Assembly (NCBI RefSeq): GCF_000195635.1
Contig: NZ_GL882625.1
Span: 1-64,000 of the forward strand
Direction of reading: 5' to 3'
DNA: 64,000 nt
Source: Bacteroides fluxus YIT 12057
GTDB lineage: Bacteria > Bacteroidota > Bacteroidia > Bacteroidales > Bacteroidaceae
The position numbers were made by a program, and so were the translations under genes. Position 1 is the stretch's first letter, and the number at the start of each line of letters is the position of its first letter. The notes beneath the pieces are model-generated. The model saw only the letters and a list, made by a program, of their open reading frames with translations. It did not search any database and was not told where the DNA came from. Shown here piece by piece: positions 1-64,000 of the stretch.

Positions 1-144
1 AGTTATATTTATAATAGTGTTGCGGAATTAAGGAATATATACAAAGCGAACCAATATGCAAACATGAATTTCCTAAAAATCCCATTCATGGAATGTATGC
101 ACGAAAAAGAGCAGCATGCGCGGGAACAAGGACTTTTAAGCTGA
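1..144 (+). CDS. C-terminal tail of an unrecognised protein (5' truncated by the window)
   Basis: The first base lies inside an open frame that runs to a TGA at 142-144, giving a 47-residue C-terminal tail ending HAREQGLLS. No start codon for it is in the window. The tail is polar, rich in Asn, Met and charged residues, with no motif I recognise, so no family is named. It is on the same strand as the methyltransferase that follows, but a promoter box at 162-169 suggests that gene is separately transcribed. Confidence 0.6.
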   Translation, partial: SYIYNSVAELRNIYKANQYANMNFLKIPFMECMHEKEQHAREQGLLS

Positions 145-161
145 ATTCCCACAAAATTCTC

Positions 162-169
162 TAACTTTG
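162..169 (+). promoter_or_regulatory. Bacteroides -7 box TAACTTTG
   Basis: TAACTTTG matches the Bacteroides primary-sigma consensus TAnnTTTG and lies 52 bp before the methyltransferase ATG, just after the stop of the preceding gene. No clear TTTG -33 element is visible. Confidence 0.55.
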
Positions 170-221
170 TATCCATTACATAGAACATTCATGTCCAAAC
201 CAATATTGAAACATTAAAAAT

Positions 222-1070
222 ATGCCTATCATAGAAATATCTTCCCTGACCCATCCCGGAGCAGAAGTATTCAGCACTCTGACCGAAGCCCAGCTGCGCA
301 ACCGCCTTGAGCCCTCCAGAGGAATATTCATCGCCGAAAGTCCCAAAGTCATCAAAGTAGCCTTGAACGCCGGCTACGAACCATTGGCACTCTTGTGCGA
401 ACACAACCACATCACCGGAGATGCAGCCGACATTATCAAAAGTTGTGGTGACATCCCCGTTTATACAGGCAGCAGGAAACTGCTGGCCACCCTGACCGGA
501 TATGTACTGACCCGTGGTGTACTTTGCGCCATGCGCCGGCGCATGTTGCCAAGCGTGGAAGAGGTATGCCGGGAAGCCCGGCGTATCGTAGTTATTGACG
601 GTGTGGTGGACACCACCAATATCGGAGCCATCTTCCGTTCGGCTGCCGCCCTTGGAATAGATGCGGTATTACTGACACGTAACTCCTGCGACCCGCTGAA
701 CCGGCGTGCGGTCAGAGTATCCATGGGTTCCGTCTTCCTCCTGCCCTGGACTTGGCTGGACGGTTCTTTAAGCGGGCTGAACAAATATGGCTTCCGTACG
801 GCAGCCATGGCACTCAGCGACCATTCCATCTCTATCGACGATCCGGTTCTGACGGCAGAGCCCAAACTCGCCATCGTAATGGGTACCGAAGGCGACGGGC
901 TACCGCACGAAACAATTACCGAAGCTGATTATGTAGTCCGTATCCCCATGTCACACGGCGTTGACTCGCTCAATGTAGCCGCAGCGTCTGCCGTGGCCTT
1001 CTGGCAACTTCGTGCCCAAGGGTTAAGGGAAACAACATGTTTAGCTAAAGGAAACAAGATATTTGACTAA
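222..1070 (+). CDS. TrmH/SpoU family RNA 2'-O-methyltransferase
   Basis: A 282-residue protein that should transfer a methyl group from S-adenosylmethionine to a ribose 2'-OH in rRNA or tRNA. The N-terminal 100 residues look like a substrate-binding domain (FIAESPKVI near residue 36). The C-terminal half carries the SPOUT knot motifs: DTTNIGAIFRSAAALGIDAV near 130-150 (motif 1, with the Asn-Ile-Gly and Arg), IVMGTEGDGL near 218 (motif 2) and IPMSHGVDSLNVAAASAVAF near 241 (motif 3). Length is usual for the family. It has its own promoter box and is followed closely by an independently promoted peptidase gene. The exact RNA target cannot be read from sequence. Confidence 0.9.
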   Translation: MPIIEISSLTHPGAEVFSTLTEAQLRNRLEPSRGIFIAESPKVIKVALNAGYEPLALLCEHNHITGDAADIIKSCGDIPVYTGSRKLLATLTGYVLTRGVLCAMRRRMLPSVEEVCREARRIVVIDGVVDTTNIGAIFRSAAALGIDAVLLTRNSCDPLNRRAVRVSMGSVFLLPWTWLDGSLSGLNKYGFRTAAMALSDHSISIDDPVLTAEPKLAIVMGTEGDGLPHETITEADYVVRIPMSHGVDSLNVAAASAVAFWQLRAQGLRETTCLAKGNKIFD

Positions 1071-1143
1071 GGGAAACATTTTGTTCACTACAATCGATAA
1101 CATAAATTCAAAATATAAAGAAGAACCTTTCCAATTCTTTCCC

Positions 1144-1151
1144 TACCTTTG
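1144..1151 (+). promoter_or_regulatory. Bacteroides -7 box TACCTTTG
   Basis: TACCTTTG, 28 bp before the ATG at 1180. It supports the 1180 start over the in-frame TTG at 1063, which lies upstream of this promoter. Confidence 0.6.
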
Positions 1152-1179
1152 TATCATAAAACAGCAAAGTCAAAATGAT

Positions 1180-1971
1180 ATGAAGAAACAAATTGCCGTA
1201 TTGACCGCCTTCCTGCTCATGTTGGCAGGATGCGGTTCTGTGCCCGTCACCGGACGGAAACAGATTCTTTTGGTTTCGGACCAGGAAGTATTGACCTCCA
1301 GCCTGACCCAGTATAAGGACTATATAAAGAGCGCTCCCAAGTCAGGCTCTGCAACACAATCGGCGATGGTGACACGTGTGGGGAGAAGAATTGCGGCAGC
1401 CACCGAACAATATCTGAAACAGGACGGACTGGCCGATGAAGTGAAAAACTTCTCATGGGAATTCAATTTAGTGAAGGATAACCAGATAAACGCCTTCTGC
1501 ATGCCCGGTGGAAAAATCGTGGTATATGAAGGACTGATGAAGCTGGTCTCTTCAGACGATGAACTGGCGGTAGTTATCGGACATGAAGTGGCACATGCCG
1601 TAGCCAAGCACAGCAATGAGCGCATGAGCCAACAGATACTGGCGCAATATGGAGCACAGATACTGAATCAGTCGCTCTCGCAAAAAAGCACCGCCATGCA
1701 GACCATTGCCAAGCAAGTATATGGTGTAGGCGCACAATACGGAGTAATGCTGCCTTTCTCTCGAAAGCACGAATCAGAGGCAGATTATATGGGACTCATC
1801 TTTATGCGCATGGCAGGCTATAATCCGGATGTAGCCGTCAAGTTCTGGCAAAAGATGTCGGCAGGGACAACAGCCAAAGTGCCCGAACTGATGAGTACAC
1901 ACCCAAGCGACTCCCGCCGCATCAATGACATACAAAAGGCATTGCCGGAGATTAAGGCCAAATACAAGTAA
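1180..1971 (+). CDS. M48 family metallopeptidase, predicted lipoprotein
   Basis: A 263-residue zinc peptidase likely anchored to a membrane and acting in the periplasm in envelope protein quality control (compare BepA/LoiP of enterobacteria). The N-terminus is a lipoprotein signal with lipobox LMLAGC, so the lipidated Cys is about residue 18. The zinc motif HEVAH lies near residue 133 and the third ligand Glu is in RKHESEADYMG near 195. I chose 1180 because the frame opens upstream only with a TTG and the signal peptide begins here, after the promoter at 1144. The next gene is another lipoprotein 94 bp downstream, possibly cotranscribed. Confidence 0.92.
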   Translation: MKKQIAVLTAFLLMLAGCGSVPVTGRKQILLVSDQEVLTSSLTQYKDYIKSAPKSGSATQSAMVTRVGRRIAAATEQYLKQDGLADEVKNFSWEFNLVKDNQINAFCMPGGKIVVYEGLMKLVSSDDELAVVIGHEVAHAVAKHSNERMSQQILAQYGAQILNQSLSQKSTAMQTIAKQVYGVGAQYGVMLPFSRKHESEADYMGLIFMRMAGYNPDVAVKFWQKMSAGTTAKVPELMSTHPSDSRRINDIQKALPEIKAKYK

Positions 1972-2065
1972 ATCCAACGGACAGTAATCTTTCCGGAAAG
2001 ACCGGCTACCCGGAGCTTGTTGCTCCAATAACCATACCCCAATTAAACGAGAAGGAGAATATAAG

Positions 2066-2749
2066 ATGAAAAAGACTTTTATAGGAATTCTGGCATTAGC
2101 CATCGTCTGCAGCAGCTGCGGCACCGGTCGGATGGCATCGGGCGACTCCGGAGCCATATTCACCGGAGCTGCCATCGGAGGCAATATAGGCGGTGCCATC
2201 GGTGGACTGATAGGCGACAGTAACGGAGGATGGAGAGGCGGCTACCGGGGTTCTGCCATCGGGACAATCATCGGAACCGTTGCAGGAGCAGCCATCGGCA
2301 ATGCCGCAACGGCTCCGAAACAACCCGAAGAATACAGCTATCGGGTAGAGAGAACCCAGCCTTACCCTACCTGCTCCGAAGCACAGAAAGCGCCCTCGGC
2401 AACCGACTGTCTGAAGATACGGAACATACGCTTTATTGATGCCGACCGCAATCATATAATCAGTTCCGGAGAAAGCAGTAAAGTTATCTTTGAAATTATC
2501 AATGAAGGCGCTCAAACGGCTTATAACGTGGTTCCCATAGTAGCAGAAACAACAGGAATGAAGCGTATCTATATTTCACCTTCCGTCATGATAGAACAGA
2601 TAACCCCGCACAATGGAGTGAAATATACCGCCAACATCAATGCCGGAGAACGGATAAAGACCGGAGAAATAATCATACATATTGCCGTAGCCGACGAATA
2701 CGGTCAAGAATACGACTGGCAGGAATTCTCGTTACAGACACAACGGTGA
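2066..2749 (+). CDS. Glycine-zipper lipoprotein
   Basis: A 227-residue envelope protein. It begins with a lipoprotein signal peptide (lipobox IVCSSC, Cys about residue 18) followed by two glycine-zipper stretches, GAAIGGNIGGAIGGLIG near 33-50 and GTIIGTVAGAAIGNA near 67-80, a pattern that inserts in or packs against membranes. The C-terminal 110 residues are predicted beta-rich and read like an Ig/CARDB-type fold (VIFEIINEGAQTAYNVVPIV), so the protein is a membrane zipper plus an extracytoplasmic adhesion-like domain. It follows the M48 lipoprotein on the same strand. Function is unknown beyond an envelope role. Confidence 0.85.
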   Translation: MKKTFIGILALAIVCSSCGTGRMASGDSGAIFTGAAIGGNIGGAIGGLIGDSNGGWRGGYRGSAIGTIIGTVAGAAIGNAATAPKQPEEYSYRVERTQPYPTCSEAQKAPSATDCLKIRNIRFIDADRNHIISSGESSKVIFEIINEGAQTAYNVVPIVAETTGMKRIYISPSVMIEQITPHNGVKYTANINAGERIKTGEIIIHIAVADEYGQEYDWQEFSLQTQR

Positions 2750-2804
2750 CTGAGCGACTTCCATAAACGGCAAGTTTATCAATTGGACAGCAAAAAAACA
2801 AGCA

Positions 2805-3113
2805 ATGGAACAGCAACAATCCTCCTATAAAGAAAGAGAACGTACAGACCTCCGCGAGCCACGGCGTTTCAAGGTGACTATCTACAACGATGATTTTACT
2901 ACCATGGAATTTGTAGTGAAAATACTTACCGCTGTATTCTTCAAGTCAACTGCCGAAGCCGAGGCTTTGATGATGAAAGTACACGAGAGCCAATCGGCCG
3001 TGGTAGGTATCTATCCGTATGACATCGCCCAGTCTAAAGTTCAGAAAGCCACACGCATGGCACGTAATGAAGGTTTCCCGCTCCGGCTCACAGTGACTCC
3101 GGAGAAAGAATAA
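2805..3113 (+). CDS. clpS: ATP-dependent Clp protease adaptor ClpS
   Basis: A 102-residue adaptor that recognises destabilising N-terminal residues and hands substrates to ClpA. After a polar N-terminal extension of about 20 residues, it has the pocket motif VTIYNDDFTTMEFVVKIL (25-42; Asn-Asp-Asp clamps the substrate amino group, the Met gates the pocket) and KVHESQSAVVGIYPYDIA with the conserved His. Length is normal. It sits 16 bp before clpA and one gene before aat, forming an N-degron operon. Confidence 0.95.
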   Translation: MEQQQSSYKERERTDLREPRRFKVTIYNDDFTTMEFVVKILTAVFFKSTAEAEALMMKVHESQSAVVGIYPYDIAQSKVQKATRMARNEGFPLRLTVTPEKE

Positions 3114-3129
3114 AAAAATAAAGAAGAAT

Positions 3130-5349
3130 ATGAATATAAAAAATACAGAAGCTGTGAATCGTGCTTTTACTTCCGCACAGCATAAGGCAATGCAGTACCG
3201 GCACGAATTCGTTACCCCGGAACACCTGCTGAGTGCATTTATGGAGCAAACACCTTTCGTAAATGCCTTGGGAGAATTCTGCTTCGACATTCACAGTTTT
3301 TCCCTCAGCATTGAGAATTACCTCCGGACGGAAATGGAAAGTGTTCCCCAAGAAATGGAATATGAACTGGAGATATCCGCCCAACTCAATGAGCTTCTGC
3401 AACATGCCTACTTGATGACCGACTACTCCGGTGCCGAGGAACTGGATGTTCCCCACCTCGTGCAAGGTATGCTCCAACTGGAAGACTCCCTGGCATGCTA
3501 TTTACTGAAAGATGCCGTAAGCCACGAGATACCCGATTTTATAAGTTCACTGATTTCCGATTATGAAGATGCCGAACCGGACGGGGCCGCCACTTCCTCC
3601 ATACAAGAGCAAAGCGAACCTTGGCGCAACTACGTAACCTGCCTCAACGATATCCTGGAAAATCATAATCCGCTTATAGGCCGTGAAGCTGAACTGGAGA
3701 GAACGGTCCAGGTACTCTGCCGCAAAGAAAAGAACAACCCTCTGCACATAGGTGAACCCGGAGTGGGCAAGACCGCCCTTGCCTACGGACTTGCCGCCCG
3801 GATAGAGGCGGACAATGTTCCCGAACGTCTGGCGGGTTGCCGCATATACGAACTCGACTTGGGCAGTCTGCTTGCCGGAACGCAGTACCGGGGAGACTTT
3901 GAGAAACGACTGAAAACCATCATGGAAGGCGTACGCAACGAAGGCCGTGCCATTATTTATATTGACGAAATACACAACCTGATCGGCGCCGGACGTACGG
4001 GAGACGGTTCAATGGATGCCTCCAACCTGTTGAAACCCTATCTGGAGACTGGCGATATCCGTTTTATCGGATCTACGACCTACGAAGAGTTCAACCGCTA
4101 CTTTGCGGGAAGCAAAGGAATGGTGCGCCGTTTCCAGCAGATAGACATCCTGGAACCAAGCATTGAGGAAACCGTACATATCATAGAGGGGCTGAAAGAA
4201 AAATACGAAACCTTTCATGGGGTGGTTTACGAAGACGGTGTGATTCCCTACGCCGTCTCAGCCAGCGCACGATTCATCAACGACCGTTTCCTGCCCGACA
4301 AGGCCATTGACTTGATAGACGAAGCCGGAGCCTACCGGGTAATGCACCCCATTAAACGGAAAAAGAAACAGACTGTGGACAAGGCTTTGATTACCGATGT
4401 CCTGGCACGTATCTGCAAAGTAGATACCCTTGCCTTGAAAGAAGAAGACACTGCCTCGCTGGAGACCCTGCATCCACGCATCAGCGCCAAGATATACGGA
4501 CAAGACGAGGCTGTACGCCAAGTTGTGGAAGCCGTGCAAATGTCCAAAGCCGGACTGATGGATGAAAACAAGCCACTGGCAAGCCTGCTTTTCGTAGGTC
4601 CGACCGGAGTAGGTAAAACAGAAGTAGCCAAAGTGCTTGCAACAGAACTGGGAATTGCCCTGCAGCGTTTTGACATGAGCGAATATACTGAAAAGCATAC
4701 CGTAGCAAAACTCATTGGCTCCCCTGCCGGATATATAGGCTACGAAGATGGCGGACTTCTGACTGACGCCATCCGTAAAACCCCAAACTGTGTATTGCTG
4801 CTCGATGAAATAGAGAAAGCGCATCCCGATGTCTTCAACATCCTGCTGCAAGTAATGGATTATGCCATACTGACCGACAACAAAGGCCGTAAAGCCGATT
4901 GCCGCCATGTGATACTTATCATGACCTCCAATGCCGGAGCACAATTCGCCCGCCAGGCATCTGTAGGCTTCAATAGCCGGATTAGTTCCGGAGAAGCCAT
5001 GTTGAAGCAGGTAAAGAAAACTTTCAAGCCGGAGTTTATCAACCGGCTATCGGCAACAGTAGTCTTTCACGACATGGACAGGCAGATGGCAACACGCATC
5101 CTCGACAAGAAACTCGGCGAACTGCGCAGCAAGCTGGCTGCACGCCAGGTCGAAATGGAATTCAGTCCCGAAGCACACAGCTGGCTGTTGGAGCAAGGGG
5201 TTACCCAAGAATACGGTGCCCGTGAAATAGACCGCGTCATCGCCTCGCGACTGAAACCGCTATTCATGCGCGAAATCCTGTTCGGTTCATTGAAAACAGG
5301 AGGCAAAGTCCGTATAGAAATAGAAGAGAACGAACTAAAGCTACGGTAA
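3130..5349 (+). CDS. clpA: ATP-dependent Clp protease ATP-binding subunit ClpA
   Basis: A 739-residue double-AAA+ unfoldase that works with ClpP. The N-domain (1-140) is the ClpS/substrate docking module ([12 protein letters not shown]). D1 has Walker A GEPGVGKT at 208-215 and Walker [11 protein letters not shown] near 277. D2 has Walker A GPTGVGKT at 490-497 and Walker [13 protein letters not shown] near 557. There is no ClpB-type middle coiled coil, which argues for ClpA. The ClpP-docking tripeptide appears as VGF at 612-614, at the place of the IGL loop of E. coli ClpA. Its stop overlaps the aat start by one base (TAATG), so translation is probably coupled. Confidence 0.95.
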
Positions 5350-5987
5350 TGGTTTTCAGACTGACAAAAAAGCTCGCATTCCCCGACCCGCACTACGGAG
5401 ACGAAGACGGATTGCTCGCAGTAGGCGGTGACCTCTCCATCGACCGGCTCATCCTCGCCTATTCCAACGGCATATTCCCATGGTATGCTTTTCGCGAGAA
5501 CCAGATCCAATGGTGGTGTCCGATGGATCGTTTTGTGATCTTTCCAGACGAAATCCACATCTCTCACTCCATGCGCACCCTCATCAACAAGGGAAAGTAC
5601 AGGCTTACTTTCAATCAGGCATTCCGCGAAGTGATCCAGACGTGCGGCAATCTGCGCATCGACATGGAAGGAGCCTGGTTAGGCAAAGATATGATGGATG
5701 CCTACACCCGCCTGCACGAGCAGGGATTTGCCGCCAGCGTAGAGGTATGGGACAAAGAACGTCTCATAGGAGGACTTTATGGAGTGACATTAGGGCGTTG
5801 TTTTTTCGGCGAAAGCATGTTTTCGTTGGTATCCGATGCCTCAAAACTGGCACTGATACATCTTGCCGCCACTTTCCGGTCACTTGGCGGAGTGATGATA
5901 GATTGCCAGTTCGAAACTCCCCATCTCCTCTCAATGGGTGGCAGGCACATCAGTTATGAGGAATACATGAAATACATTGAACAATAA
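5349..5987 (+). CDS. aat: Leucyl/phenylalanyl-tRNA--protein transferase
   Basis: A 212-residue enzyme that adds Leu or Phe from charged tRNA to the N-terminus of proteins starting with Lys or Arg, creating the N-degrons that ClpS reads. Family motifs are visible: DGLLAVGGDLSIDRLILAYS (18-37), NGIFPWY (38-44), WWCPMDRFVIFP, and GGLYGVTLGRCFFGESMFS near 141-159, followed by DCQFETPHL near 183. Length is at the short end of the family but complete. The ATG overlaps the clpA stop by one base, which fixes the start and makes clpS-clpA-aat a single functional unit. Confidence 0.95.
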   Translation: MVFRLTKKLAFPDPHYGDEDGLLAVGGDLSIDRLILAYSNGIFPWYAFRENQIQWWCPMDRFVIFPDEIHISHSMRTLINKGKYRLTFNQAFREVIQTCGNLRIDMEGAWLGKDMMDAYTRLHEQGFAASVEVWDKERLIGGLYGVTLGRCFFGESMFSLVSDASKLALIHLAATFRSLGGVMIDCQFETPHLLSMGGRHISYEEYMKYIEQ

Positions 5988-6002
5988 AAACAGAGAGCAG
6001 AT

Positions 6003-6881
6003 ATGGCAGACAACTATCTTGAAAACCAGATGGAACAATACCAGGCACGAAAGGCCGCTTGGGAAAGAGAACGTAAGTACAAAAAAGCGTCACCCGTTCC
6101 CCAAAACAAGTCCAAGCAGCCGGAAGATGCCGCAGTGCAGATTTCACAAACGAAACGGATTTTCGTCACCGGTGGAGCCGGGGGCATAGGCAAAGCTATC
6201 GTACAGGCTTTTTGCCGGACCGGTTGCCGGGTGGCTTTTTGTGACATGAACGAAACCACCGGGCAGCAAACCGCCCAAGAAACCGGAGCGGCATTCTACC
6301 CCGTCGATATCAGTGACAAAGACGCACTGGAACATTGCATGCAGAGCCTCTTCAACGAATGGGGAGATATTGACGTTATCATCAACAACGCAGGTATCAG
6401 CGAATTCTCCCCGCTCACGGAAACAGACGTTGAAGCTTTTGACAGAATAATGTCGGTCAACCTGCGTCCGGTATTCATTACGTCGCATGCACTGGCCGTA
6501 CACCGCAAAAAGCAGACAAACGCCAATCCATACGGAAGAATCATCAACCTTTGCTCCACACGTTATCTGATGAGTGAACCCGACAGCGAAGGATACGCAG
6601 CCTCCAAAGGCGGTATCTATTCATTGACACACGCTCTCGCCATGTCCCTTGCCAAGCAACATATCACGGTGAATTCCATTTCACCGGGTTGGATACAGAA
6701 TCATGATTACGGCCAACTACGCCTGGAAGACCATGCACAGCACCCCTCCGGACGAGTGGGAAAGCCAGAGGACATTGCCCGCATCTGTGTATTTCTTTGC
6801 CAAGAAGAAAATGATTTCATCAATGGAGAAAACATCACGGTTGACGGAGGCATGACCAAAAAGATGATTTATACTGAATAA
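6003..6881 (+). CDS. SDR family oxidoreductase with N-terminal extension
   Basis: A 292-residue NAD(P)-dependent short-chain dehydrogenase/reductase; substrate unknown. Residues 1-55 are a charged, helical extension before the Rossmann fold, unusual for a classical SDR. Then come TGGAGGIGKA (cofactor loop, about 58-67), NNAGISEFSPL near 126, a Ser in RIINLCSTRYLM and the catalytic YAASKGG near 198. The C-terminus has the family's NGENITVDGGM. It lies 15 bp after aat, so it may be read through from the N-degron operon. Confidence 0.88.
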   Translation: MADNYLENQMEQYQARKAAWERERKYKKASPVPQNKSKQPEDAAVQISQTKRIFVTGGAGGIGKAIVQAFCRTGCRVAFCDMNETTGQQTAQETGAAFYPVDISDKDALEHCMQSLFNEWGDIDVIINNAGISEFSPLTETDVEAFDRIMSVNLRPVFITSHALAVHRKKQTNANPYGRIINLCSTRYLMSEPDSEGYAASKGGIYSLTHALAMSLAKQHITVNSISPGWIQNHDYGQLRLEDHAQHPSGRVGKPEDIARICVFLCQEENDFINGENITVDGGMTKKMIYTE

Positions 6882-6905
6882 CCGTAATTCCTAAAACTTA
6901 ATGTT

Positions 6906-6913
6906 TATCTTTG
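6906..6913 (+). promoter_or_regulatory. Bacteroides -7 box TATCTTTG
   Basis: TATCTTTG ends only 7 bp before the ATG at 6921, so transcription should start at or within a few bases of the start codon. See the related finding. Confidence 0.6.
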
Positions 6914-6920
6914 CGCCATT

Positions 6921-8546
6921 ATGTTACACCGGTTCACCACTTCCATCAATGACATTCCATTACCGGAAAGGTTCACTTACCCTTTCTGCTATACGCCCCA
7001 TCCGCTCTGCAAGCTGGCGGCCCAAGAAGTACAAGACTACCTCAACCAGCAGACGCAATGGAAACATGAATTGGAACAAGGCAAAATGTTCGGCGTACTG
7101 ATAGTGCAGACAAGTCAAGGAGAAATCGGATATTTAGCCGCTTTCTCCGGCATCCTCGCCGGAAACAACATGCATCCGTTCTTTGTTCCGCCTGTATATG
7201 ACCTGTTACAGCCGCAAGGATTCTTCAAGATCGGAGAAGAACAGATTTCACAAATCAATATCCGCATCAAGCAACTGGAAGAAGACAAGGATTTCCAAAA
7301 ATCAGTCACAAAGCTGTCAGTATTGGAACAGGACGCGCAAAACGCATTGAACAAAGAACGGCAGCAAATGAAGGCAGCCAAACAACGGCGGGAAGCACAA
7401 AGGCAAAGTTCTCCACTCTCCTTGGAAGAAGAGGCCGCACTGATACGCGAAAGCCAGTTCCAGAAAGCCGAATATAAACGCATGGAACGTGCTTGGAAAG
7501 AGAAAATCAGCTCCATGAGAAGCCGGATTATTCTCCATGAAGAGGAAATACAACAACTGAAAGCTGAACGGAAAAAACGCTCTGCCGCACTTCAACAAAA
7601 GCTATTCAGGCAATTCAAAATGCTGAATTACAAGGGAGAGACCAGAACTCTTTGCGAAATCTTCGCAGAAACCGCACATAAAACTCCACCTGCCGGAGCC
7701 GGTGAATGTGCCGCTCCCAAACTACTGCAACAAGCCTACCTTCATCATTGGAGACCGATTGCTATGGCAGAATTCTGGTGGGGAGCTTCTCCCAAGACTG
7801 AAATACGCCATCACGGCCATTACTATCCTGCATGCAAAGGAAAGTGCGAACCCATACTACGGCACATGCTGCAGGGATTGGAAGTAGAAGAAAATCCGAT
7901 GTTACGCAGCATGCGATTCATCCCCAAGGAACTGGAGATTATCTTTGAAGACCGATGGCTTGCAGTAATCAATAAGCCTGCAGGCATGCTTTCTGTTCCC
8001 GGCAAGGAAGAGGCCATTTCTGTCTATAGCCTGATGCGCCAGCGATATCCCGATGCAGAGGGACCTATGATTGTACACCGCCTTGACATGGCAACTTCCG
8101 GTTTACTAATCATTGCCAAAACCAAGCAAGTACACCGAAACCTACAGGCACAATTCAAGGAGCGGACCGTGAGAAAGCGATACATCGCTTTGCTGGACGG
8201 CATTGTTCCACAAAATACAGGAACCATAGAATTGCCACTTTGCCCGAATCTCCTTGACCGTCCGCGGCAGATGGTGAATACAGAACACGGAAAAGTGGCG
8301 ATTACGGATTTTGAAGTACTGGAACGGAAAGGAAACATCACTCGTATCTCCCTGTACCCGCACACCGGACGTACACATCAGCTACGCATACATACAGCCC
8401 ATCCACTGGGGCTGCATTGCCCCATCATAGGCGATGAACTCTATGGCAAAAAAGCAGACAGGCTTTGCCTGCACGCTGAAACCATAGAATTCATACATCC
8501 GATATCGGGCGAAACAATCAAACTGACTAAAAAAGCCGGATTCTAA
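6921..8546 (+). CDS. RluA-family pseudouridine synthase with long coiled-coil N-terminus
   Basis: A 541-residue protein. The C-terminal 230 residues are an RluA-type pseudouridine synthase, converting uridine to pseudouridine in rRNA or tRNA: EDRWLAVINKPAGMLSVPG near 343, catalytic Asp in IVHRLDMATSGLLIIAKT near 383, and HTGRTHQLRIHTAHPLGLHCPIIGDELYG near 480. The N-terminal 330 residues are family-specific: a globular part, a long charged coiled coil (about 105-240, many Lys/Glu/Gln) and the motif AEFWWGASPKTEIRHHGHYYPACKGKC near 288. The catalytic part lacks an S4 domain. Start chosen at the only ATG after the promoter. Confidence 0.9.
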   Translation: MLHRFTTSINDIPLPERFTYPFCYTPHPLCKLAAQEVQDYLNQQTQWKHELEQGKMFGVLIVQTSQGEIGYLAAFSGILAGNNMHPFFVPPVYDLLQPQGFFKIGEEQISQINIRIKQLEEDKDFQKSVTKLSVLEQDAQNALNKERQQMKAAKQRREAQRQSSPLSLEEEAALIRESQFQKAEYKRMERAWKEKISSMRSRIILHEEEIQQLKAERKKRSAALQQKLFRQFKMLNYKGETRTLCEIFAETAHKTPPAGAGECAAPKLLQQAYLHHWRPIAMAEFWWGASPKTEIRHHGHYYPACKGKCEPILRHMLQGLEVEENPMLRSMRFIPKELEIIFEDRWLAVINKPAGMLSVPGKEEAISVYSLMRQRYPDAEGPMIVHRLDMATSGLLIIAKTKQVHRNLQAQFKERTVRKRYIALLDGIVPQNTGTIELPLCPNLLDRPRQMVNTEHGKVAITDFEVLERKGNITRISLYPHTGRTHQLRIHTAHPLGLHCPIIGDELYGKKADRLCLHAETIEFIHPISGETIKLTKKAGF

Positions 8547-8578
8547 AAGTAAACACAACATCTATACAAAAACAACAA

Positions 8579-9046
8579 ATGGAAATAACCCAACCTACCC
8601 CTCAAGATTATGACGAGCTTCTTACCCTATGGGAAGCCTCAGTACGGAGCACCCATCATTTTCTGGCCGAAGAAGACATCCTGTTTTATAAACCGTTGAT
8701 ACGGGAACAGTATTTCCCCACCGTAGAACTTTATATCATCCGCAACCAGGAAGAAAGGATAGCAGCCTTTATGGGATTAGGCGGTGAACTCATTGAAATG
8801 CTATTTGTACATCCCGACGAACAAGGCAAAGGATATGGAAAACAGTTGATGGCTTATGCCCTTCACGAAAGGCACATCCACAAAGTAGATGTCAACGAAC
8901 AAAATGAGCAGGCATGTCTGTTCTACCAACATTCAGGCTTCAAGATTGTCGGCCGTGACGAGACAGACTCTACAGGAAAACCTTTTCCTATTCTACACTT
9001 GCAATGGAAACTTGATTTATATACACTCAATACACCCTACTTATGA
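8579..9046 (+). CDS. GNAT family N-acetyltransferase
   Basis: A 155-residue acyl-CoA transferase of unknown substrate. The acetyl-CoA pyrophosphate loop is EQGKGYGKQLMAYAL near 81-95, preceded by the beta-4 segment IEMLFVHPD, and the C-terminal part has ACLFYQHSGFKIVGRDETD typical of the YjaB/PhnO-like branch. The stop overlaps the next gene's start (ATGA), indicating translational coupling with the VOC protein. Confidence 0.88.
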   Translation: MEITQPTPQDYDELLTLWEASVRSTHHFLAEEDILFYKPLIREQYFPTVELYIIRNQEERIAAFMGLGGELIEMLFVHPDEQGKGYGKQLMAYALHERHIHKVDVNEQNEQACLFYQHSGFKIVGRDETDSTGKPFPILHLQWKLDLYTLNTPYL

Positions 9047-9432
9047 AAATACATCATATTGCTATCTGGACTTTCCGACTGGAAGAAATGAAAGAGTTTT
9101 ATACCCGCTACTTCAAGGGAATCAGTAATGAAAAATACATCAACCCGAAAAAGGGCTTCGAATCCTATTTTCTCCGTTTTGAAGGAGGTACGGATTTAGA
9201 ATTAATGAGTAGAACCGATATCCGGAATACTCCTATCGAGGAAAACAGACGAGGGCTCACTCACTTCGCTTTTTCGTTTGAAAGCAAAGAGGCCGTGCTT
9301 CAACAGACAGAATTGCTGCGCTCCGCAGGATATACCATTGCGGGAGAACCCCGTACTTCCGGAGACGGATATTTTGAAAGTGTAGTTTTAGATCCCGACG
9401 GCAACCGCATCGAGTGCGTTTTCAAAGCCTAA
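9043..9432 (+). CDS. VOC family (glyoxalase/dioxygenase fold) protein
   Basis: A 129-residue metal-binding fold protein of two beta-alpha-beta-beta-beta modules. The first module begins IHHIAIWTFRLEEMKEFYTRYF (His as possible metal ligand), the second begins GLTHFAFSFESKEAVLQQTELL, and the end is VVLDPDGNRIECV with the conserved Glu. It resembles lactoylglutathione-lyase-like proteins, but substrate cannot be deduced. Starts inside the stop codon of the GNAT gene. Its 3' end abuts a broken gene on the other strand. Confidence 0.85.
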   Translation: MKIHHIAIWTFRLEEMKEFYTRYFKGISNEKYINPKKGFESYFLRFEGGTDLELMSRTDIRNTPIEENRRGLTHFAFSFESKEAVLQQTELLRSAGYTIAGEPRTSGDGYFESVVLDPDGNRIECVFKA

Positions 9433-9636
9433 GGGCGCGAAACAGCCCGGATTGATAGAAGCATCCGAGAGATTGATGACGATACCACAATCTTCTATTA
9501 TCTCTACCAACTCTTGAAAAGAATCTTCCCGCAAAGGTCCCCTGCCCAAAGGAATAATCTGATGCTTGCACTTTGCCAGGTAGTCCGTCAAGTTCTTCCC
9601 GACAAATCCGGAAGCGCCACTAATACCTATTCTCAT
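9433..9636 (-). pseudogene. 5' remnant of an NAD-dependent epimerase (TIGR01777/YfcH-like)
   Basis: Reading the minus strand from an ATG at 9636, the first 65 or so codons match the start of a TIGR01777-type epimerase: RIGISGASGFVGKNLTDYL (Rossmann GxxGxxG), then IVINLSDASINPG, the equivalent of the family's VINLAGASI. A whole family member is about 300 residues. Here similarity stops and the frame ends at 9388 inside the VOC gene on the other strand, so some 230 residues are missing. The upstream part (9637-9663) adds only a low-quality leader. Confidence 0.7.
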
Positions 9637-9764
9637 AACTGCAACTTTTTTACAAAACAACAAATCAGCCTGTTTTTTAGTTCGTAAAATCCCGTCTACA
9701 AGAAAAAGTCATTTTATACAGAATTAAAATCATCACTTTCCGCAGGGCATTCCTCTAAGTTTCC

Positions 9765-9772
9765 TATGTTTG
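9765..9772 (+). promoter_or_regulatory. Bacteroides -7 box TATGTTTG
   Basis: TATGTTTG lies 41 bp before the ATG of the GH28 gene at 9814, in a gap of otherwise AT-rich sequence. Confidence 0.55.
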
Positions 9773-9813
9773 CATTATTATTCAATCCTTGATTTTAAAC
9801 TTAATTTTTCAAC

Positions 9814-11112
9814 ATGAAATTCATCGCATTACTATTCACCGTATTCATTAGTTTACAAACCTTCGGTCAGGAAAAGTTTCCCGACGGAACTCCTATTCCC
9901 GATTGGTTCAGACAAAACAACATTGTCAATATAGAGACATTGGGAGGAAAATACCGGATCACCGACTACGGTGCAGTCAATGACAGTACCCTCCTGCAAA
10001 CGGAAAAAATACAAGCGGTCATTGACCTGGCTTCCCAAAAGGGAGGTGGTGTCATTATTATCCCCAAAGGTACCTTCCTCAGCGGTTCTCTTTTCTTCAA
10101 ACCGAGAACACATTTATATTTAGAAGAAGGCGCCATGCTGAAAGGCAGTGACGACATCAGCAACTTTGCGATTGTAGATACCCGCATCGAAGGTCAAAGT
10201 CTGAAATATTTTGCAGCGTTGGTCAATGCCGACCGGGTGGATGGCTTCACTATTTCCGGTAAAGGAACCATTAACGGCAACGGAGAACGTTACTGGAAAT
10301 CATTCTGGCTACGCCGCAAGGTCATTCCCAAATGCACCAATATGGATGAACTGCGTCCCCGGCTAATCTACATTTCCAACAGTAACGATGTGCAGCTTTC
10401 AGGGGTACATTTTATCAACTCTCCTTTTTGGACAACACACATTTATCGTTGCAACAATGTAAAACTGCTCGGCCTGCACATTTTTGCTCCATCAGCTCCG
10501 GTAAAGGCCCCGAGCAGCGATGCGGTTGACCTCGATGTATGCAAGAATGTATTGATAAAAAACTGCTATATGTCCGTAAACGATGATGCCGTAGCCTTGA
10601 AAGGCGGCAAAGGACCTTGGGCAGACAAGGACCCTAACAACGGTGGAAACAGCAACATTATCATTGAAGACTGTACATACGGTTTTTGCCATAGCGGACT
10701 GACGTTCGGAAGCGAGTCCGTCTATAACCGCAATATTATCCTACGCCGTTGCAAAATCAGTAATGCCAGCCGCCTGTTATGGCTGAAGATGCGTCCGGAT
10801 ACTCCCCAGCATTACGAATATATTTTGGTGGAAGACATTACGGGAAGTGCCAAAAGCTTTCTCTATATCAAACCTTGGACTCAGTTTTTTGACTTGAAAG
10901 GCCGTAAGGATATGCCAATGTCCTATTCCAACAATGTGACGATGCGCAATATTGACTTCAAGTGTGATGTATTCTTCAATGTCAGCCGATCTGACCAATA
11001 CCAGCTGAAAGACTTTACCTTCGAAAATCTGAATATCCGAGCAAAAGACGGAAAATGCGACAAGGAAATCATCTCAAACTTCAAGTGGGACAAAGTAAAA
11101 GTAAATAACTGA
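9814..11112 (+). CDS. Secreted glycoside hydrolase family 28 (polygalacturonase-like)
   Basis: A 432-residue parallel beta-helix enzyme predicted to cleave alpha-galacturonosyl linkages in pectin-type glycans. Signal peptide at 1-18 ending in TFGQ. The start of the helix, ITDYGAVNDSTLLQTEKIQAVID, matches the GH28/pectate-lyase fold. Catalytic region: SSDAVDLDVCKNVLI near 230, VNDDAVALKGG near 252 (paired Asp) and CHSGLTFGSE near 288, the equivalent of the GHG-type motif. It stands alone between a remnant gene and a bidirectional hairpin, about 40 kb from the polysaccharide locus at the far end of the window. Confidence 0.88.
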   Translation: MKFIALLFTVFISLQTFGQEKFPDGTPIPDWFRQNNIVNIETLGGKYRITDYGAVNDSTLLQTEKIQAVIDLASQKGGGVIIIPKGTFLSGSLFFKPRTHLYLEEGAMLKGSDDISNFAIVDTRIEGQSLKYFAALVNADRVDGFTISGKGTINGNGERYWKSFWLRRKVIPKCTNMDELRPRLIYISNSNDVQLSGVHFINSPFWTTHIYRCNNVKLLGLHIFAPSAPVKAPSSDAVDLDVCKNVLIKNCYMSVNDDAVALKGGKGPWADKDPNNGGNSNIIIEDCTYGFCHSGLTFGSESVYNRNIILRRCKISNASRLLWLKMRPDTPQHYEYILVEDITGSAKSFLYIKPWTQFFDLKGRKDMPMSYSNNVTMRNIDFKCDVFFNVSRSDQYQLKDFTFENLNIRAKDGKCDKEIISNFKWDKVKVNN

Positions 11113-11119
11113 TAATCCA

Positions 11120-11171
11120 TGATTAGTGATTTGTCTTATCTGTTCTGCATGAAAAGACAAATCACTAATCA
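11120..11171. terminator. Bidirectional hairpin between convergent genes
   Basis: Perfect 18-bp arms, 11120-11137 (TGATTAGTGATTTGTCTT) and 11154-11171, around a 16-nt loop. It sits between the convergent GH28 and endonuclease IV genes. There is no long T tract on either side, so intrinsic termination may be weak. Confidence 0.65.
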
Positions 11172-11178
11172 CCAATTA

Positions 11179-12012
11179 CTATTCAAAGCTTCTCAATAAC
11201 TTAATTTCTTCTGCCCAAAGAGATTCATCGGGTGTTTCCAAAATAACGGGCATGTCATTGAAACGTTCATCCTGCATGAAACGTCTAAAGAAATCCAGAC
11301 CAATCAACCCTTTTCCGATACTGTCATGACGATCTACCCTGGAGCCCATAGTTTTCTTGGAATCATTCAGGTGTATGCCGCGCAGATAACCGAAACCGAC
11401 TGTCGCATCAAACTCTCCGAATACTTTGTCATATTCATTCACGATATCATAACCGGCAGTAAAAGTGTGGCAAGTATCAAGACAGACTCCCACACGCGAT
11501 TTATCTTCTACCCGGTCAATGATATGCTTCAGTTGCCAAAACTCATTTCCTACATTGCTCCCCTGACCGGCAGTATTCTCGATTACTGCTGTAACACCCT
11601 TGGTCTTAGCTAAAGTCATATTAATGGATTCTGCCACCCGGTCTAAACATGTTTCCACAGAAATTTTATTCAGATGGCTGCCCGGATGAAAATTCAGCAG
11701 TTTCAGTCCCAGTTCTTCACAACGCTGCATTTCATCCAGAAAAGCGGCACGGCTTTTTTGCAGACCTTCTTCTTCGGGATGCCCCAAATTTATCAGATAA
11801 CTGTCATGAGGAAGGATATAGCGGGAGTCGAAACCGTACTTCTCGCAATTTTCCTTAAAAAGGCTGATACTTATATCACTCAGAGGCTTTGCCACCCACT
11901 GACGTTGGTTCTTGGTAAAGAGGGCGAATGCATTTGCCTCTATTTCGTGAGCATTGCCGGGAGCCTGTTCAACTCCGCCGCCGGCTGATACGTGTGCACC
12001 TATAAATTTCAT
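11179..12012 (-). CDS. nfo: Deoxyribonuclease IV (endonuclease IV)
   Basis: A 277-residue zinc-dependent AP endonuclease of base excision repair. Motifs in order: [10 protein letters not shown] at the N-terminus, [10 protein letters not shown] near 104, [13 protein letters not shown] near 140, [14 protein letters not shown] near 175, [20 protein letters not shown] near 214 and VILETP near 259, together giving the three-zinc site. Length is standard. It lies 43 bp downstream of an MGMT-family gene on the same strand, making a small DNA-repair unit. Confidence 0.95.
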
Positions 12013-12055
12013 AATTCTATTATATTTAGTAAACCATGTCTGTTTCTACAGAAGA

Positions 12056-12364
12056 TTATTCTTTCATAAATTCCCATTGGGACACCTTCATGTCCACACA
12101 CCCGTTTCCGCGGAACTTTACACCTTCACTTTCCAGTAATCCCCGCTGTTCCTCCCAAAAAGGAACCAATCTTCCCTGGCTGTTCACCACCCTATGGCAA
12201 GGCAGCCCCAAGCCTGAAGATGCATTGCGCAAAGCATGCCCTACCATACGGGAATATTGAGGTTTTCCCAAAAGATAAGCTATTTGCCCGTAAGTGAGCA
12301 CACGTCCCGGGGGGATGGCGGCAACTACATTATAAACTTCCTTCTGAAAGAGATCCTTATCCAT
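12056..12364 (-). CDS. MGMT family protein (single alkyltransferase DNA-binding domain)
   Basis: A 102-residue stand-alone version of the C-terminal domain of O6-alkylguanine-DNA alkyltransferase. It shows VYNVVAAIPPGRVLTYGQIA (DNA-binding helix region), VGHALRNASS (Arg finger region) and the active-site segment GLPCHRVVNSQGRL near 53-66. The alkyl-acceptor Cys is kept, unlike alkyltransferase-like (ATL) proteins where it is Trp or Ala, but the usual N-terminal domain is absent, so repair activity is not certain. It is followed by nfo, consistent with a role in alkylation or base damage. A promoter box lies 19 bp upstream. Confidence 0.85.
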   Translation of the reverse strand: MDKDLFQKEVYNVVAAIPPGRVLTYGQIAYLLGKPQYSRMVGHALRNASSGLGLPCHRVVNSQGRLVPFWEEQRGLLESEGVKFRGNGCVDMKVSQWEFMKE

Positions 12365-12383
12365 GAAATCTTATTTTTCAAGG

Positions 12384-12391
12384 CAAAGATA
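12384..12391 (-). promoter_or_regulatory. Bacteroides -7 box TATCTTTG (minus strand)
   Basis: CAAAGATA on the plus strand reads TATCTTTG on the minus strand, 19 bp before the MGMT-type ATG. Its expected -33 position falls inside the hairpin at 12398-12443. Confidence 0.6.
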
Positions 12392-12397
12392 ACGCAA

Positions 12398-12443
12398 ACC
12401 TCGGCAGAATAAAATAAACAAGTTCATTTTATTCTGCCGAGGT
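12398..12443 (-). terminator. Terminator hairpin after the PepSY-like gene
   Basis: Perfect 18-bp arms, 12398-12415 (ACCTCGGCAGAATAAAAT) and 12426-12443, with a 10-nt loop, 54 bp after the stop of the minus-strand PepSY-like gene. Only a short TTTG follows, so termination may rely on stem strength. Confidence 0.7.
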
Positions 12444-12497
12444 GCGACTTATTTTCGTTTTCCAAACAAAAACATGACCGGAGATAGGCAGGCCTGT

Positions 12498-12980
12498 TTA
12501 CAAGAATGTACTTGCACCGAGGATATTATACATATAAGTCACATTGCGAACGCGTATTATCCCACCATCCGGAGTAAACAATATCTGATATTTAGTCTGA
12601 CTGTTCGCCATACCGACTTCTACAGCTACAATAGATTGCCATTCGGGAAACTGAACCCACGTTACATTCTGTACCATACCACCGGAATATTCACTGGCAG
12701 CAAAGGCGTTATATACAGCAGCAGGCACTTCATCCATGGTCGCCCAATCCGTCTGTTTCATCACCCATTGGGCATTAGCGCCAAACCATACCCTTGTATC
12801 GAAACCGTTCCTCATAAAATCCGCAACATAATAGGATCCATCTTGCGACCAGGCAATATCATTCGCCGCAGGATACATTTTTTTAAGCGCTTCCTGTACG
12901 TTGACAGGAGCCCAATCGGCAAAGGCCGAAACCGACGCCGCCAGCATCAGTATCAAAAAAGAAAACTTCAATTTACTCAT
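12498..12980 (-). CDS. Secreted PepSY-like (beta-lactamase-inhibitor-like) protein
   Basis: A 160-residue exported protein with a signal peptide (1-21, ending SVSAFA), followed by one and a half PepSY-like units of the kind found in tandem in Bacteroides (PF11396 type): VQEALKKMYPAANDIAWSQDGSYYVADF near 28 and ATMDEVPAAVYNAFAASEYSGG near 80. These small periplasmic proteins are common in gut Bacteroidota; their molecular role is not established. It is a single-gene unit closed by a strong hairpin. I do not see a clear TAnnTTTG promoter, but a 17-bp palindrome lies at 13031-13047 in its upstream region. Confidence 0.8.
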   Translation of the reverse strand: MSKLKFSFLILMLAASVSAFADWAPVNVQEALKKMYPAANDIAWSQDGSYYVADFMRNGFDTRVWFGANAQWVMKQTDWATMDEVPAAVYNAFAASEYSGGMVQNVTWVQFPEWQSIVAVEVGMANSQTKYQILFTPDGGIIRVRNVTYMYNILGASTFL

Positions 12981-13030
12981 ATCGTATCGGATTATTGTTA
13001 TCCGTAGCTAAACAAGAGTAATCCAAAGAA

Positions 13031-13047
13031 TGTTTCCCGGGGAAACA
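13031..13047. promoter_or_regulatory. 17-bp perfect palindrome, possible operator
   Basis: TGTTTCCCGGGGAAACA is an 8-1-8 perfect dyad, 51 bp upstream of the PepSY-like gene (minus) and 42 bp upstream of the promoter of the broken acetyltransferase gene (plus). Its placement between divergent units suits a transcription-factor site. Confidence 0.4.
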
Positions 13048-13088
13048 AGAATCCATACCTGTTGGTGGAATTATACAAGTATTCTTAC

Positions 13089-13096
13089 TATCTTTG
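13089..13096 (+). promoter_or_regulatory. Bacteroides -7 box TATCTTTG
   Basis: TATCTTTG upstream of the acetyltransferase remnant at 13185; apparently the surviving promoter of the broken gene, and able to read into the next gene. Confidence 0.5.
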
Positions 13097-13184
13097 CTTC
13101 TTGAAGGCGAAACAGCAAACAGAGATACAGTACAAAAAGAGAACAGAAAGTTATCAATCGGAGAACTCAACCAAAACAAATATC

Positions 13185-13298
13185 ATGAAATTCCTTACAC
13201 TCACACCAGAAAACATATCTACCGAGCATTTATGTTGCACAATTGGCGACAAAAGATGCTCCAATCAAAATAAAATTCTATATTTGCATTCCATGTGA
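13185..13298 (+). pseudogene. N-terminal remnant of a YoaP-like GNAT acetyltransferase
   Basis: The first 26 or so codons from the ATG at 13185 read FLTLTPENISTEHLCCTIGD, which matches the conserved beginning of YoaP-type acetyltransferases (ITPENI..EHICCAI). The family is about 230-250 residues. Here the match ends near 13265, and the frame stops at 13298 after running through the promoter of the following gene, so nearly the whole enzyme is deleted. Confidence 0.65.
13279..13286 (+). promoter_or_regulatory. Bacteroides -7 box TATATTTG
   Basis: TATATTTG, 26 bp before the ATG at 13313. Confidence 0.6.
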
Positions 13299-13312
13299 AT
13301 GAATAGCAATTT

Positions 13313-13666
13313 ATGTCCCGTATAGAACAAGAAAAACAAACCGTAGAGCAAATGATACGGCTATATTGCCGGAAAAAAGAAGGCAACAAGAAACTATGTC
13401 CCCAATGTCGCGAACTATTGGACTATTCACATGCACGACTTTCCCGCTGTCCTTTCGGAGAAAAAAAATCCACGTGCAAACTTTGCACCATTCATTGCTA
13501 CAAACCGGAAATGAAAGAACGGATGCGTGAAGTAATGCGGTATGCTGGGCCCCGAATGTTGTTTTATCATCCTGCCGCAGCATTCCGCCACTTATGGAGA
13601 GAATGCCTGTGTCAGAATCTGACTAAGCGTTTGGGAGATCCGTGCCAAGAACAAGAAAAACAGTAA
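13313..13666 (+). CDS. YgbA_NO family (nitrous oxide-stimulated promoter family) protein
   Basis: A 117-residue Cys-rich protein of the family named after E. coli YgbA, which is induced under nitrosative stress; the biochemical role is not settled. Visible features are the Cys pairs LCPQCREL near 29, SRCPFG near 46, CKLCTIHCYKPEMKERMREVMRYAGPRM near 56-83 and the C-terminal HPAAAFRHLWRE, all typical of the family. The four-plus Cys residues could hold a metal or iron-sulfur centre (inference). Its last 55 bases overlap the 3' end of a convergent gene. Confidence 0.88.
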   Translation: MSRIEQEKQTVEQMIRLYCRKKEGNKKLCPQCRELLDYSHARLSRCPFGEKKSTCKLCTIHCYKPEMKERMREVMRYAGPRMLFYHPAAAFRHLWRECLCQNLTKRLGDPCQEQEKQ

Positions 13667-13818
13667 ACCTCACTCAAATCATATCCCTCCAACGAGGCTG
13701 TTGCGTCCTTTGGCACAATCTCCCCTTTGTCAGAGACATAAACAGGCAGGCGTTCCCCACGCTCGTTCATCACAAAAAATGCCCCCACCTTACATTGGGG
13801 GCATAACATTTTACGCAT
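13612..13818 (-). CDS. Small zinc-ribbon-like protein
   Basis: A 68-residue protein with two Cys-x2-Cys knuckles, MLCPQC at 4-9 and YCFSCSWHG near 53-61, separated by a hydrophilic stretch, so a zinc ribbon is likely. I do not recognise a named family. It starts 2 bp after the MaoC stop on the same strand, so it is likely cotranscribed and coupled. Early codons form a 9-bp-arm hairpin (13779-13787 with 13796-13804). Its 3' end overlaps the convergent YgbA_NO gene by 55 bp. Confidence 0.7.
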   Translation of the reverse strand: MRKMLCPQCKVGAFFVMNERGERLPVYVSDKGEIVPKDATASLEGYDLSEVYCFSCSWHGSPKRLVRF

Positions 13819-13820
13819 AA

Positions 13821-14285
13821 TCAGTTGAAATAATAAAGGAATATTGCCACTCCTTCGAGCGCTTTCTTTTTCTCACCCTGGATTTCGATGGCAAACTTGA
13901 TTTCCGCCTTGGCAACTCCACGCAAATTCGCCAGAGACTGCAATTCTGCAACAAGCCGGATACTCTGTCCGGATAATACAGCCTGCCCGAATTTCATCTT
14001 ATCCATGCCATAGTTAATCATCATCTTCAGGTTATTCACCTCAATAATCTGGTTCCACAAGTAAGGCAACATAGACAAAGTCAGATATCCATGCGCTATG
14101 GTACTTTTAAAGGGGCTCTCCACTTTAGCACGTTCCGGTTCCACATGAATCCACTGGTGATCCAAAGTTGCATCGGCAAAAAGATTGATACGCTCCTGCG
14201 GAAGTTCCACATAGTCTGAAACACCAATTTGCCGGCCTACCAGCTTTTCAAAATCCTCATACGAGTTGATAATCACTTTTTCCAT
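13821..14285 (-). CDS. MaoC family dehydratase
   Basis: A 154-residue single hot-dog protein expected to hydrate an enoyl-CoA or similar thioester. The hydratase motif is present: FADATLDHQWIHVEPERAKVESPF then STIAHGYLTLSMLP (about 36-74), with the catalytic Asp and His. Length is typical of the R-specific enoyl-CoA hydratase/NodN-like type. It is followed immediately by the small zinc-ribbon gene. Substrate unknown. Confidence 0.9.
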   Translation of the reverse strand: MEKVIINSYEDFEKLVGRQIGVSDYVELPQERINLFADATLDHQWIHVEPERAKVESPFKSTIAHGYLTLSMLPYLWNQIIEVNNLKMMINYGMDKMKFGQAVLSGQSIRLVAELQSLANLRGVAKAEIKFAIEIQGEKKKALEGVAIFLYYFN

Positions 14286-14409
14286 TATTTTTTGATATTA
14301 TTTAATAAATGAATCCCGTCCCATACCCGACAAGTATCGTCAGTTTCCACTGAAACGGACAATACGTCCGTCTTCATACCCTTTCTTTCCGAGACGTAAA
14401 AAACGGTAA

Positions 14410-14417
14410 CAAATATA
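14410..14417 (-). promoter_or_regulatory. Possible -7 box TATATTTG (minus strand)
   Basis: Plus-strand CAAATATA reads TATATTTG on the minus strand, 124 bp before the MaoC start. This would give a long leader and is the best match in the divergent gap. Confidence 0.4.
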
Positions 14418-14526
14418 CTTTTAATTCCAGCAAGTGCAAAACGCAGGCATACCTTTTTCGCATTCAAAAAATCATATTTATTCTTATTTCTGGCTTCTGT
14501 CACCACATATATATCTGAAAATAACG

Positions 14527-14534
14527 TATATTTG
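14527..14534 (+). promoter_or_regulatory. Bacteroides -7 box TATATTTG
   Basis: TATATTTG, 92 bp before the SDR start at 14627 and 20 bp before a possible earlier in-frame ATG at 14555. Confidence 0.55.
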
Positions 14535-14626
14535 CGTTGTTCTTGTTATCAAATATGATGACTAATGCCAATATGGAGCAATCTTGTTCCACTACCCTGA
14601 CGAAAAAACAGAAAACAAATTCTACC

Positions 14627-15352
14627 ATGAAACATGCCATTATTGTAGGCGCCACCTCCGGCATAGGAAAAGAAGTAGCCAAATTGCTGGTACAGCAAGG
14701 ATGGCACATAGGAATTGCCGGCAGAAGGACAGAAGCTTTGAAGACCCTGCAAACCGGTGCCCCCACCCAAATTGATATACAGCAAATAGATGTAACGGAT
14801 GAGGATGCCCCCGCACGATTACAGCAGTTGATAGAGAGACTGGGAGATATGGACCTTTTTCTCCTCAGTTCCGGAGTAGGTTTCCAGAACCGGGATTTGA
14901 ACCCGGAAACAGAGTTGGATACGGCGCGTACCAATGTGGAAGGATTTATCCGTATGGTAACCTGCGCATTCAACTATTTCAAAAAGAGAGGATGCGGACA
15001 CATTGCCGTCATCAGTTCCATTGCAGGGACCAAAGGCCTGGGAGTTGCTCCCTCATACTCTGCCACCAAGCGGTTCCAGAACACCTATATAGATGCATTG
15101 GCACAATTATCGGGCATGCAGCATCTTAATATTCACTTTACGGATATCCGCCCGGGCTTTGTTGCCACCGACCTATTAAGAAACGGCAAGTACCCTATGC
15201 TGATGCAAGCAGATAGCGTGGCACGGCACATAGTCAATGCCTTACACCGGAAAAAGCGAATAGCCGTCATTGACGGACGCTACCGGATATTGGTATTCTT
15301 CTGGCGGATGATTCCACGATGGTTATGGGAAAGGTTGCCCATAAAGAATTGA
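14627..15352 (+). CDS. SDR family NAD(P)-dependent oxidoreductase
   Basis: A 241-residue short-chain dehydrogenase. It opens directly with the Rossmann motif HAIIVGATSGIGKEVAKLL, which is why I prefer the ATG at 14627 over in-frame ATGs at 14555, 14558 and 14573. Other motifs: LLSSGVGFQN (the NNAG position is degenerate to SSGVG), the Ser in IAVISSIAGTKG and catalytic YSATKRFQNTYIDAL near 145. The C-terminus is basic and hydrophobic (YRILVFFWRMIPRWLWERL), suggesting membrane contact, as in DltE/YqjQ-like SDRs. Substrate unknown. Confidence 0.88.
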   Translation: MKHAIIVGATSGIGKEVAKLLVQQGWHIGIAGRRTEALKTLQTGAPTQIDIQQIDVTDEDAPARLQQLIERLGDMDLFLLSSGVGFQNRDLNPETELDTARTNVEGFIRMVTCAFNYFKKRGCGHIAVISSIAGTKGLGVAPSYSATKRFQNTYIDALAQLSGMQHLNIHFTDIRPGFVATDLLRNGKYPMLMQADSVARHIVNALHRKKRIAVIDGRYRILVFFWRMIPRWLWERLPIKN

Positions 15353-15391
15353 TTTCGTATCTTCACGCCACAAAACATAAACAGTCCCAAC

Positions 15392-16372
15392 ATGAAAAGA
15401 AATTCAAAACACATAGCAGTTACAGCCGCCATCGCCTTATGCGCCGGTTCCACCCTACCCTTCCTTGCCGGAAGCAGCACCCTGGACCCGGAACGTGACT
15501 CGGTAAAATCCGAAGTGCCTTACTGCGTGACCTCTCCCGCCGTACCGGAGAAAATCTCCTTTGCCGGACAAGAAATAGACTTGTTGCGCTACGACCACCG
15601 TGAACGCATGGACCGTGAACTGATGTCCTTCACGTATATGCACTCCACCACCATGCTCACCGTGAAACGTGCCAATCGGTATTTCCCCGTCATAGAACCC
15701 ATACTGAAAGCCAACGGACTGCCTGATGACTTCAAATATCTGGCCGTAATAGAAAGTAATCTCAATCCTCTCGCCAAGTCACCTGCAGGCGCATCCGGCT
15801 TATGGCAGTTCATGCCTGCCACAGGGCGAGAATTCGGATTGGAAGTGAACAGCAACATTGATGAACGTTACCACATAGAGAAAGAGACAAAAGCAGCCTG
15901 CGAATATTTGAAAAAGGCCTATGCCAAGTATGGCAACTGGCTTTGCGTGGCCGCCGCATATAATGCCGGGCAAGGCCGCATCTCCACTCAATTGCAGAAA
16001 CAGATGGTGGATCAGGCCGCCGATTTGTGGCTGGTGGAAGAGACATCACGCTATATGTTCCGTCTGTTGGCAGCCAAAGCCGTTATCAGTAATCCGCAGC
16101 AATATGGGTTCCTGCTGAAACGCGAACATCTCTATCCACCAATTCCCTACACGGAAGTCAGCGTTAACTCGGGCATAGACAATCTGGCCCGATTCGCCAA
16201 AAGCAAAGGTATCACCTATGCCCAACTCAAAGACGCCAATCCGTGGCTGCGTGACATCACTCTAATGAACAAAAGCGGACGTACATACATATTGAAGATA
16301 CCTACACAGGCAGGCATGCACTACAATCCCAAAAAGACAGTGCCCTACAACAAGAAGTGGGTAATCAACTAA
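15392..16372 (+). CDS. Lytic transglycosylase with C-terminal LysM-like region
   Basis: A 326-residue exported murein lyase of the MltD/Slt type that cleaves MurNAc-GlcNAc bonds to form 1,6-anhydro ends. An N-terminal signal-like helix (9-25) leads to a linker and the SLT domain: AVIESNLNPLAKSPAGASGLWQFMPATG near 117-144 (catalytic Glu in ESN) and AAAYNAGQGRI near 188. The end (NLARFAKSKGITYAQLKDAN...YILKIP) reads as a LysM-like peptidoglycan-binding module. A degenerate -7 box TATCTTCA lies at 15358-15365. Convergent with the DNA repair pair 15 bp downstream. Confidence 0.9.
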   Translation: MKRNSKHIAVTAAIALCAGSTLPFLAGSSTLDPERDSVKSEVPYCVTSPAVPEKISFAGQEIDLLRYDHRERMDRELMSFTYMHSTTMLTVKRANRYFPVIEPILKANGLPDDFKYLAVIESNLNPLAKSPAGASGLWQFMPATGREFGLEVNSNIDERYHIEKETKAACEYLKKAYAKYGNWLCVAAAYNAGQGRISTQLQKQMVDQAADLWLVEETSRYMFRLLAAKAVISNPQQYGFLLKREHLYPPIPYTEVSVNSGIDNLARFAKSKGITYAQLKDANPWLRDITLMNKSGRTYILKIPTQAGMHYNPKKTVPYNKKWVIN

Positions 16373-16387
16373 AACAGAAAAGAGATT

Positions 16388-17170
16388 TTAGCTCCGGTTT
16401 GTCTGCTTCTCTGTGATATACTTCCAGTAACGCACCGGCATATCCTGCCTGTGCTTCCTGGGATTAAGCCGTTCCTTAATGCAGATAGCCTTAAAATATG
16501 TTTTCCACAGAGACTGGAAAAGCTTTTCATCCTTGTCCATCACACTCTCGTCCAGCAATCCGGTAACAAGATGCCCTTCACGGCTATCTTCATCAAAAGT
16601 CACTTCACGTACTTCCTTCAAGTCATAATAATACCCATAGGCACGTTTGATATCATAAATCAGCCATCGTTGGTCGGCAAAGCGATCCTTAAAATGTCCT
16701 GTAACCAAAGGAAGAGCATTCTTTTCCGGTTCCACAGCAGCAAAAAAAGTTCCGTCCGCCGCTTTCTGAAAACGTACAAACTGAAGCAGGCGCAAACGTT
16801 CCCAATCCACACGCTTCCACATACGCGAAAAGGCCAGTACATCAGGATCGGAAAAGTTTGTCTCAATGGAACGGGGAGCATCTATAGCTTTACGGATGTA
16901 ACGAAACAAAAGCAAAGCGGTTTCCTCTTCTTCAGCCAACCAACACTGGGCCAGACAAGTCAAGGCAGATGACGAAAGTTTCTTTTGCAACCCACGCCAC
17001 ACGCGCCCCGACTTTTCTTCATCGGTCATTACGGTAAAGACTTCATCATGAAACAAGGGCAACGGCTCTCCCACCGGAAGCAAGGCATCCGGAAAAGTGC
17101 GACGTGAATAAGCCTCAAAGACAGAAGTCAGCAATCCTTCGAACGTATTATCATATAGAAAGATGGTCAT
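16388..17170 (-). CDS. TIGR03915 family putative DNA repair protein (DUF4130)
   Basis: A 260-residue protein that in many bacteria is encoded next to, or fused with, the radical-SAM partner found here. The start, IFLYDNTFEGLLTSVFEAY, and the middle, RMWKRVDWERLRLLQFVRFQ, are characteristic, as is DQRWLIYDIKRAYGYYYDL near 168. No catalytic motif is assigned in the family. Its ATG overlaps the stop of the radical SAM gene by 4 bases, so the two are translated together. A C-terminal basic stretch (NPRKHRQDMPVRYWKYI) is typical. Confidence 0.9.
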   Translation of the reverse strand: MTIFLYDNTFEGLLTSVFEAYSRRTFPDALLPVGEPLPLFHDEVFTVMTDEEKSGRVWRGLQKKLSSSALTCLAQCWLAEEEETALLLFRYIRKAIDAPRSIETNFSDPDVLAFSRMWKRVDWERLRLLQFVRFQKAADGTFFAAVEPEKNALPLVTGHFKDRFADQRWLIYDIKRAYGYYYDLKEVREVTFDEDSREGHLVTGLLDESVMDKDEKLFQSLWKTYFKAICIKERLNPRKHRQDMPVRYWKYITEKQTNRS

Positions 17171-18429
17171 TCTCCAAAATCAATCGTCAATTGTCGTTCA
17201 TCAATTTTCTTTTTAGGTTTCGGCAGCAACAGGTTTCGTACCCCCTGAGGGGTCATCTCGTTTACAGTCTTCATCGGAAGTTCACTGCAAGTAATGAAAT
17301 ATTGTGCCTTCTTCATCACAACCCCAATCTTTTTCAGCTGATAGAATCCTATCTTTGAAAAACGGCGGGAAGCCACAATCAACCGGGCAGACTTTACCCC
17401 GATACCGGGCACACGAAGCAACACTTCATAATCGGCACGGTTCACATCCACCGGAAACAGTTCGGGATGGCGCAAAGCCCATGACAGTTTAGGATCCAGT
17501 TCCAGATCAAGGTCCGGATAAGCGTCATCCACTATCTCCTCTACCTTGAATCCATAAAACCGCAACAGCCAATCAGCCTGGTAAAGACGGTTCTCACGCA
17601 CCAGCGGGGGTTGTTTCAAAGCGGGCAGGCGCGTATCGTATGTATTCACGGAGATATAGCCCGAATAATATACCCTCCTCATTGTCGGTCCTTTATAAAG
17701 GGCAGAAGAGAGATACAGAATATCCTTGTCCGTTTCCGCAGTGGCCCCCACTATCATCTGGGTACTTTGCCCGGCGGGGGCAAAACGGGGTGCATGACGA
17801 TGCTTCTTACGTTCTTCCGAACTTTCCAGTACTCCTTGCTGGATATACCTCATGGGAGCATACACGCTTTTATGGTCTTTCTCGGGTGCAAGCATCTTCA
17901 GATTTTCTTCCTTCGGAATTTCAACATTCACGCTGAGACGGTCCGCATACAGCCCGGCCTCGTTCACCAGTTCACGACTGGCTCCCGGAATACTTTTAAG
18001 ATGGATATAGCCGTTGAAGCGGTGTATTGTCCTCAAGTCCTTGGCCACCCGGACAAGACGTTCCATAGTATAATCCGGATTACGTACCACACCGCTACTG
18101 AGAAACAGTCCTTCTATATAATTGCGCCGGTAGAATTCCATGGTCAAGTCCACAAGCTCACTGACAGAAAGAGTGGCCCGCGGAAGATCATTGCTGCGAC
18201 GGTTGATGCAATAGGCACAATCATAGATGCAATAGTTGGTAAGCATCACCTTGAGCAGCGAGATGCAACGCCCGTCCTCGGCAAAGCTATGGCAAATGCC
18301 CCATCCGCCTACGATATTGCCCAGCATGCCCGACTTGTTGGAGCGCACTGTACCGCTGGAAGCACAAGAGACGTCATACTTCGCCGACTCCGCCAGTATC
18401 TTCAGTTTATTGAGCACATTTTCATCCAT
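17167..18429 (-). CDS. Putative DNA modification/repair radical SAM protein (TIGR03916)
   Basis: A 420-residue radical S-adenosylmethionine enzyme. The cluster motif is CIYDCAYC near 68-75 (Cys-x3-Cys-x2-Cys), and a preceding CHSFAEDGRC adds more conserved Cys. The C-terminal part has a helix-hairpin-helix, LRVPGIGVKSARLIVASRR near 337, a non-specific DNA-binding element. The family is thought to act in DNA repair or modification with the TIGR03915 partner; the reaction is not known. A minus-strand -7 box lies only 10 bp before the ATG. Confidence 0.92.
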   Translation of the reverse strand: MDENVLNKLKILAESAKYDVSCASSGTVRSNKSGMLGNIVGGWGICHSFAEDGRCISLLKVMLTNYCIYDCAYCINRRSNDLPRATLSVSELVDLTMEFYRRNYIEGLFLSSGVVRNPDYTMERLVRVAKDLRTIHRFNGYIHLKSIPGASRELVNEAGLYADRLSVNVEIPKEENLKMLAPEKDHKSVYAPMRYIQQGVLESSEERKKHRHAPRFAPAGQSTQMIVGATAETDKDILYLSSALYKGPTMRRVYYSGYISVNTYDTRLPALKQPPLVRENRLYQADWLLRFYGFKVEEIVDDAYPDLDLELDPKLSWALRHPELFPVDVNRADYEVLLRVPGIGVKSARLIVASRRFSKIGFYQLKKIGVVMKKAQYFITCSELPMKTVNEMTPQGVRNLLLPKPKKKIDERQLTIDFGE

Positions 18430-18439
18430 ATACTTGCGC

Positions 18440-18447
18440 CAAATGTA
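18440..18447 (-). promoter_or_regulatory. Bacteroides -7 box TACATTTG (minus strand)
   Basis: Plus-strand CAAATGTA, 10 bp before the ATG at 18429, directly after the terminator of the upstream histone-like gene. A very short leader is expected. Confidence 0.6.
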
Positions 18448-18467
18448 GCAATAATACTTCTAACAAC

Positions 18468-18497
18468 AAAAAAAGACCACCAATCATGGTAGTCTTT
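18468..18497 (-). terminator. Intrinsic terminator of the histone-like gene
   Basis: Stem 18472-18482 with 18487-18497 (11 bp, one mismatch), loop of 4, followed on the minus strand by a T tract (A-run at 18468-18474). It lies 27 bp after the stop. Confidence 0.8.
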
Positions 18498-18524
18498 CAC
18501 AGCACGAGATATGCTTTTGTTTTT

Positions 18525-18701
18525 TTACTTCTTAGATGCTTCCAAAGATGCTTTACGGAATTCTTTCATCACTTTTTCAATTTCCAAAGAAGCCTTACGG
18601 GCACGAGTTCCTGCTGCTTTGTTACCATTTTCTAACTGAGCGTTTGCATCTTTTGAGAAGTCTGCATATAATGCAGCTACTTTTTCAACTAATTCTTTCA
18701 T
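18525..18701 (-). CDS. Histone H1-like (Hc1) DNA-associated protein
   Basis: A 58-residue Lys/Ala-rich helical protein: it begins MKELVEKVAALYADF, has NGNKAAGTRARKASLEIEK in the middle and ends FRKASLEASKK. This is the short histone-H1/Hc1-like protein common in Bacteroidota, expected to bind DNA and compact the nucleoid. The basic, Ala/Lys-rich composition and GTRARKASLEIEKVMKEFRK segment support this. It has its own promoter (18737-18744) and terminator (18468-18497), so it is a single-gene unit that is probably highly expressed. Confidence 0.88.
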   Translation of the reverse strand: MKELVEKVAALYADFSKDANAQLENGNKAAGTRARKASLEIEKVMKEFRKASLEASKK

Positions 18702-18736
18702 AATCCTTTTTTAATTACTTCGTTAATAATGTCTGG

Positions 18737-18744
18737 CAAAAATA
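18737..18744 (-). promoter_or_regulatory. Bacteroides -7 box TATTTTTG (minus strand)
   Basis: Plus-strand CAAAAATA, 35 bp before the ATG of the histone-like gene. Confidence 0.6.
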
Positions 18745-18837
18745 CATTCTTTCTTGAAATAAATGCAGAAAAACGATTTTTTTTTTGAAATATTCCGTAA
18801 AATGGGCATAAAAAAGGACATATACGTGTTTTTTCTC

Positions 18838-18845
18838 TACTTTTG
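18838..18845 (+). promoter_or_regulatory. Bacteroides -7 box TACTTTTG
   Basis: TACTTTTG ends 5 bp before the ATG at 18851; a leaderless transcript is expected. Confidence 0.65.
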
Positions 18846-18850
18846 CAAAC

Positions 18851-19495
18851 ATGAAAACGCTTACCAATACCGATTATATACACGCTCTCATCGCTGAAGG
18901 AGAGCATCAGCAGCAGGATTTCAAATTTGAAATTTCTGATGCAAGAAAGATTGCCAAGACTCTTTCCGCCTTTGCCAATACCGACGGGGGCAGGCTGCTC
19001 ATCGGAGTAAAGGATAACGGGAAAATAGCCGGCGTACGTTCGGATGAAGAACAATATATGATAGAAGCGGCAGCCAAACTGTATTGCCGTCCGGAAGTGA
19101 GTTACAGCATGCAGACTTACCAAGCGGAAGGACGCAGCATACTCGTGGTACAGATTGATGAAAGCAGACAAAAGCCAGTGTACGCCAAAGACGAGACAGG
19201 CAAATACCTCGCCTATATCCGTATTAAAGATGAAAACATTCTGGCAACTCCCGTCCACCTGCGCGTGTGGCAACAAAGCGTGAGCCCTAAAGGAGAGTTG
19301 ATGGAATACACTGAACGGGAACAGTTACTGCTTGACCTTTTGGAAGAGAACGACCGGTTATCATTAAACCGTTACTGCCGTCTGGCACATCTTTCCCGCC
19401 GTTCTGCAGAACATCTGTTGGCTAAGTTTATCCGTTACGACATCGTAGAACCTGTGTTCGAAGGACATAAATTCCATTTCAGGCTGAAAGGCTGA
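18851..19495 (+). CDS. AlbA_2 (Schlafen-type) domain protein with C-terminal winged helix
   Basis: A 214-residue protein. Residues 10-135 form the AlbA_2 domain (PF04326 type): LIAEGEHQQQDFKFEISDA, then TLSAFANTDGGRLLIGVKDNGKIAGV, the usual signature of a putative nucleic-acid or ATP-binding module. Residues 155-214 look like a winged helix (LLDLLEENDRLSLNRYCRLAHLSRRSAEHLLAKFI). It is often annotated as an ATP-binding or transcriptional protein; target unknown. The start is fixed by homology and by the promoter 5 bp upstream. Confidence 0.85.
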   Translation: MKTLTNTDYIHALIAEGEHQQQDFKFEISDARKIAKTLSAFANTDGGRLLIGVKDNGKIAGVRSDEEQYMIEAAAKLYCRPEVSYSMQTYQAEGRSILVVQIDESRQKPVYAKDETGKYLAYIRIKDENILATPVHLRVWQQSVSPKGELMEYTEREQLLLDLLEENDRLSLNRYCRLAHLSRRSAEHLLAKFIRYDIVEPVFEGHKFHFRLKG

Positions 19496-19663
19496 CCGGT
19501 TACAAAGCACCTCAAGTTCTCCTCTAACCGTGTTTTCCCGTAAGACCAATATGTCCGGCAAGGTTATTTTCCAATAAAAAAATACCGGGATAAAGAATAT
19601 CTGTTTCCCTTTTACCGAAACGCAAGCAAAGGTTTACTTTTCAAGCGGCTCATGGGTCGAGGC

Positions 19664-19756
19664 ATAAATTATAAATTAAGAATCGGGCAATTGTTGGTGT
19701 AAATCAACTTATTTCGTACTTTTGCAACCATAATTGCCAAGCAATTTATAATTTAT
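19664..19756. repeat. 14-bp perfect inverted repeat flanking a promoter
   Basis: ATAAATTATAAATT at 19664-19677 and its exact reverse complement at 19743-19756 bracket a 65-bp segment that carries the promoter box 19717-19724. The arms are AT-only and themselves doubled ATAAATT units, so chance or replication slippage is possible. It lies in the 283-bp gap between the AlbA_2 gene and the orphan gene; I see nothing else in that gap. Confidence 0.5.
19717..19724 (+). promoter_or_regulatory. Bacteroides -7 box TACTTTTG
   Basis: TACTTTTG, 54 bp before the ATG at 19779. Confidence 0.6.
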
Positions 19757-19778
19757 AATTCATTAGTCACAATTTAAT

Positions 19779-20411
19779 ATGGGTTTATTTACCAAATTAT
19801 TCAACAAAAACAGCGAAGAAATCTCTTCCAAGAATGTAGAGGACTTCGTATCGCTGACACGCGTTTACTTCCAGTCCGTAATAGCCGTTAATCTGGGAAT
19901 TACCAATATCCGCTTTGTACCTGACGTTGCCAACTTCAAGCGTCTGTTCAAAATCCCTACACAGGGAGGACGTCTGGGACAGGCAGAAAAAAGCGCCTCG
20001 CGCAAAATGCTGATGCAGGACTATGGAATCAGTGAAAATTTCTTCAAGGAAATCGACGCATCGGTCAAGAAGCATTGCCGTACACAAAATGACGTACAAG
20101 GCTATCTTTTCATGTACCAAGGTTTCTCCAACGACTTGATGATGCTGATGGGCAATTTGATGCAATGGAAGTTCCGCATGCCTTCCATCTTCAAAGGCGC
20201 CTTGCGCGGCATGACGGAAAAGACCGTACATGATGTCTGCACAAAAACCGTCTGGAAGAAAGACGACGTGCACAAAACAGCCATGACAGTACGCCAGTAT
20301 AAAGAACGTTTAGGATACTCCGAACAATGGATGTCCGAGTATGTATATAACATTGTGATGTTGGCAAAGAAAGAGTCGAAGAAAAAAAACACAGAAGAAA
20401 GCAAGGCGTAA
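19779..20411 (+). CDS. Unrecognised 210-residue cytoplasmic protein
   Basis: I do not recognise a family. No signal peptide or membrane segment is seen. The sequence is a predicted mixed alpha protein with a basic, Lys/Glu-rich C-terminus (AKKESKKKNTEESKA). Notable segments are FVSLTRVYFQSVIAVNLGI near 23, GGRLGQAEKSASRKMLMQDYGI near 64 and a Met-rich QGFSNDLMMLMGNLMQWKFRMP near 113. It has its own promoter within an inverted repeat and a strong terminator, so it is a monocistronic unit. Codon use looks like its neighbours. Confidence 0.75.
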   Translation: MGLFTKLFNKNSEEISSKNVEDFVSLTRVYFQSVIAVNLGITNIRFVPDVANFKRLFKIPTQGGRLGQAEKSASRKMLMQDYGISENFFKEIDASVKKHCRTQNDVQGYLFMYQGFSNDLMMLMGNLMQWKFRMPSIFKGALRGMTEKTVHDVCTKTVWKKDDVHKTAMTVRQYKERLGYSEQWMSEYVYNIVMLAKKESKKKNTEESKA

Positions 20412-20486
20412 CTTGCAACTTCAACGTCAAAAGTTGTTTTTGTTACCAAAAGAAAAAGAACTATAAAGTATTTCGCAAGAAAGCGG

Positions 20487-20514
20487 GCGAGGAAGAAATT
20501 CTTCGCTTTTTTTT
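20487..20514 (+). terminator. Intrinsic terminator after the 210-residue gene
   Basis: An 8-bp stem (GCGAGGAA with TTCTTCGC, one G-T pair), a 4-nt loop and a run of eight T, 76 bp after the stop. Confidence 0.8.
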
Positions 20515-20549
20515 ATTATATTTAGCAAACAATTTAAATATAAACGCTT

Positions 20550-22646
20550 ATGAAACAAAAGAAAATGCTTGCACTCACTCTCTCACAACTGGAACAACTT
20601 TATCGGCACGAACTTCCCGAACTGGTAAGCATCGCAGCACAAAGCGACCATACAGAAGCTTTCAAGGCCCGCCTTTCGGAGTACATCGCCGGACATCCGG
20701 AAAGGGAAAGCGAGGCCGGTAAGCAAATTCGACTTTTGATTGAATTTGACGGGCAGGAAATACACGAGCTCTCCACCGGAGAACAACTGCCCATATCCAC
20801 TTTATCAATGCTGCATTCCTTCCTGACCGGACAATGGGAAGAAGAAACAGAAACAGATCTATTCATCGACTTGTTCCAACAGTTCAAGCGCCTCCGGCAA
20901 CCCGTACCCGTCCTGCCTTCCGCACAAAAAGTCAGAACACTGACCGAACGCTGGGCTACCGGACTGGACGAAGACGTGCAACAGATCCGCGCCGGAAACA
21001 AAAAACGGATTCTGCACGCACTGGTACAAAAAATAGACCACCGCAAGAATCCGTCATCACGTTTCCGCTTTGAAGAAGGAACCAGCTATGAAGAAAAATT
21101 CCGTCTTGTCGGTGAATGGTGGAACGACTTTCGTTTCCATCTCTCCATGGCAGTCAAGAGTCCCGCAGAACTGAACCGCTTCCTTGGCAATTCCCTTTCC
21201 GCAGAAACCATGTATCTGCTATCCAAAGCACGCAAGAAAGGCATGCCCTTCTTTGCCACTCCCTATTATCTGTCTCTGTTGGACTGTACCGGAAGTGGAT
21301 ATGACGATGAAGCCTTGCGCAGCTATATCCTCTACTCCCCCCAATTGGTGGAAACCTACGGGCAAATCCATGCCTGGGAACGGGAAGATACCGTGGAAGA
21401 AGGCAAACCCAATGCCGCCGGCTGGCTGCTGCCCGACGGGCACAACATTCACCGCCGCTATCCGGAAGTCGCCATCCTCATCCCCGACACTATGGGACGT
21501 GCCTGTGGAGGACTCTGCGCATCCTGCCAGCGCATGTACGATTTTCAAAGCAAGCGGCTCAATTTTGAGTTCGATACTTTAAGACCCAAAGAAAGCTGGG
21601 AAAAGAAACTGCGCCGCCTGATGGCTTATTTTGAGGAAGACGCACAATTGCGCGACATCCTTATCACCGGCGGGGATGCCTTGATGAGCCAGAACAAAAC
21701 GCTGCGCAACATTCTGGATGCTGTTTACCGCATGGCTTCCCGCAAGCGGAAAGCGAACCTTGAACGTCCCGAAGGAGAAAAATACGCAGAATTGCAACGC
21801 ATCCGCCTCGGCTCACGCCTCCCCGCCTATCTGCCCATGCGAATCAATGACGAGCTAGTGGAAATACTGCGGGAGTTTAAAGAGAAAGCCTCTACCATCG
21901 GCATCCGGCAGTTCATCATCCAGACCCACTTCCAGACCCCGCTCGAAGTGACTCCCGAAGCCGCTGAAGGGATACGCAAGCTGTTGGCTGCAGGCTGGCT
22001 GATCGACAACCAGCTGGTATATAACGTGGCTGCTTCCCGCCGGGGACATACCACCCGGCTCCGCCAAATACTCAACCAACTCGGAGTAGTCTGCTACTAC
22101 ACTTTCTCCGTAAAAGGTTTTGAAGAAAACAACGCAGTATTTGCCCCGAACAGCCGTTCCGTACAGGAGCAACAGGAGGAGAAACGTTTTGGAAAACTAT
22201 CCAAAGAAGATGCACACAATCTGGCCGTACTGCTTGAAAAAGCTGCCGACCCGGCTGCCTGCATACGCCGTTTCCTGAAAACACATCATTTGCCGTTTCT
22301 TGCCACCGACCGCAATGTGCTCAACCTTCCCGCCATAGGCAAAAGCATGACCTTCAGTACGGTAGGCATCACTCCCGATGGAAAGCGCATCCTGTGCTTC
22401 GACCATGACGGCACGCGCCGGCATAGTCCCATCATAGACCGGCTGGGGCAAGTGTATATCGTGGAAAACAAATCCATAGCCTCCTATCTGCGCCAGTTAC
22501 AGGCCATGGGAGAAGATGTGGAAGAATATGCCACCATCTGGAACTACACGGAAGGCCAAACAGAATCCCGCTTCAGTCTCTACGAGTATCCGGATTTTCC
22601 TTTCCGGATTACCGAGAAAATGACTAATCTGGAAATAGCCGGATAG
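20550..22646 (+). CDS. KamA-family radical SAM protein (lysine 2,3-aminomutase-like)
   Basis: A 698-residue protein, much longer than lysine 2,3-aminomutase (about 420). Residues 1-280 are an extra helical N-terminal region. The radical SAM cluster motif is CGGLCASC near 317-324 (Cys-x3-Cys-x2-Cys), followed by DILITGGDALM near 370, RLGSRLPAYLPMRI near 417, and QTHFQTPLEVTPEA near 460, all KamA-like. Whether lysine or another amine is the substrate, and whether PLP is bound, cannot be decided here. An imperfect -7 box TATATTTA lies just upstream. It is followed by a UDG-like gene with its own promoter. Confidence 0.85.
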   Translation: MKQKKMLALTLSQLEQLYRHELPELVSIAAQSDHTEAFKARLSEYIAGHPERESEAGKQIRLLIEFDGQEIHELSTGEQLPISTLSMLHSFLTGQWEEETETDLFIDLFQQFKRLRQPVPVLPSAQKVRTLTERWATGLDEDVQQIRAGNKKRILHALVQKIDHRKNPSSRFRFEEGTSYEEKFRLVGEWWNDFRFHLSMAVKSPAELNRFLGNSLSAETMYLLSKARKKGMPFFATPYYLSLLDCTGSGYDDEALRSYILYSPQLVETYGQIHAWEREDTVEEGKPNAAGWLLPDGHNIHRRYPEVAILIPDTMGRACGGLCASCQRMYDFQSKRLNFEFDTLRPKESWEKKLRRLMAYFEEDAQLRDILITGGDALMSQNKTLRNILDAVYRMASRKRKANLERPEGEKYAELQRIRLGSRLPAYLPMRINDELVEILREFKEKASTIGIRQFIIQTHFQTPLEVTPEAAEGIRKLLAAGWLIDNQLVYNVAASRRGHTTRLRQILNQLGVVCYYTFSVKGFEENNAVFAPNSRSVQEQQEEKRFGKLSKEDAHNLAVLLEKAADPAACIRRFLKTHHLPFLATDRNVLNLPAIGKSMTFSTVGITPDGKRILCFDHDGTRRHSPIIDRLGQVYIVENKSIASYLRQLQAMGEDVEEYATIWNYTEGQTESRFSLYEYPDFPFRITEKMTNLEIAG

Positions 22647-22664
22647 CATTTCCAAAATAATCCG

Positions 22665-22672
22665 TACTTTTG
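22665..22672 (+). promoter_or_regulatory. Bacteroides -7 box TACTTTTG
   Basis: TACTTTTG, 11 bp before the ATG at 22684. An in-frame ATG at 22699 would leave a 26-nt spacing and is also possible. Confidence 0.55.
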
Positions 22673-22683
22673 CAGGCGCAACA

Positions 22684-23274
22684 ATGAACCAGAGAAGTAT
22701 GGAAATAGAGCAGCATCCTTTAGAACCTTTTCTCCCCGGCAATGCCCGCCTGCTGATGCTGGGGAGTTTTCCGCCGCAAAAAAAACGGTGGTCCATGGAA
22801 TTTTACTACCCTAACTGGAACAACGACATGTGGCGGATTGTGGGATACCTGTTTTTCAATGACAAGGAGTATTTCGTTGAAAAGACAAAAAAAGCTTTCT
22901 GCAAAGACAGGCTGGCAAGCTTCCTGCAAGAAAAAGGTATCGCACTGTTCGATACGGCTTCCGCCGTCCGCCGTTTGCAAGACAATGCCTCGGACAAATT
23001 CCTGGAGGTGGTGCAGCCTACGGATATTCCAGCCCTGCTACACCAGCTGCCACAGTGTCAAGCCATTGTCACTACCGGCGAAAAGGCTACCGACACCCTT
23101 TGTGCACAATTTTCCATTGAAAAGCCCAAAGTGGGTGATTTTACGGAGTTCCTATTCGAAAACAAGCCCATGCGTCTCTACCGGATGCCCTCTTCATCGA
23201 GAGCTTATCCACTGGCTTTGGAAAAAAAAGCCGCCGCATATCGCATTATGTATCAGGACTTACAAATGTTGTAA
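22684..23274 (+). CDS. Uracil-DNA glycosylase family protein (Mug-like)
   Basis: A 196-residue UDG-superfamily protein that probably removes mispaired or damaged bases. The fold motifs are ARLLMLGSFPPQKKRW near 21 (motif A region), FYYPNWNNDMWRIVG near 39 (a family Asn), ALFDTASAVRRLQDNASD near 87 and AIVTTGEKATDTLC near 124. The end PSSSRAY near 177 fits the motif B Ser. The exact base specificity is unknown. Start may be 22684 or 22699. Confidence 0.85.
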   Translation: MNQRSMEIEQHPLEPFLPGNARLLMLGSFPPQKKRWSMEFYYPNWNNDMWRIVGYLFFNDKEYFVEKTKKAFCKDRLASFLQEKGIALFDTASAVRRLQDNASDKFLEVVQPTDIPALLHQLPQCQAIVTTGEKATDTLCAQFSIEKPKVGDFTEFLFENKPMRLYRMPSSSRAYPLALEKKAAAYRIMYQDLQML

Positions 23275-23330
23275 GCAACTTTCCGTATAAAATTAAAGTC
23301 CAAGTTACTTGTATATTTAAAAGTTTCCAT

Positions 23331-23338
23331 TACCTTTG
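23331..23338 (+). promoter_or_regulatory. Bacteroides -7 box TACCTTTG
   Basis: TACCTTTG, 11 bp before the mature 5' end of the tRNA gene. Confidence 0.65.
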
Positions 23339-23349
23339 CAGCCGCAAAT

Positions 23350-23422
23350 ACGGGAGTAGCTCAGTTGGTAGAGCACCGGTCTCCAAAACCGGGTGTCGGG
23401 AGTTCGAGCCTCTCCTCCCGTG
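23350..23422 (+). tRNA. tRNA-Trp (anticodon CCA)
   Basis: Full cloverleaf: acceptor 23350-23356 with 23415-23421 (7 bp), D arm 23359-23374, anticodon stem 23376-23380 with 23388-23392, anticodon CCA at 23383-23385, T stem 23398-23402 with 23410-23414 (one G-T pair) and TTCGAGC loop. Discriminator G at 23422; the 3' CCA is not encoded. Own promoter and terminator. Confidence 0.97.
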
Positions 23423-23427
23423 CAACG

Positions 23428-23468
23428 ATAAATAGCTGTAAGTAATCACTTGCAGCTATTTATTTTTT
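23428..23468 (+). terminator. Intrinsic terminator after tRNA-Trp
   Basis: Stem ATAAATAGCTG (23428-23438) with CAGCTATTTAT (23453-23463) plus an inner AAGT/ACTT pairing, followed by TTTTTT. Confidence 0.85.
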
Positions 23469-23538
23469 TGCTCCGTCAAACGCAGCGCATCCCCCAAAGC
23501 CTCATTTCATTGATGAATGGAACCAAGACAAATGTACC

Positions 23539-24084
23539 TTATCGGATATCTATCAGTTTATGCGTCTGCAAACTCAGTCTCCACTTGGGATGACGCATCA
23601 CACAATCCACCGTTTCTCCGATATTATTACAAGAACAAGGTTGAAGAAAGAAATGTGCGGCGGGCAATTGTTCATAACCAGTAATATCTTGCCCCTCATA
23701 CACCACTTTCACTTCATCCATGCGGGCAATCCCCAATCTGGTTCCCTGCTTGGGCGAACAAGTCACCCAGTCTATATTGCCGGGCAATAAACGCGTACCA
23801 TTGGTTTCGATACAGACGTACTTGCCTGCCCGGTGCAGACGGTCAACAAATTCACCGTCAATCCAGAGAGAGGGTTCCCCGCCTGTCAGAATCACGGTGG
23901 CGGCAGGATATTTCCCTACCTCCTCCATAATCTCGTCATCCGACATCAAACATCCTTCTTCATGCTGAGTGTCGCAAAAAGAACATTTCAGATTACAACC
24001 GGAAAAACGGATAAAAACAGCCGGAGTCCCCGTATGAAACCCTTCTCCCTGCAGGCTGTAGAATATTTCGTTAATCTTTCTCAT
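23539..24084 (-). CDS. queE: 7-carboxy-7-deazaguanine synthase
   Basis: A 181-residue radical SAM enzyme that converts 6-carboxytetrahydropterin to 7-carboxy-7-deazaguanine in queuosine biosynthesis. The opening INEIFYSLQGEGFHTGTPAVFIR is diagnostic; the cluster motif is CNLKCSFCDT near 30-39 (Cys-x3-Cys-x2-Cys), followed by VILTGGEPSLW near 64 and KYVCIETNGT near 89. Length is at the short end of the family. It overlaps queD by 14 bp, so the two consecutive steps are coupled in one operon. Confidence 0.94.
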   Translation of the reverse strand: MRKINEIFYSLQGEGFHTGTPAVFIRFSGCNLKCSFCDTQHEEGCLMSDDEIMEEVGKYPAATVILTGGEPSLWIDGEFVDRLHRAGKYVCIETNGTRLLPGNIDWVTCSPKQGTRLGIARMDEVKVVYEGQDITGYEQLPAAHFFLQPCSCNNIGETVDCVMRHPKWRLSLQTHKLIDIR

Positions 24085-24403
24085 AAACGGCTATATTTGA
24101 TTCGGACTCCTGCACCTCTACCTTGAAACAGGCAGGTATCTGGTCGCATATCCAGCGGGCAATGTTCTCAGCGGTAGGATTGAAAGGAAGAACCTCATTC
24201 AGGTTGCGATGGTCCAGCTGCTCCTTCACCACCTGTTTGATCCGGCTAAAATCGATGACCATTCCATCTGCGTTCAGTTCCTTGGAACGGCAATAGACAG
24301 TGATAATCCAATTGTGACCATGCAGATTCTCACATTTGCTGCGATAGGAAAGCTGCAGGCTATGGGCTGCCGACACTTCCATGCGTTTAATGACTGTGTA
24401 CAT
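24071..24403 (-). CDS. queD: 6-carboxytetrahydropterin synthase
   Basis: A 110-residue zinc enzyme that converts 7,8-dihydroneopterin triphosphate to 6-carboxytetrahydropterin, the queuosine pathway step before QueE. Motifs are VSAAHSLQLSYRSKCENLHGHNW near 10-32 (zinc His residues and catalytic Cys), GMVIDFSRIKQVVKEQLDHRNLNE near 51 and PTAENIARWICDQI near 80. Its coding end overlaps the queE start. The promoter and an inverted repeat lie just upstream. Confidence 0.94.
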   Translation of the reverse strand: MYTVIKRMEVSAAHSLQLSYRSKCENLHGHNWIITVYCRSKELNADGMVIDFSRIKQVVKEQLDHRNLNEVLPFNPTAENIARWICDQIPACFKVEVQESESNIAVYEKD

Positions 24404-24439
24404 ACTGTTAATACGCTAATTAATATATAGTTATTGAGT

Positions 24440-24469
24440 TGCCGCATCTAATGTCACCTCGATGCGGCA
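24440..24469 (-). promoter_or_regulatory. Inverted repeat at the queD transcription start
   Basis: TGCCGCATC (24440-24448) and GATGCGGCA (24461-24469) are exact reverse complements around a 12-nt loop. The -7 box 24471-24478 puts the likely start site within or at the edge of the first arm, so it could be an operator in DNA or a 5'-terminal RNA hairpin. Confidence 0.5.
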
Positions 24470-24470
24470 G

Positions 24471-24478
24471 CAAAAGTA
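24471..24478 (-). promoter_or_regulatory. Bacteroides -7 box TACTTTTG (minus strand)
   Basis: Plus-strand CAAAAGTA, 67 bp before the queD ATG and abutting the terminator of the upstream kinase gene. Confidence 0.65.
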
Positions 24479-24479
24479 C

Positions 24480-24520
24480 AAAAAACTCGGGACTTACCAT
24501 GCAAATCAAACGGGTAAGTC
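24480..24520 (-). terminator. Intrinsic terminator of the pyridoxamine kinase gene
   Basis: A 9-bp stem GGACTTACC (24489-24497) with GGTAAGTCC (24512-24520), then a T run on the minus strand (24480-24484), 19 bp after the stop. Confidence 0.75.
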
Positions 24521-24539
24521 CGTTGATTTTAACAGAGTA

Positions 24540-25415
24540 TCAACCAATCAATTCATAACTGCATACCTGAATAGGCATATCCAGATTATGCAGTACTTTC
24601 TCAAGCTGAATGCCTTCCCGGTTATCGTATTCATAGCCGAAAGTGGCCCGAATCCCCTGCAGGATAAACTGCGTAGCACGATCCAGCGCGATGGGCAGGC
24701 TATCTCCCTGCAGCAAGGCACCGGTGATGACACTGGTAAAAGTATCTCCCGTACCGGGATAATGAGCCGGCAGATAAGGGCAGGTTACTTTCCAATAACG
24801 GTCACCGTTCCGGTTGTAGGCATACACGGAGGTCTTGTGTTGGTCATCCAGGACCGGAACACTGGTAATGATTACCACTTCGGGGCCACAGTCGGAAAGC
24901 ATACGGAGATACGCTTTCAATTCCTCGTCCGTATTCTGTTCTTTATGAGGTATATCCAGCAGATAGAACAGTTCCGTCAAATTGGGAGTAATGACATCCG
25001 CCTTGGTGATGAGATGCTTCATCTCATCAATCATTGCACGGTCAAAGTTGGTATAGAGCCTTCCGTTATCTCCCAGCACAGGATCCACAACAACCAGGTT
25101 GTCCGACCCGCGGAAATCATCGATGAAATCCGAAACGATGTGTATTTGGCGGGAAGAGCCTAAATAACCGGTATAAAAAGCATCAAACCGTATTCCCAAC
25201 TTCTTCCATTCGGAAATAATCCTCGGCATCTCGTCCGTCAGGTCAAGGAAAGAGAACTCCGGATACTGGGTGTGGCTGGACAATACCGCCGTGGGCAACG
25301 GACACACTTGAAACCCCATAGACGAAAGAATGGGAATGACCACTGTCAAAGAAACCCGTCCTACCCCCGAAAGGTCATGGACGGCAACCACCTTCTTTAC
25401 TTTATTCGCATACAT
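24540..25415 (-). CDS. Pyridoxamine kinase (PdxY/PdxK type)
   Basis: A 291-residue ribokinase-fold kinase that phosphorylates pyridoxal/pyridoxamine in vitamin B6 salvage. It begins with KVVAVHDLSGVGRVSLTVVIP (family start, GxGR), has VVVDPVLGDNGRLY near 114, DVITPNLTEL near 142 and the phosphate-binding, catalytic YPGTGDTFTSVITGALL near 217-233 with the catalytic Asp. The ATG at 25415 is the only one near the family start. Divergent from the DUF454 gene; the two starts are 35 bp apart. Confidence 0.92.
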   Translation of the reverse strand: MYANKVKKVVAVHDLSGVGRVSLTVVIPILSSMGFQVCPLPTAVLSSHTQYPEFSFLDLTDEMPRIISEWKKLGIRFDAFYTGYLGSSRQIHIVSDFIDDFRGSDNLVVVDPVLGDNGRLYTNFDRAMIDEMKHLITKADVITPNLTELFYLLDIPHKEQNTDEELKAYLRMLSDCGPEVVIITSVPVLDDQHKTSVYAYNRNGDRYWKVTCPYLPAHYPGTGDTFTSVITGALLQGDSLPIALDRATQFILQGIRATFGYEYDNREGIQLEKVLHNLDMPIQVCSYELIG

Positions 25416-25438
25416 ATTATCTGTATCATTATTTTTTC

Positions 25439-25446
25439 TACATTTG
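25439..25446 (+). promoter_or_regulatory. Bacteroides -7 box TACATTTG
   Basis: TACATTTG ends 4 bp before the ATG at 25451, so a leaderless mRNA is expected. It lies 23 bp upstream of the divergent kinase start. Confidence 0.65.
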
Positions 25447-25450
25447 CCGC

Positions 25451-25810
25451 ATGAAAACCATCTGCATCATCCTCGGAACAGTCTCGCTCGCACTCGGCAT
25501 CATCGGCATATTCCTGCCCCTGCTGCCTACCACTCCTTTTCTGCTGCTCACGGCGGCCCTCTATTTCAGAGGTTCGCCCCGTCTGTACCAATGGTTGCTG
25601 AACCACAAACACTTCGGTCCCTATATCCGGAATTTCCGTGAGAACAAGGCCATCCCGCTGCGGGCCAAAATCATCTCCCTGCTGCTGATGTGGGGAACCA
25701 TGATTTACTGCATCTTCTTTCTCATACCACTGGTATGGGTGAAAGTAGTGATGTTCCTCGTGGCGGCGGGAGTAAGCTGGCATATCCTGTCATTCAAGAC
25801 ACTCAATTAA
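25451..25810 (+). CDS. DUF454 (YbaN family) inner-membrane protein
   Basis: A 119-residue membrane protein. The first segment ICIILGTVSLALGIIGIFLPLLPTTPFLLL (two adjacent hydrophobic helices) with the PLLPTTPF motif is the DUF454 hallmark, followed by RGSPRLYQWLLNH, and two more membrane segments near 77-93 and 96-112. Function not known. The last 4 bases overlap the convergent nucleosidase gene. Confidence 0.9.
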   Translation: MKTICIILGTVSLALGIIGIFLPLLPTTPFLLLTAALYFRGSPRLYQWLLNHKHFGPYIRNFRENKAIPLRAKIISLLLMWGTMIYCIFFLIPLVWVKVVMFLVAAGVSWHILSFKTLN

Positions 25811-26388
25811 ACCGCTCCTCCCAGCCTCTCAAAGAATTCCCCCAATCCTCTCCTCGCGTCGGCCAGTTTGTCTTCCCAATGCTTTACGGAGTTCTGCCCG
25901 ATAATGTCCGTCACGTACTTCACGGAAATGAACGGAACTTTCTTGGCACGGCACACCATTGCCTGCGCGTACGCTTCCATATCCACCACATCACCCTGCA
26001 CATCCAAGAGTTCCGTCAGGAAGGTGTCTCCCGTATTACATATCCCCTCACCCTGCCAATGCAGACAATAACCTTTCTCGACCAGCAGTCCGGCAGAATC
26101 AATCTCGTACTCCATTCCCAGATCGGTCAGTTTCTGCATATCGCGGTCTATAAAATGACGGCATACAAAAATGTCTCCCACCCGGTGGCTGACAGTACCT
26201 GCCGTGCCTGCATTCACCACCAGGTCCGGCTGCGCATGGTTAATGGCCTCTGTAAGATAAAAGGCCGATTTCACCTTTCCCACTCCTGTACGGAGATAGC
26301 CTATCTGCACTTCCTCCTCCCCTATCAGACCGGGGAACTTCAATTCCGTAAATTCGCCCTGAACGGCGTAAGTAACCAAGATTCTCAT
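25807..26388 (-). CDS. Purine nucleoside phosphorylase superfamily nucleosidase
   Basis: A 193-residue protein of the MTA/SAH nucleosidase and futalosine hydrolase superfamily, splitting a nucleoside or its thio-derivative into base and sugar. Visible: RTGVGKVKSAFYLTEAI near 33, VVNAGTAGTVS near 57, and VDMEAYAQAMVCRAKKVPFISVKYVTDI near 134, with the Met-Glu substrate contact. It lacks some 40 residues compared with a full MTA/SAH nucleosidase, so the exact substrate is uncertain. It lies 23 bp after a small regulator gene on the same strand and may belong to that operon. Confidence 0.8.
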   Translation of the reverse strand: MRILVTYAVQGEFTELKFPGLIGEEEVQIGYLRTGVGKVKSAFYLTEAINHAQPDLVVNAGTAGTVSHRVGDIFVCRHFIDRDMQKLTDLGMEYEIDSAGLLVEKGYCLHWQGEGICNTGDTFLTELLDVQGDVVDMEAYAQAMVCRAKKVPFISVKYVTDIIGQNSVKHWEDKLADARRGLGEFFERLGGAV

Positions 26389-26411
26389 ACTTTGTTTATC
26401 TTTTCCAGTAA

Positions 26412-26696
26412 TTATTTCATGATATAACTCTTCAACGCTTCCACATACTCCTCAAAAGCATCTATCCCCTGCGAAGTAATCCTGCAAAGCGTACAAGGCA
26501 TCTTTCCTTTAAAAGTTTTTGTCACCTCCACATAGCCTGCCTTGCTCAGCTTGTCAATCTGCACGCTGAGATTGCCCGCCGTAGCTCCGGTCTGCTGACG
26601 AATATAGACAAAGTCAGCCTCCTCGACACTGATAAGCAACGACATCACCGCAAGCCGCAGTTCGCCATGGAGCAAAGGGTTCAGTTCTTTAAACAT
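26412..26696 (-). CDS. Small winged-helix transcriptional regulator
   Basis: A 94-residue single-domain regulator of the winged-helix type (PF13601-like). It reads LHGELRLAVMSLLISVEEADFVYI, then ATAGNLSVQIDKLSKAGYVEVTKTF (recognition helix and wing) and a C-terminal helix (FEEYVEALKSYI). No ligand domain is present; two Cys (CTLC) near the wing could be redox or metal sensitive (inference). I chose the ATG at 26696 over the upstream TTG at 26729, as family members begin near it. It follows a membrane protein gene and probably controls that operon. Confidence 0.85.
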   Translation of the reverse strand: MFKELNPLLHGELRLAVMSLLISVEEADFVYIRQQTGATAGNLSVQIDKLSKAGYVEVTKTFKGKMPCTLCRITSQGIDAFEEYVEALKSYIMK

Positions 26697-26764
26697 ATCA
26701 ATTGTTTCATTTTTTTCTATTGACTTCAATCTTTAAACATTTTTTCTTCCATAATCAAAAGTGT

Positions 26765-27346
26765 TTATTTATCCTGTTTTGCCATTCTATTTAAATAATG
26801 TCCGGGAATCACCATCATAAAGACAAAAGCCAATGCAAAAAACAGTATCTGGTTCATACCGGGCACGTAAAAACAGCCTATCGAAAGCAGGGCTCCCAAC
26901 GCACCTCCTACGGCAACCACCTTCATTCTTATAATCAGCCCGGTCAGAGCGGTCCCCATTCCCATCAACAGCAAAACGGTAAACAGAACAGGAATGTTAC
27001 CTACAAACACAGTTATGCACGTTACCAAAAAACCACCTAAGCCAAATACCGTCCACACATAACCTACAACACGGTCTATGTAGGTTTTTACCGTTTTCCG
27101 AGCCTTCCGCTGACTCCACAACGTAGCAGGAAAGGCTATGACCGGAAGCAGGAACCACAGGAATTGCCAATCGCTATTGCCCGTTTCTTTCAACAGGAAC
27201 CAAACCAGCAACGAGATTATCACCGTCATATATCCCCACAGCAGAAAAGGTGTCCCTGAATTTTCCGCCATTCTGTTCTTCGTATTCTGTATCATCCGAG
27301 CGATGAGCTCCAAGCTCTCTTTCTCATTCAGCTTTCTTTCTTCCAT
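26765..27346 (-). CDS. Five- to six-helix membrane protein, unrecognised
   Basis: A 193-residue integral membrane protein. A soluble N-terminal 30 residues (KESLELIARMIQNTKNRMAEN) precedes hydrophobic segments near 32-51, 57-75, 92-113, 115-134, 139-155 and 160-178. I cannot name the family. It sits between a DUF2141 gene and a small winged-helix regulator, an arrangement common for regulator-controlled membrane pairs. It starts 12 bp after the DUF2141 stop. Confidence 0.75.
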   Translation of the reverse strand: MEERKLNEKESLELIARMIQNTKNRMAENSGTPFLLWGYMTVIISLLVWFLLKETGNSDWQFLWFLLPVIAFPATLWSQRKARKTVKTYIDRVVGYVWTVFGLGGFLVTCITVFVGNIPVLFTVLLLMGMGTALTGLIIRMKVVAVGGALGALLSIGCFYVPGMNQILFFALAFVFMMVIPGHYLNRMAKQDK

Positions 27347-27358
27347 TTTCCTGCCGTC

Positions 27359-27634
27359 TTATTTGTTACGTACTTTTAATACCCGCTTCAGCGCTACCTC
27401 CACCTGCTTCGTGTCGGCACTCACCTCCACATCCGCCATCGCGCAATACTCAGACGGAATTCCGTCTTCCTTATCCAACTGATAATTACCGTTTTCATCA
27501 TGGAAAGCATAGAGCTTCCCCACAGCAGAAGGGATGTTCGTCACCCTCACTTTCAGAACTCCTTGCGCAGCTACGCCCAACGCAAATACACAGAGAAGAA
27601 CTGCCGCCATACTTCTATAAACAATCGTTTTCAT
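27359..27634 (-). CDS. DUF2141-like secreted protein
   Basis: A 91-residue exported protein, shorter than a usual DUF2141 protein (about 140). After a signal peptide (1-22, ending GVAAQ) it has the DUF2141 pattern VRVTNIPSAVGKLYAFHDENGNYQLDKEDGIPSEY, with the acidic DENGNYQLD turn. I chose the ATG at 27634; the open frame extends to a TTG at 27721 that lies upstream of the promoter. First gene of a three-gene (perhaps four-gene) minus-strand operon. Confidence 0.75.
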   Translation of the reverse strand: MKTIVYRSMAAVLLCVFALGVAAQGVLKVRVTNIPSAVGKLYAFHDENGNYQLDKEDGIPSEYCAMADVEVSADTKQVEVALKRVLKVRNK

Positions 27635-27691
27635 AAGCATTCTCTTTAAGTTACACATACTAAAAACACATTTCGGACTCGAGCTCCGACA

Positions 27692-27722
27692 CAAAGATAA
27701 GTAGTTTATTTTATAAACCAAA
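27692..27722 (-). promoter_or_regulatory. Full Bacteroides promoter TTTG-N19-TATCTTTG (minus strand)
   Basis: TTTG (27722-27719) and TATCTTTG (27699-27692) are spaced by exactly 19 bp, the consensus spacing, 57 bp before the DUF2141 start. It confirms the promoter grammar used elsewhere in this annotation. Confidence 0.8.
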
Positions 27723-27841
27723 TTATTTTATAAATTATTTTATAGAATTCTTAACTTCCTCCTTTCCTTTACTACCGACTATTCCAACCATCCCTATAAA
27801 GTAGTATCAGAAACACCAAGAAGTAATCCCCGCCTTACTAA

Positions 27842-27943
27842 AAACTAATCGTCCGACGACTGTTTAATTATCGTCCAACAATTGTTTAATTATCATCCGA
27901 CAGCTGTCGGACGATAATTAAACAGTCGTCGGACGATTAGTTT
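27842..27943. repeat. 102-bp palindromic element with 35-bp perfect arms
   Basis: Arm 27842-27876 is the exact reverse complement of 27909-27943. Inside are 22-bp modules starting CGTCCGACGACTG (27850), CGTCCAACAATTG (27872) and CATCCGACAGCTG (27894), and a 14-bp palindrome CCGACAGCTGTCGG at 27897-27910. It lies in the 542-bp gap between divergent genes (27635-28176), where no terminator is expected. The rest of the gap holds the two promoters and nothing else I recognise. Confidence 0.9.
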
Positions 27944-28126
27944 GCAGTAACGGAGACGCTAAACGTTCGAAAAGAAAGAAATAAAATCCTTCTAAAGAGC
28001 AAACAGTTCCATACCTGCCCGCATATCTTGAAAGACCGGCACCCTACTTCCCTCCCCAGAAACCAGTCTTTCATGCATCATTTCGGTTATTTCGGCATTT
28101 CCACAGCATATTTTCCCCGAAAAGTT

Positions 28127-28156
28127 TTTGTAATCTCCAAGTTAATCGTATTTTTG
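28127..28156 (+). promoter_or_regulatory. Bacteroides promoter TTTG-N18-TATTTTTG
   Basis: TTTG at 28127-28130 and TATTTTTG at 28149-28156, spacing 18, ending 20 bp before the ATG at 28177. Confidence 0.7.
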
Positions 28157-28176
28157 TGTACAATTTTGGTGTAGTA

Positions 28177-28470
28177 ATGACAGACGAAGAAAAGAAGCTA
28201 TTAAGTACCTTTGAAGCCAGACTGCGACATTTAATCTATCTGCACGATGAATTAAAGCGCGAAAATGCTGAACTAAAGCAACTTCTCGAAGCCAAAGAAG
28301 AAGAGTGCGAAAAGATGCAAGCTGACTATAACGAACTGGAAATTAACTACACGAACCTAAAAACAGCTACGGCAATCAGCCTTAACGGCAGTGACGTGAA
28401 AGAGACGAAACTGCGATTGTCAAAATTAGTGCGTGAAGTCGATAAATGCATCGCTTTATTGAATGAATAG
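28177..28470 (+). CDS. ZapB-like coiled-coil protein upstream of zapA
   Basis: A 97-residue protein that is almost wholly coiled coil: FEARLRHLIYLHDELKRENAELKQLLEAKEEECEKMQADYNELEINYTNLKTA, with heptads through residue 65, then a C-terminal charged tail KLSKLVREVDKCIALLNE. In Bacteroidota a coiled-coil gene commonly precedes zapA, and a role in Z-ring assembly is plausible by position only. I chose the ATG at 28177, not the GTG at 28156, as the latter overlaps the promoter. The stop lies 13 bp before the zapA ATG. Confidence 0.8.
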   Translation: MTDEEKKLLSTFEARLRHLIYLHDELKRENAELKQLLEAKEEECEKMQADYNELEINYTNLKTATAISLNGSDVKETKLRLSKLVREVDKCIALLNE

Positions 28471-28483
28471 AAAAGAAGGATGT

Positions 28484-28774
28484 ATGAACGATAAGATAAA
28501 GATAAACCTGCAGATGGCAGGAGCCTCCTACCCTCTCACAATCAACCGCGAGGATGAGGAAAAGGTAAGAGAAGCCGCCAAGCAGGTAGATATCCGGCTC
28601 AATGCGTATAGGGAGCATTATCAGAATGTATCTCCGGAGAGAATCATAGCCATGGTGGCCTATCAGTTTTCTTTGGAAAACCTACAGTTGAAAGACCGTA
28701 ATGATACTGAACCTTATACGACCAAGATAAAGGAACTGACCGAAGTATTGGAGGCCTATTTTAAAGAACCATAA
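28484..28774 (+). CDS. zapA: Cell division protein ZapA
   Basis: A 96-residue FtsZ-associated protein that stabilises the Z ring. It begins INLQMAGASYPLTINREDEEKVREAAKQVDIRLNAYRE, the ZapA globular head, and continues with the dimerising helix SPERIIAMVAYQFSLENLQLKDRN, then a coiled-coil end. The ATG at 28484 follows a purine-rich AAGAAGGA stretch and is preferred over the in-frame ATG at 28463. Confidence 0.92.
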   Translation: MNDKIKINLQMAGASYPLTINREDEEKVREAAKQVDIRLNAYREHYQNVSPERIIAMVAYQFSLENLQLKDRNDTEPYTTKIKELTEVLEAYFKEP

Positions 28775-28815
28775 GCCTCAATCCTTCCATTCAGTCGGAA
28801 AGAGAGAATATTCGC

Positions 28816-28871
28816 GCACTGTACGAAAGCTCCGTCCCTGACACGGACAGGCTTTTATACAGTGCTTTTTT
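28816..28871 (+). terminator. Terminator hairpin between zapA and rny
   Basis: Outer stem GCACTGTA (28816-28823) with TACAGTGC (28858-28865), inner pairing AAAGC/GCTTT and TCCGT/ACGGA, then a T6 run. It ends 27 bp before rny, so rny may need its own promoter or read-through. Confidence 0.85.
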
Positions 28872-28898
28872 ATTTATATACTAAAACAAATTAATAAA

Positions 28899-30437
28899 AT
28901 GACAGTAGTTACAATACTCGTATCCATTGCCTGCTTCATTGTCGGAGGATTTGCCTCGTATATGTTTTTCAAGCATGGCTTGAAGTCCAAATACGACAGT
29001 ATTCTGAAAGAAGCCGAAACGGAGGCAGAAGTAATCAAGAAAAACAAGTTGCTGGAAGTAAAGGAAAAATTCCTGAACAAGAAAGCGGATCTGGAAAAAG
29101 AAGTTTCCATCCGCAACCAAAAGATACAGCAAGCGGAGAACAAACTGAAACAACGTGAACTGGTGCTGAACCAACGCCAGGAAGAAATCCAGCGCAAGAA
29201 ACTGGAAGCGGAAGCGGTAAAAGAAAACCTGGAAGCCCAACTGGTAATTGTCGACAAGAAGAAAGAAGAACTGGAGCACATGCAGCGCCAGGAAATCGAA
29301 AAACTGGAAGCCATCTCCGGGCTTTCCGCCGAAGAGGCCAAAGAACGCATGGTAGAGTCGCTGAAGGAAGAGGCCAAGACCCAGGCGCAATCTTATATCA
29401 ACGACATCATGGATGACGCCAAACTGACGGCAAGCAAGGAAGCCAAGCGCATCGTGATACAGTCCATTCAACGTGTAGCCACTGAAACGGCTATCGAGAA
29501 CTCCGTTACCGTATTCCATATCGAATCAGACGAAATCAAAGGACGTATTATCGGCCGTGAAGGTCGTAACATCCGTGCCCTTGAAGCTGCCACCGGTGTG
29601 GAAATCGTTGTAGATGATACTCCTGAAGCTATCGTACTCTCTGCTTTCGACCCGGTTCGCCGTGAAATTGCCCGTCTGGCATTGCACCAGTTGGTAACAG
29701 ACGGCCGTATTCACCCCGCCCGTATCGAAGAAGTAGTTGCCAAGGTGCGCAAGCAGGTGGAAGAAGAAATCATTGAAACCGGCAAGCGTACCACGATCGA
29801 CCTGGGTATCCACGGACTGCATCCGGAACTCATCCGTATCATCGGTAAGATGAAATATCGTTCCTCCTATGGTCAGAACCTGTTGCAGCATGCCCGCGAA
29901 ACGGCCAATCTTTGTGCTGTGATGGCGTCGGAACTGGGGCTCAATCCCAAAAAAGCAAAACGTGCCGGACTATTGCACGATATAGGCAAGGTACCCGATG
30001 AAGAACCGGAATTGCCGCATGCACTCTACGGTATGAAGCTTGCCGAGAAGTTCAAGGAAAAACCGGATATCTGCAATGCCATCGGCGCACACCACGACGA
30101 GGTGGAGATGACCAGCCTGCTGGCTCCCATCGTACAAGTATGCGACGCCATATCCGGCGCACGCCCTGGAGCCCGCCGCGAAATCGTAGAAGCATACATC
30201 AAGCGTTTGAACGACCTTGAACAACTCGCCATGTCCTATCCGGGCGTAACAAAGACATACGCTATCCAGGCCGGACGTGAATTGCGTGTCATTGTCGGTG
30301 CAGACAAGATTGACGACAAGGCAACCGAGAACCTTTCCGGTGAAATAGCCAAGAAGATACAGGATGAAATGACGTATCCGGGACAGGTCAAGATTACCGT
30401 AATCCGCGAAACACGTGCAGTGAGCTATGCCAAGTAA
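28899..30437 (+). CDS. rny: Ribonuclease Y
   Basis: A 512-residue membrane-bound endoribonuclease that starts mRNA decay. In order: an N-terminal membrane helix (3-20), a long Lys/Glu-rich coiled coil (about 25-190), a KH RNA-binding domain ([20 protein letters not shown] near 213) and an HD catalytic domain ([17 protein letters not shown] near 328; metal-binding [13 protein letters not shown] near 357). The end [14 protein letters not shown] is conserved. Typical length. A strong hairpin precedes it. Confidence 0.95.
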
Positions 30438-30466
30438 AAGCAAAACATACCAAATGAAATAGAAAA

Positions 30467-30496
30467 TAAAGGGTGAATGGAAAGATTCACCCTTTA
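30467..30496 (+). terminator. Hairpin after rny
   Basis: A 12-bp stem TAAAGGGTGAAT (30467-30478) with ATTCACCCTTTA (30485-30496), 6-nt loop, 30 bp after rny and 21 bp before cutC. No T run, so partial termination or a processing/stability hairpin is possible. Confidence 0.6.
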
Positions 30497-30516
30497 TCAT
30501 TCAAAAGCGATATAAA

Positions 30517-31275
30517 ATGGAAAAGTATCAATTTGAAGTTTGCGCAAATTCCGTAGAAAGCTGCCTCGCCGCACAGGCCGGAGGCGCCGGCCGGGTGGAA
30601 CTATGCGCAGGCATTCCCGAAGGCGGCACAACCCCTTCTTACGGAGATATCATCGTAGCGCGCGAAACACTGACCGCAACCAGGCTACATGTCATCATCC
30701 GTCCGCGCGGCGGTGACTTCCTCTACTCGCCGATAGAGCAACGAATCATGTTGAAAGACATAGACAACGCCCGCCGGTTGGGGGCAGACGGAGTTGTATT
30801 CGGATGCCTCACGGCAAAAGGGGATATAGACATTCCTCTGATGAAACAGCTGATGGAAGCCGCCCAAGGCATGTCCGTCACTTTCCACCGGGCTTTCGAT
30901 GTCTGCCGCAATCCACAAAAGGCGCTTGAGGATATTATCAGCCTGGGATGTGACCGTATCCTCACTTCCGGCCAACAACCTACGGCAGAGCAAGGCATAC
31001 CTCTGCTGAAGGGTTTGCAGAAACAGGCCGCCGGACGTATCATCCTATTGGCCGGATGTGGAGTGAATGAAACGAATATCGCACATATCGCCGCAGAAAC
31101 CGGTATCCGTGAATTCCATTTCTCGGCCAGGGAGACTCTGAAGAGTGACATGGCCTACCATAACGAGGCAGTCTCCATGGGCGGCACCGTACATATCGAC
31201 GAATACTCACGGCCTGTAACCACCGCAGAGCGTGTGAGGCGAACAATAGCCTCTCTCTGCAGCTTTTCGGAGTAG
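30517..31275 (+). CDS. cutC: Copper homeostasis protein CutC
   Basis: A 252-residue TIM-barrel protein of the CutC family. The start YQFEVCANSVESCLAAQAGGAGRVELCAGIPEGGTTPS is diagnostic, followed by LHVIIRPRGGDFLYSP near 58, VTFHRAFDV near 120, RILTSGQQPTAEQG near 147 and HFSARET near 206. It was named for copper tolerance in E. coli; the direct function is debated. It follows the rny hairpin, and its stop is 28 bp from a convergent gene. Confidence 0.95.
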   Translation: MEKYQFEVCANSVESCLAAQAGGAGRVELCAGIPEGGTTPSYGDIIVARETLTATRLHVIIRPRGGDFLYSPIEQRIMLKDIDNARRLGADGVVFGCLTAKGDIDIPLMKQLMEAAQGMSVTFHRAFDVCRNPQKALEDIISLGCDRILTSGQQPTAEQGIPLLKGLQKQAAGRIILLAGCGVNETNIAHIAAETGIREFHFSARETLKSDMAYHNEAVSMGGTVHIDEYSRPVTTAERVRRTIASLCSFSE

Positions 31276-31303
31276 TCATTCTGTTTTCAACTTCCTCTTC
31301 GTA

Positions 31304-34000
31304 TTAAAGCCCGTGTACCGTCTTCATCAGCTGCTCACCCAGACCGATGGTATAACCCTGTGATACAAACACTACCCGGTTAAATGTATCGGCAATGATA
31401 AATATCGGTAAGCTGTCTTTATGCCGTAACTTCATAGCCTCGGCTATTTGTCCGGAAATACCGTCTGTATCTATACCGTAAATAATAGTGGAAGGCAAAT
31501 CCGGGAAAGATTCCTTGACAAATTTCCTGGACTGCGCCTCATTCGGGAAGAGCAATACCATCTTCCGTCCCCATTTCTCCAAATCAGCCTTGAAAGCGGC
31601 GATGTCGCGCAATGCATGGTTGGTGGGTTCCTGGTTGACTCCCAAAATCCCCACTACAAAATACCCGCGGCCACAAGCCTGCAACAAGCTTTCCTTCGAC
31701 GGGACATCCGATGCAGTATCCTCGCGCAGCGGTGTGAAAAGAGACTCGGAATTGAAATTGCCGATCACTTGTACTTCATCCTTGCTTTCGCGCATCACCA
31801 ACTCGATATCGGTCGTTTTTCCCGGAAGCACGTTGAAAGCGGTCACCTTAGAAAGTACCGCACCACTTGCCAGACGGGTCCCGGTTACCAGAACATATTC
31901 CCCGGCGTCCAATGCCGTGCCCTCTTTCAACAAGTTGCTCCATGTGGCTCCGCCACCCATGTCGATATCACCTTCGTCATATGACAACAATTGCAAGTTA
32001 CCTTGCGGAGTGACCTTGGAAATAGTGAAATGGGAATAATACTTCGGATTATCCAGCAATTTGACAGGTGAATAGTTGGCAACAAGCTTACCTTTCAAAG
32101 AAACTCTTTCCTCCAGAAGGACAAGTTCTTCCGGATCAGAGTCCAAGTCCACATCTACCGCACCCTCATCGGTTATCAGCTGGACTTTGCCGGTCACTTC
32201 GTCAATACGTGCAGGGATGCCCATGCTGCGTGCCATGGAAACAAAGAATATATCGCGGCTGTGCGGATCCGCCACACGGGATTTCCATACTCCCTCCGGT
32301 GAAACAGGCGAGCCTCCCAGATTACAGTCCTTATCCACCCTGATATTCTCCGCTACCCAAGTGACCAACTTCATGGGCTGTGCCACATAGGTTTCCATAT
32401 CTTCCTTTGAAACGACCTTCTTGAAGAAAGATTTATACGGCGTCAACATTTCATTGCTTACACGCGGATTGCGGACATATCTGCGGAAATAGTCCGCACC
32501 GGTACGTACATTAGACTGCATATGGTCAACCAGCACTTCCAGACTGACGTCACGAAGATCTTTCGCGGAAATCCGTTGCAGGAGGTCAATGCCCCCTTTC
32601 TTGGACTTTTCAGAGCGCAGGCGGGTCATGAAATCACGGATGGTCCGATGATTGCCACGGGAAGCGACCAGGATTCTTACCGCTGCGTCTACATCCAGCT
32701 TGTACTGTCTTGCAAAAGTACGTGCCGCCTCTTCCGACATGAAAGTGGCAACATACCCGTTGCGGATGGAATCTTCGTAAGCCAGTCTCCTGTCGTTCTC
32801 CTCACGCTGCTCCGGTGTCACTTCGGGAAGGTTGGCGCTCTCTGCGGGAGGCACCACATCAATATCCATGGCAAAGTTATCCCCTTCTTTCCTGTCCAGT
32901 GTCACCGTCAACTCCGGCTGTTTGCCGAAAGAGAGCTTGGCAAAGCCAAAACGTCCATCCTTCGACGCCCACACCAACATGTCTCCTCTCCCTGCAGTCA
33001 GAGTACACATGCCGGAAGCATCAGTCTGCTTGGTGGCCACCGTATAGAATTCCGCATAATTATATAATTTGAACTCCACGCGTGCACCATCTACCGGATT
33101 TCCCTGCCCATCCTTCACTGTAACAGAAGCCTTGGCAGTCGGCGCATAGTTATCAATCACATTGATTTCCGTATAGTTGGGGGTTACGGACATGATTTCC
33201 TCTGCACCCTCATAACGCCCGAACACTTTGGTATGCATCAGCATCCCCCTGCTGGCAGGGGCATTGAACCATCCCAGATCAAGAACCGGTTCGGGTTCGC
33301 AAGCTCCGAGAAAATGCCATTTGCCATCGGCCCAGGCTTCCACCCATGCATGGTTATCGTCCGTATGCGCCCAACGCGGAGTATATACCTGCCGTGCAGG
33401 AATACCTACCGACCGCAAGGCAGCAACCAGCAAGGTGGATTCTTCTCCACAGCGTCCGTACGCAGTGCGTACCGTGGCCAGCGGAGAACTGGTACGGGCA
33501 TCGGAAGGCGTATAGATTGCTTTTTCATGGCACCAATGATTGACTTCCAGGATAGCCTCGTACAGGGAAAGAGATTTCACCCGGTCCTTCAGTTCTTCAT
33601 AGAACACAACCCGTGCGCTATCCAGATTTTCGTTATTCACCCGTGCAGGGAGTACAAAATGCCGGAAAATCTCTTCCGGGACAATCTTTCCCCAAGGCAT
33701 CTCTTTTTCCGCTTTCTGCGCGGCACGTACATTCATCAGATGAAACTCGCCCGGATAATCGGCTATATCGACCAGAGGCATATAAGCATAAAGAAACTCC
33801 AAGGCCTCCTGTTCATAAGTTGACAAGTCCGTATCAAAAATGGAAAACAATTCGCCCTGGGGCAACAAAGCCTTTCTCTGTTGAAAATCTTGTTCCACGC
33901 GTTGACGGTAAGAGGCATCCGTCATAAAGTGGGATTCACCGCAAGCGGTCAAAAGGCATATCAGCCCCAGAAGTCCAAGAAGTCGTGTAGTTCGTCTCAT
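31304..34000 (-). CDS. Large transglutaminase-fold lipoprotein
   Basis: An 898-residue predicted lipoprotein (signal with lipobox CLLTAC, Cys about 20). Residues 130-260 form a transglutaminase/protease-like fold: catalytic Cys in RTAYGRCGEESTLLVAALRSVGIPARQVY, His in DDNHAWVEAWADGKWHFLGACEPEP and a following Asp. Next comes a carboxypeptidase-regulatory-like beta domain (SVTVKDGQGNPVDGARVEFKLYNY near 291), then a helical and second beta-rich part that repeats a weaker transglutaminase-like segment (KSRVADPHSRDIFFVSMARSMGIPARID) and a thioredoxin-like end. Function unknown; surface or periplasmic. Confidence 0.85.
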   Translation of the reverse strand: MRRTTRLLGLLGLICLLTACGESHFMTDASYRQRVEQDFQQRKALLPQGELFSIFDTDLSTYEQEALEFLYAYMPLVDIADYPGEFHLMNVRAAQKAEKEMPWGKIVPEEIFRHFVLPARVNNENLDSARVVFYEELKDRVKSLSLYEAILEVNHWCHEKAIYTPSDARTSSPLATVRTAYGRCGEESTLLVAALRSVGIPARQVYTPRWAHTDDNHAWVEAWADGKWHFLGACEPEPVLDLGWFNAPASRGMLMHTKVFGRYEGAEEIMSVTPNYTEINVIDNYAPTAKASVTVKDGQGNPVDGARVEFKLYNYAEFYTVATKQTDASGMCTLTAGRGDMLVWASKDGRFGFAKLSFGKQPELTVTLDRKEGDNFAMDIDVVPPAESANLPEVTPEQREENDRRLAYEDSIRNGYVATFMSEEAARTFARQYKLDVDAAVRILVASRGNHRTIRDFMTRLRSEKSKKGGIDLLQRISAKDLRDVSLEVLVDHMQSNVRTGADYFRRYVRNPRVSNEMLTPYKSFFKKVVSKEDMETYVAQPMKLVTWVAENIRVDKDCNLGGSPVSPEGVWKSRVADPHSRDIFFVSMARSMGIPARIDEVTGKVQLITDEGAVDVDLDSDPEELVLLEERVSLKGKLVANYSPVKLLDNPKYYSHFTISKVTPQGNLQLLSYDEGDIDMGGGATWSNLLKEGTALDAGEYVLVTGTRLASGAVLSKVTAFNVLPGKTTDIELVMRESKDEVQVIGNFNSESLFTPLREDTASDVPSKESLLQACGRGYFVVGILGVNQEPTNHALRDIAAFKADLEKWGRKMVLLFPNEAQSRKFVKESFPDLPSTIIYGIDTDGISGQIAEAMKLRHKDSLPIFIIADTFNRVVFVSQGYTIGLGEQLMKTVHGL

Positions 34001-34029
34001 AATACATATTTATTATTAAGGTTGGACTG

Positions 34030-34037
34030 CAAAAATA
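34030..34037 (-). promoter_or_regulatory. Bacteroides -7 box TATTTTTG (minus strand)
   Basis: Plus-strand CAAAAATA, 29 bp before the lipoprotein ATG at 34000. Confidence 0.6.
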
Positions 34038-34194
34038 GGGATTATATTTGAATTCTTATTTCGAATAAAGAAAAAGTGGAGTTTCTGTAACCGTTCTGTA
34101 ATATCTGAATAGCAAAAACAGGGGAATTCACCCCTATAATGGATATTATACGAATATTTTTTATGTTATAGAACATGTTTTCAAGAACAATTCG

Positions 34195-34202
34195 TATCTT
34201 TG
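34195..34202 (+). promoter_or_regulatory. Bacteroides -7 box TATCTTTG
   Basis: TATCTTTG, 76 bp before the small ORF at 34279; clear promoter of a short transcription unit ending at 34480. Confidence 0.65.
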
Positions 34203-34278
34203 CAGTGTTAATAAGAGAAAACAATAAAAGATGTAGAATCCGCTTTCCGAAACGCGGGAAGCAAAAAAAAAGACGATT

Positions 34279-34416
34279 ATGAAAAAGAATGCAAATGAAA
34301 TTTTTATGTTACAGTACCGTATCAAACGCTATCAAGCAATGGGAAACGGAACTATGTGCCAAGCTTTGAATGGCAAACTTCAAAAACTGCTTGCAAAGCA
34401 GTCCATTACCATGTAA
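34279..34416 (+). CDS. 45-residue basic small protein
   Basis: An ATG-to-TAA frame of 45 codons, beginning MKKNANEIFMLQYRIKRYQA and ending LAKQSITM. It is basic (about 9 Lys/Arg to 1 Glu), helical in prediction, with four internal Met and one Cys, and no export signal. It is the only sizeable frame between its own promoter (34195-34202) and a strong terminator (34442-34480), which supports it as a real gene or as a coding sRNA. I do not recognise a family. Confidence 0.6.
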   Translation: MKKNANEIFMLQYRIKRYQAMGNGTMCQALNGKLQKLLAKQSITM

Positions 34417-34441
34417 ACAACACCTTTAAATAAAATGAATG

Positions 34442-34480
34442 AGGGCGGAAAACGATGCAGTTTTCCGCCCTTGTCTTTTT
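34442..34480 (+). terminator. Strong intrinsic terminator
   Basis: 12-bp stem AGGGCGGAAAAC (34442-34453) with GTTTTCCGCCCT (34460-34471), then TTGTCTTTTT. Located 25 bp after the small ORF; could also stop the convergent YccF gene on the minus strand. Confidence 0.85.
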
Positions 34481-34492
34481 AATAGGCACCAC

Positions 34493-34867
34493 TCAAACCG
34501 TCACTATGTCTTTTCCAAAAGGAGTGAGTGCCAAAGCAGCCAATTTAAAATGCTGCATTCCAAAGGGAATGCCGATAATGGTAATGCACAACAGCACTCC
34601 GAATCCCAAATGAGAAAGACTAATCCAAATGCCGCCCAGGAATATCCACAACACATTCATCAATAGATAGAGGCAGCCGCTTGAACGTTCTCCGCTACGC
34701 ACCTCCTTGCCGAAAGGCCACAAGGCAAGTCCTGCCATCTTCATGGTCTGCATGCCGAAAGGAATACCGACAATAGTAATCATCAGCAAAAGACTGGCCA
34801 ACACATACTCAACGGCAGTGAAAATACCGCCGAATACCAACCATAATACATTCATCAAACATCCCAT
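34493..34867 (-). CDS. YccF domain-containing membrane protein
   Basis: A 124-residue inner-membrane protein with two copies of the YccF (DUF307) unit: CLMNVLWLVFGGIFTAVEYVLASLLLMITIVGIPFGMQTMKMA (about 3-46) and LMNVLWIFLGGIWISLSHLGFGVLLCITIIGIPFGMQHFKLA (about 68-110). Each unit has paired membrane segments and an IPFGMQ motif. The ATG at 34867 is chosen; the GTG at 34894 overlaps the promoter. Function unknown. Confidence 0.88.
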   Translation of the reverse strand: MGCLMNVLWLVFGGIFTAVEYVLASLLLMITIVGIPFGMQTMKMAGLALWPFGKEVRSGERSSGCLYLLMNVLWIFLGGIWISLSHLGFGVLLCITIIGIPFGMQHFKLAALALTPFGKDIVTV

Positions 34868-34893
34868 ACGCCCATCTCTTTTAGTTATAAACA

Positions 34894-34901
34894 CAAATAT
34901 A
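34894..34901 (-). promoter_or_regulatory. Bacteroides -7 box TATATTTG (minus strand)
   Basis: Plus-strand CAAATATA, 26 bp before the YccF ATG. Confidence 0.55.
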
Positions 34902-34930
34902 TAATAAATTCTCGATATGACAAACCTTGC

Positions 34931-36019
34931 TCACCAATCACTGAACTCAAAACTCAGCTGTTCCCATACCCCTCCCTTCTCTTCCCCCTCCTCACGCGGA
35001 TTGGAGACAGACAGCCCGATCAAGCGAATGGGATGTTGCTCATAATCCACTTCATTCAATAATTGTTTTGCCAAAGGCAGAATGACATCCAGGGATATCA
35101 GTTCTCTGGATTGGGTAATGCTACGGGTTATCTGATTAAAGTCATGAAACTTGATTTTCAATGTCAACGTATTCCCCCGGAAGTTTTTATGCTCCAGACG
35201 TCCCACCAGCTCAACCGCAACATGATATAATTCGATGATGACCGAAGAGCGTCTATTTATGTCCCTCTCCAAAGTATGCTCGCACCCGATGGATTTACGG
35301 ATACGCACCGCCTCTACGGGACGCAGGTCAATTCCCCGTGCAAAGTCATGATAAGCAGCCCCTACCTTGCCAAATTCGCGGATCAGCATATCCAAGGAAC
35401 GGGCACGTAACTGTTCTCCGTTATGGATGCCGAGAAGATGCATCTTCTTTGCCGTCACCGGTCCCACTCCCCAAAAACTCTCGATAGGCAACCGGGCTAT
35501 AAACTCCAGGGCCTGGTCGGGATGAATCGTACAGAGTCCGTCGGGCTTGCGGTAATCCGAAGCTATCTTGGCCAGAAACTTATTATAGGACACGCCGGCC
35601 GAAGCAACCAAATTCAACCGTTCTTTTATCTTCTGTTTAAGTTCCTTGGCAATATCCACAGCCAGCGAAATGCCGGGTTTGTTTTCCGTCACATCCAGAA
35701 AAGCCTCATCCAGAGAAAGAGGCTCGACGATATCGGTATATTCATGGAATATTTCATGTATCTGGCGGGAAACGGATTTATACGCTTCCATCCTCCCCGG
35801 AATGAAGATGAGCTGGGGACAGAGGCGCTTTGCTTTCTGCGACGACATGGCTGAACGCACTCCGAAACGACGCGCCTCATAACTGGCCGCAGCCACTACT
35901 CCCCGCTCTTCCGCATGCCCCACGGCAATCGGTTTGCCTCGCAACCCGGGATTATCCCGCTGCTCCACCGAAGCGTAAAACGCATCCATGTCTATGTGAA
36001 TAATCTTTCGTCCGGTCAT
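34931..36019 (-). CDS. dinB: DNA polymerase IV
   Basis: A 362-residue Y-family translesion polymerase. Motifs: IIHIDMDAFYASVEQRDNP at 6-24 (first metal Asp and steric gate Phe-Tyr), GVVAAASYEARRFGVRSAMSS near 39, EPLSLDEAFLDVT near 99 (catalytic Asp-Glu), LKQKIKERLNLVASAGVSYNKFLAKIASDYRKPDGLCTI near 127, and helix-hairpin-helix GVGPVTAKKMHLLGI near 181. The C-terminal little-finger domain follows. It lies 42 bp downstream of the MATE gene on the same strand. Confidence 0.95.
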   Translation of the reverse strand: MTGRKIIHIDMDAFYASVEQRDNPGLRGKPIAVGHAEERGVVAAASYEARRFGVRSAMSSQKAKRLCPQLIFIPGRMEAYKSVSRQIHEIFHEYTDIVEPLSLDEAFLDVTENKPGISLAVDIAKELKQKIKERLNLVASAGVSYNKFLAKIASDYRKPDGLCTIHPDQALEFIARLPIESFWGVGPVTAKKMHLLGIHNGEQLRARSLDMLIREFGKVGAAYHDFARGIDLRPVEAVRIRKSIGCEHTLERDINRRSSVIIELYHVAVELVGRLEHKNFRGNTLTLKIKFHDFNQITRSITQSRELISLDVILPLAKQLLNEVDYEQHPIRLIGLSVSNPREEGEEKGGVWEQLSFEFSDW

Positions 36020-36061
36020 CGTAACTTCAGTTGCCTATCTTCACTTTCGAGTAAAGATACA

Positions 36062-37408
36062 CTAATTTTTCTTCATGGACAATATCCGGCGATAAACATA
36101 AATAAAGGCCGGTATCAGGAAAGCGTCCGCAAAGACCCATGCAGTGGGATCACCGAAGCAGACAGCTACATAGCCGAATGCAGGTACAGCCAGCAAGCTG
36201 ACCAATATACGCGCAATCATCTCCGAAACACCGGAAAGCATGGCAAGATTTGTAAAGCCAACCCCCTGGATCGTATAGCGCAATATGCACAGCAAGCCCA
36301 AAACCGGAAAGAAGGAAACGGATATATGCAGGAACAACTCCGTATCTTTCAGAATCTCAAATTCAGAAGCTTCAACGAAAAGCAAGGCAAATGTTCCGGC
36401 TCCCGACATCAATACACAGAAAGTAAATGCCCAGTAAATGATCATCATCAAGGCACTTGCCTTCACTCCCGACCAAATACGCTCCGGTTTGCCCGCACCA
36501 TAATTCTGCCCGCTATAAGTTGCCATCGCCATTCCCAGACTCTCGAAAGGACACATAAAGAACATCTTGATACGCATGGCGGCAGTGAATGCGGCAACGC
36601 AAGCCGTTCCCAAAGCATTATTGGCGCTTTGCAGCATGATGCTGCCGATGGCCGTAATGGAGAACTGCAATCCCATCGGCACACCGATGTACATCAGAGT
36701 CTTTGCCAAGGCTCCGTCGAACTTCCTTTCGGCAGGAGTGATTCTCAACATGTCAAAGTGCCGTACCATATAGAAGTAACACAATACAGCCGACACGCCT
36801 TGCGAAAAGACCGTGGCGATGGCCGCCCCCGCCACCCCCCAATCCAATATAAGGATACAGAACAAATCGAGCAGGACATTCAATACCGTCGAGAAAAGCA
36901 GAAACCAGAACGGCGTCTTGCTGTCTCCCAAAGCACGGATAATACTGGACAGCAAATTATAAAAAAAAGTGCAGGGAACCCCAATAAAGGTAATCAGCAG
37001 GTAATAGTAGGCTCCCGTAAATATATTCTCCGGCGTACTCATCATACGCAGAATATCAGCGCAAAAAAGGCTTGTGACTATGGCAATCACGACTGACATG
37101 ACTGTAGCCAACTGCAAGCTGACAGCCACATAACGGCGCATCGTGCCATAATCCCTTGCACCAAACTTCTGTGCCACCGGAATGCCGAAACCTCCGCAAC
37201 ATCCATTACAAAAACCCAGAATGAGGAAAACGACCGAAGTACTTGCCCCGACCGAAGCCAGAGCGTCTATTCCTAAAAACTTACCTACAATCGCTGCATC
37301 TACCAGCGAATAAGTCTGTTGTAGCAGGTTACCCAACAACAGAGGTAACGTAAAATTGAAAATCAGCGGAAGCGCCTTGCCCTCCGTCATTTCTCTAGAT
37401 GTAGCCAT
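36062..37408 (-). CDS. MATE family efflux transporter
   Basis: A 448-residue, 12-helix cation-coupled drug/metabolite exporter of the MatE type. It starts MTEGKALPLIFNFTLPLLLGNLLQQTYSLVDAAIVGKFLG, a hallmark of this branch, and contains VAQKFGARDYGTM and the second-half repeat LKTL..MQFSITAIGSIMLQ. I set the start at 37408; the GTG at 37435 lies upstream of the expected transcription start. Substrate unknown. Shares a unit with dinB. Confidence 0.92.
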   Translation of the reverse strand: MATSREMTEGKALPLIFNFTLPLLLGNLLQQTYSLVDAAIVGKFLGIDALASVGASTSVVFLILGFCNGCCGGFGIPVAQKFGARDYGTMRRYVAVSLQLATVMSVVIAIVTSLFCADILRMMSTPENIFTGAYYYLLITFIGVPCTFFYNLLSSIIRALGDSKTPFWFLLFSTVLNVLLDLFCILILDWGVAGAAIATVFSQGVSAVLCYFYMVRHFDMLRITPAERKFDGALAKTLMYIGVPMGLQFSITAIGSIMLQSANNALGTACVAAFTAAMRIKMFFMCPFESLGMAMATYSGQNYGAGKPERIWSGVKASALMMIIYWAFTFCVLMSGAGTFALLFVEASEFEILKDTELFLHISVSFFPVLGLLCILRYTIQGVGFTNLAMLSGVSEMIARILVSLLAVPAFGYVAVCFGDPTAWVFADAFLIPAFIYVYRRILSMKKN

Positions 37409-37435
37409 AAATCTGATGTCCCTAAAATCGGGCAC

Positions 37436-37443
37436 AAAAGTAA
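37436..37443 (-). promoter_or_regulatory. Bacteroides -7 box TACTTTTG (minus strand)
   Basis: Plus-strand CAAAAGTA, 27 bp before the MATE ATG at 37408; excludes the earlier GTG. Confidence 0.6.
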
Positions 37444-37491
37444 CAAAAGATGTGTTCAGGAGAATTGATGCATATCAAAAGATTACCCTTT

Positions 37492-38202
37492 TCATAATTG
37501 TCCGTAATCTTTCAGCACGGCACTGTGAGCCAGATAATCAGGTACTTCAGCGTAAATATACATCACGCTTCCTCCCTTGATGGCATCAATGATGGGACGG
37601 GAAAGTTTTTGCGGGACGGCAGGACATCCGAAACTTCTGCCCAGGCGTCCTCCCTTGCTCACTACCGAAGGGTTGGCGTAGGCTGCTCCGTGCATGACAA
37701 TGGCACGTTCACGAGCCCGATCATTGATGCCTTTCTCCAATCCATTCAAAATCAGTGAATATCCGTTTTTCCCTTGATAGGTGGCCTCCGTAAGGTAGAA
37801 GCCCAACGAACTTTTATAAGAGCCGTATTCATTGGAAAAGGAAGTGGCATAGGTGTCTCCACTATTTTTCCCATGGGAAACGACTGACGAGAAAAGTAAC
37901 TTACGCTGTTTCATATCAAAGACATACAGACGCTTTTCTGTAGAAGGGCGGGAAAAATCAATCAAAGTAAGTACCTCCCGCTTCCGGCCCTCTATTTTAT
38001 TATATCCCGCCACCGCCTGCCGGAAAGCTTTCCAGTTTACTATCCCCTCCAAATTCATGGAACGATAAAGATCGGCACAGGCCCTGGCTTCAGTCATAGC
38101 TCCCGGACCCGGTGCCTCTGCCATACCAACCGGCGGCTTGCCTCCCAAAAACAGGGAACAAGGAACAAACAGAAGTACAATGAACAAGATAAATCGTTGC
38201 AT
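37492..38202 (-). CDS. Murein L,D-transpeptidase catalytic domain protein (YkuD_2)
   Basis: A 236-residue exported protein (signal peptide about 1-20) of the YkuD_2 (PF13645) family, which modifies peptidoglycan cross-links. It shows DFSRPSTEKRLYVFDMKQRKLLFSSVVSHGKNSG near 83, GFYLTEATYQGKNGYSLILNGLE near 137, and the catalytic His and Cys in IVMHGAAYANPS near 174 and GRSFGCPAVP near 193. It is followed upstream by a second L,D-transpeptidase-like gene on the same strand, each with its own -7 box. Confidence 0.9.
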   Translation of the reverse strand: MQRFILFIVLLFVPCSLFLGGKPPVGMAEAPGPGAMTEARACADLYRSMNLEGIVNWKAFRQAVAGYNKIEGRKREVLTLIDFSRPSTEKRLYVFDMKQRKLLFSSVVSHGKNSGDTYATSFSNEYGSYKSSLGFYLTEATYQGKNGYSLILNGLEKGINDRARERAIVMHGAAYANPSVVSKGGRLGRSFGCPAVPQKLSRPIIDAIKGGSVMYIYAEVPDYLAHSAVLKDYGQL

Positions 38203-38230
38203 ACTTTTTCTAAGCGGACAATAACGGCGG

Positions 38231-38238
38231 CAAAGTTA
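38231..38238 (-). promoter_or_regulatory. Bacteroides -7 box TAACTTTG (minus strand)
   Basis: Plus-strand CAAAGTTA, 28 bp before the YkuD_2 gene. Confidence 0.6.
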
Positions 38239-38286
38239 GGTATTTTCCTCATACATCTATTACACAGATAGTTAAAAAAGACAAGT

Positions 38287-39327
38287 CTATTCAATAACTA
38301 CCACCAGAGAATGCTCTACAGGCGCCCAGTCAAAAACAAACTTGGCATGCGAGGTAGCATTGCGCACGCACATATGCGAGCGGGGCGTCGTCCCCAATGA
38401 CCAACTATACTCTATCATAGAAGTACGGGGTACGTTGACCGGCACTCCATGAATATAGGCTCCATTCGTGAAACGGCTGGCATAAGGTGCATACCCTCCC
38501 GTTGCCGCAGAACCATCTTTCAAAAAGACCATACGCGACTTCTTCTGCTGAAGCAGGTACATCCCCAACGGCGTTTCCTGTGCATAGGGTGGAGCATATC
38601 GTCCGGTAGTGGCCGGATTCATGCTGCGTATTTTCCACTCACCATCCCCGGTACGTTCCAGCGTAGTGATATTCTGGTCCAAACGATCTACAAAAATCAC
38701 ATGGTTAAAAACGGTAGTATCACCCAGCAACTTCAAGTAACGGCGGGGTGCCAGCCATTCATCTTCAAGAGTAACGGGACGTATCCGGCAGAAACTCCCT
38801 TCCTCTCCCGTCAGATGCGCCAAGGTCCCGTCTCTTCCATAACGTTCGGGCACCACCGTATCAGCAGGCAGGTACAACGGAACGGACTGATAACGTTCCA
38901 CGCCTAACGTATCAGACACACGGCGATAAGCATCTCTGACAAACTTACGCACCAACGGAGCCTCCCGGTTCAAATTCTTATAATTCTGCAATACCACCCA
39001 TCTTGCCGTGTCCCGCTGCATATTCTCAATATAGGCCAGACAATTACGAATCACTTCCCACTTGAAGGAACGTACCGTATCCTTATACGGATAAGAATCT
39101 TCCAGCGTATATTTATCGTACAACAGTTCTTTAGCAAGGGTTATCTCGTCAGCTGTCAATAACTTTTCTTGAAAAGGGAGTTCCACCACTACCGTATCGG
39201 CTGAAGTGGAGTCCGGCAGGATTGCCTCCGGCACAACAATGAATGCAGATTGTCCCTGCCTCCCATTACAGGCGGCAAGGACAAAATACAAGACAGCCAT
39301 AAAGGCTAAAAGGGAGTTATGTTTCAT
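38287..39327 (-). CDS. L,D-transpeptidase (YkuD) lipoprotein
   Basis: A 346-residue lipoprotein (lipobox FVLAAC, Cys 20) with a 200-residue family-specific N-terminal part and a C-terminal YkuD domain. The latter begins INRSM-like MNPATTGRYAPPYAQETPLGMYLLQ near 236 and carries AYIHGVP near 289 (His) and SHMCVRNATSHAKFVFDW near 313-330 (catalytic Cys and Arg). It should form 3-3 cross-links or attach proteins to murein. Distinct type from the adjacent YkuD_2 gene. Confidence 0.88.
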   Translation of the reverse strand: MKHNSLLAFMAVLYFVLAACNGRQGQSAFIVVPEAILPDSTSADTVVVELPFQEKLLTADEITLAKELLYDKYTLEDSYPYKDTVRSFKWEVIRNCLAYIENMQRDTARWVVLQNYKNLNREAPLVRKFVRDAYRRVSDTLGVERYQSVPLYLPADTVVPERYGRDGTLAHLTGEEGSFCRIRPVTLEDEWLAPRRYLKLLGDTTVFNHVIFVDRLDQNITTLERTGDGEWKIRSMNPATTGRYAPPYAQETPLGMYLLQQKKSRMVFLKDGSAATGGYAPYASRFTNGAYIHGVPVNVPRTSMIEYSWSLGTTPRSHMCVRNATSHAKFVFDWAPVEHSLVVVIE

Positions 39328-39389
39328 CTTGACGAAATTTATTTTAGGGGATTGTCCATAAGTAACATGATATATTTATCCCTACAGAA

Positions 39390-39397
39390 CAAAGATA
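39390..39397 (-). promoter_or_regulatory. Bacteroides -7 box TATCTTTG (minus strand)
   Basis: Plus-strand CAAAGATA, 62 bp before the YkuD lipoprotein ATG. Confidence 0.55.
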
Positions 39398-39497
39398 TAT
39401 TTTTTTTTAATGAATAACGACTATCCCCTGATAATTGTTGACGCCCGCATGAAACAATTATAAAACTGCCGGCAGAAATCAGACTCTGCCCGCCTGC

Positions 39498-40586
39498 TTA
39501 ATATTTACATTCCCGGATAACCTCTATCAGCCGTTTGAAATCCTCCGGATAAACATCTCCGATATTACCGACGCGGAAAGTATCAGCCTGTGAAATTTTG
39601 CCCGGATAAATCACAAAACCCCTCTCTTTCAACTGTACATAGAAAGACTTAAAATCAAAATCCTCATTCGGATAAAGAAAAGAAGTGATGACCGGTGACT
39701 GAATTGCATCCGGAAGCAATGTCTTGAAACCCAAGGAACGCATCCCACTGACCAGTACCTCATGATTCTCGCAATATCTATTATGACGTGCTTCAACTCC
39801 ACCTTCATCCGCCAATTCATCCATAGCCTGCTTGAAAGCACGAACCACGTGCGTAGGAGAAGTGAAACGCCATTTCCCATGTCCCTTTTCCATAGCCTCC
39901 CATTGGTCGTAAATATCAAGTGACAAGGATTTAGACACCCCCTTGCAATGCATCAGTTCCGACTTGCGAGCTATAATGAAACCAAATCCCGGAACTCCCT
40001 GGATACATTTGTTGGCACTGCTGATGAGAAAATCTATACCTAGCCTCTGCACGTCCAAAGGAACTCCGCCAAAGCTACTCATAGCATCTACTATCAGTTT
40101 CTTTCCATGTATTTTCACGAGGTGTGCAATCTCTTCCAACGGATTCAGCACACCGGTGGTCGTTTCACAATGTACCACAGCCACATGAGTAATCTCTGCA
40201 TTATGTGACAGATAATCATCTACATAGCTGACAGAAACCTGTTCCGTTTCATCAAAAGCCAGCATATCGTAACTGATGCCATGATATTCGGCGATATTCC
40301 CCATACGGTCACCATAGGCACCGTTACTCAAGATAAGAAGCTTGTCACCCGGCTTTATGACACTTCCGATAACCGCTTCCACGCAATATGTTCCACTGCC
40401 TTGTAAAAGGATGGAAGTATATTCATCGGTATGGCCGGTAGCCAGGGCAACAAGCGATTTGCGGATTTCTTCCACAATATGCACGTTATAGTCTTCATCC
40501 CATGTACACCAGTCGGTCAACATAGCTTCTTTGACTGTTTCGGAGGTAGTGAGGGGACCGGGGGTCAATAAAATGTATGGTTTCAT
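39498..40586 (-). CDS. phnW: 2-aminoethylphosphonate--pyruvate transaminase
   Basis: A 362-residue PLP aminotransferase that converts 2-aminoethylphosphonate (2-AEP) plus pyruvate to phosphonoacetaldehyde plus alanine. It opens [31 protein letters not shown], specific for PhnW, with [15 protein letters not shown] near 64, [19 protein letters not shown] near 137, [13 protein letters not shown] near 164 and the Schiff-base Lys in [15 protein letters not shown] near 186. It is 31 bp after phnX in a three-gene operon. Confidence 0.95.
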
Positions 40587-40617
40587 CTGTTTCTAAGTTT
40601 TAAGTTTATCAATTATT

Positions 40618-41415
40618 TTAATGGCTGAGTTTTCTGTTTATTTCTTCAATGACGGCCGGAAGCTCCCTGATGGTATCTACCACATAATGGGCACCGGCAT
40701 CCGACATCCGACGGCGTACTTCCGTTTTACGGGCTTCAAGTTCGGTGGCAGGCATGGAGCCCACTTCCTCTTCTGTCAGCCCCAATTCGTTGCTGCCCAG
40801 CACCACACCTACTGTCCATACCTTGGCATTGACACCTTCTTTTATATCGGCAATAGTATCGCCATATTTCAACACACAGTCTGTAGAAGAAACGGCAAGT
40901 TCCATCATGTTTTTATAAATCATATATGGGGCAGGGCGGCCGGCAGGCAACCCATCGGGAGTTACACAATTATCCACCACATATCCTCTGGCAGCAGCAG
41001 CGGGCAATACGACATCCATCATAGAACGGGTATAGCCTGTTGTCGAACCGACTTTGATGCCCTGTACGCGCAATGCGGCAATAGTCTCTACCACCCCGGG
41101 AATAGGTTCCGTATAGCTTTCCAAAGAGGCAAACAGCACCCGCTGGAATTCCGCATAACGCGCCAACACATCCTCTTCATTACAAGGACGGCCGAATTTC
41201 TCTTCAAACTCCGTCTTTACACGTTCTATCTGAAACAAAGCACGAATTTCCTCTATTTTGGTCAATCCCATGTGTGCACGCGTTTCAGCAGCGGTAACAG
41301 GAGTCCCAATAGCCTTGAAGCTTTCAACAAAAGCGGCTACCGGAGCAAAACAGCCGTAATCGACAGCTGTACCTGCCCAATCCATAATGATACATTCAAT
41401 TTTTTTCATTTTCAT
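40618..41415 (-). CDS. phnX: Phosphonoacetaldehyde hydrolase
   Basis: A 265-residue HAD-type enzyme that cleaves the C-P bond of phosphonoacetaldehyde to acetaldehyde and phosphate. It shows IIMDWAGTAVDYGCFAPVAAF near 9 (nucleophile Asp and the Ala-Gly pair), the Schiff-base Lys in HMGLTKIEEIRALF near 47, GSTTGYTRSMMDVV near 128 and KYGDTIADIKEG near 182. Lies between the transporter and phnW in the 2-AEP operon. Confidence 0.95.
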   Translation of the reverse strand: MKMKKIECIIMDWAGTAVDYGCFAPVAAFVESFKAIGTPVTAAETRAHMGLTKIEEIRALFQIERVKTEFEEKFGRPCNEEDVLARYAEFQRVLFASLESYTEPIPGVVETIAALRVQGIKVGSTTGYTRSMMDVVLPAAAARGYVVDNCVTPDGLPAGRPAPYMIYKNMMELAVSSTDCVLKYGDTIADIKEGVNAKVWTVGVVLGSNELGLTEEEVGSMPATELEARKTEVRRRMSDAGAHYVVDTIRELPAVIEEINRKLSH

Positions 41416-41427
41416 ATTATCTGTTTG

Positions 41428-42792
41428 TTATTTTGTCTCAAAAAGTAAAGGATTCCCTTGGCGGGCCAGCCTGCTCGAACGAAAAAGTGAAAAGTTCTCC
41501 GGTCCCGACATATTCTCCCTGCGGTAACGCTGTATCAAATAAACAGCAGAACAGAGGAAAGCGACACTGCATATTATGCCTACATAACCCGACATCAAGT
41601 TATAGAAATCCAACCAGTTGATGTCCGGATTGAAAAACTCTTTGAATATCAGGACAACAACCGTACCGGTATAGCCGATAAAATCCAATGTGATGATAAA
41701 GAATCCCACATTTCCCCTAATCCTGAAGCAAGCAATGAAACGCTCGAAGAAAAGGGTCTGGAAACTCAGATAAATCGTATAAAGCGACAAGCTTTGAAGA
41801 AAGAGCCAAGTCATCGGTGGAATTCGCAACTCATCATAATTGAAAGCTATATAACTCAATGTCAGTGTACCGCAGGTGACAAGCATCAACAGCAGACACA
41901 ATACTTTTATATTGCTTCTTACAGCAGACATCAACCCGAAGACGAATAGAATAATCAAGGTGACCGTTGCATCCACTTTGGCAAATGCCCATGAAGAGAG
42001 TCCCGCAGTCTCCACATCCAAAATCTTCACCAAGAAATCTTCCTTTATATCCTGCAAGACAGTAATGAACAGATTGGCAAAGAACAGCATCAGAAGAACC
42101 GGCATAAAACTCTTAAAAATACCAAGACGTGCCCGGCTGTCCAACGTCACACGCTCTGCACGTAGGGCTTTATCGGCAGCGGTAGGTTGCGGCATGCGGG
42201 TCATCAACCAACCCAGCAACGAAAGCAGCGGAAAGGCAATGGCTCCGATAAAAGCAGGCATCCAGAACTCACTGACATGAAGGTTATCCATCACAAAGAG
42301 CCCCACAGACTTTGCCGTACCGGAACTGATAGCTATGCTCAGTCCCATAAGGCTTGCCAACAGGTCCGTAACACGACGTCCCTCCAAGAAACTGAATATC
42401 ACCCCCCACATACACCCCAGCGAAAGCCCGTTAAAGAATAAAGCGAAAACATTGAAAGGCTGTGGAAGCAGGCCAAATAACACCAATGAAAGTTCTGCTA
42501 TCGCTACAGAAAATATAATGAACTTCAGCCGGTTCTCTTTTTTCAATTCGGATATCACCTTGATACCTATCAGCTTAGAAATAAAATAGCCCGAAATCTG
42601 TATAATACTGGTAGCCGTCTTATAATCCATCCCAAAGAAATCGAGCCCGTCGAAGGTAGCGGCAGTAAACGGTTTACGCAGAGCATATACCAATGAATAA
42701 GAAAGTAAAGCCGCACCTCCGGCCCAGAGGATAAACAAAGCATCGGACAGTTTTTTATTTGAACTTATGTCTTTTTTTTCTCCAATAAACAT
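41428..42792 (-). CDS. DUF5690 membrane transporter, probable 2-AEP permease
   Basis: A 454-residue, 12-helix protein resembling the major facilitator fold and matching what I know as DUF5690. The start is YALRKPFTAATFDGLDF near 40 after a first helix, with LSLGCMWGVIFSFLEGRRVTDLLASLMGLSIA near 129. Substrate is inferred from position: it is the promoter-proximal gene of the phnX-phnW operon, 12 bp ahead of phnX, so it is a good candidate for 2-AEP or phosphonate uptake. Start set at 42792 because the upstream TTG (42831) overlaps the promoter. Confidence 0.85.
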   Translation of the reverse strand: MFIGEKKDISSNKKLSDALFILWAGGAALLSYSLVYALRKPFTAATFDGLDFFGMDYKTATSIIQISGYFISKLIGIKVISELKKENRLKFIIFSVAIAELSLVLFGLLPQPFNVFALFFNGLSLGCMWGVIFSFLEGRRVTDLLASLMGLSIAISSGTAKSVGLFVMDNLHVSEFWMPAFIGAIAFPLLSLLGWLMTRMPQPTAADKALRAERVTLDSRARLGIFKSFMPVLLMLFFANLFITVLQDIKEDFLVKILDVETAGLSSWAFAKVDATVTLIILFVFGLMSAVRSNIKVLCLLLMLVTCGTLTLSYIAFNYDELRIPPMTWLFLQSLSLYTIYLSFQTLFFERFIACFRIRGNVGFFIITLDFIGYTGTVVVLIFKEFFNPDINWLDFYNLMSGYVGIICSVAFLCSAVYLIQRYRRENMSGPENFSLFRSSRLARQGNPLLFETK

Positions 42793-42828
42793 ACACTTGA
42801 TTTTTGATTTGTTTTTTGATTCCGGCAG

Positions 42829-42836
42829 CAAAGGTA
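42829..42836 (-). promoter_or_regulatory. Bacteroides -7 box TACCTTTG (minus strand)
   Basis: Plus-strand CAAAGGTA, 36 bp before the DUF5690 start; promoter of the 2-AEP operon. Confidence 0.65.
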
Positions 42837-42908
42837 GAAGAGCTCAACCACACTAAAAATGAATTTTCATTATTAATAAACTTCATAAAAACAACACTTT
42901 ATTATGTA

Positions 42909-42929
42909 ACATTAATGAAATATTAATGT
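42909..42929. promoter_or_regulatory. 21-bp dyad between divergent units
   Basis: ACATTAAT (42909-42916) and ATTAATGT (42922-42929) are exact inverted repeats around 5 bp. It lies upstream of the phn operon promoter and just before the -33 region of the divergent HTH gene, a position fitting a shared operator. Confidence 0.5.
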
Positions 42930-42998
42930 AACGGAAGCATAACAACAAGAGCTTTTCTTTGTACACATTTTCAATCAATTATCATTGATACAACCATT

Positions 42999-43880
42999 AT
43001 GAACGAACTTTTAGACATATACAAACGCATTGAATATCTGCGTAACAAAGGAGTCAAGATGAAAGAAATAGCCGACCATACCAATATGGCGGCAAGTGTC
43101 CTGTCTTCTCTTTATTCCAGCGTCCTCCCGACCTACATCGGTACCATAAGGAAAGGCAATACGGAAGAAGAAGCCTTGGATTACGCTCTTTCCCAAGTAA
43201 ACAATGTCTCGAAAAAACGCCTGTTAGGTTCTCTGAAAGAATTAAAAGAACAGTTATTCAGTCTGGAACCTACACCGGCCACAGGGCAAAAGGAGAATCC
43301 TTTTCTGGATATGATGGCCGAAGAGATGCTCCATTCCGCTCAGGAAGTATATAACTACAGCGGTATATATGTCAGCTACAGTCTTTCTTCCTCATCCAAT
43401 GCATTGAAAGTGGAGCCTTATCTGGTTACTCCTTCCGAAAACAATGATTATGTAAAAGTAATGCACATGAGTGCCTACAATACCACCCATTTTGGTACCG
43501 CCATCTTCAACAACCATCAGAATGCATACATCATGTTCAATGAACGGGAAACACCTCAGCTAGCATTGTTCACCATCTACCTGCAATTGCCGATGTACGA
43601 CTTCCCGCATATGCTGAAAGGCTTGTATCTATGTTTGGACTACAACCGAAACCCGATAGCAAGAAGAATACTTTTCATCAAATATTCAGACAGCACCAGC
43701 ATGGACGATTTCCTGGAACTGAAAGGGGAACTGATACCACAAGATAAACTGACAGACGAACAAATGTCCTATTATAACTATACATGCCAACCGGGAGACT
43801 TTATCAAAACCTGTTCTGTACCTTCCCCGTTACTGAACGAGAAGGATCTGGAAAGAGAAAAGAAAATGCTTGAAATATAA
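42999..43880 (+). CDS. Unrecognised protein with N-terminal HTH, divergent from the 2-AEP operon
   Basis: A 293-residue protein with no named family that I recognise. Residues 1-40 look like a helix-turn-helix (IYKRIEYLRNKGVKMKEIADHTNMAASVLSSLYSSVL), followed by a helical linker and, from about 95, a mixed alpha/beta region (GIYVSYSLSSSSNALKVEPYLVTPSENNDYVKVMHM; FGTAIFNNHQNAYIMFNER). This is not a LysR, GntR or AraC pattern. Position and HTH suggest it controls the phosphonate genes. A weak -7 box TTTCTTTG ends at 42961. Confidence 0.7.
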   Translation: MNELLDIYKRIEYLRNKGVKMKEIADHTNMAASVLSSLYSSVLPTYIGTIRKGNTEEEALDYALSQVNNVSKKRLLGSLKELKEQLFSLEPTPATGQKENPFLDMMAEEMLHSAQEVYNYSGIYVSYSLSSSSNALKVEPYLVTPSENNDYVKVMHMSAYNTTHFGTAIFNNHQNAYIMFNERETPQLALFTIYLQLPMYDFPHMLKGLYLCLDYNRNPIARRILFIKYSDSTSMDDFLELKGELIPQDKLTDEQMSYYNYTCQPGDFIKTCSVPSPLLNEKDLEREKKMLEI

Positions 43881-43896
43881 TGTAACCAGCACGCTT

Positions 43897-43911
43897 TGCA
43901 ACTTAGTTGCA
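43897..43911. promoter_or_regulatory. Fur-type 7-1-7 operator candidate
   Basis: TGCAACT-T-AGTTGCA is a perfect 15-bp dyad in the classic Fur/Zur/Per 7-1-7 spacing, lying 12 bp upstream of the -7 box at 43924-43931 and over the -33 region of the metal ATPase promoter. The Fur-family gene is downstream in the same unit. Confidence 0.65.
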
Positions 43912-43923
43912 TCTCTTTTCCAC

Positions 43924-43931
43924 TACCTTTG
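43924..43931 (+). promoter_or_regulatory. Bacteroides -7 box TACCTTTG
   Basis: TACCTTTG, 31 bp before the ATPase ATG. A purine-rich AAAAGGAGG ends 11 bp before that ATG, unusually strong for Bacteroides. Confidence 0.65.
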
Positions 43932-43962
43932 CATCAGAAAATAAAAAAGGAGGAAAAATATA

Positions 43963-45903
43963 ATGAGTTGCAATTGCTGCTGCACACAAGGACATCCTGT
44001 AAAAAAAGAAAAGAAAAATACATTGCTCAAAGACTACTGGAGAATTACAGTAGCAGGTTTGTTACTTTTGGGAGGTATAGCCATCCAGGCAATGGATATC
44101 GGCTTCTTCCAGGAAGAGTATATCGCTTTCGGCTGGTATCTGCTGGCCTATCTGCCGGTGGGACTGCCGGTTATGAAAGAAGCCTGGGAAAGCATTTTAC
44201 AAAAGGATATATTCAGTGAGTTCACCCTTATGTCTATTGCTACTCTCGGCGCTTTCTATATAGGGGAATATCCGGAGGGAGTAGCCGTGATGCTCTTCTA
44301 CTCTTTGGGAGAAATGTTTCAAGGCAAGGCAGTAAACAAAGCTCAACGAAACATCAGTGCCCTGTTGGACGTTCGTCCGGAAGTAGCGACAATAATCAGG
44401 GATAATGAATCTATTGTCGAAGTCCCCCAAAATGTACAAATCGGTGAAATCATCGAAGTAAAAGCCGGAGAAAGGGTACCGCTGGATGGCAGAATGCTGA
44501 ATGAAGTTGCCGCATTCAATACATCGGCGCTAACGGGAGAAAGCCGTCCACGCAACATACGGAAAGGTGAGTATGTGCTTGCCGGGATGATTGCAACGGA
44601 TAAGGTTGTCAGAATACAAGTAACAAAGACTTTCGAAAAAAGTGCTCTGTCACGCATATTGGAACTTGTACAGAATGCTTCTGAACGCAAGGCCCCGGCA
44701 GAACTGTTCATCCGGAAATTTGCCCGCATCTATACACCGATAGTCACAGGACTGGCAGTGCTGATCGTACTGGTTCCATTCATCTATTCATTGACAGACG
44801 CCTCATTTGTTTTTACTTTCAACGACTGGCTTTACAGAGCATTGGTCTTTCTGGTTATCTCTTGCCCATGCGCATTGGTAGTCAGCATTCCATTGGGATA
44901 TTTCGGGGGTATAGGTGCCGCGTCCCGTCTCGGAGTTTTGTTTAAGGGAGGAAATTACCTGGATGCCATCACCAAAATCAATACCGTAGTTTTCGATAAG
45001 ACAGGAACATTGACCAAAGGCACCTTTAATGTGCAACTCTGCAAAACGCAACCCGGCATATCCAAAGAGGAACTGATACGACTGGCTGCTTCAGTAGAAC
45101 GGAACAGTACACATCCGATTGCAAAAGCCATTGTAAACCACGCCGAAGAAAAGAATATAACGCCGGTCTCCACAACGGAAGTAACAGAAATTGCCGGCTA
45201 CGGGTTGGAAACAAACATCGAGGGAACACGCATATTAGTAGGGAATATCCGCCTGCTATCCAAGTATCAGGTTAGTTATCCGAAAGAGCTGTCAGCCATT
45301 CCAGATACGATTGTGGTCTGTGCCATCGGAACAGAATATGCCGGTTATTTGTTATTATCAGATAGTCTGAAAGAAGATGCTTTCCAAGCCGTTGAAGAAT
45401 TGAAAGCTTTAAATATCAATAATATTCAGATTCTTTCAGGAGATAGACAGAGCATTGTAACTAACTTCGCGCAGAAGTTAGGCATTACAAAAGCATACGG
45501 TGACTTGCTACCCGACGGCAAGATAAAGTACGTGGAGGAATTGCGCCAAGATTCAAGAAACCAAATCGCCTTTATAGGTGACGGCATCAATGACGCTCCG
45601 GCTCTTGCGCTTAGCAATGTAGGCATCGCCATGGGAGGATTGGGCAGCGACGCTGCCATTGAAACAGCAGATGTGGTAATACAGACCGATCAACCCTCCA
45701 AGGTAGCGACTGCCATTCGTGCAGGCAAACAGACCCGAAAGATTATGTGGCAAAACATCTCTCTGGCCTTCGGGATAAAACTGCTCGTTCTGATATTGGG
45801 CGCCGGCGGTCTGGCCACACTATGGGAAGCTGTGTTTGCGGATGTAGGTGTTGCCCTTATTGCGATAGTAAATGCCGTACGGATACAGAAACTTATTAAA
45901 TAG
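43963..45903 (+). CDS. Heavy-metal P1B-type ATPase, probable Zn/Cd/Pb exporter
   Basis: A 646-residue metal-pumping ATPase. The N-terminus is a short Cys-rich stretch (SCNCCCTQGH) with no HMA metal-binding domain. Then come membrane helices, TGESRP actuator near 190, the metal-binding CPC at residues 301-303 (SCPCALVVSIP), phosphorylation site DKTGTLTKG at 345, HP locus NSTHPIAKA near 383 and GDGINDAPAL near 546. The last segment VFADVGVALIAIVNAVR carries the Asp of P1B-2 (ZntA-type) pumps. A Fur-family gene follows 12 bp downstream. Confidence 0.93.
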   Translation: MSCNCCCTQGHPVKKEKKNTLLKDYWRITVAGLLLLGGIAIQAMDIGFFQEEYIAFGWYLLAYLPVGLPVMKEAWESILQKDIFSEFTLMSIATLGAFYIGEYPEGVAVMLFYSLGEMFQGKAVNKAQRNISALLDVRPEVATIIRDNESIVEVPQNVQIGEIIEVKAGERVPLDGRMLNEVAAFNTSALTGESRPRNIRKGEYVLAGMIATDKVVRIQVTKTFEKSALSRILELVQNASERKAPAELFIRKFARIYTPIVTGLAVLIVLVPFIYSLTDASFVFTFNDWLYRALVFLVISCPCALVVSIPLGYFGGIGAASRLGVLFKGGNYLDAITKINTVVFDKTGTLTKGTFNVQLCKTQPGISKEELIRLAASVERNSTHPIAKAIVNHAEEKNITPVSTTEVTEIAGYGLETNIEGTRILVGNIRLLSKYQVSYPKELSAIPDTIVVCAIGTEYAGYLLLSDSLKEDAFQAVEELKALNINNIQILSGDRQSIVTNFAQKLGITKAYGDLLPDGKIKYVEELRQDSRNQIAFIGDGINDAPALALSNVGIAMGGLGSDAAIETADVVIQTDQPSKVATAIRAGKQTRKIMWQNISLAFGIKLLVLILGAGGLATLWEAVFADVGVALIAIVNAVRIQKLIK

Positions 45904-45914
45904 GAGAATTAATA

Positions 45915-46337
45915 ATGGAAGAAAATGTATATTTGGACTTGTTGAAGAAGAGAGAGATACAGCCAACTGCCATACGCATTTTAGTACTGAAAGCCATGAT
46001 GCAGGCCAACCGTTCTGTTTCATTGCTAGACCTTGAATATATACTGGATACGGTTGACAAATCAACCATATTCCGTACTATTACCCTATTTCTGTCCCAT
46101 CATCTCATACACTGCATTGACGACGGAACAAAATCCTTCAAGTACGCCGTATGCAGTGATAGTTGTGCCTGTGAAATGAACGACCTGCATACACACTTCC
46201 ATTGTGAAAAATGCAACAAGACTTTCTGTTTTAAAAATATTCCCACTCCGGTTGTGAATCTGCCGCAAGGGTTTACACTGAGCAGTATCAATTATGTATT
46301 GAAAGGCGTCTGTCCGGACTGCGCAGAACATTCATGA
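45915..46337 (+). CDS. Fur-family metalloregulator
   Basis: A 140-residue regulator. The winged helix is ATAIRILVLKAMMQANRSVSLLDLEYILDTVDKSTIFRTITLF, followed by the dimer domain with the metal site HTHFHCEKCNKTFCF (about 92-106) and GVCPDCAEH near the end, giving two CxxC-type pairs for a structural zinc. The His-rich regulatory site is present. It is cotranscribed with the metal pump, so it could be a Zur-like or other metal sensor; iron, zinc or manganese cannot be told apart by eye. Confidence 0.9.
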   Translation: MEENVYLDLLKKREIQPTAIRILVLKAMMQANRSVSLLDLEYILDTVDKSTIFRTITLFLSHHLIHCIDDGTKSFKYAVCSDSCACEMNDLHTHFHCEKCNKTFCFKNIPTPVVNLPQGFTLSSINYVLKGVCPDCAEHS

Positions 46338-46370
46338 ATTATATCCCTAAAAATCAACTCATATTTCCAC

Positions 46371-48983
46371 TTATCTATTCCAAGTCTCCACCCCGGATTT
46401 CGCCACTGCATCCGAAAACGAAACGATACGTAACCTTTCGGCAAATTGCGACAATGGCAAACCTGTGACAACCTTTACCTTCACAGGCTTATCCGGCAAT
46501 AAATCCACATAATTATCTGATACAAAATTATCAATGTCATCTTCAATTGAAAGAAAGACCCCCCTGGCAAAAACATCACACGCAAGAGTCACTTCATAGC
46601 CTCCTTCAACTACAGCTATATCTCTATGGATCAATGCGTCTTTGTAATGCATATCTTTCTGTTTAGCAAGAAAATAATTATTCGTATATTCTCTGCCGCC
46701 TTTATCCTGATAAGCCACATGCACAACGACATCTTCTCTCGACGTTCCCTTCAGCAATGCCTCTACTTTTTCATTCCAGACTACCGTACTCGTATTAGCA
46801 GGAACTGGTACTTTTCCGGTTATTTCTCTTACAACACCTGTCCCGTCCAATCTGATAATACGAACCATCAAAGTCCCCGAAGTTTTTTTCAATCTATCAG
46901 ATACAACATATACCTTCAATATGTCCCCTTCTACTATCGGAGATACCAATAAGTCGTCAAAGGACTTTACCGTAAAATAATGCTGTGCTTTCCATCGGCC
47001 ATAAAAATCACGACTAGACCATGAAGCTACCGGCCAACAATCGTTATGCTGCCACACCAATGACCCCATGCAATAAGGCATATCCCGACGATGTGCTTCC
47101 ATTGCCATCTTCATGGCATCAGCCTGTAATAGTTGACTCATGTATGTAAAAGAACGAAAGTCCTTAGGCTGACGGTAGTCCGACAATAGAAAGTCATTAA
47201 TACGTTGATTTGCCTTTATTCCGCCACGCTGATGGGACATCATTACTTCCGAAGTCAAATTCCAGTCCTCCGCCAAAGGAGCATATCGTTTGATAGATTC
47301 AAACTCCGGAAAAGACTGAAAACCATATTCACTAAAAAAACGGCTACGTTCATGACTAAATTCAGAGAGAGGCTTCAAACCTTGCCACACCTCCCAATAA
47401 TGCATATCTCCTACTGCATGATTACGCGTACCGTTGTCATCCGCATAAGGAGAAGATTTACGATAGCAAGCTCCCGGGTGATACTCTTCCACAACCGCAG
47501 GTAATGTTACAAAATATTGGTCTTTGAACTGCTTCCAAATAATTTCCGAATAAACAGGATTTTGTTTATCATAAGTTGTTTTCCAATTCCAGTTAAACCA
47601 TGCGTCCAAACATTCATTATTTCCACACCAAAGTGCTATGCAACTATGGTTGCGTAATCTGCGTACATTGTCAATAGCCTCTTTACGGATATTTTCCAAG
47701 AATTCACCCTCGGCAGGGAATACACTGCACGCAAACATAAAATCCTGCCAAACTAAAATACCATACTTGTCACATAAATCATAAAAAACATCTTTTTCAT
47801 AGACACCACCTCCCCATACACGAAGCATATTCATATTGGCACTGACAGCATCTTGAATCGTTTTTTCATATATGGAATCTGTAACTCGCGTTAAAAAATT
47901 ATCACAGGGAATATAATTTGCGCCTTTGGCAAATAAAGGTTTGCCATTCAGTTCAAAATAGAAACTTTCACCATATTTATCGGGAGCAGTCACTACTTTT
48001 AAAGAACGGATACCCAATTTTTCTTTTTTCCGGTCTATCTTCTTTCCATCTAACTCTAAAATGGTAGAAAAATCATATAAGAAAGGCTCTCCTAACCCGT
48101 TAGTCCACCAAAGATGAGGTTTCTTCATTATGAACGATACCGGGATTTTATTAAGCCCTGCACTGAGATGAACCGTCTTTTGGATTTCCATACAACTGTC
48201 CGTATGGTTTAGTATGGAAATATCCGCTTCCGTCTCCATATCCGCAAGCACCTCTACTGTAACATCGATGACAGCCTGCTCCGCTGTAACAGATTTCTGA
48301 TTATAAAAGCTATCTATCAATCGTACATCATTCCAGGCTTCTATACAAACGGAACGCCATATACCTGAAGTCACCAAACGAGGTCCCCAATCCCATCCAA
48401 AATGATACCCTGCCTTACGGACAAATACACCAACTTTACGGTCAAATATCCCTCCATTTTCTGACTGGTCATTTGAACTACGATATTGAAACGGTACAGA
48501 CTCCCATTGTGGCATAGCCTTTTTAATAGGAGAATGAAAATAGACCTGCAATATGTTACCACGTAATTTCAAAAAAGGTTTAATATCTACTTTCCACTCA
48601 CGAAACATATTGTCAGCAGAAAGAATTTTCTCACCATTCAACGTTACATCGGCATAAGTATCCAATCCTTCAAAACATAATACAATGTTTTTTTTAGATA
48701 TTAGTTCCGGAGTCACGTCAAACTCAGTCCGATAAATCCAATCTTCCTTATCTACCCATTGAACACCACGTTCATTAAGCCTATAAAAAGGATCATCTAT
48801 CAGTTTATGATTGATCAAGTCAGTGTGTACTGTTCCCGGAACACTTGCCTCATACCAATTCATGCCCCTCGCCTGACGAAAGCTCCATCCTTCATGCAAG
48901 TACCGGCAAACTGGCTGTGCATAAAAAACCGAAGTAAAAGCTATAAATAACACAGTAAGCAAAATCTTATTTTTCATTCTCAC
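46371..48983 (-). CDS. GH2 beta-mannosidase-like exo-glycosidase
   Basis: An 870-residue exported enzyme (signal peptide 1-22) of glycoside hydrolase family 2. The N-terminal GH2 sandwich domains start WSFRQARGMNWYEASVPGTVHTDLI, a segment typical of beta-mannosidases (PGTVHTDL). In the catalytic barrel: MNMLRVWGGGVYEKDVFYDLCDKYGILVWQDFMFAC near 388-424, the acid/base Glu in ALWCGNNECLDAW near 459 and the nucleophile in FFSEYGFQSFPEF near 560. Minus-strand gene, 7 bp downstream of the other GH2 gene. It is convergent with the Fur-family gene. Confidence 0.92.
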   Translation of the reverse strand: MRMKNKILLTVLFIAFTSVFYAQPVCRYLHEGWSFRQARGMNWYEASVPGTVHTDLINHKLIDDPFYRLNERGVQWVDKEDWIYRTEFDVTPELISKKNIVLCFEGLDTYADVTLNGEKILSADNMFREWKVDIKPFLKLRGNILQVYFHSPIKKAMPQWESVPFQYRSSNDQSENGGIFDRKVGVFVRKAGYHFGWDWGPRLVTSGIWRSVCIEAWNDVRLIDSFYNQKSVTAEQAVIDVTVEVLADMETEADISILNHTDSCMEIQKTVHLSAGLNKIPVSFIMKKPHLWWTNGLGEPFLYDFSTILELDGKKIDRKKEKLGIRSLKVVTAPDKYGESFYFELNGKPLFAKGANYIPCDNFLTRVTDSIYEKTIQDAVSANMNMLRVWGGGVYEKDVFYDLCDKYGILVWQDFMFACSVFPAEGEFLENIRKEAIDNVRRLRNHSCIALWCGNNECLDAWFNWNWKTTYDKQNPVYSEIIWKQFKDQYFVTLPAVVEEYHPGACYRKSSPYADDNGTRNHAVGDMHYWEVWQGLKPLSEFSHERSRFFSEYGFQSFPEFESIKRYAPLAEDWNLTSEVMMSHQRGGIKANQRINDFLLSDYRQPKDFRSFTYMSQLLQADAMKMAMEAHRRDMPYCMGSLVWQHNDCWPVASWSSRDFYGRWKAQHYFTVKSFDDLLVSPIVEGDILKVYVVSDRLKKTSGTLMVRIIRLDGTGVVREITGKVPVPANTSTVVWNEKVEALLKGTSREDVVVHVAYQDKGGREYTNNYFLAKQKDMHYKDALIHRDIAVVEGGYEVTLACDVFARGVFLSIEDDIDNFVSDNYVDLLPDKPVKVKVVTGLPLSQFAERLRIVSFSDAVAKSGVETWNR

Positions 48984-48990
48984 TTATCTT

Positions 48991-51699
48991 TTAAAAAACG
49001 TTTAAATGCATCTGTTTACGTTCTATATTCCATCCCTTTACTACCAGCACCGGATTACAGGATAAGTTCTTAATCGCAGTCTCAATCGTTACGCACTTGC
49101 TCTCACCCGGTAACAAAGAAAAGAAATTATCAGTATAGAAGGACGGACGGACGGGACTTAAATCACGGTCAAGAAGCTGCAACTGGTTGAAAAAAGCGAT
49201 GGAACCAGAAACGTTGCGGAGCGTAATATCCACAAAACACTTATCTGACGTACGACGGAGATGACAGGAAGTGTGCAAAGACGCACGCTTCAGCAATGAC
49301 AAGGATTCAAAGCCAGAGGTGGCAGGACCTGTCAGACTCTCACGTCCCTCGTAGCTGTCCGTAGAACGCCAATAGAAGTTGGAAGAAACCTCATTGCCCG
49401 TTTCGTCTTTCAGACGAAGTTTGATGAAGTGGACCGGAGAAATATCTTCCGGAAAATGAAGGCAAAGGGCATCATTGACAACACCGTCGCAAGGGAGGTC
49501 TATGACAGCCGAGTCCGCAAGGACCTTCTTGCTGTTGATGTCGTACACCTCAGCCACGACACGATACCCCTTAAAGGAGAGGTAATAGTCATTTACGACA
49601 GAAACGGTATTCTTCAGATAGTCAAACTGGGCGTGCAAGGGCTCTAGGGAATTGGCTGTATGATAAAGGGAAGCGGTAGGCTCCAGAGACCAATCCCACA
49701 TCCGAGCACTGACCTGACGGACCGGACAGTTATGGTACCAGAACAAAAGCCCCGAGCAGAAACGGTCGCCGTAGTCAAGCTTGTTATAGTTCCAGACTTC
49801 CCAGATACTTTTGGAGTTCATTGCACCGACAAACTGTCCCTTCTGGGCAAACTCCTCTATGGAAGAAGAAGCACCATAATTGTTGACCAGATCGGTGTAC
49901 AGGCTAGACATCAGATGAAAACCGTTGCCGTCAAGATAGTCCCAGACAGACTTATTCACAGGCCACAGATCAGACTCAGGCATCATCTCACGCAGGATCT
50001 CCACGGTAGGAAGGGTGGGAGCACCGTATTCCGGGTTGAAACCGTCAACGCGACTGCCACGGGAAGAAGCGGTGTTCTCATAATGCTGCATTGGATTCAC
50101 CTGCTTGTAAGGGCTCCCGTCATGGACACCCGCACACTCTGATTGCATCTGGTAACCGCGAGTACCGTCAAGTTCATCAAGCAAACGGCGGGTACCGCTA
50201 ACCTCGGAACTCTCGTTGGAAGCCACGTAATACGCCAGACTAGGATGGTTGCGGATACGTTTCACGGTAGAGGACACATTGCTGAGATAAAGGGCACGGT
50301 CCTGAGGATGGCGAGTATCGCCCGTCAACCAGAACTCCTGCCAGACAAGGAAACCCATCTCGTCACAAAGTTGGTAGAAGTAGTCGGATTCGGCAATGCC
50401 ACCGCCCCAGAGACGAATAAGGTTGATACCCGACTGACGAGTATACCGCAACTCGGCATAGGTACGTTCGTCCGAACTGCGAAGCATGCCTTCAGGAATC
50501 CAGTTGGTTCCACGGATAAAAAGGCGACGCCCGTTGACATAAAAGACACGTGAACCGTCAGGAGTGGCTGTGTCGGAGGTAACCTCACGAATACCAAAAC
50601 GTGTACGGACCGAATCGCAGACAACCCCTTTCACGGAGACACTCATCTTAAGCTCATAAAGATTCTGGGGACCCTTGTTGATAGGCCACCACAGGCGGGG
50701 AGAACGAATGGTCAGTTGGGGAAACTCATCGGGAGTGAAAGTCAAGGTAAGCTCTTCGCCGCGAAGAATACGGAACGGCTTCTCAACAACGATACCCTCA
50801 CCCACAATCTCACCGCGCACTACCCCGCTGACAGTATCCGTAGTATTCAGCGGGTTGACCACCTCAACAGAAAGGGTCTCACGGGAAATATCATAGCCGG
50901 GCTTCGAAAGTTCGGACTTTACAAAAGGATGACGGAGCGAAACGCCCCCCGTAGAGTACAGAGAGATGCTTTTCCAGATGCCGGTGTTGCGGTCACGGAT
51001 ACCGTCCATAAAAGTAAAATCCCAACCCACGGACATCAGCATGGTCGTGTTCAAACCGATATTGCCGTTACCACCGTTATGAAATTCACCGGCGGCTCCC
51101 CAGGGCTTAGGCATCGTGGTACCCGGCATGTCAACAGGATAGACAAGAACGGCAAGAACATTACCGTCACCGACATGGACAAAATCCGTCACATTGATGT
51201 GGGCGTCCGTGAACATGCCGTTGATGGTAGCCAGAAGATTACCGTTAACCCACACTTCCGCACGGTAATTGATGCCGGCCGGATGCAACCACACCTGCTT
51301 GCCGGAAAAAGAAGAGGGTACCTCGAATTCTGTACGGAACCAGTAAGTATAAAAGCTACGACCGACCCGGGAAATATCAGGAATCTTACCGGATTCCAAC
51401 TTATTATTCAGACCAAAATAGGGCTCGGGATACGTACCGTTATGAACCAAAGAATTCAATACAGTACCGGGAACGATAGCGGGAAGCCAGTTACTCGCAT
51501 CATAGCCCGGAGACGAGATCGTCTCCGAAGGTGAAGCAACATCATCGGCACGCATCATTTTCCAAGTAAAGGAACCTTGGTGGACTTCTTTTGAGTCAAG
51601 CCATATTCTATCCCCGGACCTGGAGTAATTGGGAACAATACTCCAACCGGAAGAGGAAAAGGAAAGAAAGAGAACGAAAAAAAACAATAACTTATTCAT
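48991..51699 (-). CDS. GH2 family beta-glycosidase (mannosidase or exo-beta-glucosaminidase-like)
   Basis: A 902-residue exported enzyme with signal peptide. GH2 domains: VPGTVLNSLVHNGTYPEPYFGLNN near 77, barrel GINLIRLWGGGIAESDYFYQLCDEMGFLVWQEFWLTGD near 427 and the likely acid/base in YYVASNESSEVS near 491 and nucleophile in FNPEYGAPTLPT near 550. The latter pattern resembles exo-beta-glucosaminidases (CsxA type) as much as beta-mannosidases, so the sugar is unsure. Base composition is visibly more GC-rich than its neighbours. A -7 box lies 32 bp upstream, so it may also be read alone. Confidence 0.88.
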   Translation of the reverse strand: MNKLLFFFVLFLSFSSSGWSIVPNYSRSGDRIWLDSKEVHQGSFTWKMMRADDVASPSETISSPGYDASNWLPAIVPGTVLNSLVHNGTYPEPYFGLNNKLESGKIPDISRVGRSFYTYWFRTEFEVPSSFSGKQVWLHPAGINYRAEVWVNGNLLATINGMFTDAHINVTDFVHVGDGNVLAVLVYPVDMPGTTMPKPWGAAGEFHNGGNGNIGLNTTMLMSVGWDFTFMDGIRDRNTGIWKSISLYSTGGVSLRHPFVKSELSKPGYDISRETLSVEVVNPLNTTDTVSGVVRGEIVGEGIVVEKPFRILRGEELTLTFTPDEFPQLTIRSPRLWWPINKGPQNLYELKMSVSVKGVVCDSVRTRFGIREVTSDTATPDGSRVFYVNGRRLFIRGTNWIPEGMLRSSDERTYAELRYTRQSGINLIRLWGGGIAESDYFYQLCDEMGFLVWQEFWLTGDTRHPQDRALYLSNVSSTVKRIRNHPSLAYYVASNESSEVSGTRRLLDELDGTRGYQMQSECAGVHDGSPYKQVNPMQHYENTASSRGSRVDGFNPEYGAPTLPTVEILREMMPESDLWPVNKSVWDYLDGNGFHLMSSLYTDLVNNYGASSSIEEFAQKGQFVGAMNSKSIWEVWNYNKLDYGDRFCSGLLFWYHNCPVRQVSARMWDWSLEPTASLYHTANSLEPLHAQFDYLKNTVSVVNDYYLSFKGYRVVAEVYDINSKKVLADSAVIDLPCDGVVNDALCLHFPEDISPVHFIKLRLKDETGNEVSSNFYWRSTDSYEGRESLTGPATSGFESLSLLKRASLHTSCHLRRTSDKCFVDITLRNVSGSIAFFNQLQLLDRDLSPVRPSFYTDNFFSLLPGESKCVTIETAIKNLSCNPVLVVKGWNIERKQMHLNVF

Positions 51700-51730
51700 G
51701 ACATAATTTAAATTTATTCATATCTGAAAA

Positions 51731-51738
51731 CAAAGATA
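51731..51738 (-). promoter_or_regulatory. Bacteroides -7 box TATCTTTG (minus strand)
   Basis: Plus-strand CAAAGATA, 31 bp before the GH2 start, in the 154-bp gap after the GH28-type gene. Confidence 0.5.
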
Positions 51739-51853
51739 GGAAATGAACGGATGACGGACATGACGATTCTTGCCAGATATGGATACTAACGACAAATAGA
51801 CCGGATGCATACATTTTTGACGAAAACACATACAAAAAAGTAGAATCGCCAAA

Positions 51854-53287
51854 CTATTGTAGCTCCTCCGGTACCTTTACATTCTTACAGTCTTTTAAAT
51901 GAACCGCAGAAAGTTCACTGAATGGAGACTGCAATGTCGAATTAATAATCTCCAGTCCATTCACATCGTCCGCAACGAAAGCATATCTTTCTTCTTCATT
52001 ACCAATTATTGAAAGTTTCGTATTTATAAAACGAATATTGTCTGCATGCCGGACATAAAAACCATAAGCAGGTAACATAACCCCAAACATCCTATTCTCC
52101 GGATACTCCTCTTCAGCTTCGGGAACTTCAGCTTGAGTATCTATGATTTTGCCTCCTCCTTTCAGCCTGAAATCGATATCGCTAATTTCAACATTTTCAA
52201 CACGGAGTCCTGGAACACCTGTAATGGAACTCGCAACATAACTTACAGAAGTTGCCGTAATATTCTTTATTTGTATATTCTTCAAGTATGAGTTGTCTGA
52301 ATGCTTACGTCTACCCAAACGAATAAAGACAGGAGTCTGAACATCTTCCATTGTCAAATCAGAAATCATAACATCCTCCATGAAACCACCATCTACAACC
52401 TCAAGTGCCATCCCTGCAATACCTGTTATGGGATTAGTAACACCAGGCACACGCTTTTCCCAAAAACGCAACAAAGACTTGCTACACTTATGAAGAATGC
52501 AATCAGAAACCCTGATATTACGAAAACCTCCTGCACTGGCAGTACCGAATTTAATATAGTTACAGTTAGAAGAAAGATTACAATTTGTCACTGTTATATT
52601 TTCAACTACATAATTCGGATCTTCACTTTTAAAACAAATTGCATCATCATCCGTATCAAGCACACAATCTCTAATGGTTACATTCTTGCTTTCAATGTCG
52701 AATCCGTCATTATTCCAATTTGCATGTCCTTCTACATAAACCTTGCTTATATCGACTCCATCACAACGAACAAAACGGAATGTCCAAAATCCCGAATTCG
52801 ATAATTTCACCCCATTTACCTTCACCTTATTACAATCAAGTAAAAGTACCAAAGTAGGCCGATTGGGCGCATCATTACCTTGATTAAAAGCAGCACCATT
52901 ACCGTCTATCTCACCTCTACCTATAATAGATATATTATCTGATTTTTCCGCAAATATTAAAGCCTTACGCCTCCCTTTATCCGGATAATCTGAAATATTC
53001 CTACTTCCTATGATTTTTGAACCTTCTTCCAATTTTAAAGTTACATTCTTTTTCAGTACAATAGTTCCCGTTAAATATTCACCCGCGGGCAAAGAAACTA
53101 TCCCACCTCCATTTTTAGAACAATCATCAATGGCCTTTTGAAGACCACGGGTCGTTATAGTTTTGCCATCTGCATAAATTTCATATTCATCAATCGCTAC
53201 ATTTGAATTACCATGTTCTTTGCCTGTACATGAAAAAAATAATGAGATAAAACATAACAGACTATATATAATCATATTTTTCATCAT
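51854..53287 (-). CDS. GH28-type beta-helix glycosidase, lipoprotein
   Basis: A 477-residue right-handed beta-helix enzyme with a lipoprotein signal (lipobox LFFSC, Cys about 20), so surface or periplasm anchored. It has ADGKTITTRGLQKAIDDCSKNGGGIVSLPAGEY near 40-70, the helix IIGRGEIDGNGAAFNQ near 122, NNDGFDIESKNVTIRDCVLDTDDDAICFKSE near 197-227 (catalytic Asp cluster) and CNYIKFGTASAGGFRN near 245, where a GHG-type motif would stand. It likely removes galacturonosyl or related residues. Third enzyme of the susC-susD operon. Confidence 0.85.
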   Translation of the reverse strand: MMKNMIIYSLLCFISLFFSCTGKEHGNSNVAIDEYEIYADGKTITTRGLQKAIDDCSKNGGGIVSLPAGEYLTGTIVLKKNVTLKLEEGSKIIGSRNISDYPDKGRRKALIFAEKSDNISIIGRGEIDGNGAAFNQGNDAPNRPTLVLLLDCNKVKVNGVKLSNSGFWTFRFVRCDGVDISKVYVEGHANWNNDGFDIESKNVTIRDCVLDTDDDAICFKSEDPNYVVENITVTNCNLSSNCNYIKFGTASAGGFRNIRVSDCILHKCSKSLLRFWEKRVPGVTNPITGIAGMALEVVDGGFMEDVMISDLTMEDVQTPVFIRLGRRKHSDNSYLKNIQIKNITATSVSYVASSITGVPGLRVENVEISDIDFRLKGGGKIIDTQAEVPEAEEEYPENRMFGVMLPAYGFYVRHADNIRFINTKLSIIGNEEERYAFVADDVNGLEIINSTLQSPFSELSAVHLKDCKNVKVPEELQ

Positions 53288-53303
53288 ACCAATCCTTTAA
53301 AAG

Positions 53304-53344
53304 GATGAGACTGTGACAAAATTGTTTTTTGGCACAGCCTCATC
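53304..53344 (-). terminator. Imperfect hairpin inside the PUL operon
   Basis: Arms GATGAGACTGTG (53304-53315) and CACAGCCTCATC (53333-53344), one mismatch, with an inner CAAAA/TTTTG pairing, between the small lipoprotein and the GH28-type gene. It could be a partial terminator or RNA-stabilising stem setting unequal expression of capture and enzyme genes. Confidence 0.55.
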
Positions 53345-53357
53345 ACATTCATTCATT

Positions 53358-53744
53358 TTAATTAGTAGCAGGAGCTACTGTTATCGTCCATTGTTTTACA
53401 ACTGTTCCTCCCGGTGATGTTACAGTATATGTCCTCGGACTTGAATAGTCTTGAAAACCTACAGCCATACCCGGAGTTAAAGTGGCACCGGCAGATATGG
53501 TTGCTACCATTTTGAGGTCTGTAATATCTGCGTCCGCTTTCAAAGACACAGTAATGGCACCTGCTTCAGAATCAATCTGAGTTTTATCACTCATTACAGC
53601 TTCATTCCTACCATATAATGTTACATTAGTAATCTCGGCCTTCTCGTATGCCGCATCCACTGTATAGTCATCATCTCCACATGACATTAAAGTAAATGTC
53701 AAAGCAATAAACATAAAAAATAATATTTTCTTCATATTGTCCAC
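53358..53744 (-). CDS. Small PUL lipoprotein (DUF5018-like)
   Basis: A 128-residue lipoprotein (lipobox LMSC, Cys about 22) encoded right after susD. One beta-rich domain: ISAGATLTPGMAVGFQDYSSPRTYTVTSPGGTVVKQWTITV, a pattern of the DUF5018/Ig-like domains found in surface glycan-binding lipoproteins. It occupies the SusE/SusF-like slot of the locus. A carbohydrate-binding role is inferred from position. Start may be 53744 or the ATG 3 codons later (53735). Confidence 0.78.
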   Translation of the reverse strand: MDNMKKILFFMFIALTFTLMSCGDDDYTVDAAYEKAEITNVTLYGRNEAVMSDKTQIDSEAGAITVSLKADADITDLKMVATISAGATLTPGMAVGFQDYSSPRTYTVTSPGGTVVKQWTITVAPATN

Positions 53745-53761
53745 TCTCTTAAATTATACAA

Positions 53762-55450
53762 TTACCACATCGGATTCTGGTCTAAATTAGGATTCTTATC
53801 GCGTGCTGATTGAGGTATCGGCAGTAAATAATCACGAGGTGCCATAAACGTTTTTTTAGCAACAAAAACCTTTTCATAAGTAGGAACTACCGATCCATCC
53901 AATTGCTTCACATAAGTAACAAGACAACCTTCCGCATCTTTATTCAACACCTCTTCTCCTATTTTCCAACGCTGGATATCAAACCATCTTTTACCTTCAA
54001 GCGCCAATTCTACACGACGTTCATGACGAATGCGTGTTCTCATCTCATCTTTATTCAAGCCACTCGGAAGACCTGGTAATCCTGCACGGGCACGAATTTC
54101 ATTGATAGCGCTATATACCTCATTTGTAGGTCCATTTACTTCATTCTCAGCTTCTGCCAATGTTAACAAAACTTCAGCATATCGCAACACAATAAAATTG
54201 TGGCCACCACCAACACCACGTCCGCGATTATCATATCCACAAAGCACTTTCTCATTCATATATTTGCCAATGTAATATCCAGTCTTTGTACATGAAGGTT
54301 TATCAGCACTATACATGCCATTAGGATTCTCCTTCAAATTCAGATTGGTTGGAGTATTTTGAGCAGTATATAAAATTTTATTTTTCCAAGGCTTACCATT
54401 ATAGTGAAGAGTTGCATAGAAACGTTTATCCCGATTTTCATATGGTGCTGCCGCATGTTCAGGATTACTCCAGTCAAAGGGTTCGCCGGTTATCATCTCA
54501 AATTCATCCGCCAAACTTGCAGTCGGGTGATCTTTACTCCAACCATATTCAGCCGGTGTTCCCGGCTGGGGAGGCGCCAACACAGTCTGGGCACTTGACC
54601 AACGATACGGATATGCGTATTGGATATCAAATATAACCTCACTGTTATGTTCATTTTCCTCATAGAACATTTCCGCAAATCCTTCTTGATACAAAGAATA
54701 GGTTCCTTTTAAATCACCATTTACTAATATGCGAGCTGTTTTAGCCGCATCTGCATAATATTTAGCATCAATGACACCACCGGCATACAAATAGGTAGCA
54801 GCCATCATTCCTAAAGCCGCTCCTTTTGTTGCGCGTCCCAATTCTTCATCAGAAACAGTTATCGGCAAACGCTCTGCAGCTTTTTGAAAATCAGAAATAA
54901 TAAATTGTAAAGTTGCTTCAGGAGTGGCACGTGCTAAAAATATATCATCTGTATTACGATCAAGCGGTTTATCAATCAATATAGCGCTGCCATAATAACG
55001 GAAAAGTTCCAGATAAAACATCGCACGTAAAAAATAGGCATCTCCTATTAAACGTTCCTTTACTTTTTCAGAAAGTGGAGAATCTGACAGATTCTTTAAT
55101 GCAATATTAGCCCGACGAATAGCGGTATATCTATTTCCCCATCTATCAAGTGGCGCAGAAGAGGAATTAAAATCAAACAAATTCCATTTATTTGAATCTT
55201 TTTCACCAATCTGGATACAGTCATCTGTAAACAAGATGTCCAGTGCATGATCATTCAATCCATTTACTTTATAATAGGTTCCATCCAGTTCTCTATATAC
55301 TTTACTCATGAATAACATTGCACTTGACTCTGTCAACCATATTCCTTCATCCGTTACAGAGGAAGTAGGTTTAATATTGTCCATAAAATCTGTGCATGAA
55401 GAATTCAGCAAAAGTAGGGAACAAAAGATACTATATATTACTTTTTTCAT
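53762..55450 (-). CDS. SusD/RagB family nutrient-binding lipoprotein
   Basis: A 562-residue outer-membrane lipoprotein that caps the SusC transporter and binds glycan at the cell surface. Lipobox LNSSC (Cys about 19), SusD N-terminal region SSVTDEGIWLTESSAMLFMSKVY, TPR-like stretch WGNRYTAIRRANIALKNLSD near 107, and the C-terminal SusD RagB segment AINEIRARAGLPGLPSGL followed by RHERRVELALEGKRWFDIQRW near 480-500. Located 12 bp after susC. Confidence 0.95.
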   Translation of the reverse strand: MKKVIYSIFCSLLLLNSSCTDFMDNIKPTSSVTDEGIWLTESSAMLFMSKVYRELDGTYYKVNGLNDHALDILFTDDCIQIGEKDSNKWNLFDFNSSSAPLDRWGNRYTAIRRANIALKNLSDSPLSEKVKERLIGDAYFLRAMFYLELFRYYGSAILIDKPLDRNTDDIFLARATPEATLQFIISDFQKAAERLPITVSDEELGRATKGAALGMMAATYLYAGGVIDAKYYADAAKTARILVNGDLKGTYSLYQEGFAEMFYEENEHNSEVIFDIQYAYPYRWSSAQTVLAPPQPGTPAEYGWSKDHPTASLADEFEMITGEPFDWSNPEHAAAPYENRDKRFYATLHYNGKPWKNKILYTAQNTPTNLNLKENPNGMYSADKPSCTKTGYYIGKYMNEKVLCGYDNRGRGVGGGHNFIVLRYAEVLLTLAEAENEVNGPTNEVYSAINEIRARAGLPGLPSGLNKDEMRTRIRHERRVELALEGKRWFDIQRWKIGEEVLNKDAEGCLVTYVKQLDGSVVPTYEKVFVAKKTFMAPRDYLLPIPQSARDKNPNLDQNPMW

Positions 55451-55462
55451 AACTACAATTAA

Positions 55463-58400
55463 TTAAAAGGTTACATTTACACCAAATGAACTGATAAACT
55501 GCTGAGGATACGAATTAAACGCTTGATTTTCAACATCAAAATCATCCGGCATTTTACTATAAATAGTCCACAAATTATAAAAATCCGCATATAGACGCAA
55601 GCTTTGCATTTTTGCTTTTTTCAATAATTCAGGCTTAAAAGTATAACCGATTTGTAATGATTTTAACTTTACGTAGGTAGTGTTTACCATCCAGTAAGAG
55701 GACGTTTCATAGTTTTGATTACGCATAGAAGCTGACAGACGAGGATATTTGGCATTTGGATTCGGATTAGATTCGGTCCATGAATCCAAATGTTCACGAC
55801 GTGGATGAATAGCATCTCTGAAAGGATAACGCACGTTTCGGTCTCCATTGCTACCCAAATAATAATCAGACCCACCTGCTCCCTGGACAAACATAGACAA
55901 GTCAAAATTCTTATACTCTAAACGGAGATTATATCCCCACATCACTTCTGGTGTCTCATTAAAACCGATAATCACTTGATCTTCACTGTCAATCTTTCCA
56001 TCGCCATTAATATCTACATATTTAATATCACCCGGCAATACACCTTTTTGATAAGCCCAATTATCTATATCTTCCTGGTCTTTGAATAATCCGGCAGCTT
56101 TATATCCCCATGTACGTCCACTAGGTTGACCTGTTTTACGCTTTCTTGGGTTATTCTTTGTACCTGCAGCTTCACGGATTTCAATTTGTTTATCACGAGT
56201 AAACCCAAAAGAGAACGTATTAGTCATTTTCAGACCACAATTAAATGTATAATGACTACCTAGTGAGGCATCAAAACCATATCTTTCATCTTTACCTGCA
56301 TTCTCTTTCGCTAATCCTACCCCGTATTCTGTAGAAACAATTGCATTAGGACTCAATATTTTATCAGAACGTTTATCACGATATACATCAAATTCTGCAA
56401 ACAACAAGTCATTCCACAAATTAATATCCAAGCCGATATTAGCTTTCCATACACTTTCCCAAGTCAAAAAGAGGTTCGGTTCCGCTCCCTCAGACAATGC
56501 CTGTAATTGAACAGGGTCTTTACCAAACACAGCTCCACCTTCTATCTTATATTGAGCCAAGTAAGCAAAAGCATCTCCTACAGGATTACCAGATTTACCA
56601 TAAGACGCACGTAACTTCAAATTATTGATAAATGAAAAATTATCTTTAATAAACGGCTCTTCCGAGAGTCTCCAACCAACAGACGCAGAAGGGAAAAATG
56701 CACTTCTACGATCAGGAGCATACTGGTAAGTTTGGTCATAACGTCCTGCTAATTCAAGCATATATTTCTGGGCATAATTATAATTCAAACGCATAACATA
56801 ACCTTGCTGACCAAAACGGCTTGTAGTACCGGAGTTACTGATAAACTCTGCAATAGGACTTCCCATATTTAACTCTGGAATCCAAAAATCATAGTTCTTT
56901 CTTCCAGCTTTAGTTTCAAAAATATTTCCCCATCTTCTTTCAAATACCCCCAACAGGCCTACCTCGTGTTTCCCAAATGTCCTTTCATAATTCAAATGAG
57001 CTTGGATTGTATAGTAAGTCCATTGCTTATTTGTTACATTTAAAGATGGTTTTGCTTCACCGCCTTGTTGTTCTTCTATTTCTCCTGCATCATTATACGC
57101 ATAAGCAGTAAAAGGATATTGCCATTCTTTTGCATCATATATCTGACGGTCGTAACTAAATAACGCCTTTGCAGACAATCCTTTCAAGAAAGGTAATTGT
57201 TGGTCCAAAGAAACTGTTATATTCTGAAAGTTATTATTATATGTCTTATCTGCGCCATCATGAACACCCATATACATACTTGAACCGCCCCCTTGCATAG
57301 CAGGTTTACCACCTACCATATTAGGTACAGTCGGAGCGCATAAGCGATATAAATCTTCCATCATCTTCTTGCCATCATAATAATGGCTTTTCTTTGTATC
57401 ATAGGCTAAATTGATATCTACACTAACCTTTGTAATATCTATTGGGTGGAAATCAACATTTGAGCGTAGATTGAACCTGTCATATCCAGTATCTTTCCCC
57501 ATCATACTACCTTGATACATGTAGCCAAAAGAAGCGAATGCATTAATGTATTTATTTCCACCACTTAATGACAGATTATGACGAGTGGTTGTAGTAGTCT
57601 TCATGTATTCGTCCATCCAATCTGTATTTTTATACCGATCATCAGTCCCATCCTTGTATTTTTGCAGTATTTCAGCACTATACATTTCTTTTTCACGTCC
57701 GTCCATCTTCAACGCTTCATTGTACAAAGTCAAAGCATCATAAGCATTCAAGAAATCAGGTATATTCATTGGCGTCTGAAAACCTACCGAACCATCATAT
57801 GTCAAAGAAACTTTTCCTTCTTTTCCTCTCTTTGTATTAATCAAAATCACACCATTAGCTCCTTTCAAACCATAAGGTGCGACAGCAGCAGCATCCTTCA
57901 AAACTGAAATAGACTCAATATCTGCCTGATTTACTTTCTCCCACGGACGTTCAATGCCATCTACCAATACCAAAGGCTTATTACCACGCAATAATACAGT
58001 TGCTGCATCTTTACCTGGTTCACCAGAAGTCTGCCGGGTAATAATGCCCGGAATCTGCCCTCCTAACTGGTTGGAAACATTTGCCACCGGAGCTTTGATT
58101 TTATCTCCCTGGACAGTGGCTACCGCAGAACTCATTGTCATACGTTTCTGAGTACCGTAACCAACAATAACGACTTCATCCAACAGTTTAGAATCTTCCT
58201 GCAATGTAATAGTTAAAGGAGTTCCAACCATTGCTTTCAAAGTCTGAGTCTGAAAACCTACATATGAAACTTCAATTGTCGGATTAGAATCATCAACAGA
58301 CAAGCTAAAATTACCGTCTATATCAGAGATAGCACCTTGAGCAGTACCTTTCACTTTAATGGTTGCACCGATAATAGCTTCACCTCTGGCATCAAGAACT

Positions 58401-58618
58401 TTTCCCGTCAATTTTTTTGTTGTTTGTGTAATCCCTTGTGTATTTAATACAGTGCTGTGAGTTTGACTGTCTTCAACAGCATACGCCCTGGTAGCTGCAA
58501 TAAAGCCAAACGACAAAAATGCCGCCGTTAAAATTGATTTCTTAGTAAATGGCATGAAATCTTCCAGCCAGTAATATCTAAGAATCATTTTCTTTTGAAC
58601 ATTAAGTTTTTCTTGCAT
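55463..58618 (-). CDS. SusC/RagA family TonB-dependent transporter
   Basis: A 1051-residue outer-membrane beta-barrel that imports oligosaccharides using TonB energy. A signal peptide (starting at or after residue 22, MPFTKKSILTAAF) is followed by a carboxypeptidase-D-like domain (LTGKVLDARGEAIIGATIKVKG), the TonB box region EVVIVGYGTQKR, and the plug VSNQLGGQIPGIITRQTSGEPGKDAATVLLRG. The C-terminus ends in Phe. The frame offers ATGs at 58618 and 58555; the later one gives a standard signal peptide. Confidence 0.95.
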   Translation of the reverse strand: MQEKLNVQKKMILRYYWLEDFMPFTKKSILTAAFLSFGFIAATRAYAVEDSQTHSTVLNTQGITQTTKKLTGKVLDARGEAIIGATIKVKGTAQGAISDIDGNFSLSVDDSNPTIEVSYVGFQTQTLKAMVGTPLTITLQEDSKLLDEVVIVGYGTQKRMTMSSAVATVQGDKIKAPVANVSNQLGGQIPGIITRQTSGEPGKDAATVLLRGNKPLVLVDGIERPWEKVNQADIESISVLKDAAAVAPYGLKGANGVILINTKRGKEGKVSLTYDGSVGFQTPMNIPDFLNAYDALTLYNEALKMDGREKEMYSAEILQKYKDGTDDRYKNTDWMDEYMKTTTTTRHNLSLSGGNKYINAFASFGYMYQGSMMGKDTGYDRFNLRSNVDFHPIDITKVSVDINLAYDTKKSHYYDGKKMMEDLYRLCAPTVPNMVGGKPAMQGGGSSMYMGVHDGADKTYNNNFQNITVSLDQQLPFLKGLSAKALFSYDRQIYDAKEWQYPFTAYAYNDAGEIEEQQGGEAKPSLNVTNKQWTYYTIQAHLNYERTFGKHEVGLLGVFERRWGNIFETKAGRKNYDFWIPELNMGSPIAEFISNSGTTSRFGQQGYVMRLNYNYAQKYMLELAGRYDQTYQYAPDRRSAFFPSASVGWRLSEEPFIKDNFSFINNLKLRASYGKSGNPVGDAFAYLAQYKIEGGAVFGKDPVQLQALSEGAEPNLFLTWESVWKANIGLDINLWNDLLFAEFDVYRDKRSDKILSPNAIVSTEYGVGLAKENAGKDERYGFDASLGSHYTFNCGLKMTNTFSFGFTRDKQIEIREAAGTKNNPRKRKTGQPSGRTWGYKAAGLFKDQEDIDNWAYQKGVLPGDIKYVDINGDGKIDSEDQVIIGFNETPEVMWGYNLRLEYKNFDLSMFVQGAGGSDYYLGSNGDRNVRYPFRDAIHPRREHLDSWTESNPNPNAKYPRLSASMRNQNYETSSYWMVNTTYVKLKSLQIGYTFKPELLKKAKMQSLRLYADFYNLWTIYSKMPDDFDVENQAFNSYPQQFISSFGVNVTF

Positions 58619-59162
58619 AATTGTGTATTTTAATATTAGAAATAGTTATAAAACCAAATTGAAGAAAAATAAATTTGATCAGATTATCTTCTTATCATAC
58701 TAAAATCAAGGAGGATGTTTTTCCATATTTATATTGTTTTTTAAAGGTTAAACAAATACTTTCCATTTTTCGAGAAAGGAGTGGGTAAATCATGTTTTTA
58801 CAATCCTTACCCCCTCTCTCTTTTACAATCTTTACCTTAAATACCAATGAATGTACGATTAGGAACTTGTTATCCTATATTGTTCTCATCACAAAATTAG
58901 CCTATCAACAAAGCCTTTATATGCCCAATCCTGTCATTAATATAGTGAATATAGACATGGCTTTAAAACGTACATTTTTGACAACATCCAATACAGGGAA
59001 AGACTAATCCATGAATAATAAGCACATTATTCAAAAGCACATCGCAGGGAAAAGTTGCAGAAACAGCCTATCAAAGCCTACGAGTGAATATCCACATCCA
59101 CTCGCAGGCTTTGAACTGATAATAAAAGACAGATATATACTGAAAAAATAGAGCTAAAACAT
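58619..59162. other. 544-bp intergenic region upstream of susC
   Basis: Holds a 16-bp direct repeat (58796-58836), an in-range minus-strand -7 match TAATTTTG (58892-58899) and a plus-strand TAAATTTG (58670-58677). I see no ORF or tRNA. It is the operon control region for susC and also the 3' flank of the GH78 gene. Confidence 0.6.
58796..58836. promoter_or_regulatory. 16-bp direct repeat upstream of susC
   Basis: TTTTACAATCCTTACC (58796-58811) and TTTTACAATCTTTACC (58821-58836) differ at one base and start 25 bp apart. Hybrid two-component and AraC-type regulators of Bacteroides often bind such direct repeats ahead of susC promoters. Confidence 0.6.
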
Positions 59163-61814
59163 TTACTTGCGTATCTCAAAATGATAGGTTCCAGTGGTTA
59201 AGGTTATAGCTTCCTTTGGTACCACATCATTCAAATTGAGCTCTTTACATTTCACCTTATGAAATGCAGTTATATATAATGATGCAGTACAATTTGAAGG
59301 AACTGTTACCGTATAACTTATCTTATTCTTATTTTGTCTCCAAGAAGAGACAATCTCCCCATACAAAGAAGTATGCCTTGCTTCAAAAGTATCCAGTCCG
59401 GACACGAAATTAGGTTTCAATATTATATGTTTAAAACCAGGCGATAAAGGGTCTGGCAATATTCCACCTAAAGCCTTATAATACCAAGCGCTAATTTCAC
59501 CAAACATAATATGATTCAATGAGATATCTTTTTTACCGTCAATACGCCAATTCTCATAAAGAGTGGTTGCCCCATTTTTTATCCACCATCCCCAAGACGG
59601 ATAAGTTTCTTTAGATGCCAATTGATAGGCAATATCCACATACCCATTCATGCTTAAAGCATTTAAAATAGTCTTGCTTCCCAATAGGCCAACATCCATA
59701 GTTCCATCTTTCCTGACCTTCTCTGCCAGTTTTCCGGCAACTAATTCCCTCATATCCTCAGGAACAATATTCCAATATAGAGGGGCACTTAATTCCGTCT
59801 GACTTCCGCTACAATAAATACCGGTTTTTCTATTTAAAAAACGAGTATTGATAGCATCTTTTATTTCCTGAGCCAAATCTGAATATTTTTTGTAATCGGC
59901 TTCCTTATTTAATAATTTCGCAGCTTTGGCCAATATATCCGTATCTACATAATAATATATAGATGATGTCAATGCCTTTTCCGAACGGGACTTAATAGGA
60001 ATCCAATCTCCCAGCCCCCAATCCGTTATACCGTCGGGATACATATACCGCAAATGATCTACATATCTTTTTATATTATCATATACAGATGCGAGCAGAT
60101 GTATATCACCATAAAATAAATAAATATTCCAAGGAATAATAGCTATCGTGCTGGTCCAGTCAACTCCATTCCCCCAATGATACCCCCATCCTCCGGTAGG
60201 AATAATAGCAGGAAGCACTCCATTGGGAGCCTGTTCATCCTGATGATCAGCCAGCCATTTCTCATAAATCGTGATTCCGTCATAATTATAGAGTGCCGTT
60301 TCAATTGCTATATGCGCATCTCCTGTCCACCCATTTTTTTCCCTTTGAGGACAATCTGTAGGATACCCAAACAGATTTGATAAATAAGATGAATTCGTAG
60401 CCTTCCAAATTTTATTCAAAAGTTCACAGGAAGAAGATATTTTTCCTACGGATGCCACATCGCTATGCATAAAATAAGCTTTCAAACTGTTTTCTGAAAG
60501 TTCAACCGGTTCATTTGTTGATATCTCGACATATTGGAATCCTTTATAATTAAACCGTGCACGAAAGGTACCTTCACCCGTTTCGCCCAATATGAAAATA
60601 TCTGTCTGAAATGGGTCTGAATCATCTTTGGGACGATAATGATAATCAATATTCGACATATCAGCCTTGTTATCATCCCCTATTCTTTCCGAATGGCTTA
60701 AACGAATTTCCGTTCCTGGCTTTCCTTTTATTGTCAGCTCGCTAACACCTGCTATATTTCTCCCAAAATCAAACAAATAGCTATAAGGAGAGGATTTTAT
60801 CATTGATACAGGATAAAGGGTTTCCACGTCTCGGACAGGCTCCATCTGTTGTGATCTGATTACACGTGAAGGGGCAGAAGTACAACTTACATTTTTCCAT
60901 GCCTCATCATTAAAGTCCGGAGTATTCCATCCCACCTGTTCCAAACGTGCATCATAATGTTCAGCCGTATAAATGCTGTTAAAAATAACCGGACTTAAAG
61001 AGGTCTTCCAGTCAGAACCGGTAGAAAGGAATTCCACATTACCGTCATCATACACGACACGTATATCCATACAAAATTTAGGCCGGCCACGCCATGGAGC
61101 CTGATCAAAATTCCATACTGCGGTAGATTGATGATTATACCACCCGTTTCCCAGTAACACTCCAATGGCATTATCGCCGTGCTTCAACATACCCGTTACA
61201 TCATGTGTCAAATACAAAGTGCGTCTATCAAAACGGGTATAAGCAGGATCTAAACGATGGTCACCAATCCTTGCCCCGTTGATATAGAGTTCATATAGAC
61301 CTGCAACGGCAATATAGGCACGTGCACTTTTAATCTTATGCTTTATTGCAAAATTCTTTCTAAAATAAGCAGCCGGTTTTAGATGAATATTATGAGTATC
61401 TGATATCCAGTTACCTTTCCAGTTGCATTCATCCATAACTCCTGTTTCAAAATAAGTGATGCCACTGTGATAACGGTTTCCAGAGGTATCCCACACGTCC
61501 ACTTTCCAATAATATCGCGTATAGGGTTCCAAAGGCTCCCCCGAATAAACTGCCAGGACATCAGAAGAGAATATCTTGCCTGAGTCCCAACAATTCCCGG
61601 ATCCATGGGAAACAGCTACAGAATCTGTCCCTACAACTATCCGGTATATTTTCTGGCTGTCAACCCCATCAGGCAGTCTCCAAGTCAATCGCGGAGAAGA
61701 GACATCCACTCCCAACGGAACCGCCAGATACTCACACCTAAGATAATCTACTTCCATTGCATATAAGGATAACTTTAACGCTGCTAAAAAGAAGAAAAAC
61801 AATATACGCTTCAT
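59163..61814 (-). CDS. GH78 alpha-L-rhamnosidase
   Basis: An 883-residue exported enzyme (signal peptide 1-19) of glycoside hydrolase family 78 that releases alpha-L-rhamnose. It begins VDYLRCEYLAVPLGVDVSSPRLTWRL, as in the family N-terminal Ig-like domain, then the D/N beta-sandwich (AYFRKNFAIKHKIKSARAYIAV). The (alpha/alpha)6 barrel has DCPQREKNGWTGDAHIAIETALYNYDG near 487 with the catalytic acids, WGNGVDWTSTIAIIPWNIYLFYGD near 549, and WGWWIKNGATTLYENWRIDG near 743. Has its own promoter box and is divergent from the sensor gene. Confidence 0.93.
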   Translation of the reverse strand: MKRILFFFFLAALKLSLYAMEVDYLRCEYLAVPLGVDVSSPRLTWRLPDGVDSQKIYRIVVGTDSVAVSHGSGNCWDSGKIFSSDVLAVYSGEPLEPYTRYYWKVDVWDTSGNRYHSGITYFETGVMDECNWKGNWISDTHNIHLKPAAYFRKNFAIKHKIKSARAYIAVAGLYELYINGARIGDHRLDPAYTRFDRRTLYLTHDVTGMLKHGDNAIGVLLGNGWYNHQSTAVWNFDQAPWRGRPKFCMDIRVVYDDGNVEFLSTGSDWKTSLSPVIFNSIYTAEHYDARLEQVGWNTPDFNDEAWKNVSCTSAPSRVIRSQQMEPVRDVETLYPVSMIKSSPYSYLFDFGRNIAGVSELTIKGKPGTEIRLSHSERIGDDNKADMSNIDYHYRPKDDSDPFQTDIFILGETGEGTFRARFNYKGFQYVEISTNEPVELSENSLKAYFMHSDVASVGKISSSCELLNKIWKATNSSYLSNLFGYPTDCPQREKNGWTGDAHIAIETALYNYDGITIYEKWLADHQDEQAPNGVLPAIIPTGGWGYHWGNGVDWTSTIAIIPWNIYLFYGDIHLLASVYDNIKRYVDHLRYMYPDGITDWGLGDWIPIKSRSEKALTSSIYYYVDTDILAKAAKLLNKEADYKKYSDLAQEIKDAINTRFLNRKTGIYCSGSQTELSAPLYWNIVPEDMRELVAGKLAEKVRKDGTMDVGLLGSKTILNALSMNGYVDIAYQLASKETYPSWGWWIKNGATTLYENWRIDGKKDISLNHIMFGEISAWYYKALGGILPDPLSPGFKHIILKPNFVSGLDTFEARHTSLYGEIVSSWRQNKNKISYTVTVPSNCTASLYITAFHKVKCKELNLNDVVPKEAITLTTGTYHFEIRK

Positions 61815-61841
61815 AATAGAACCATGCTTTGATCATAACCA

Positions 61842-61849
61842 CAAAAATA
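61842..61849 (-). promoter_or_regulatory. Bacteroides -7 box TATTTTTG (minus strand)
   Basis: Plus-strand CAAAAATA, 27 bp before the GH78 start, in the divergent gap with the sensor gene. Confidence 0.55.
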
Positions 61850-62018
61850 GGTTATATTACACATATTATTATTCTCACGTCTGCCAATAATATAGTTAGC
61901 ACCTCTCCGGATGTAGTCATCCTTGCCACTTTTGTATTCTCTTTCGCAACTATACATTGCTTGCGCAATCTTGCCCAAAAGAAAAAGTATTTTTTTTATT
62001 CATAAAATAAAAAATAGA

Positions 62019-62026
62019 TATATTTG
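62019..62026 (+). promoter_or_regulatory. Bacteroides -7 box TATATTTG
   Basis: TATATTTG, 35 bp before the sensor ATG at 62062. Confidence 0.6.
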
Positions 62027-62061
62027 TGTTCGGTAAGCATATCAAAATCGAGATAATACTT

Positions 62062-64000
62062 ATGAAAAAACATTTCACTTTACTATTGTTATTACTATAT
62101 AGTATAACAAACAATATTTACCCATATAATCTTAGGCAAATCAGTAACCGTGACGGACTATCCAATAGTTCGGTTACTTGCTTGTTTCAAGATGATGAAC
62201 GTTTTTTATGGATTGGCACATACGATGGGCTTAACATGTATGACAGCCGGAATATCTACATATATAAGCCTGACATCAACAACCAAAACAGCTTATCAAG
62301 TAATGTGATTAAAAATATTATTGAAACAGATAGTATTTATTTATGGATCAGCACCAAATGGGGATTGAACAAATTGTCACAACAAAGTAATGTCATTGAA
62401 GAATCATATAACGAATTTGGCGAAAACTCTTATATGGCAAAAGACAGCCATGATAATCTATATATACTCAGCAAGCCAGATGTCATATCTTTATACTCAA
62501 AGATTGAAAATAAATTCATAGATCTTCCTGTTCAAAAAGGGATAGAACACAATACGGTTTCGGGTATGTTAATAGATGCACAAGACACTATATGGATCAA
62601 TCATCAAGGTGTCCTGGAGAGATATACCGTTTCTTATGCATCATCCACACAGCCTCAAATCAAAAGACACTCAGACTTCAAGCATACACATCCTATTGAA
62701 TATGCATTTAATCATAACAATAGAATTATATTTGTCGATTCTGCAGGTAAGATTTATTGTATTACTCAGCATGGGGTCAGATTCATAAAAGACCTACATC
62801 AATTAATCAATGAAAGTGGAGAAATAGGGGCTATCATTTTTGACAATGAAGATCTGCTTATTGGATTCAAGACAAATGGCCTTATTCGACTTGATGCTTC
62901 AAAAAACTATGAGATAGAAAAAATAGAAATCAATTGCGGTGTGTTTTCATTATGGAAAGACGAACAACAAAACATCATTTGGATTGGCACAGATGGCCAA
63001 GGCATATATGCGTGGACCAAAGATGAATACACACTTAATAACATATCATTGAGCCAATTGCCCATAACGAAAAAGCGACCTATCCGGGCTATTCATACCG
63101 ACCATCAGCACACACTGTGGTTGGGGACCAAAGACAATGGTATCATTAAAATAAGAAATTATGATACGATAAAAGAATATTCAACGACAAATATATCCCA
63201 CTTCACCATTCATGACGGATTAACAAACAATGCCGTTTTCGCTTTTGCCCCAAGCAAGACGCATTCCATCTTATGGATCGGTTCTGATGGGCCAGAGCTA
63301 AATTACTATTCCTATAAAGACAAGAGAATACATACACTTATCAATAATACGCCCACAAGAATTGCCAGAGTACATTCTATGAGTGAAACATGTGATTCCT
63401 TATTGTGGGTCGGTTCAGGAAGCACCTTACTTAGAATTAGTTTCACTGTTCACGAAAATACCATTAAAGCTGAAAATATACGAGCGGTCTATTTTAGAGT
63501 CCCCAATAGGCAACAATATAACCAGATATACTCCATTTATCCTGAAAACGACTCCATCCTCTGGATTGGCATGCGAGGTAATGGTGTTATACGTTTAAAT
63601 ACCCAGACGGAATCCTACCGGCTCATTACTTTTGACAAGAATGGCATCGCTCCGATGAATGATATTCTTTGTATTCATCAAGACAAGAACAAAAACATGT
63701 GGATAGGCAGCAGTTATGGATTGACCAAACTCAAGATACTTCCCAATGGGGAATATGACTATATAAACTTCAATGAGAATGCAGGGCTGCCCAACAATAC
63801 TATTCATGGAATAGCAGAAGACCCTCAGGGTAATTTATGGCTCAGCAGTAACACAGGGCTTATCCTGTATAACCCGATAAAGAATTCTTTCCGGATTTTC
63901 AATCATAAAACGGGATTAAAAGTAATAGAATTCAGCGATAATGCTTTTTTCCAAGATAACATTCAAAACAGATATTTTTTTGGAGGAGTAGATGGAATCG
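62062..64000 (+). CDS. N-terminal part of a hybrid two-component system sensor (propeller domain), 3' truncated by the window
   Basis: The frame opens at 62062 and is still open at the last base (646 codons). It begins with a signal peptide (LLLLLLYSITNNIYPYN) and then two-component propeller repeats: DGLSNSSVTCLFQDDERFLWIGTYDGLNMYD near 31, LWISTKWGL near 93, IWIGTDGQGI near 310, LWIGMRGNGVIRL near 498 and MWIGSSYGLTKL near 548. This is the periplasmic half of a hybrid histidine kinase/AraC regulator; the kinase half lies beyond the window. It is expected to sense the oligosaccharide and control this locus. Confidence 0.9.
   Translation, partial: MKKHFTLLLLLLYSITNNIYPYNLRQISNRDGLSNSSVTCLFQDDERFLWIGTYDGLNMYDSRNIYIYKPDINNQNSLSSNVIKNIIETDSIYLWISTKWGLNKLSQQSNVIEESYNEFGENSYMAKDSHDNLYILSKPDVISLYSKIENKFIDLPVQKGIEHNTVSGMLIDAQDTIWINHQGVLERYTVSYASSTQPQIKRHSDFKHTHPIEYAFNHNNRIIFVDSAGKIYCITQHGVRFIKDLHQLINESGEIGAIIFDNEDLLIGFKTNGLIRLDASKNYEIEKIEINCGVFSLWKDEQQNIIWIGTDGQGIYAWTKDEYTLNNISLSQLPITKKRPIRAIHTDHQHTLWLGTKDNGIIKIRNYDTIKEYSTTNISHFTIHDGLTNNAVFAFAPSKTHSILWIGSDGPELNYYSYKDKRIHTLINNTPTRIARVHSMSETCDSLLWVGSGSTLLRISFTVHENTIKAENIRAVYFRVPNRQQYNQIYSIYPENDSILWIGMRGNGVIRLNTQTESYRLITFDKNGIAPMNDILCIHQDKNKNMWIGSSYGLTKLKILPNGEYDYINFNENAGLPNNTIHGIAEDPQGNLWLSSNTGLILYNPIKNSFRIFNHKTGLKVIEFSDNAFFQDNIQNRYFFGGVDGI

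Follow-up and report, generated by a model that had tools for sequence, protein, structure and literature searches.

A near-core small-protein gene of Bacteroides with a Cur-type palindrome at its promoter and a covarying leader hairpin

Within the window, the 64,000-nucleotide stretch of Bacteroides fluxus YIT 12057 DNA analysed here, a solitary short gene encodes a basic protein of 45 residues. The comparison of relatives strongly supports that this gene is real, strongly conserved and near-core in the genus. Three features emerged from the alignments: the reading frame is under selection, a palindrome resembling an operator keeps a fixed distance from the -7 box, and a hairpin in the leader covaries. 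Taken together, we consider it quite likely that the gene is a near-core one-gene unit of the regulon of Cur (BT4338), with a structured leader and a small protein related to starvation.

Organization of the unit and its surroundings

The initial annotation had described a self-contained unit with a -7 box, an ATG-to-TAA frame of 45 codons and a strong T-rich terminator, encoding a basic and Met-rich protein. All of these elements were recovered (Table 1), the protein having a pI of 10.2 and 5 methionines among its 45 residues, and the unit indeed stands alone between a divergent and a convergent gene. Two further features, the palindrome and the leader hairpin, were absent from that annotation. 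The terminator appears double-sided, the same hairpin being terminator-like for the convergent yccF on the minus strand as well.

Table 1. Features of the unit and adjacent genes, in window coordinates
Feature	Position	Strand	Basis or remark
Cur/BT4338-type palindrome ATGTTATAGAACAT, consensus core ATGTTnTAnAACAT	34163..34176	+	occupies the -33 position; start 32 bp 5' of the -7 box
-7 promoter element TATCTTTG (TAnnTTTG)	34195..34202	+	pattern in sequence; recurs in homologous copies
Leader hairpin, 8-bp stem GCTTTCCG/CGGGAAGC, loop AAACG	34242..34262	+	covariation
45-codon gene (MKKNANEIFMLQYRIKRYQAMGNGTMCQALNGKLQKLLAKQSITM), ATG to TAA	34279..34416	+	purifying selection; helical hairpin model
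Terminator hairpin, 15-pair stem, T-rich tail	34439..34474	+	terminator scan
Transglutaminase-domain gene, divergent	31304-34000	-	
yccF, convergent	34493-34894	-	
dinB	34931-36019	-	

Three terminator-like sites were found in the 801 bases scanned around the unit, compared with a mean of 0.5 in shuffled sequences. Among 83 homologous copies, 46 have such a site within 150 nt downstream (shuffles: 6 of 415), and the scan detected none in the other 37. An additional terminator-like hairpin on the minus strand (34118-34137) lies upstream of the divergent transglutaminase-domain gene.

The genes that recur in the flanks of the 83 copies are dinB (37), the transglutaminase-domain gene (35), yccF (22) and rny (17). 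Nevertheless, neighbours vary from locus to locus while the small protein is conserved, which argues against a leader reading frame that regulates a downstream gene by attenuation. In B. finegoldii, where a C1 peptidase gene lies 98 bases downstream in the same orientation, such an arrangement is conceivable, but in the window the unit is followed by the convergent yccF, from which a terminator separates it; we regard an attenuator as very improbable.

Coding evidence

The initial annotation had suggested examining conservation and purifying selection in relatives. The frame is conserved, with a median dN/dS of 0.127 over 842 pairs of 80-99% identity. These pairs, which are not independent, were drawn from 82 distinct coding sequences including that of the window, identical ones having been dropped. 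Entropy by codon position was 0.57/0.40/1.13, the third position being the most variable. Neither conservation of the hairpin alone nor frameshifted relatives were encountered: all 83 extracted copies are open over 40-50 codons, in an extraction that could not reveal frames broken into pieces. A stop inside the aligned stretch occurred in 9 of 45 rows of the single-sequence search of the family and in 6 of 97 rows of the profile search of the genus; in the two such rows that were inspected (L008 and L096), it is the end of the protein.

Because purifying selection acts on the frame and the sequence is conserved across genera and families, we take the product to be a real small protein, as the initial annotation had considered. 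Its description as unannotated is wrong for at least two RefSeq records, in which relatives appear as hypothetical proteins: WP_004301914.1 (Bacteroides finegoldii) and WP_005858277.1 (Parabacteroides distasonis).

Distribution among the Bacteroidales

Congeneric genomes matched the DNA from 34140 to 34490 (351 bases), partly or wholly, in 87 of 99 cases, the match in one of them (G274) amounting to 25 bases. A profile of 75 relatives detected the small protein in 90 of the 95 congeneric genomes searched, the search having been set to request genomes with at least 90% completeness. At the family level, a search with the single sequence gave matches at E<=0.1 in 42 of 201 genomes, and the weakest ones may have arisen by chance. 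At the level of the order, 16 of 295 genomes matched at E<=0.01, and 12 of the matches look real: three from the genus and three each from families f60, f105 and f109. Three order-level hits (L159, L161 and L162) appear unrelated and were not counted, nor was L160, which did not match in a pattern search. A record of Parabacteroides distasonis also holds a relative.

The scan of named genomes yielded 120 relatives, from which the best 80 loci, holding the 83 copies, were kept; among these best 80 of 120 loci there was no record named B. thetaiotaomicron. The copies are related by descent, so that counts over them are not independent. The small gene occurs in tandem, as two copies about 450-530 bp apart, in L127, L128 and L141 and in genomes G121, G135, G163, G230, G281 and G599; the upstream copy in L127 and L128 has no -7 box within the usual range.

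Such tandem copies in a few genomes, together with the small size and basic character of the protein, might point to a toxin or a component of a toxin-antitoxin system. The near-core occurrence in the genus and flanks that often carry the same genes weigh against this proposal, and we give it hardly any credence. As to mobile elements, three plasmid and two phage records match. The B. finegoldii "plasmid" was rejected as a mobile element: it carries rny and dinB and looks like a piece of chromosome. The better-matching phage record is without annotation. Literature searches gave no account of such a gene, which may nevertheless be contained in supplementary ChIP-seq or sORF tables.

Palindrome and promoter

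Cur is a Crp-family regulator of carbon limitation that activates fusA2 under this condition, with the consensus wwwTATGTTnTAnAACATAwww (PMC3878776, PMC6989115). The window site agrees exactly in ATGTTnTAnAACAT and in the preceding T, and has G for A after the core. The palindrome count covered the 82 copies whose upstream sequence extends over at least 200 bases and left out L086 (80 bases upstream). The core was exact in 56 of these and had one mismatch in 18 (74 of 82 within one mismatch), compared with no exact core and one with a single mismatch in 1640 dinucleotide shuffles. The reversed pattern was within one mismatch in none of the 82 (best: two mismatches).

The -7 box of the window conforms to the TAnnTTTG of sigma-ABfr promoters, and a box of this kind lies 60-110 bases 5' of the ATG in 78 of the 83 copies. 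A core within one mismatch starts 32-34 bp 5' of it in 71 of these 78. This spacing is kept in all nine copies from families f60, f105 and f109, eight of them with exact cores and one (L157) with one mismatch. The -33 element of the sigma-ABfr promoter is scarce: in the interval of 15-26 bases upstream of the -7 box, TTG occurs in 3 of the 78 copies and TTTG in 1. Given the rarity of this motif and the fixed spacing of the palindrome, the aligned promoters indicate that the palindrome has taken over the -33 place, as expected at an activator-dependent promoter.

Some groups deviate. In the B. xylanisolvens / B. faecis group, one half-site reads AGCAT, and a group of MAGs, several of them from ruminants, shows two to four mismatches in the palindrome. 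Shine-Dalgarno-like AGGAGG sequences, unusual for Bacteroidales, precede the ATG in MAGs L130, L136-L138, L140, L143 and L146 (several from ruminants); five of these seven have the leader loop GTGAGAG, and three have the palindrome ATGCT...AGCAT.

Probable assignment of the palindrome to Cur

The B. fluxus genome contains six exact cores (reversed control: one). One of them precedes a nucleoside permease gene (TIGR00889 above cut-off); nupG is a published Cur target (PMC3878776). A site with one mismatch lies 119 bases before the start of the gene for elongation factor G2 (NF058620 above cut-off). Among the published targets, its orthologue fusA2 is the strongest (PMC6989115). The pattern TAnnTTTG is absent from the 195 bases before the elongation factor gene, so that spacings could not be compared. 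A search of this genome for a 16-base palindrome combined with the -7 box gave no matches, because at the window site the final A of that pattern is replaced by G. Further exact palindromes of the Cur type are found upstream of a gene for a GntR-family regulator (L062, C13:132585) and at three other loci (L061, L063 and L066), the last one near genes which we take to be M23-peptidase-like and RecG-like.

The palindrome could belong to a regulator other than Cur, and the gene would then answer to a different signal. This genome has two Crp-family HTH genes above cut-off, neither of them named Cur. Autoregulation has been proposed for Cur (PMC3878776), and the better-scoring of the two has no site with fewer than three mismatches in its own locus. 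On the other hand, the site fits the published Cur consensus, and similar sites occur at two known Cur targets, the nucleoside permease and elongation factor G2 genes. We therefore consider another regulator rather unlikely. As judged from the site, the small gene is probably activated by Cur and thus probably made when sugar runs out. The overall reading, a near-core gene that is probably under Cur and has a structured leader, gains support from the naming of the two target genes and from the analysis of all 75 leaders described below.

A conserved hairpin in the leader

In the alignment of all 75 leaders, 92.1% of the cells in the stem pair (shuffled mean 80.1), and each of the eight stem pairs has changed on both sides. 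Covariation scored 0.544 versus 0.315, with 0 of 500 shuffles attaining the observed value; when the partner was slid by 1-3 columns, pairing was at most 59.5%. A subset of 53 leaders (the window and 52 of the other 74, the divergent ones being among the 22 left out) gave 96.5% pairing, both-side changes in seven of eight pairs and a score of 0.603. RNAalifold predicted seven of the eight pairs.

Within the subset, the closing pair is G-C in 26 leaders and A-U in 26, and the loop begins with two A residues and ends with G in all 53. In 66 of the 83 copies, six or more unbroken pairs carry an AANNG loop, and five copies have this loop on a broken stem. The remaining 12 have other loops (the ruminant-type group, L085 and both copies of L127 and L128). 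Loops differ also in Parabacteroides, in family f105 and in L152 of family f60, which speaks against a universal loop.

A covariance model (R1), derived from 46 of the 53 leaders, was searched in 31 genomes and gave a match at E<=1 in 19 of them; four of these 19 had a second weak match (E 0.03 or worse). In this genome, where 150 of 2060 first-look candidates were scored, the unit itself was the one match. The hairpin looks like a cis element of the small gene.

The initial annotation had also raised the possibility of a dual-function sRNA. A dual-function or mainly regulatory RNA, with the protein secondary, would be compatible with a transcript that is short, autonomous and strongly folded (z -4.18) and whose leader hairpin covaries. 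However, the frame is under selection, and other families retain the core of the protein. The analysis brought no positive support for a dual function, the conserved hairpin lying in the 5' leader and resembling a cis element, and we judge a dual-function or mainly regulatory RNA to be unlikely.

The protein

The 83 copies measure 40-50 residues, with a net charge of +3 to +10 and a pI of 9.4-11.3. Eight residues are invariant in 75 aligned sequences (L11, Y13, R17, G24, M26, C27, Q28 and L37). The cysteine is replaced by serine or threonine in relatives from another genus of the family (L009, L012) and from Parabacteroides (L164). AlphaFold2, supplied with the 75 sequences, predicted a two-helix hairpin (helices 2-21 and 24-44) with a pLDDT of 86.7 and a pTM of 0.59.

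Database searches were uninformative. Foldseek against the PDB gave no match at E<=0.001, its 46 matches being generic (best E 2.7), and a profile search of PDB sequences gave six hits, most of them designed coiled coils and none better than E 0.64. The window protein matched no Pfam family at E<=1 and no usable NCBIfam family. In a Pfam search with 22 members, HR1 matched one of them at E 0.1 and PF04447 one at E 0.17, neither better than expected by chance. PHROGs offered nothing usable (best E 0.057). At the Rfam gathering score, the sole match in the whole window was a tRNA. The predicted fold and the structure matches assign no function to the small protein; it is likely a basic helical-hairpin adaptor or RNA-binder acting in starvation.

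Proposed mechanism and significance

According to our proposal, Cur would, under carbon limitation, bind the palindrome found in place of the -33 element and activate the promoter. The centre of the site is estimated to lie at about -38 to -41, a position reckoned without a mapped start and resembling that of a class II activator. By the same estimate, the transcript would be about 270 nt long, comprising a structured leader and ending at the intrinsic terminator. Its product would be a basic protein of 40-50 residues, predicted to fold as a two-helix hairpin around a GNG turn. The leader hairpin may control translation or stability of its own mRNA. During the starvation response, the protein, perhaps as a dimer, may serve as an adaptor for a conserved partner, which could be RNA, the ribosome or a protein.

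A more specific idea, which we put forward as speculative and rather doubtful, is that of an RNA-binding microprotein recognizing its own leader hairpin (autoregulation) and, at levels raised by Cur, also other mRNA leaders or the ribosome. The authors of PMC10294740 proposed a Cur-controlled RNA-binding factor for the roc leader, and the small protein could be a factor of this kind.

BT4338/Cur promotes gut colonization via fusA2 and also independently of fusA2 (PMC6989115), so that further Cur effectors should be found. A tiny near-core gene whose Cur-type site is kept over several families of the Bacteroidales would be a plausible ancient effector. The covarying hairpin makes post-transcriptional control of this putative Cur target directly testable, and a gene of this size is easy to delete and tag.

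Comparison with known systems

The fold prediction recalls designed MID1, Rabenosyn, a Rop variant, ClpC and McsA, in which a tight turn likewise connects a pair of antiparallel helices, although the likeness is one of generic shape only (Foldseek E 2.7 or worse).

A short Cur-activated transcript, MasB (BTnc201), has been described in B. thetaiotaomicron (PMC10994844), and the window unit, with its presumed activation by Cur, can be likened to it. MasB is an sRNA, which lends some weight to the regulatory-RNA reading discussed above. However, it is described there as about 100 nt long and narrowly conserved, whereas the window unit encodes a widely conserved protein.

A third parallel, in line with our preferred reading, is the published Cur regulon (fusA2/EF-G2, nupG). 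The window gene shares with these targets a consensus palindrome upstream and presumably activation under carbon limitation. It differs from them in that the target is a small uncharacterized protein and that the site occupies the -33 position, 32-34 bp upstream of a -7 box in 71 of 78 copies.
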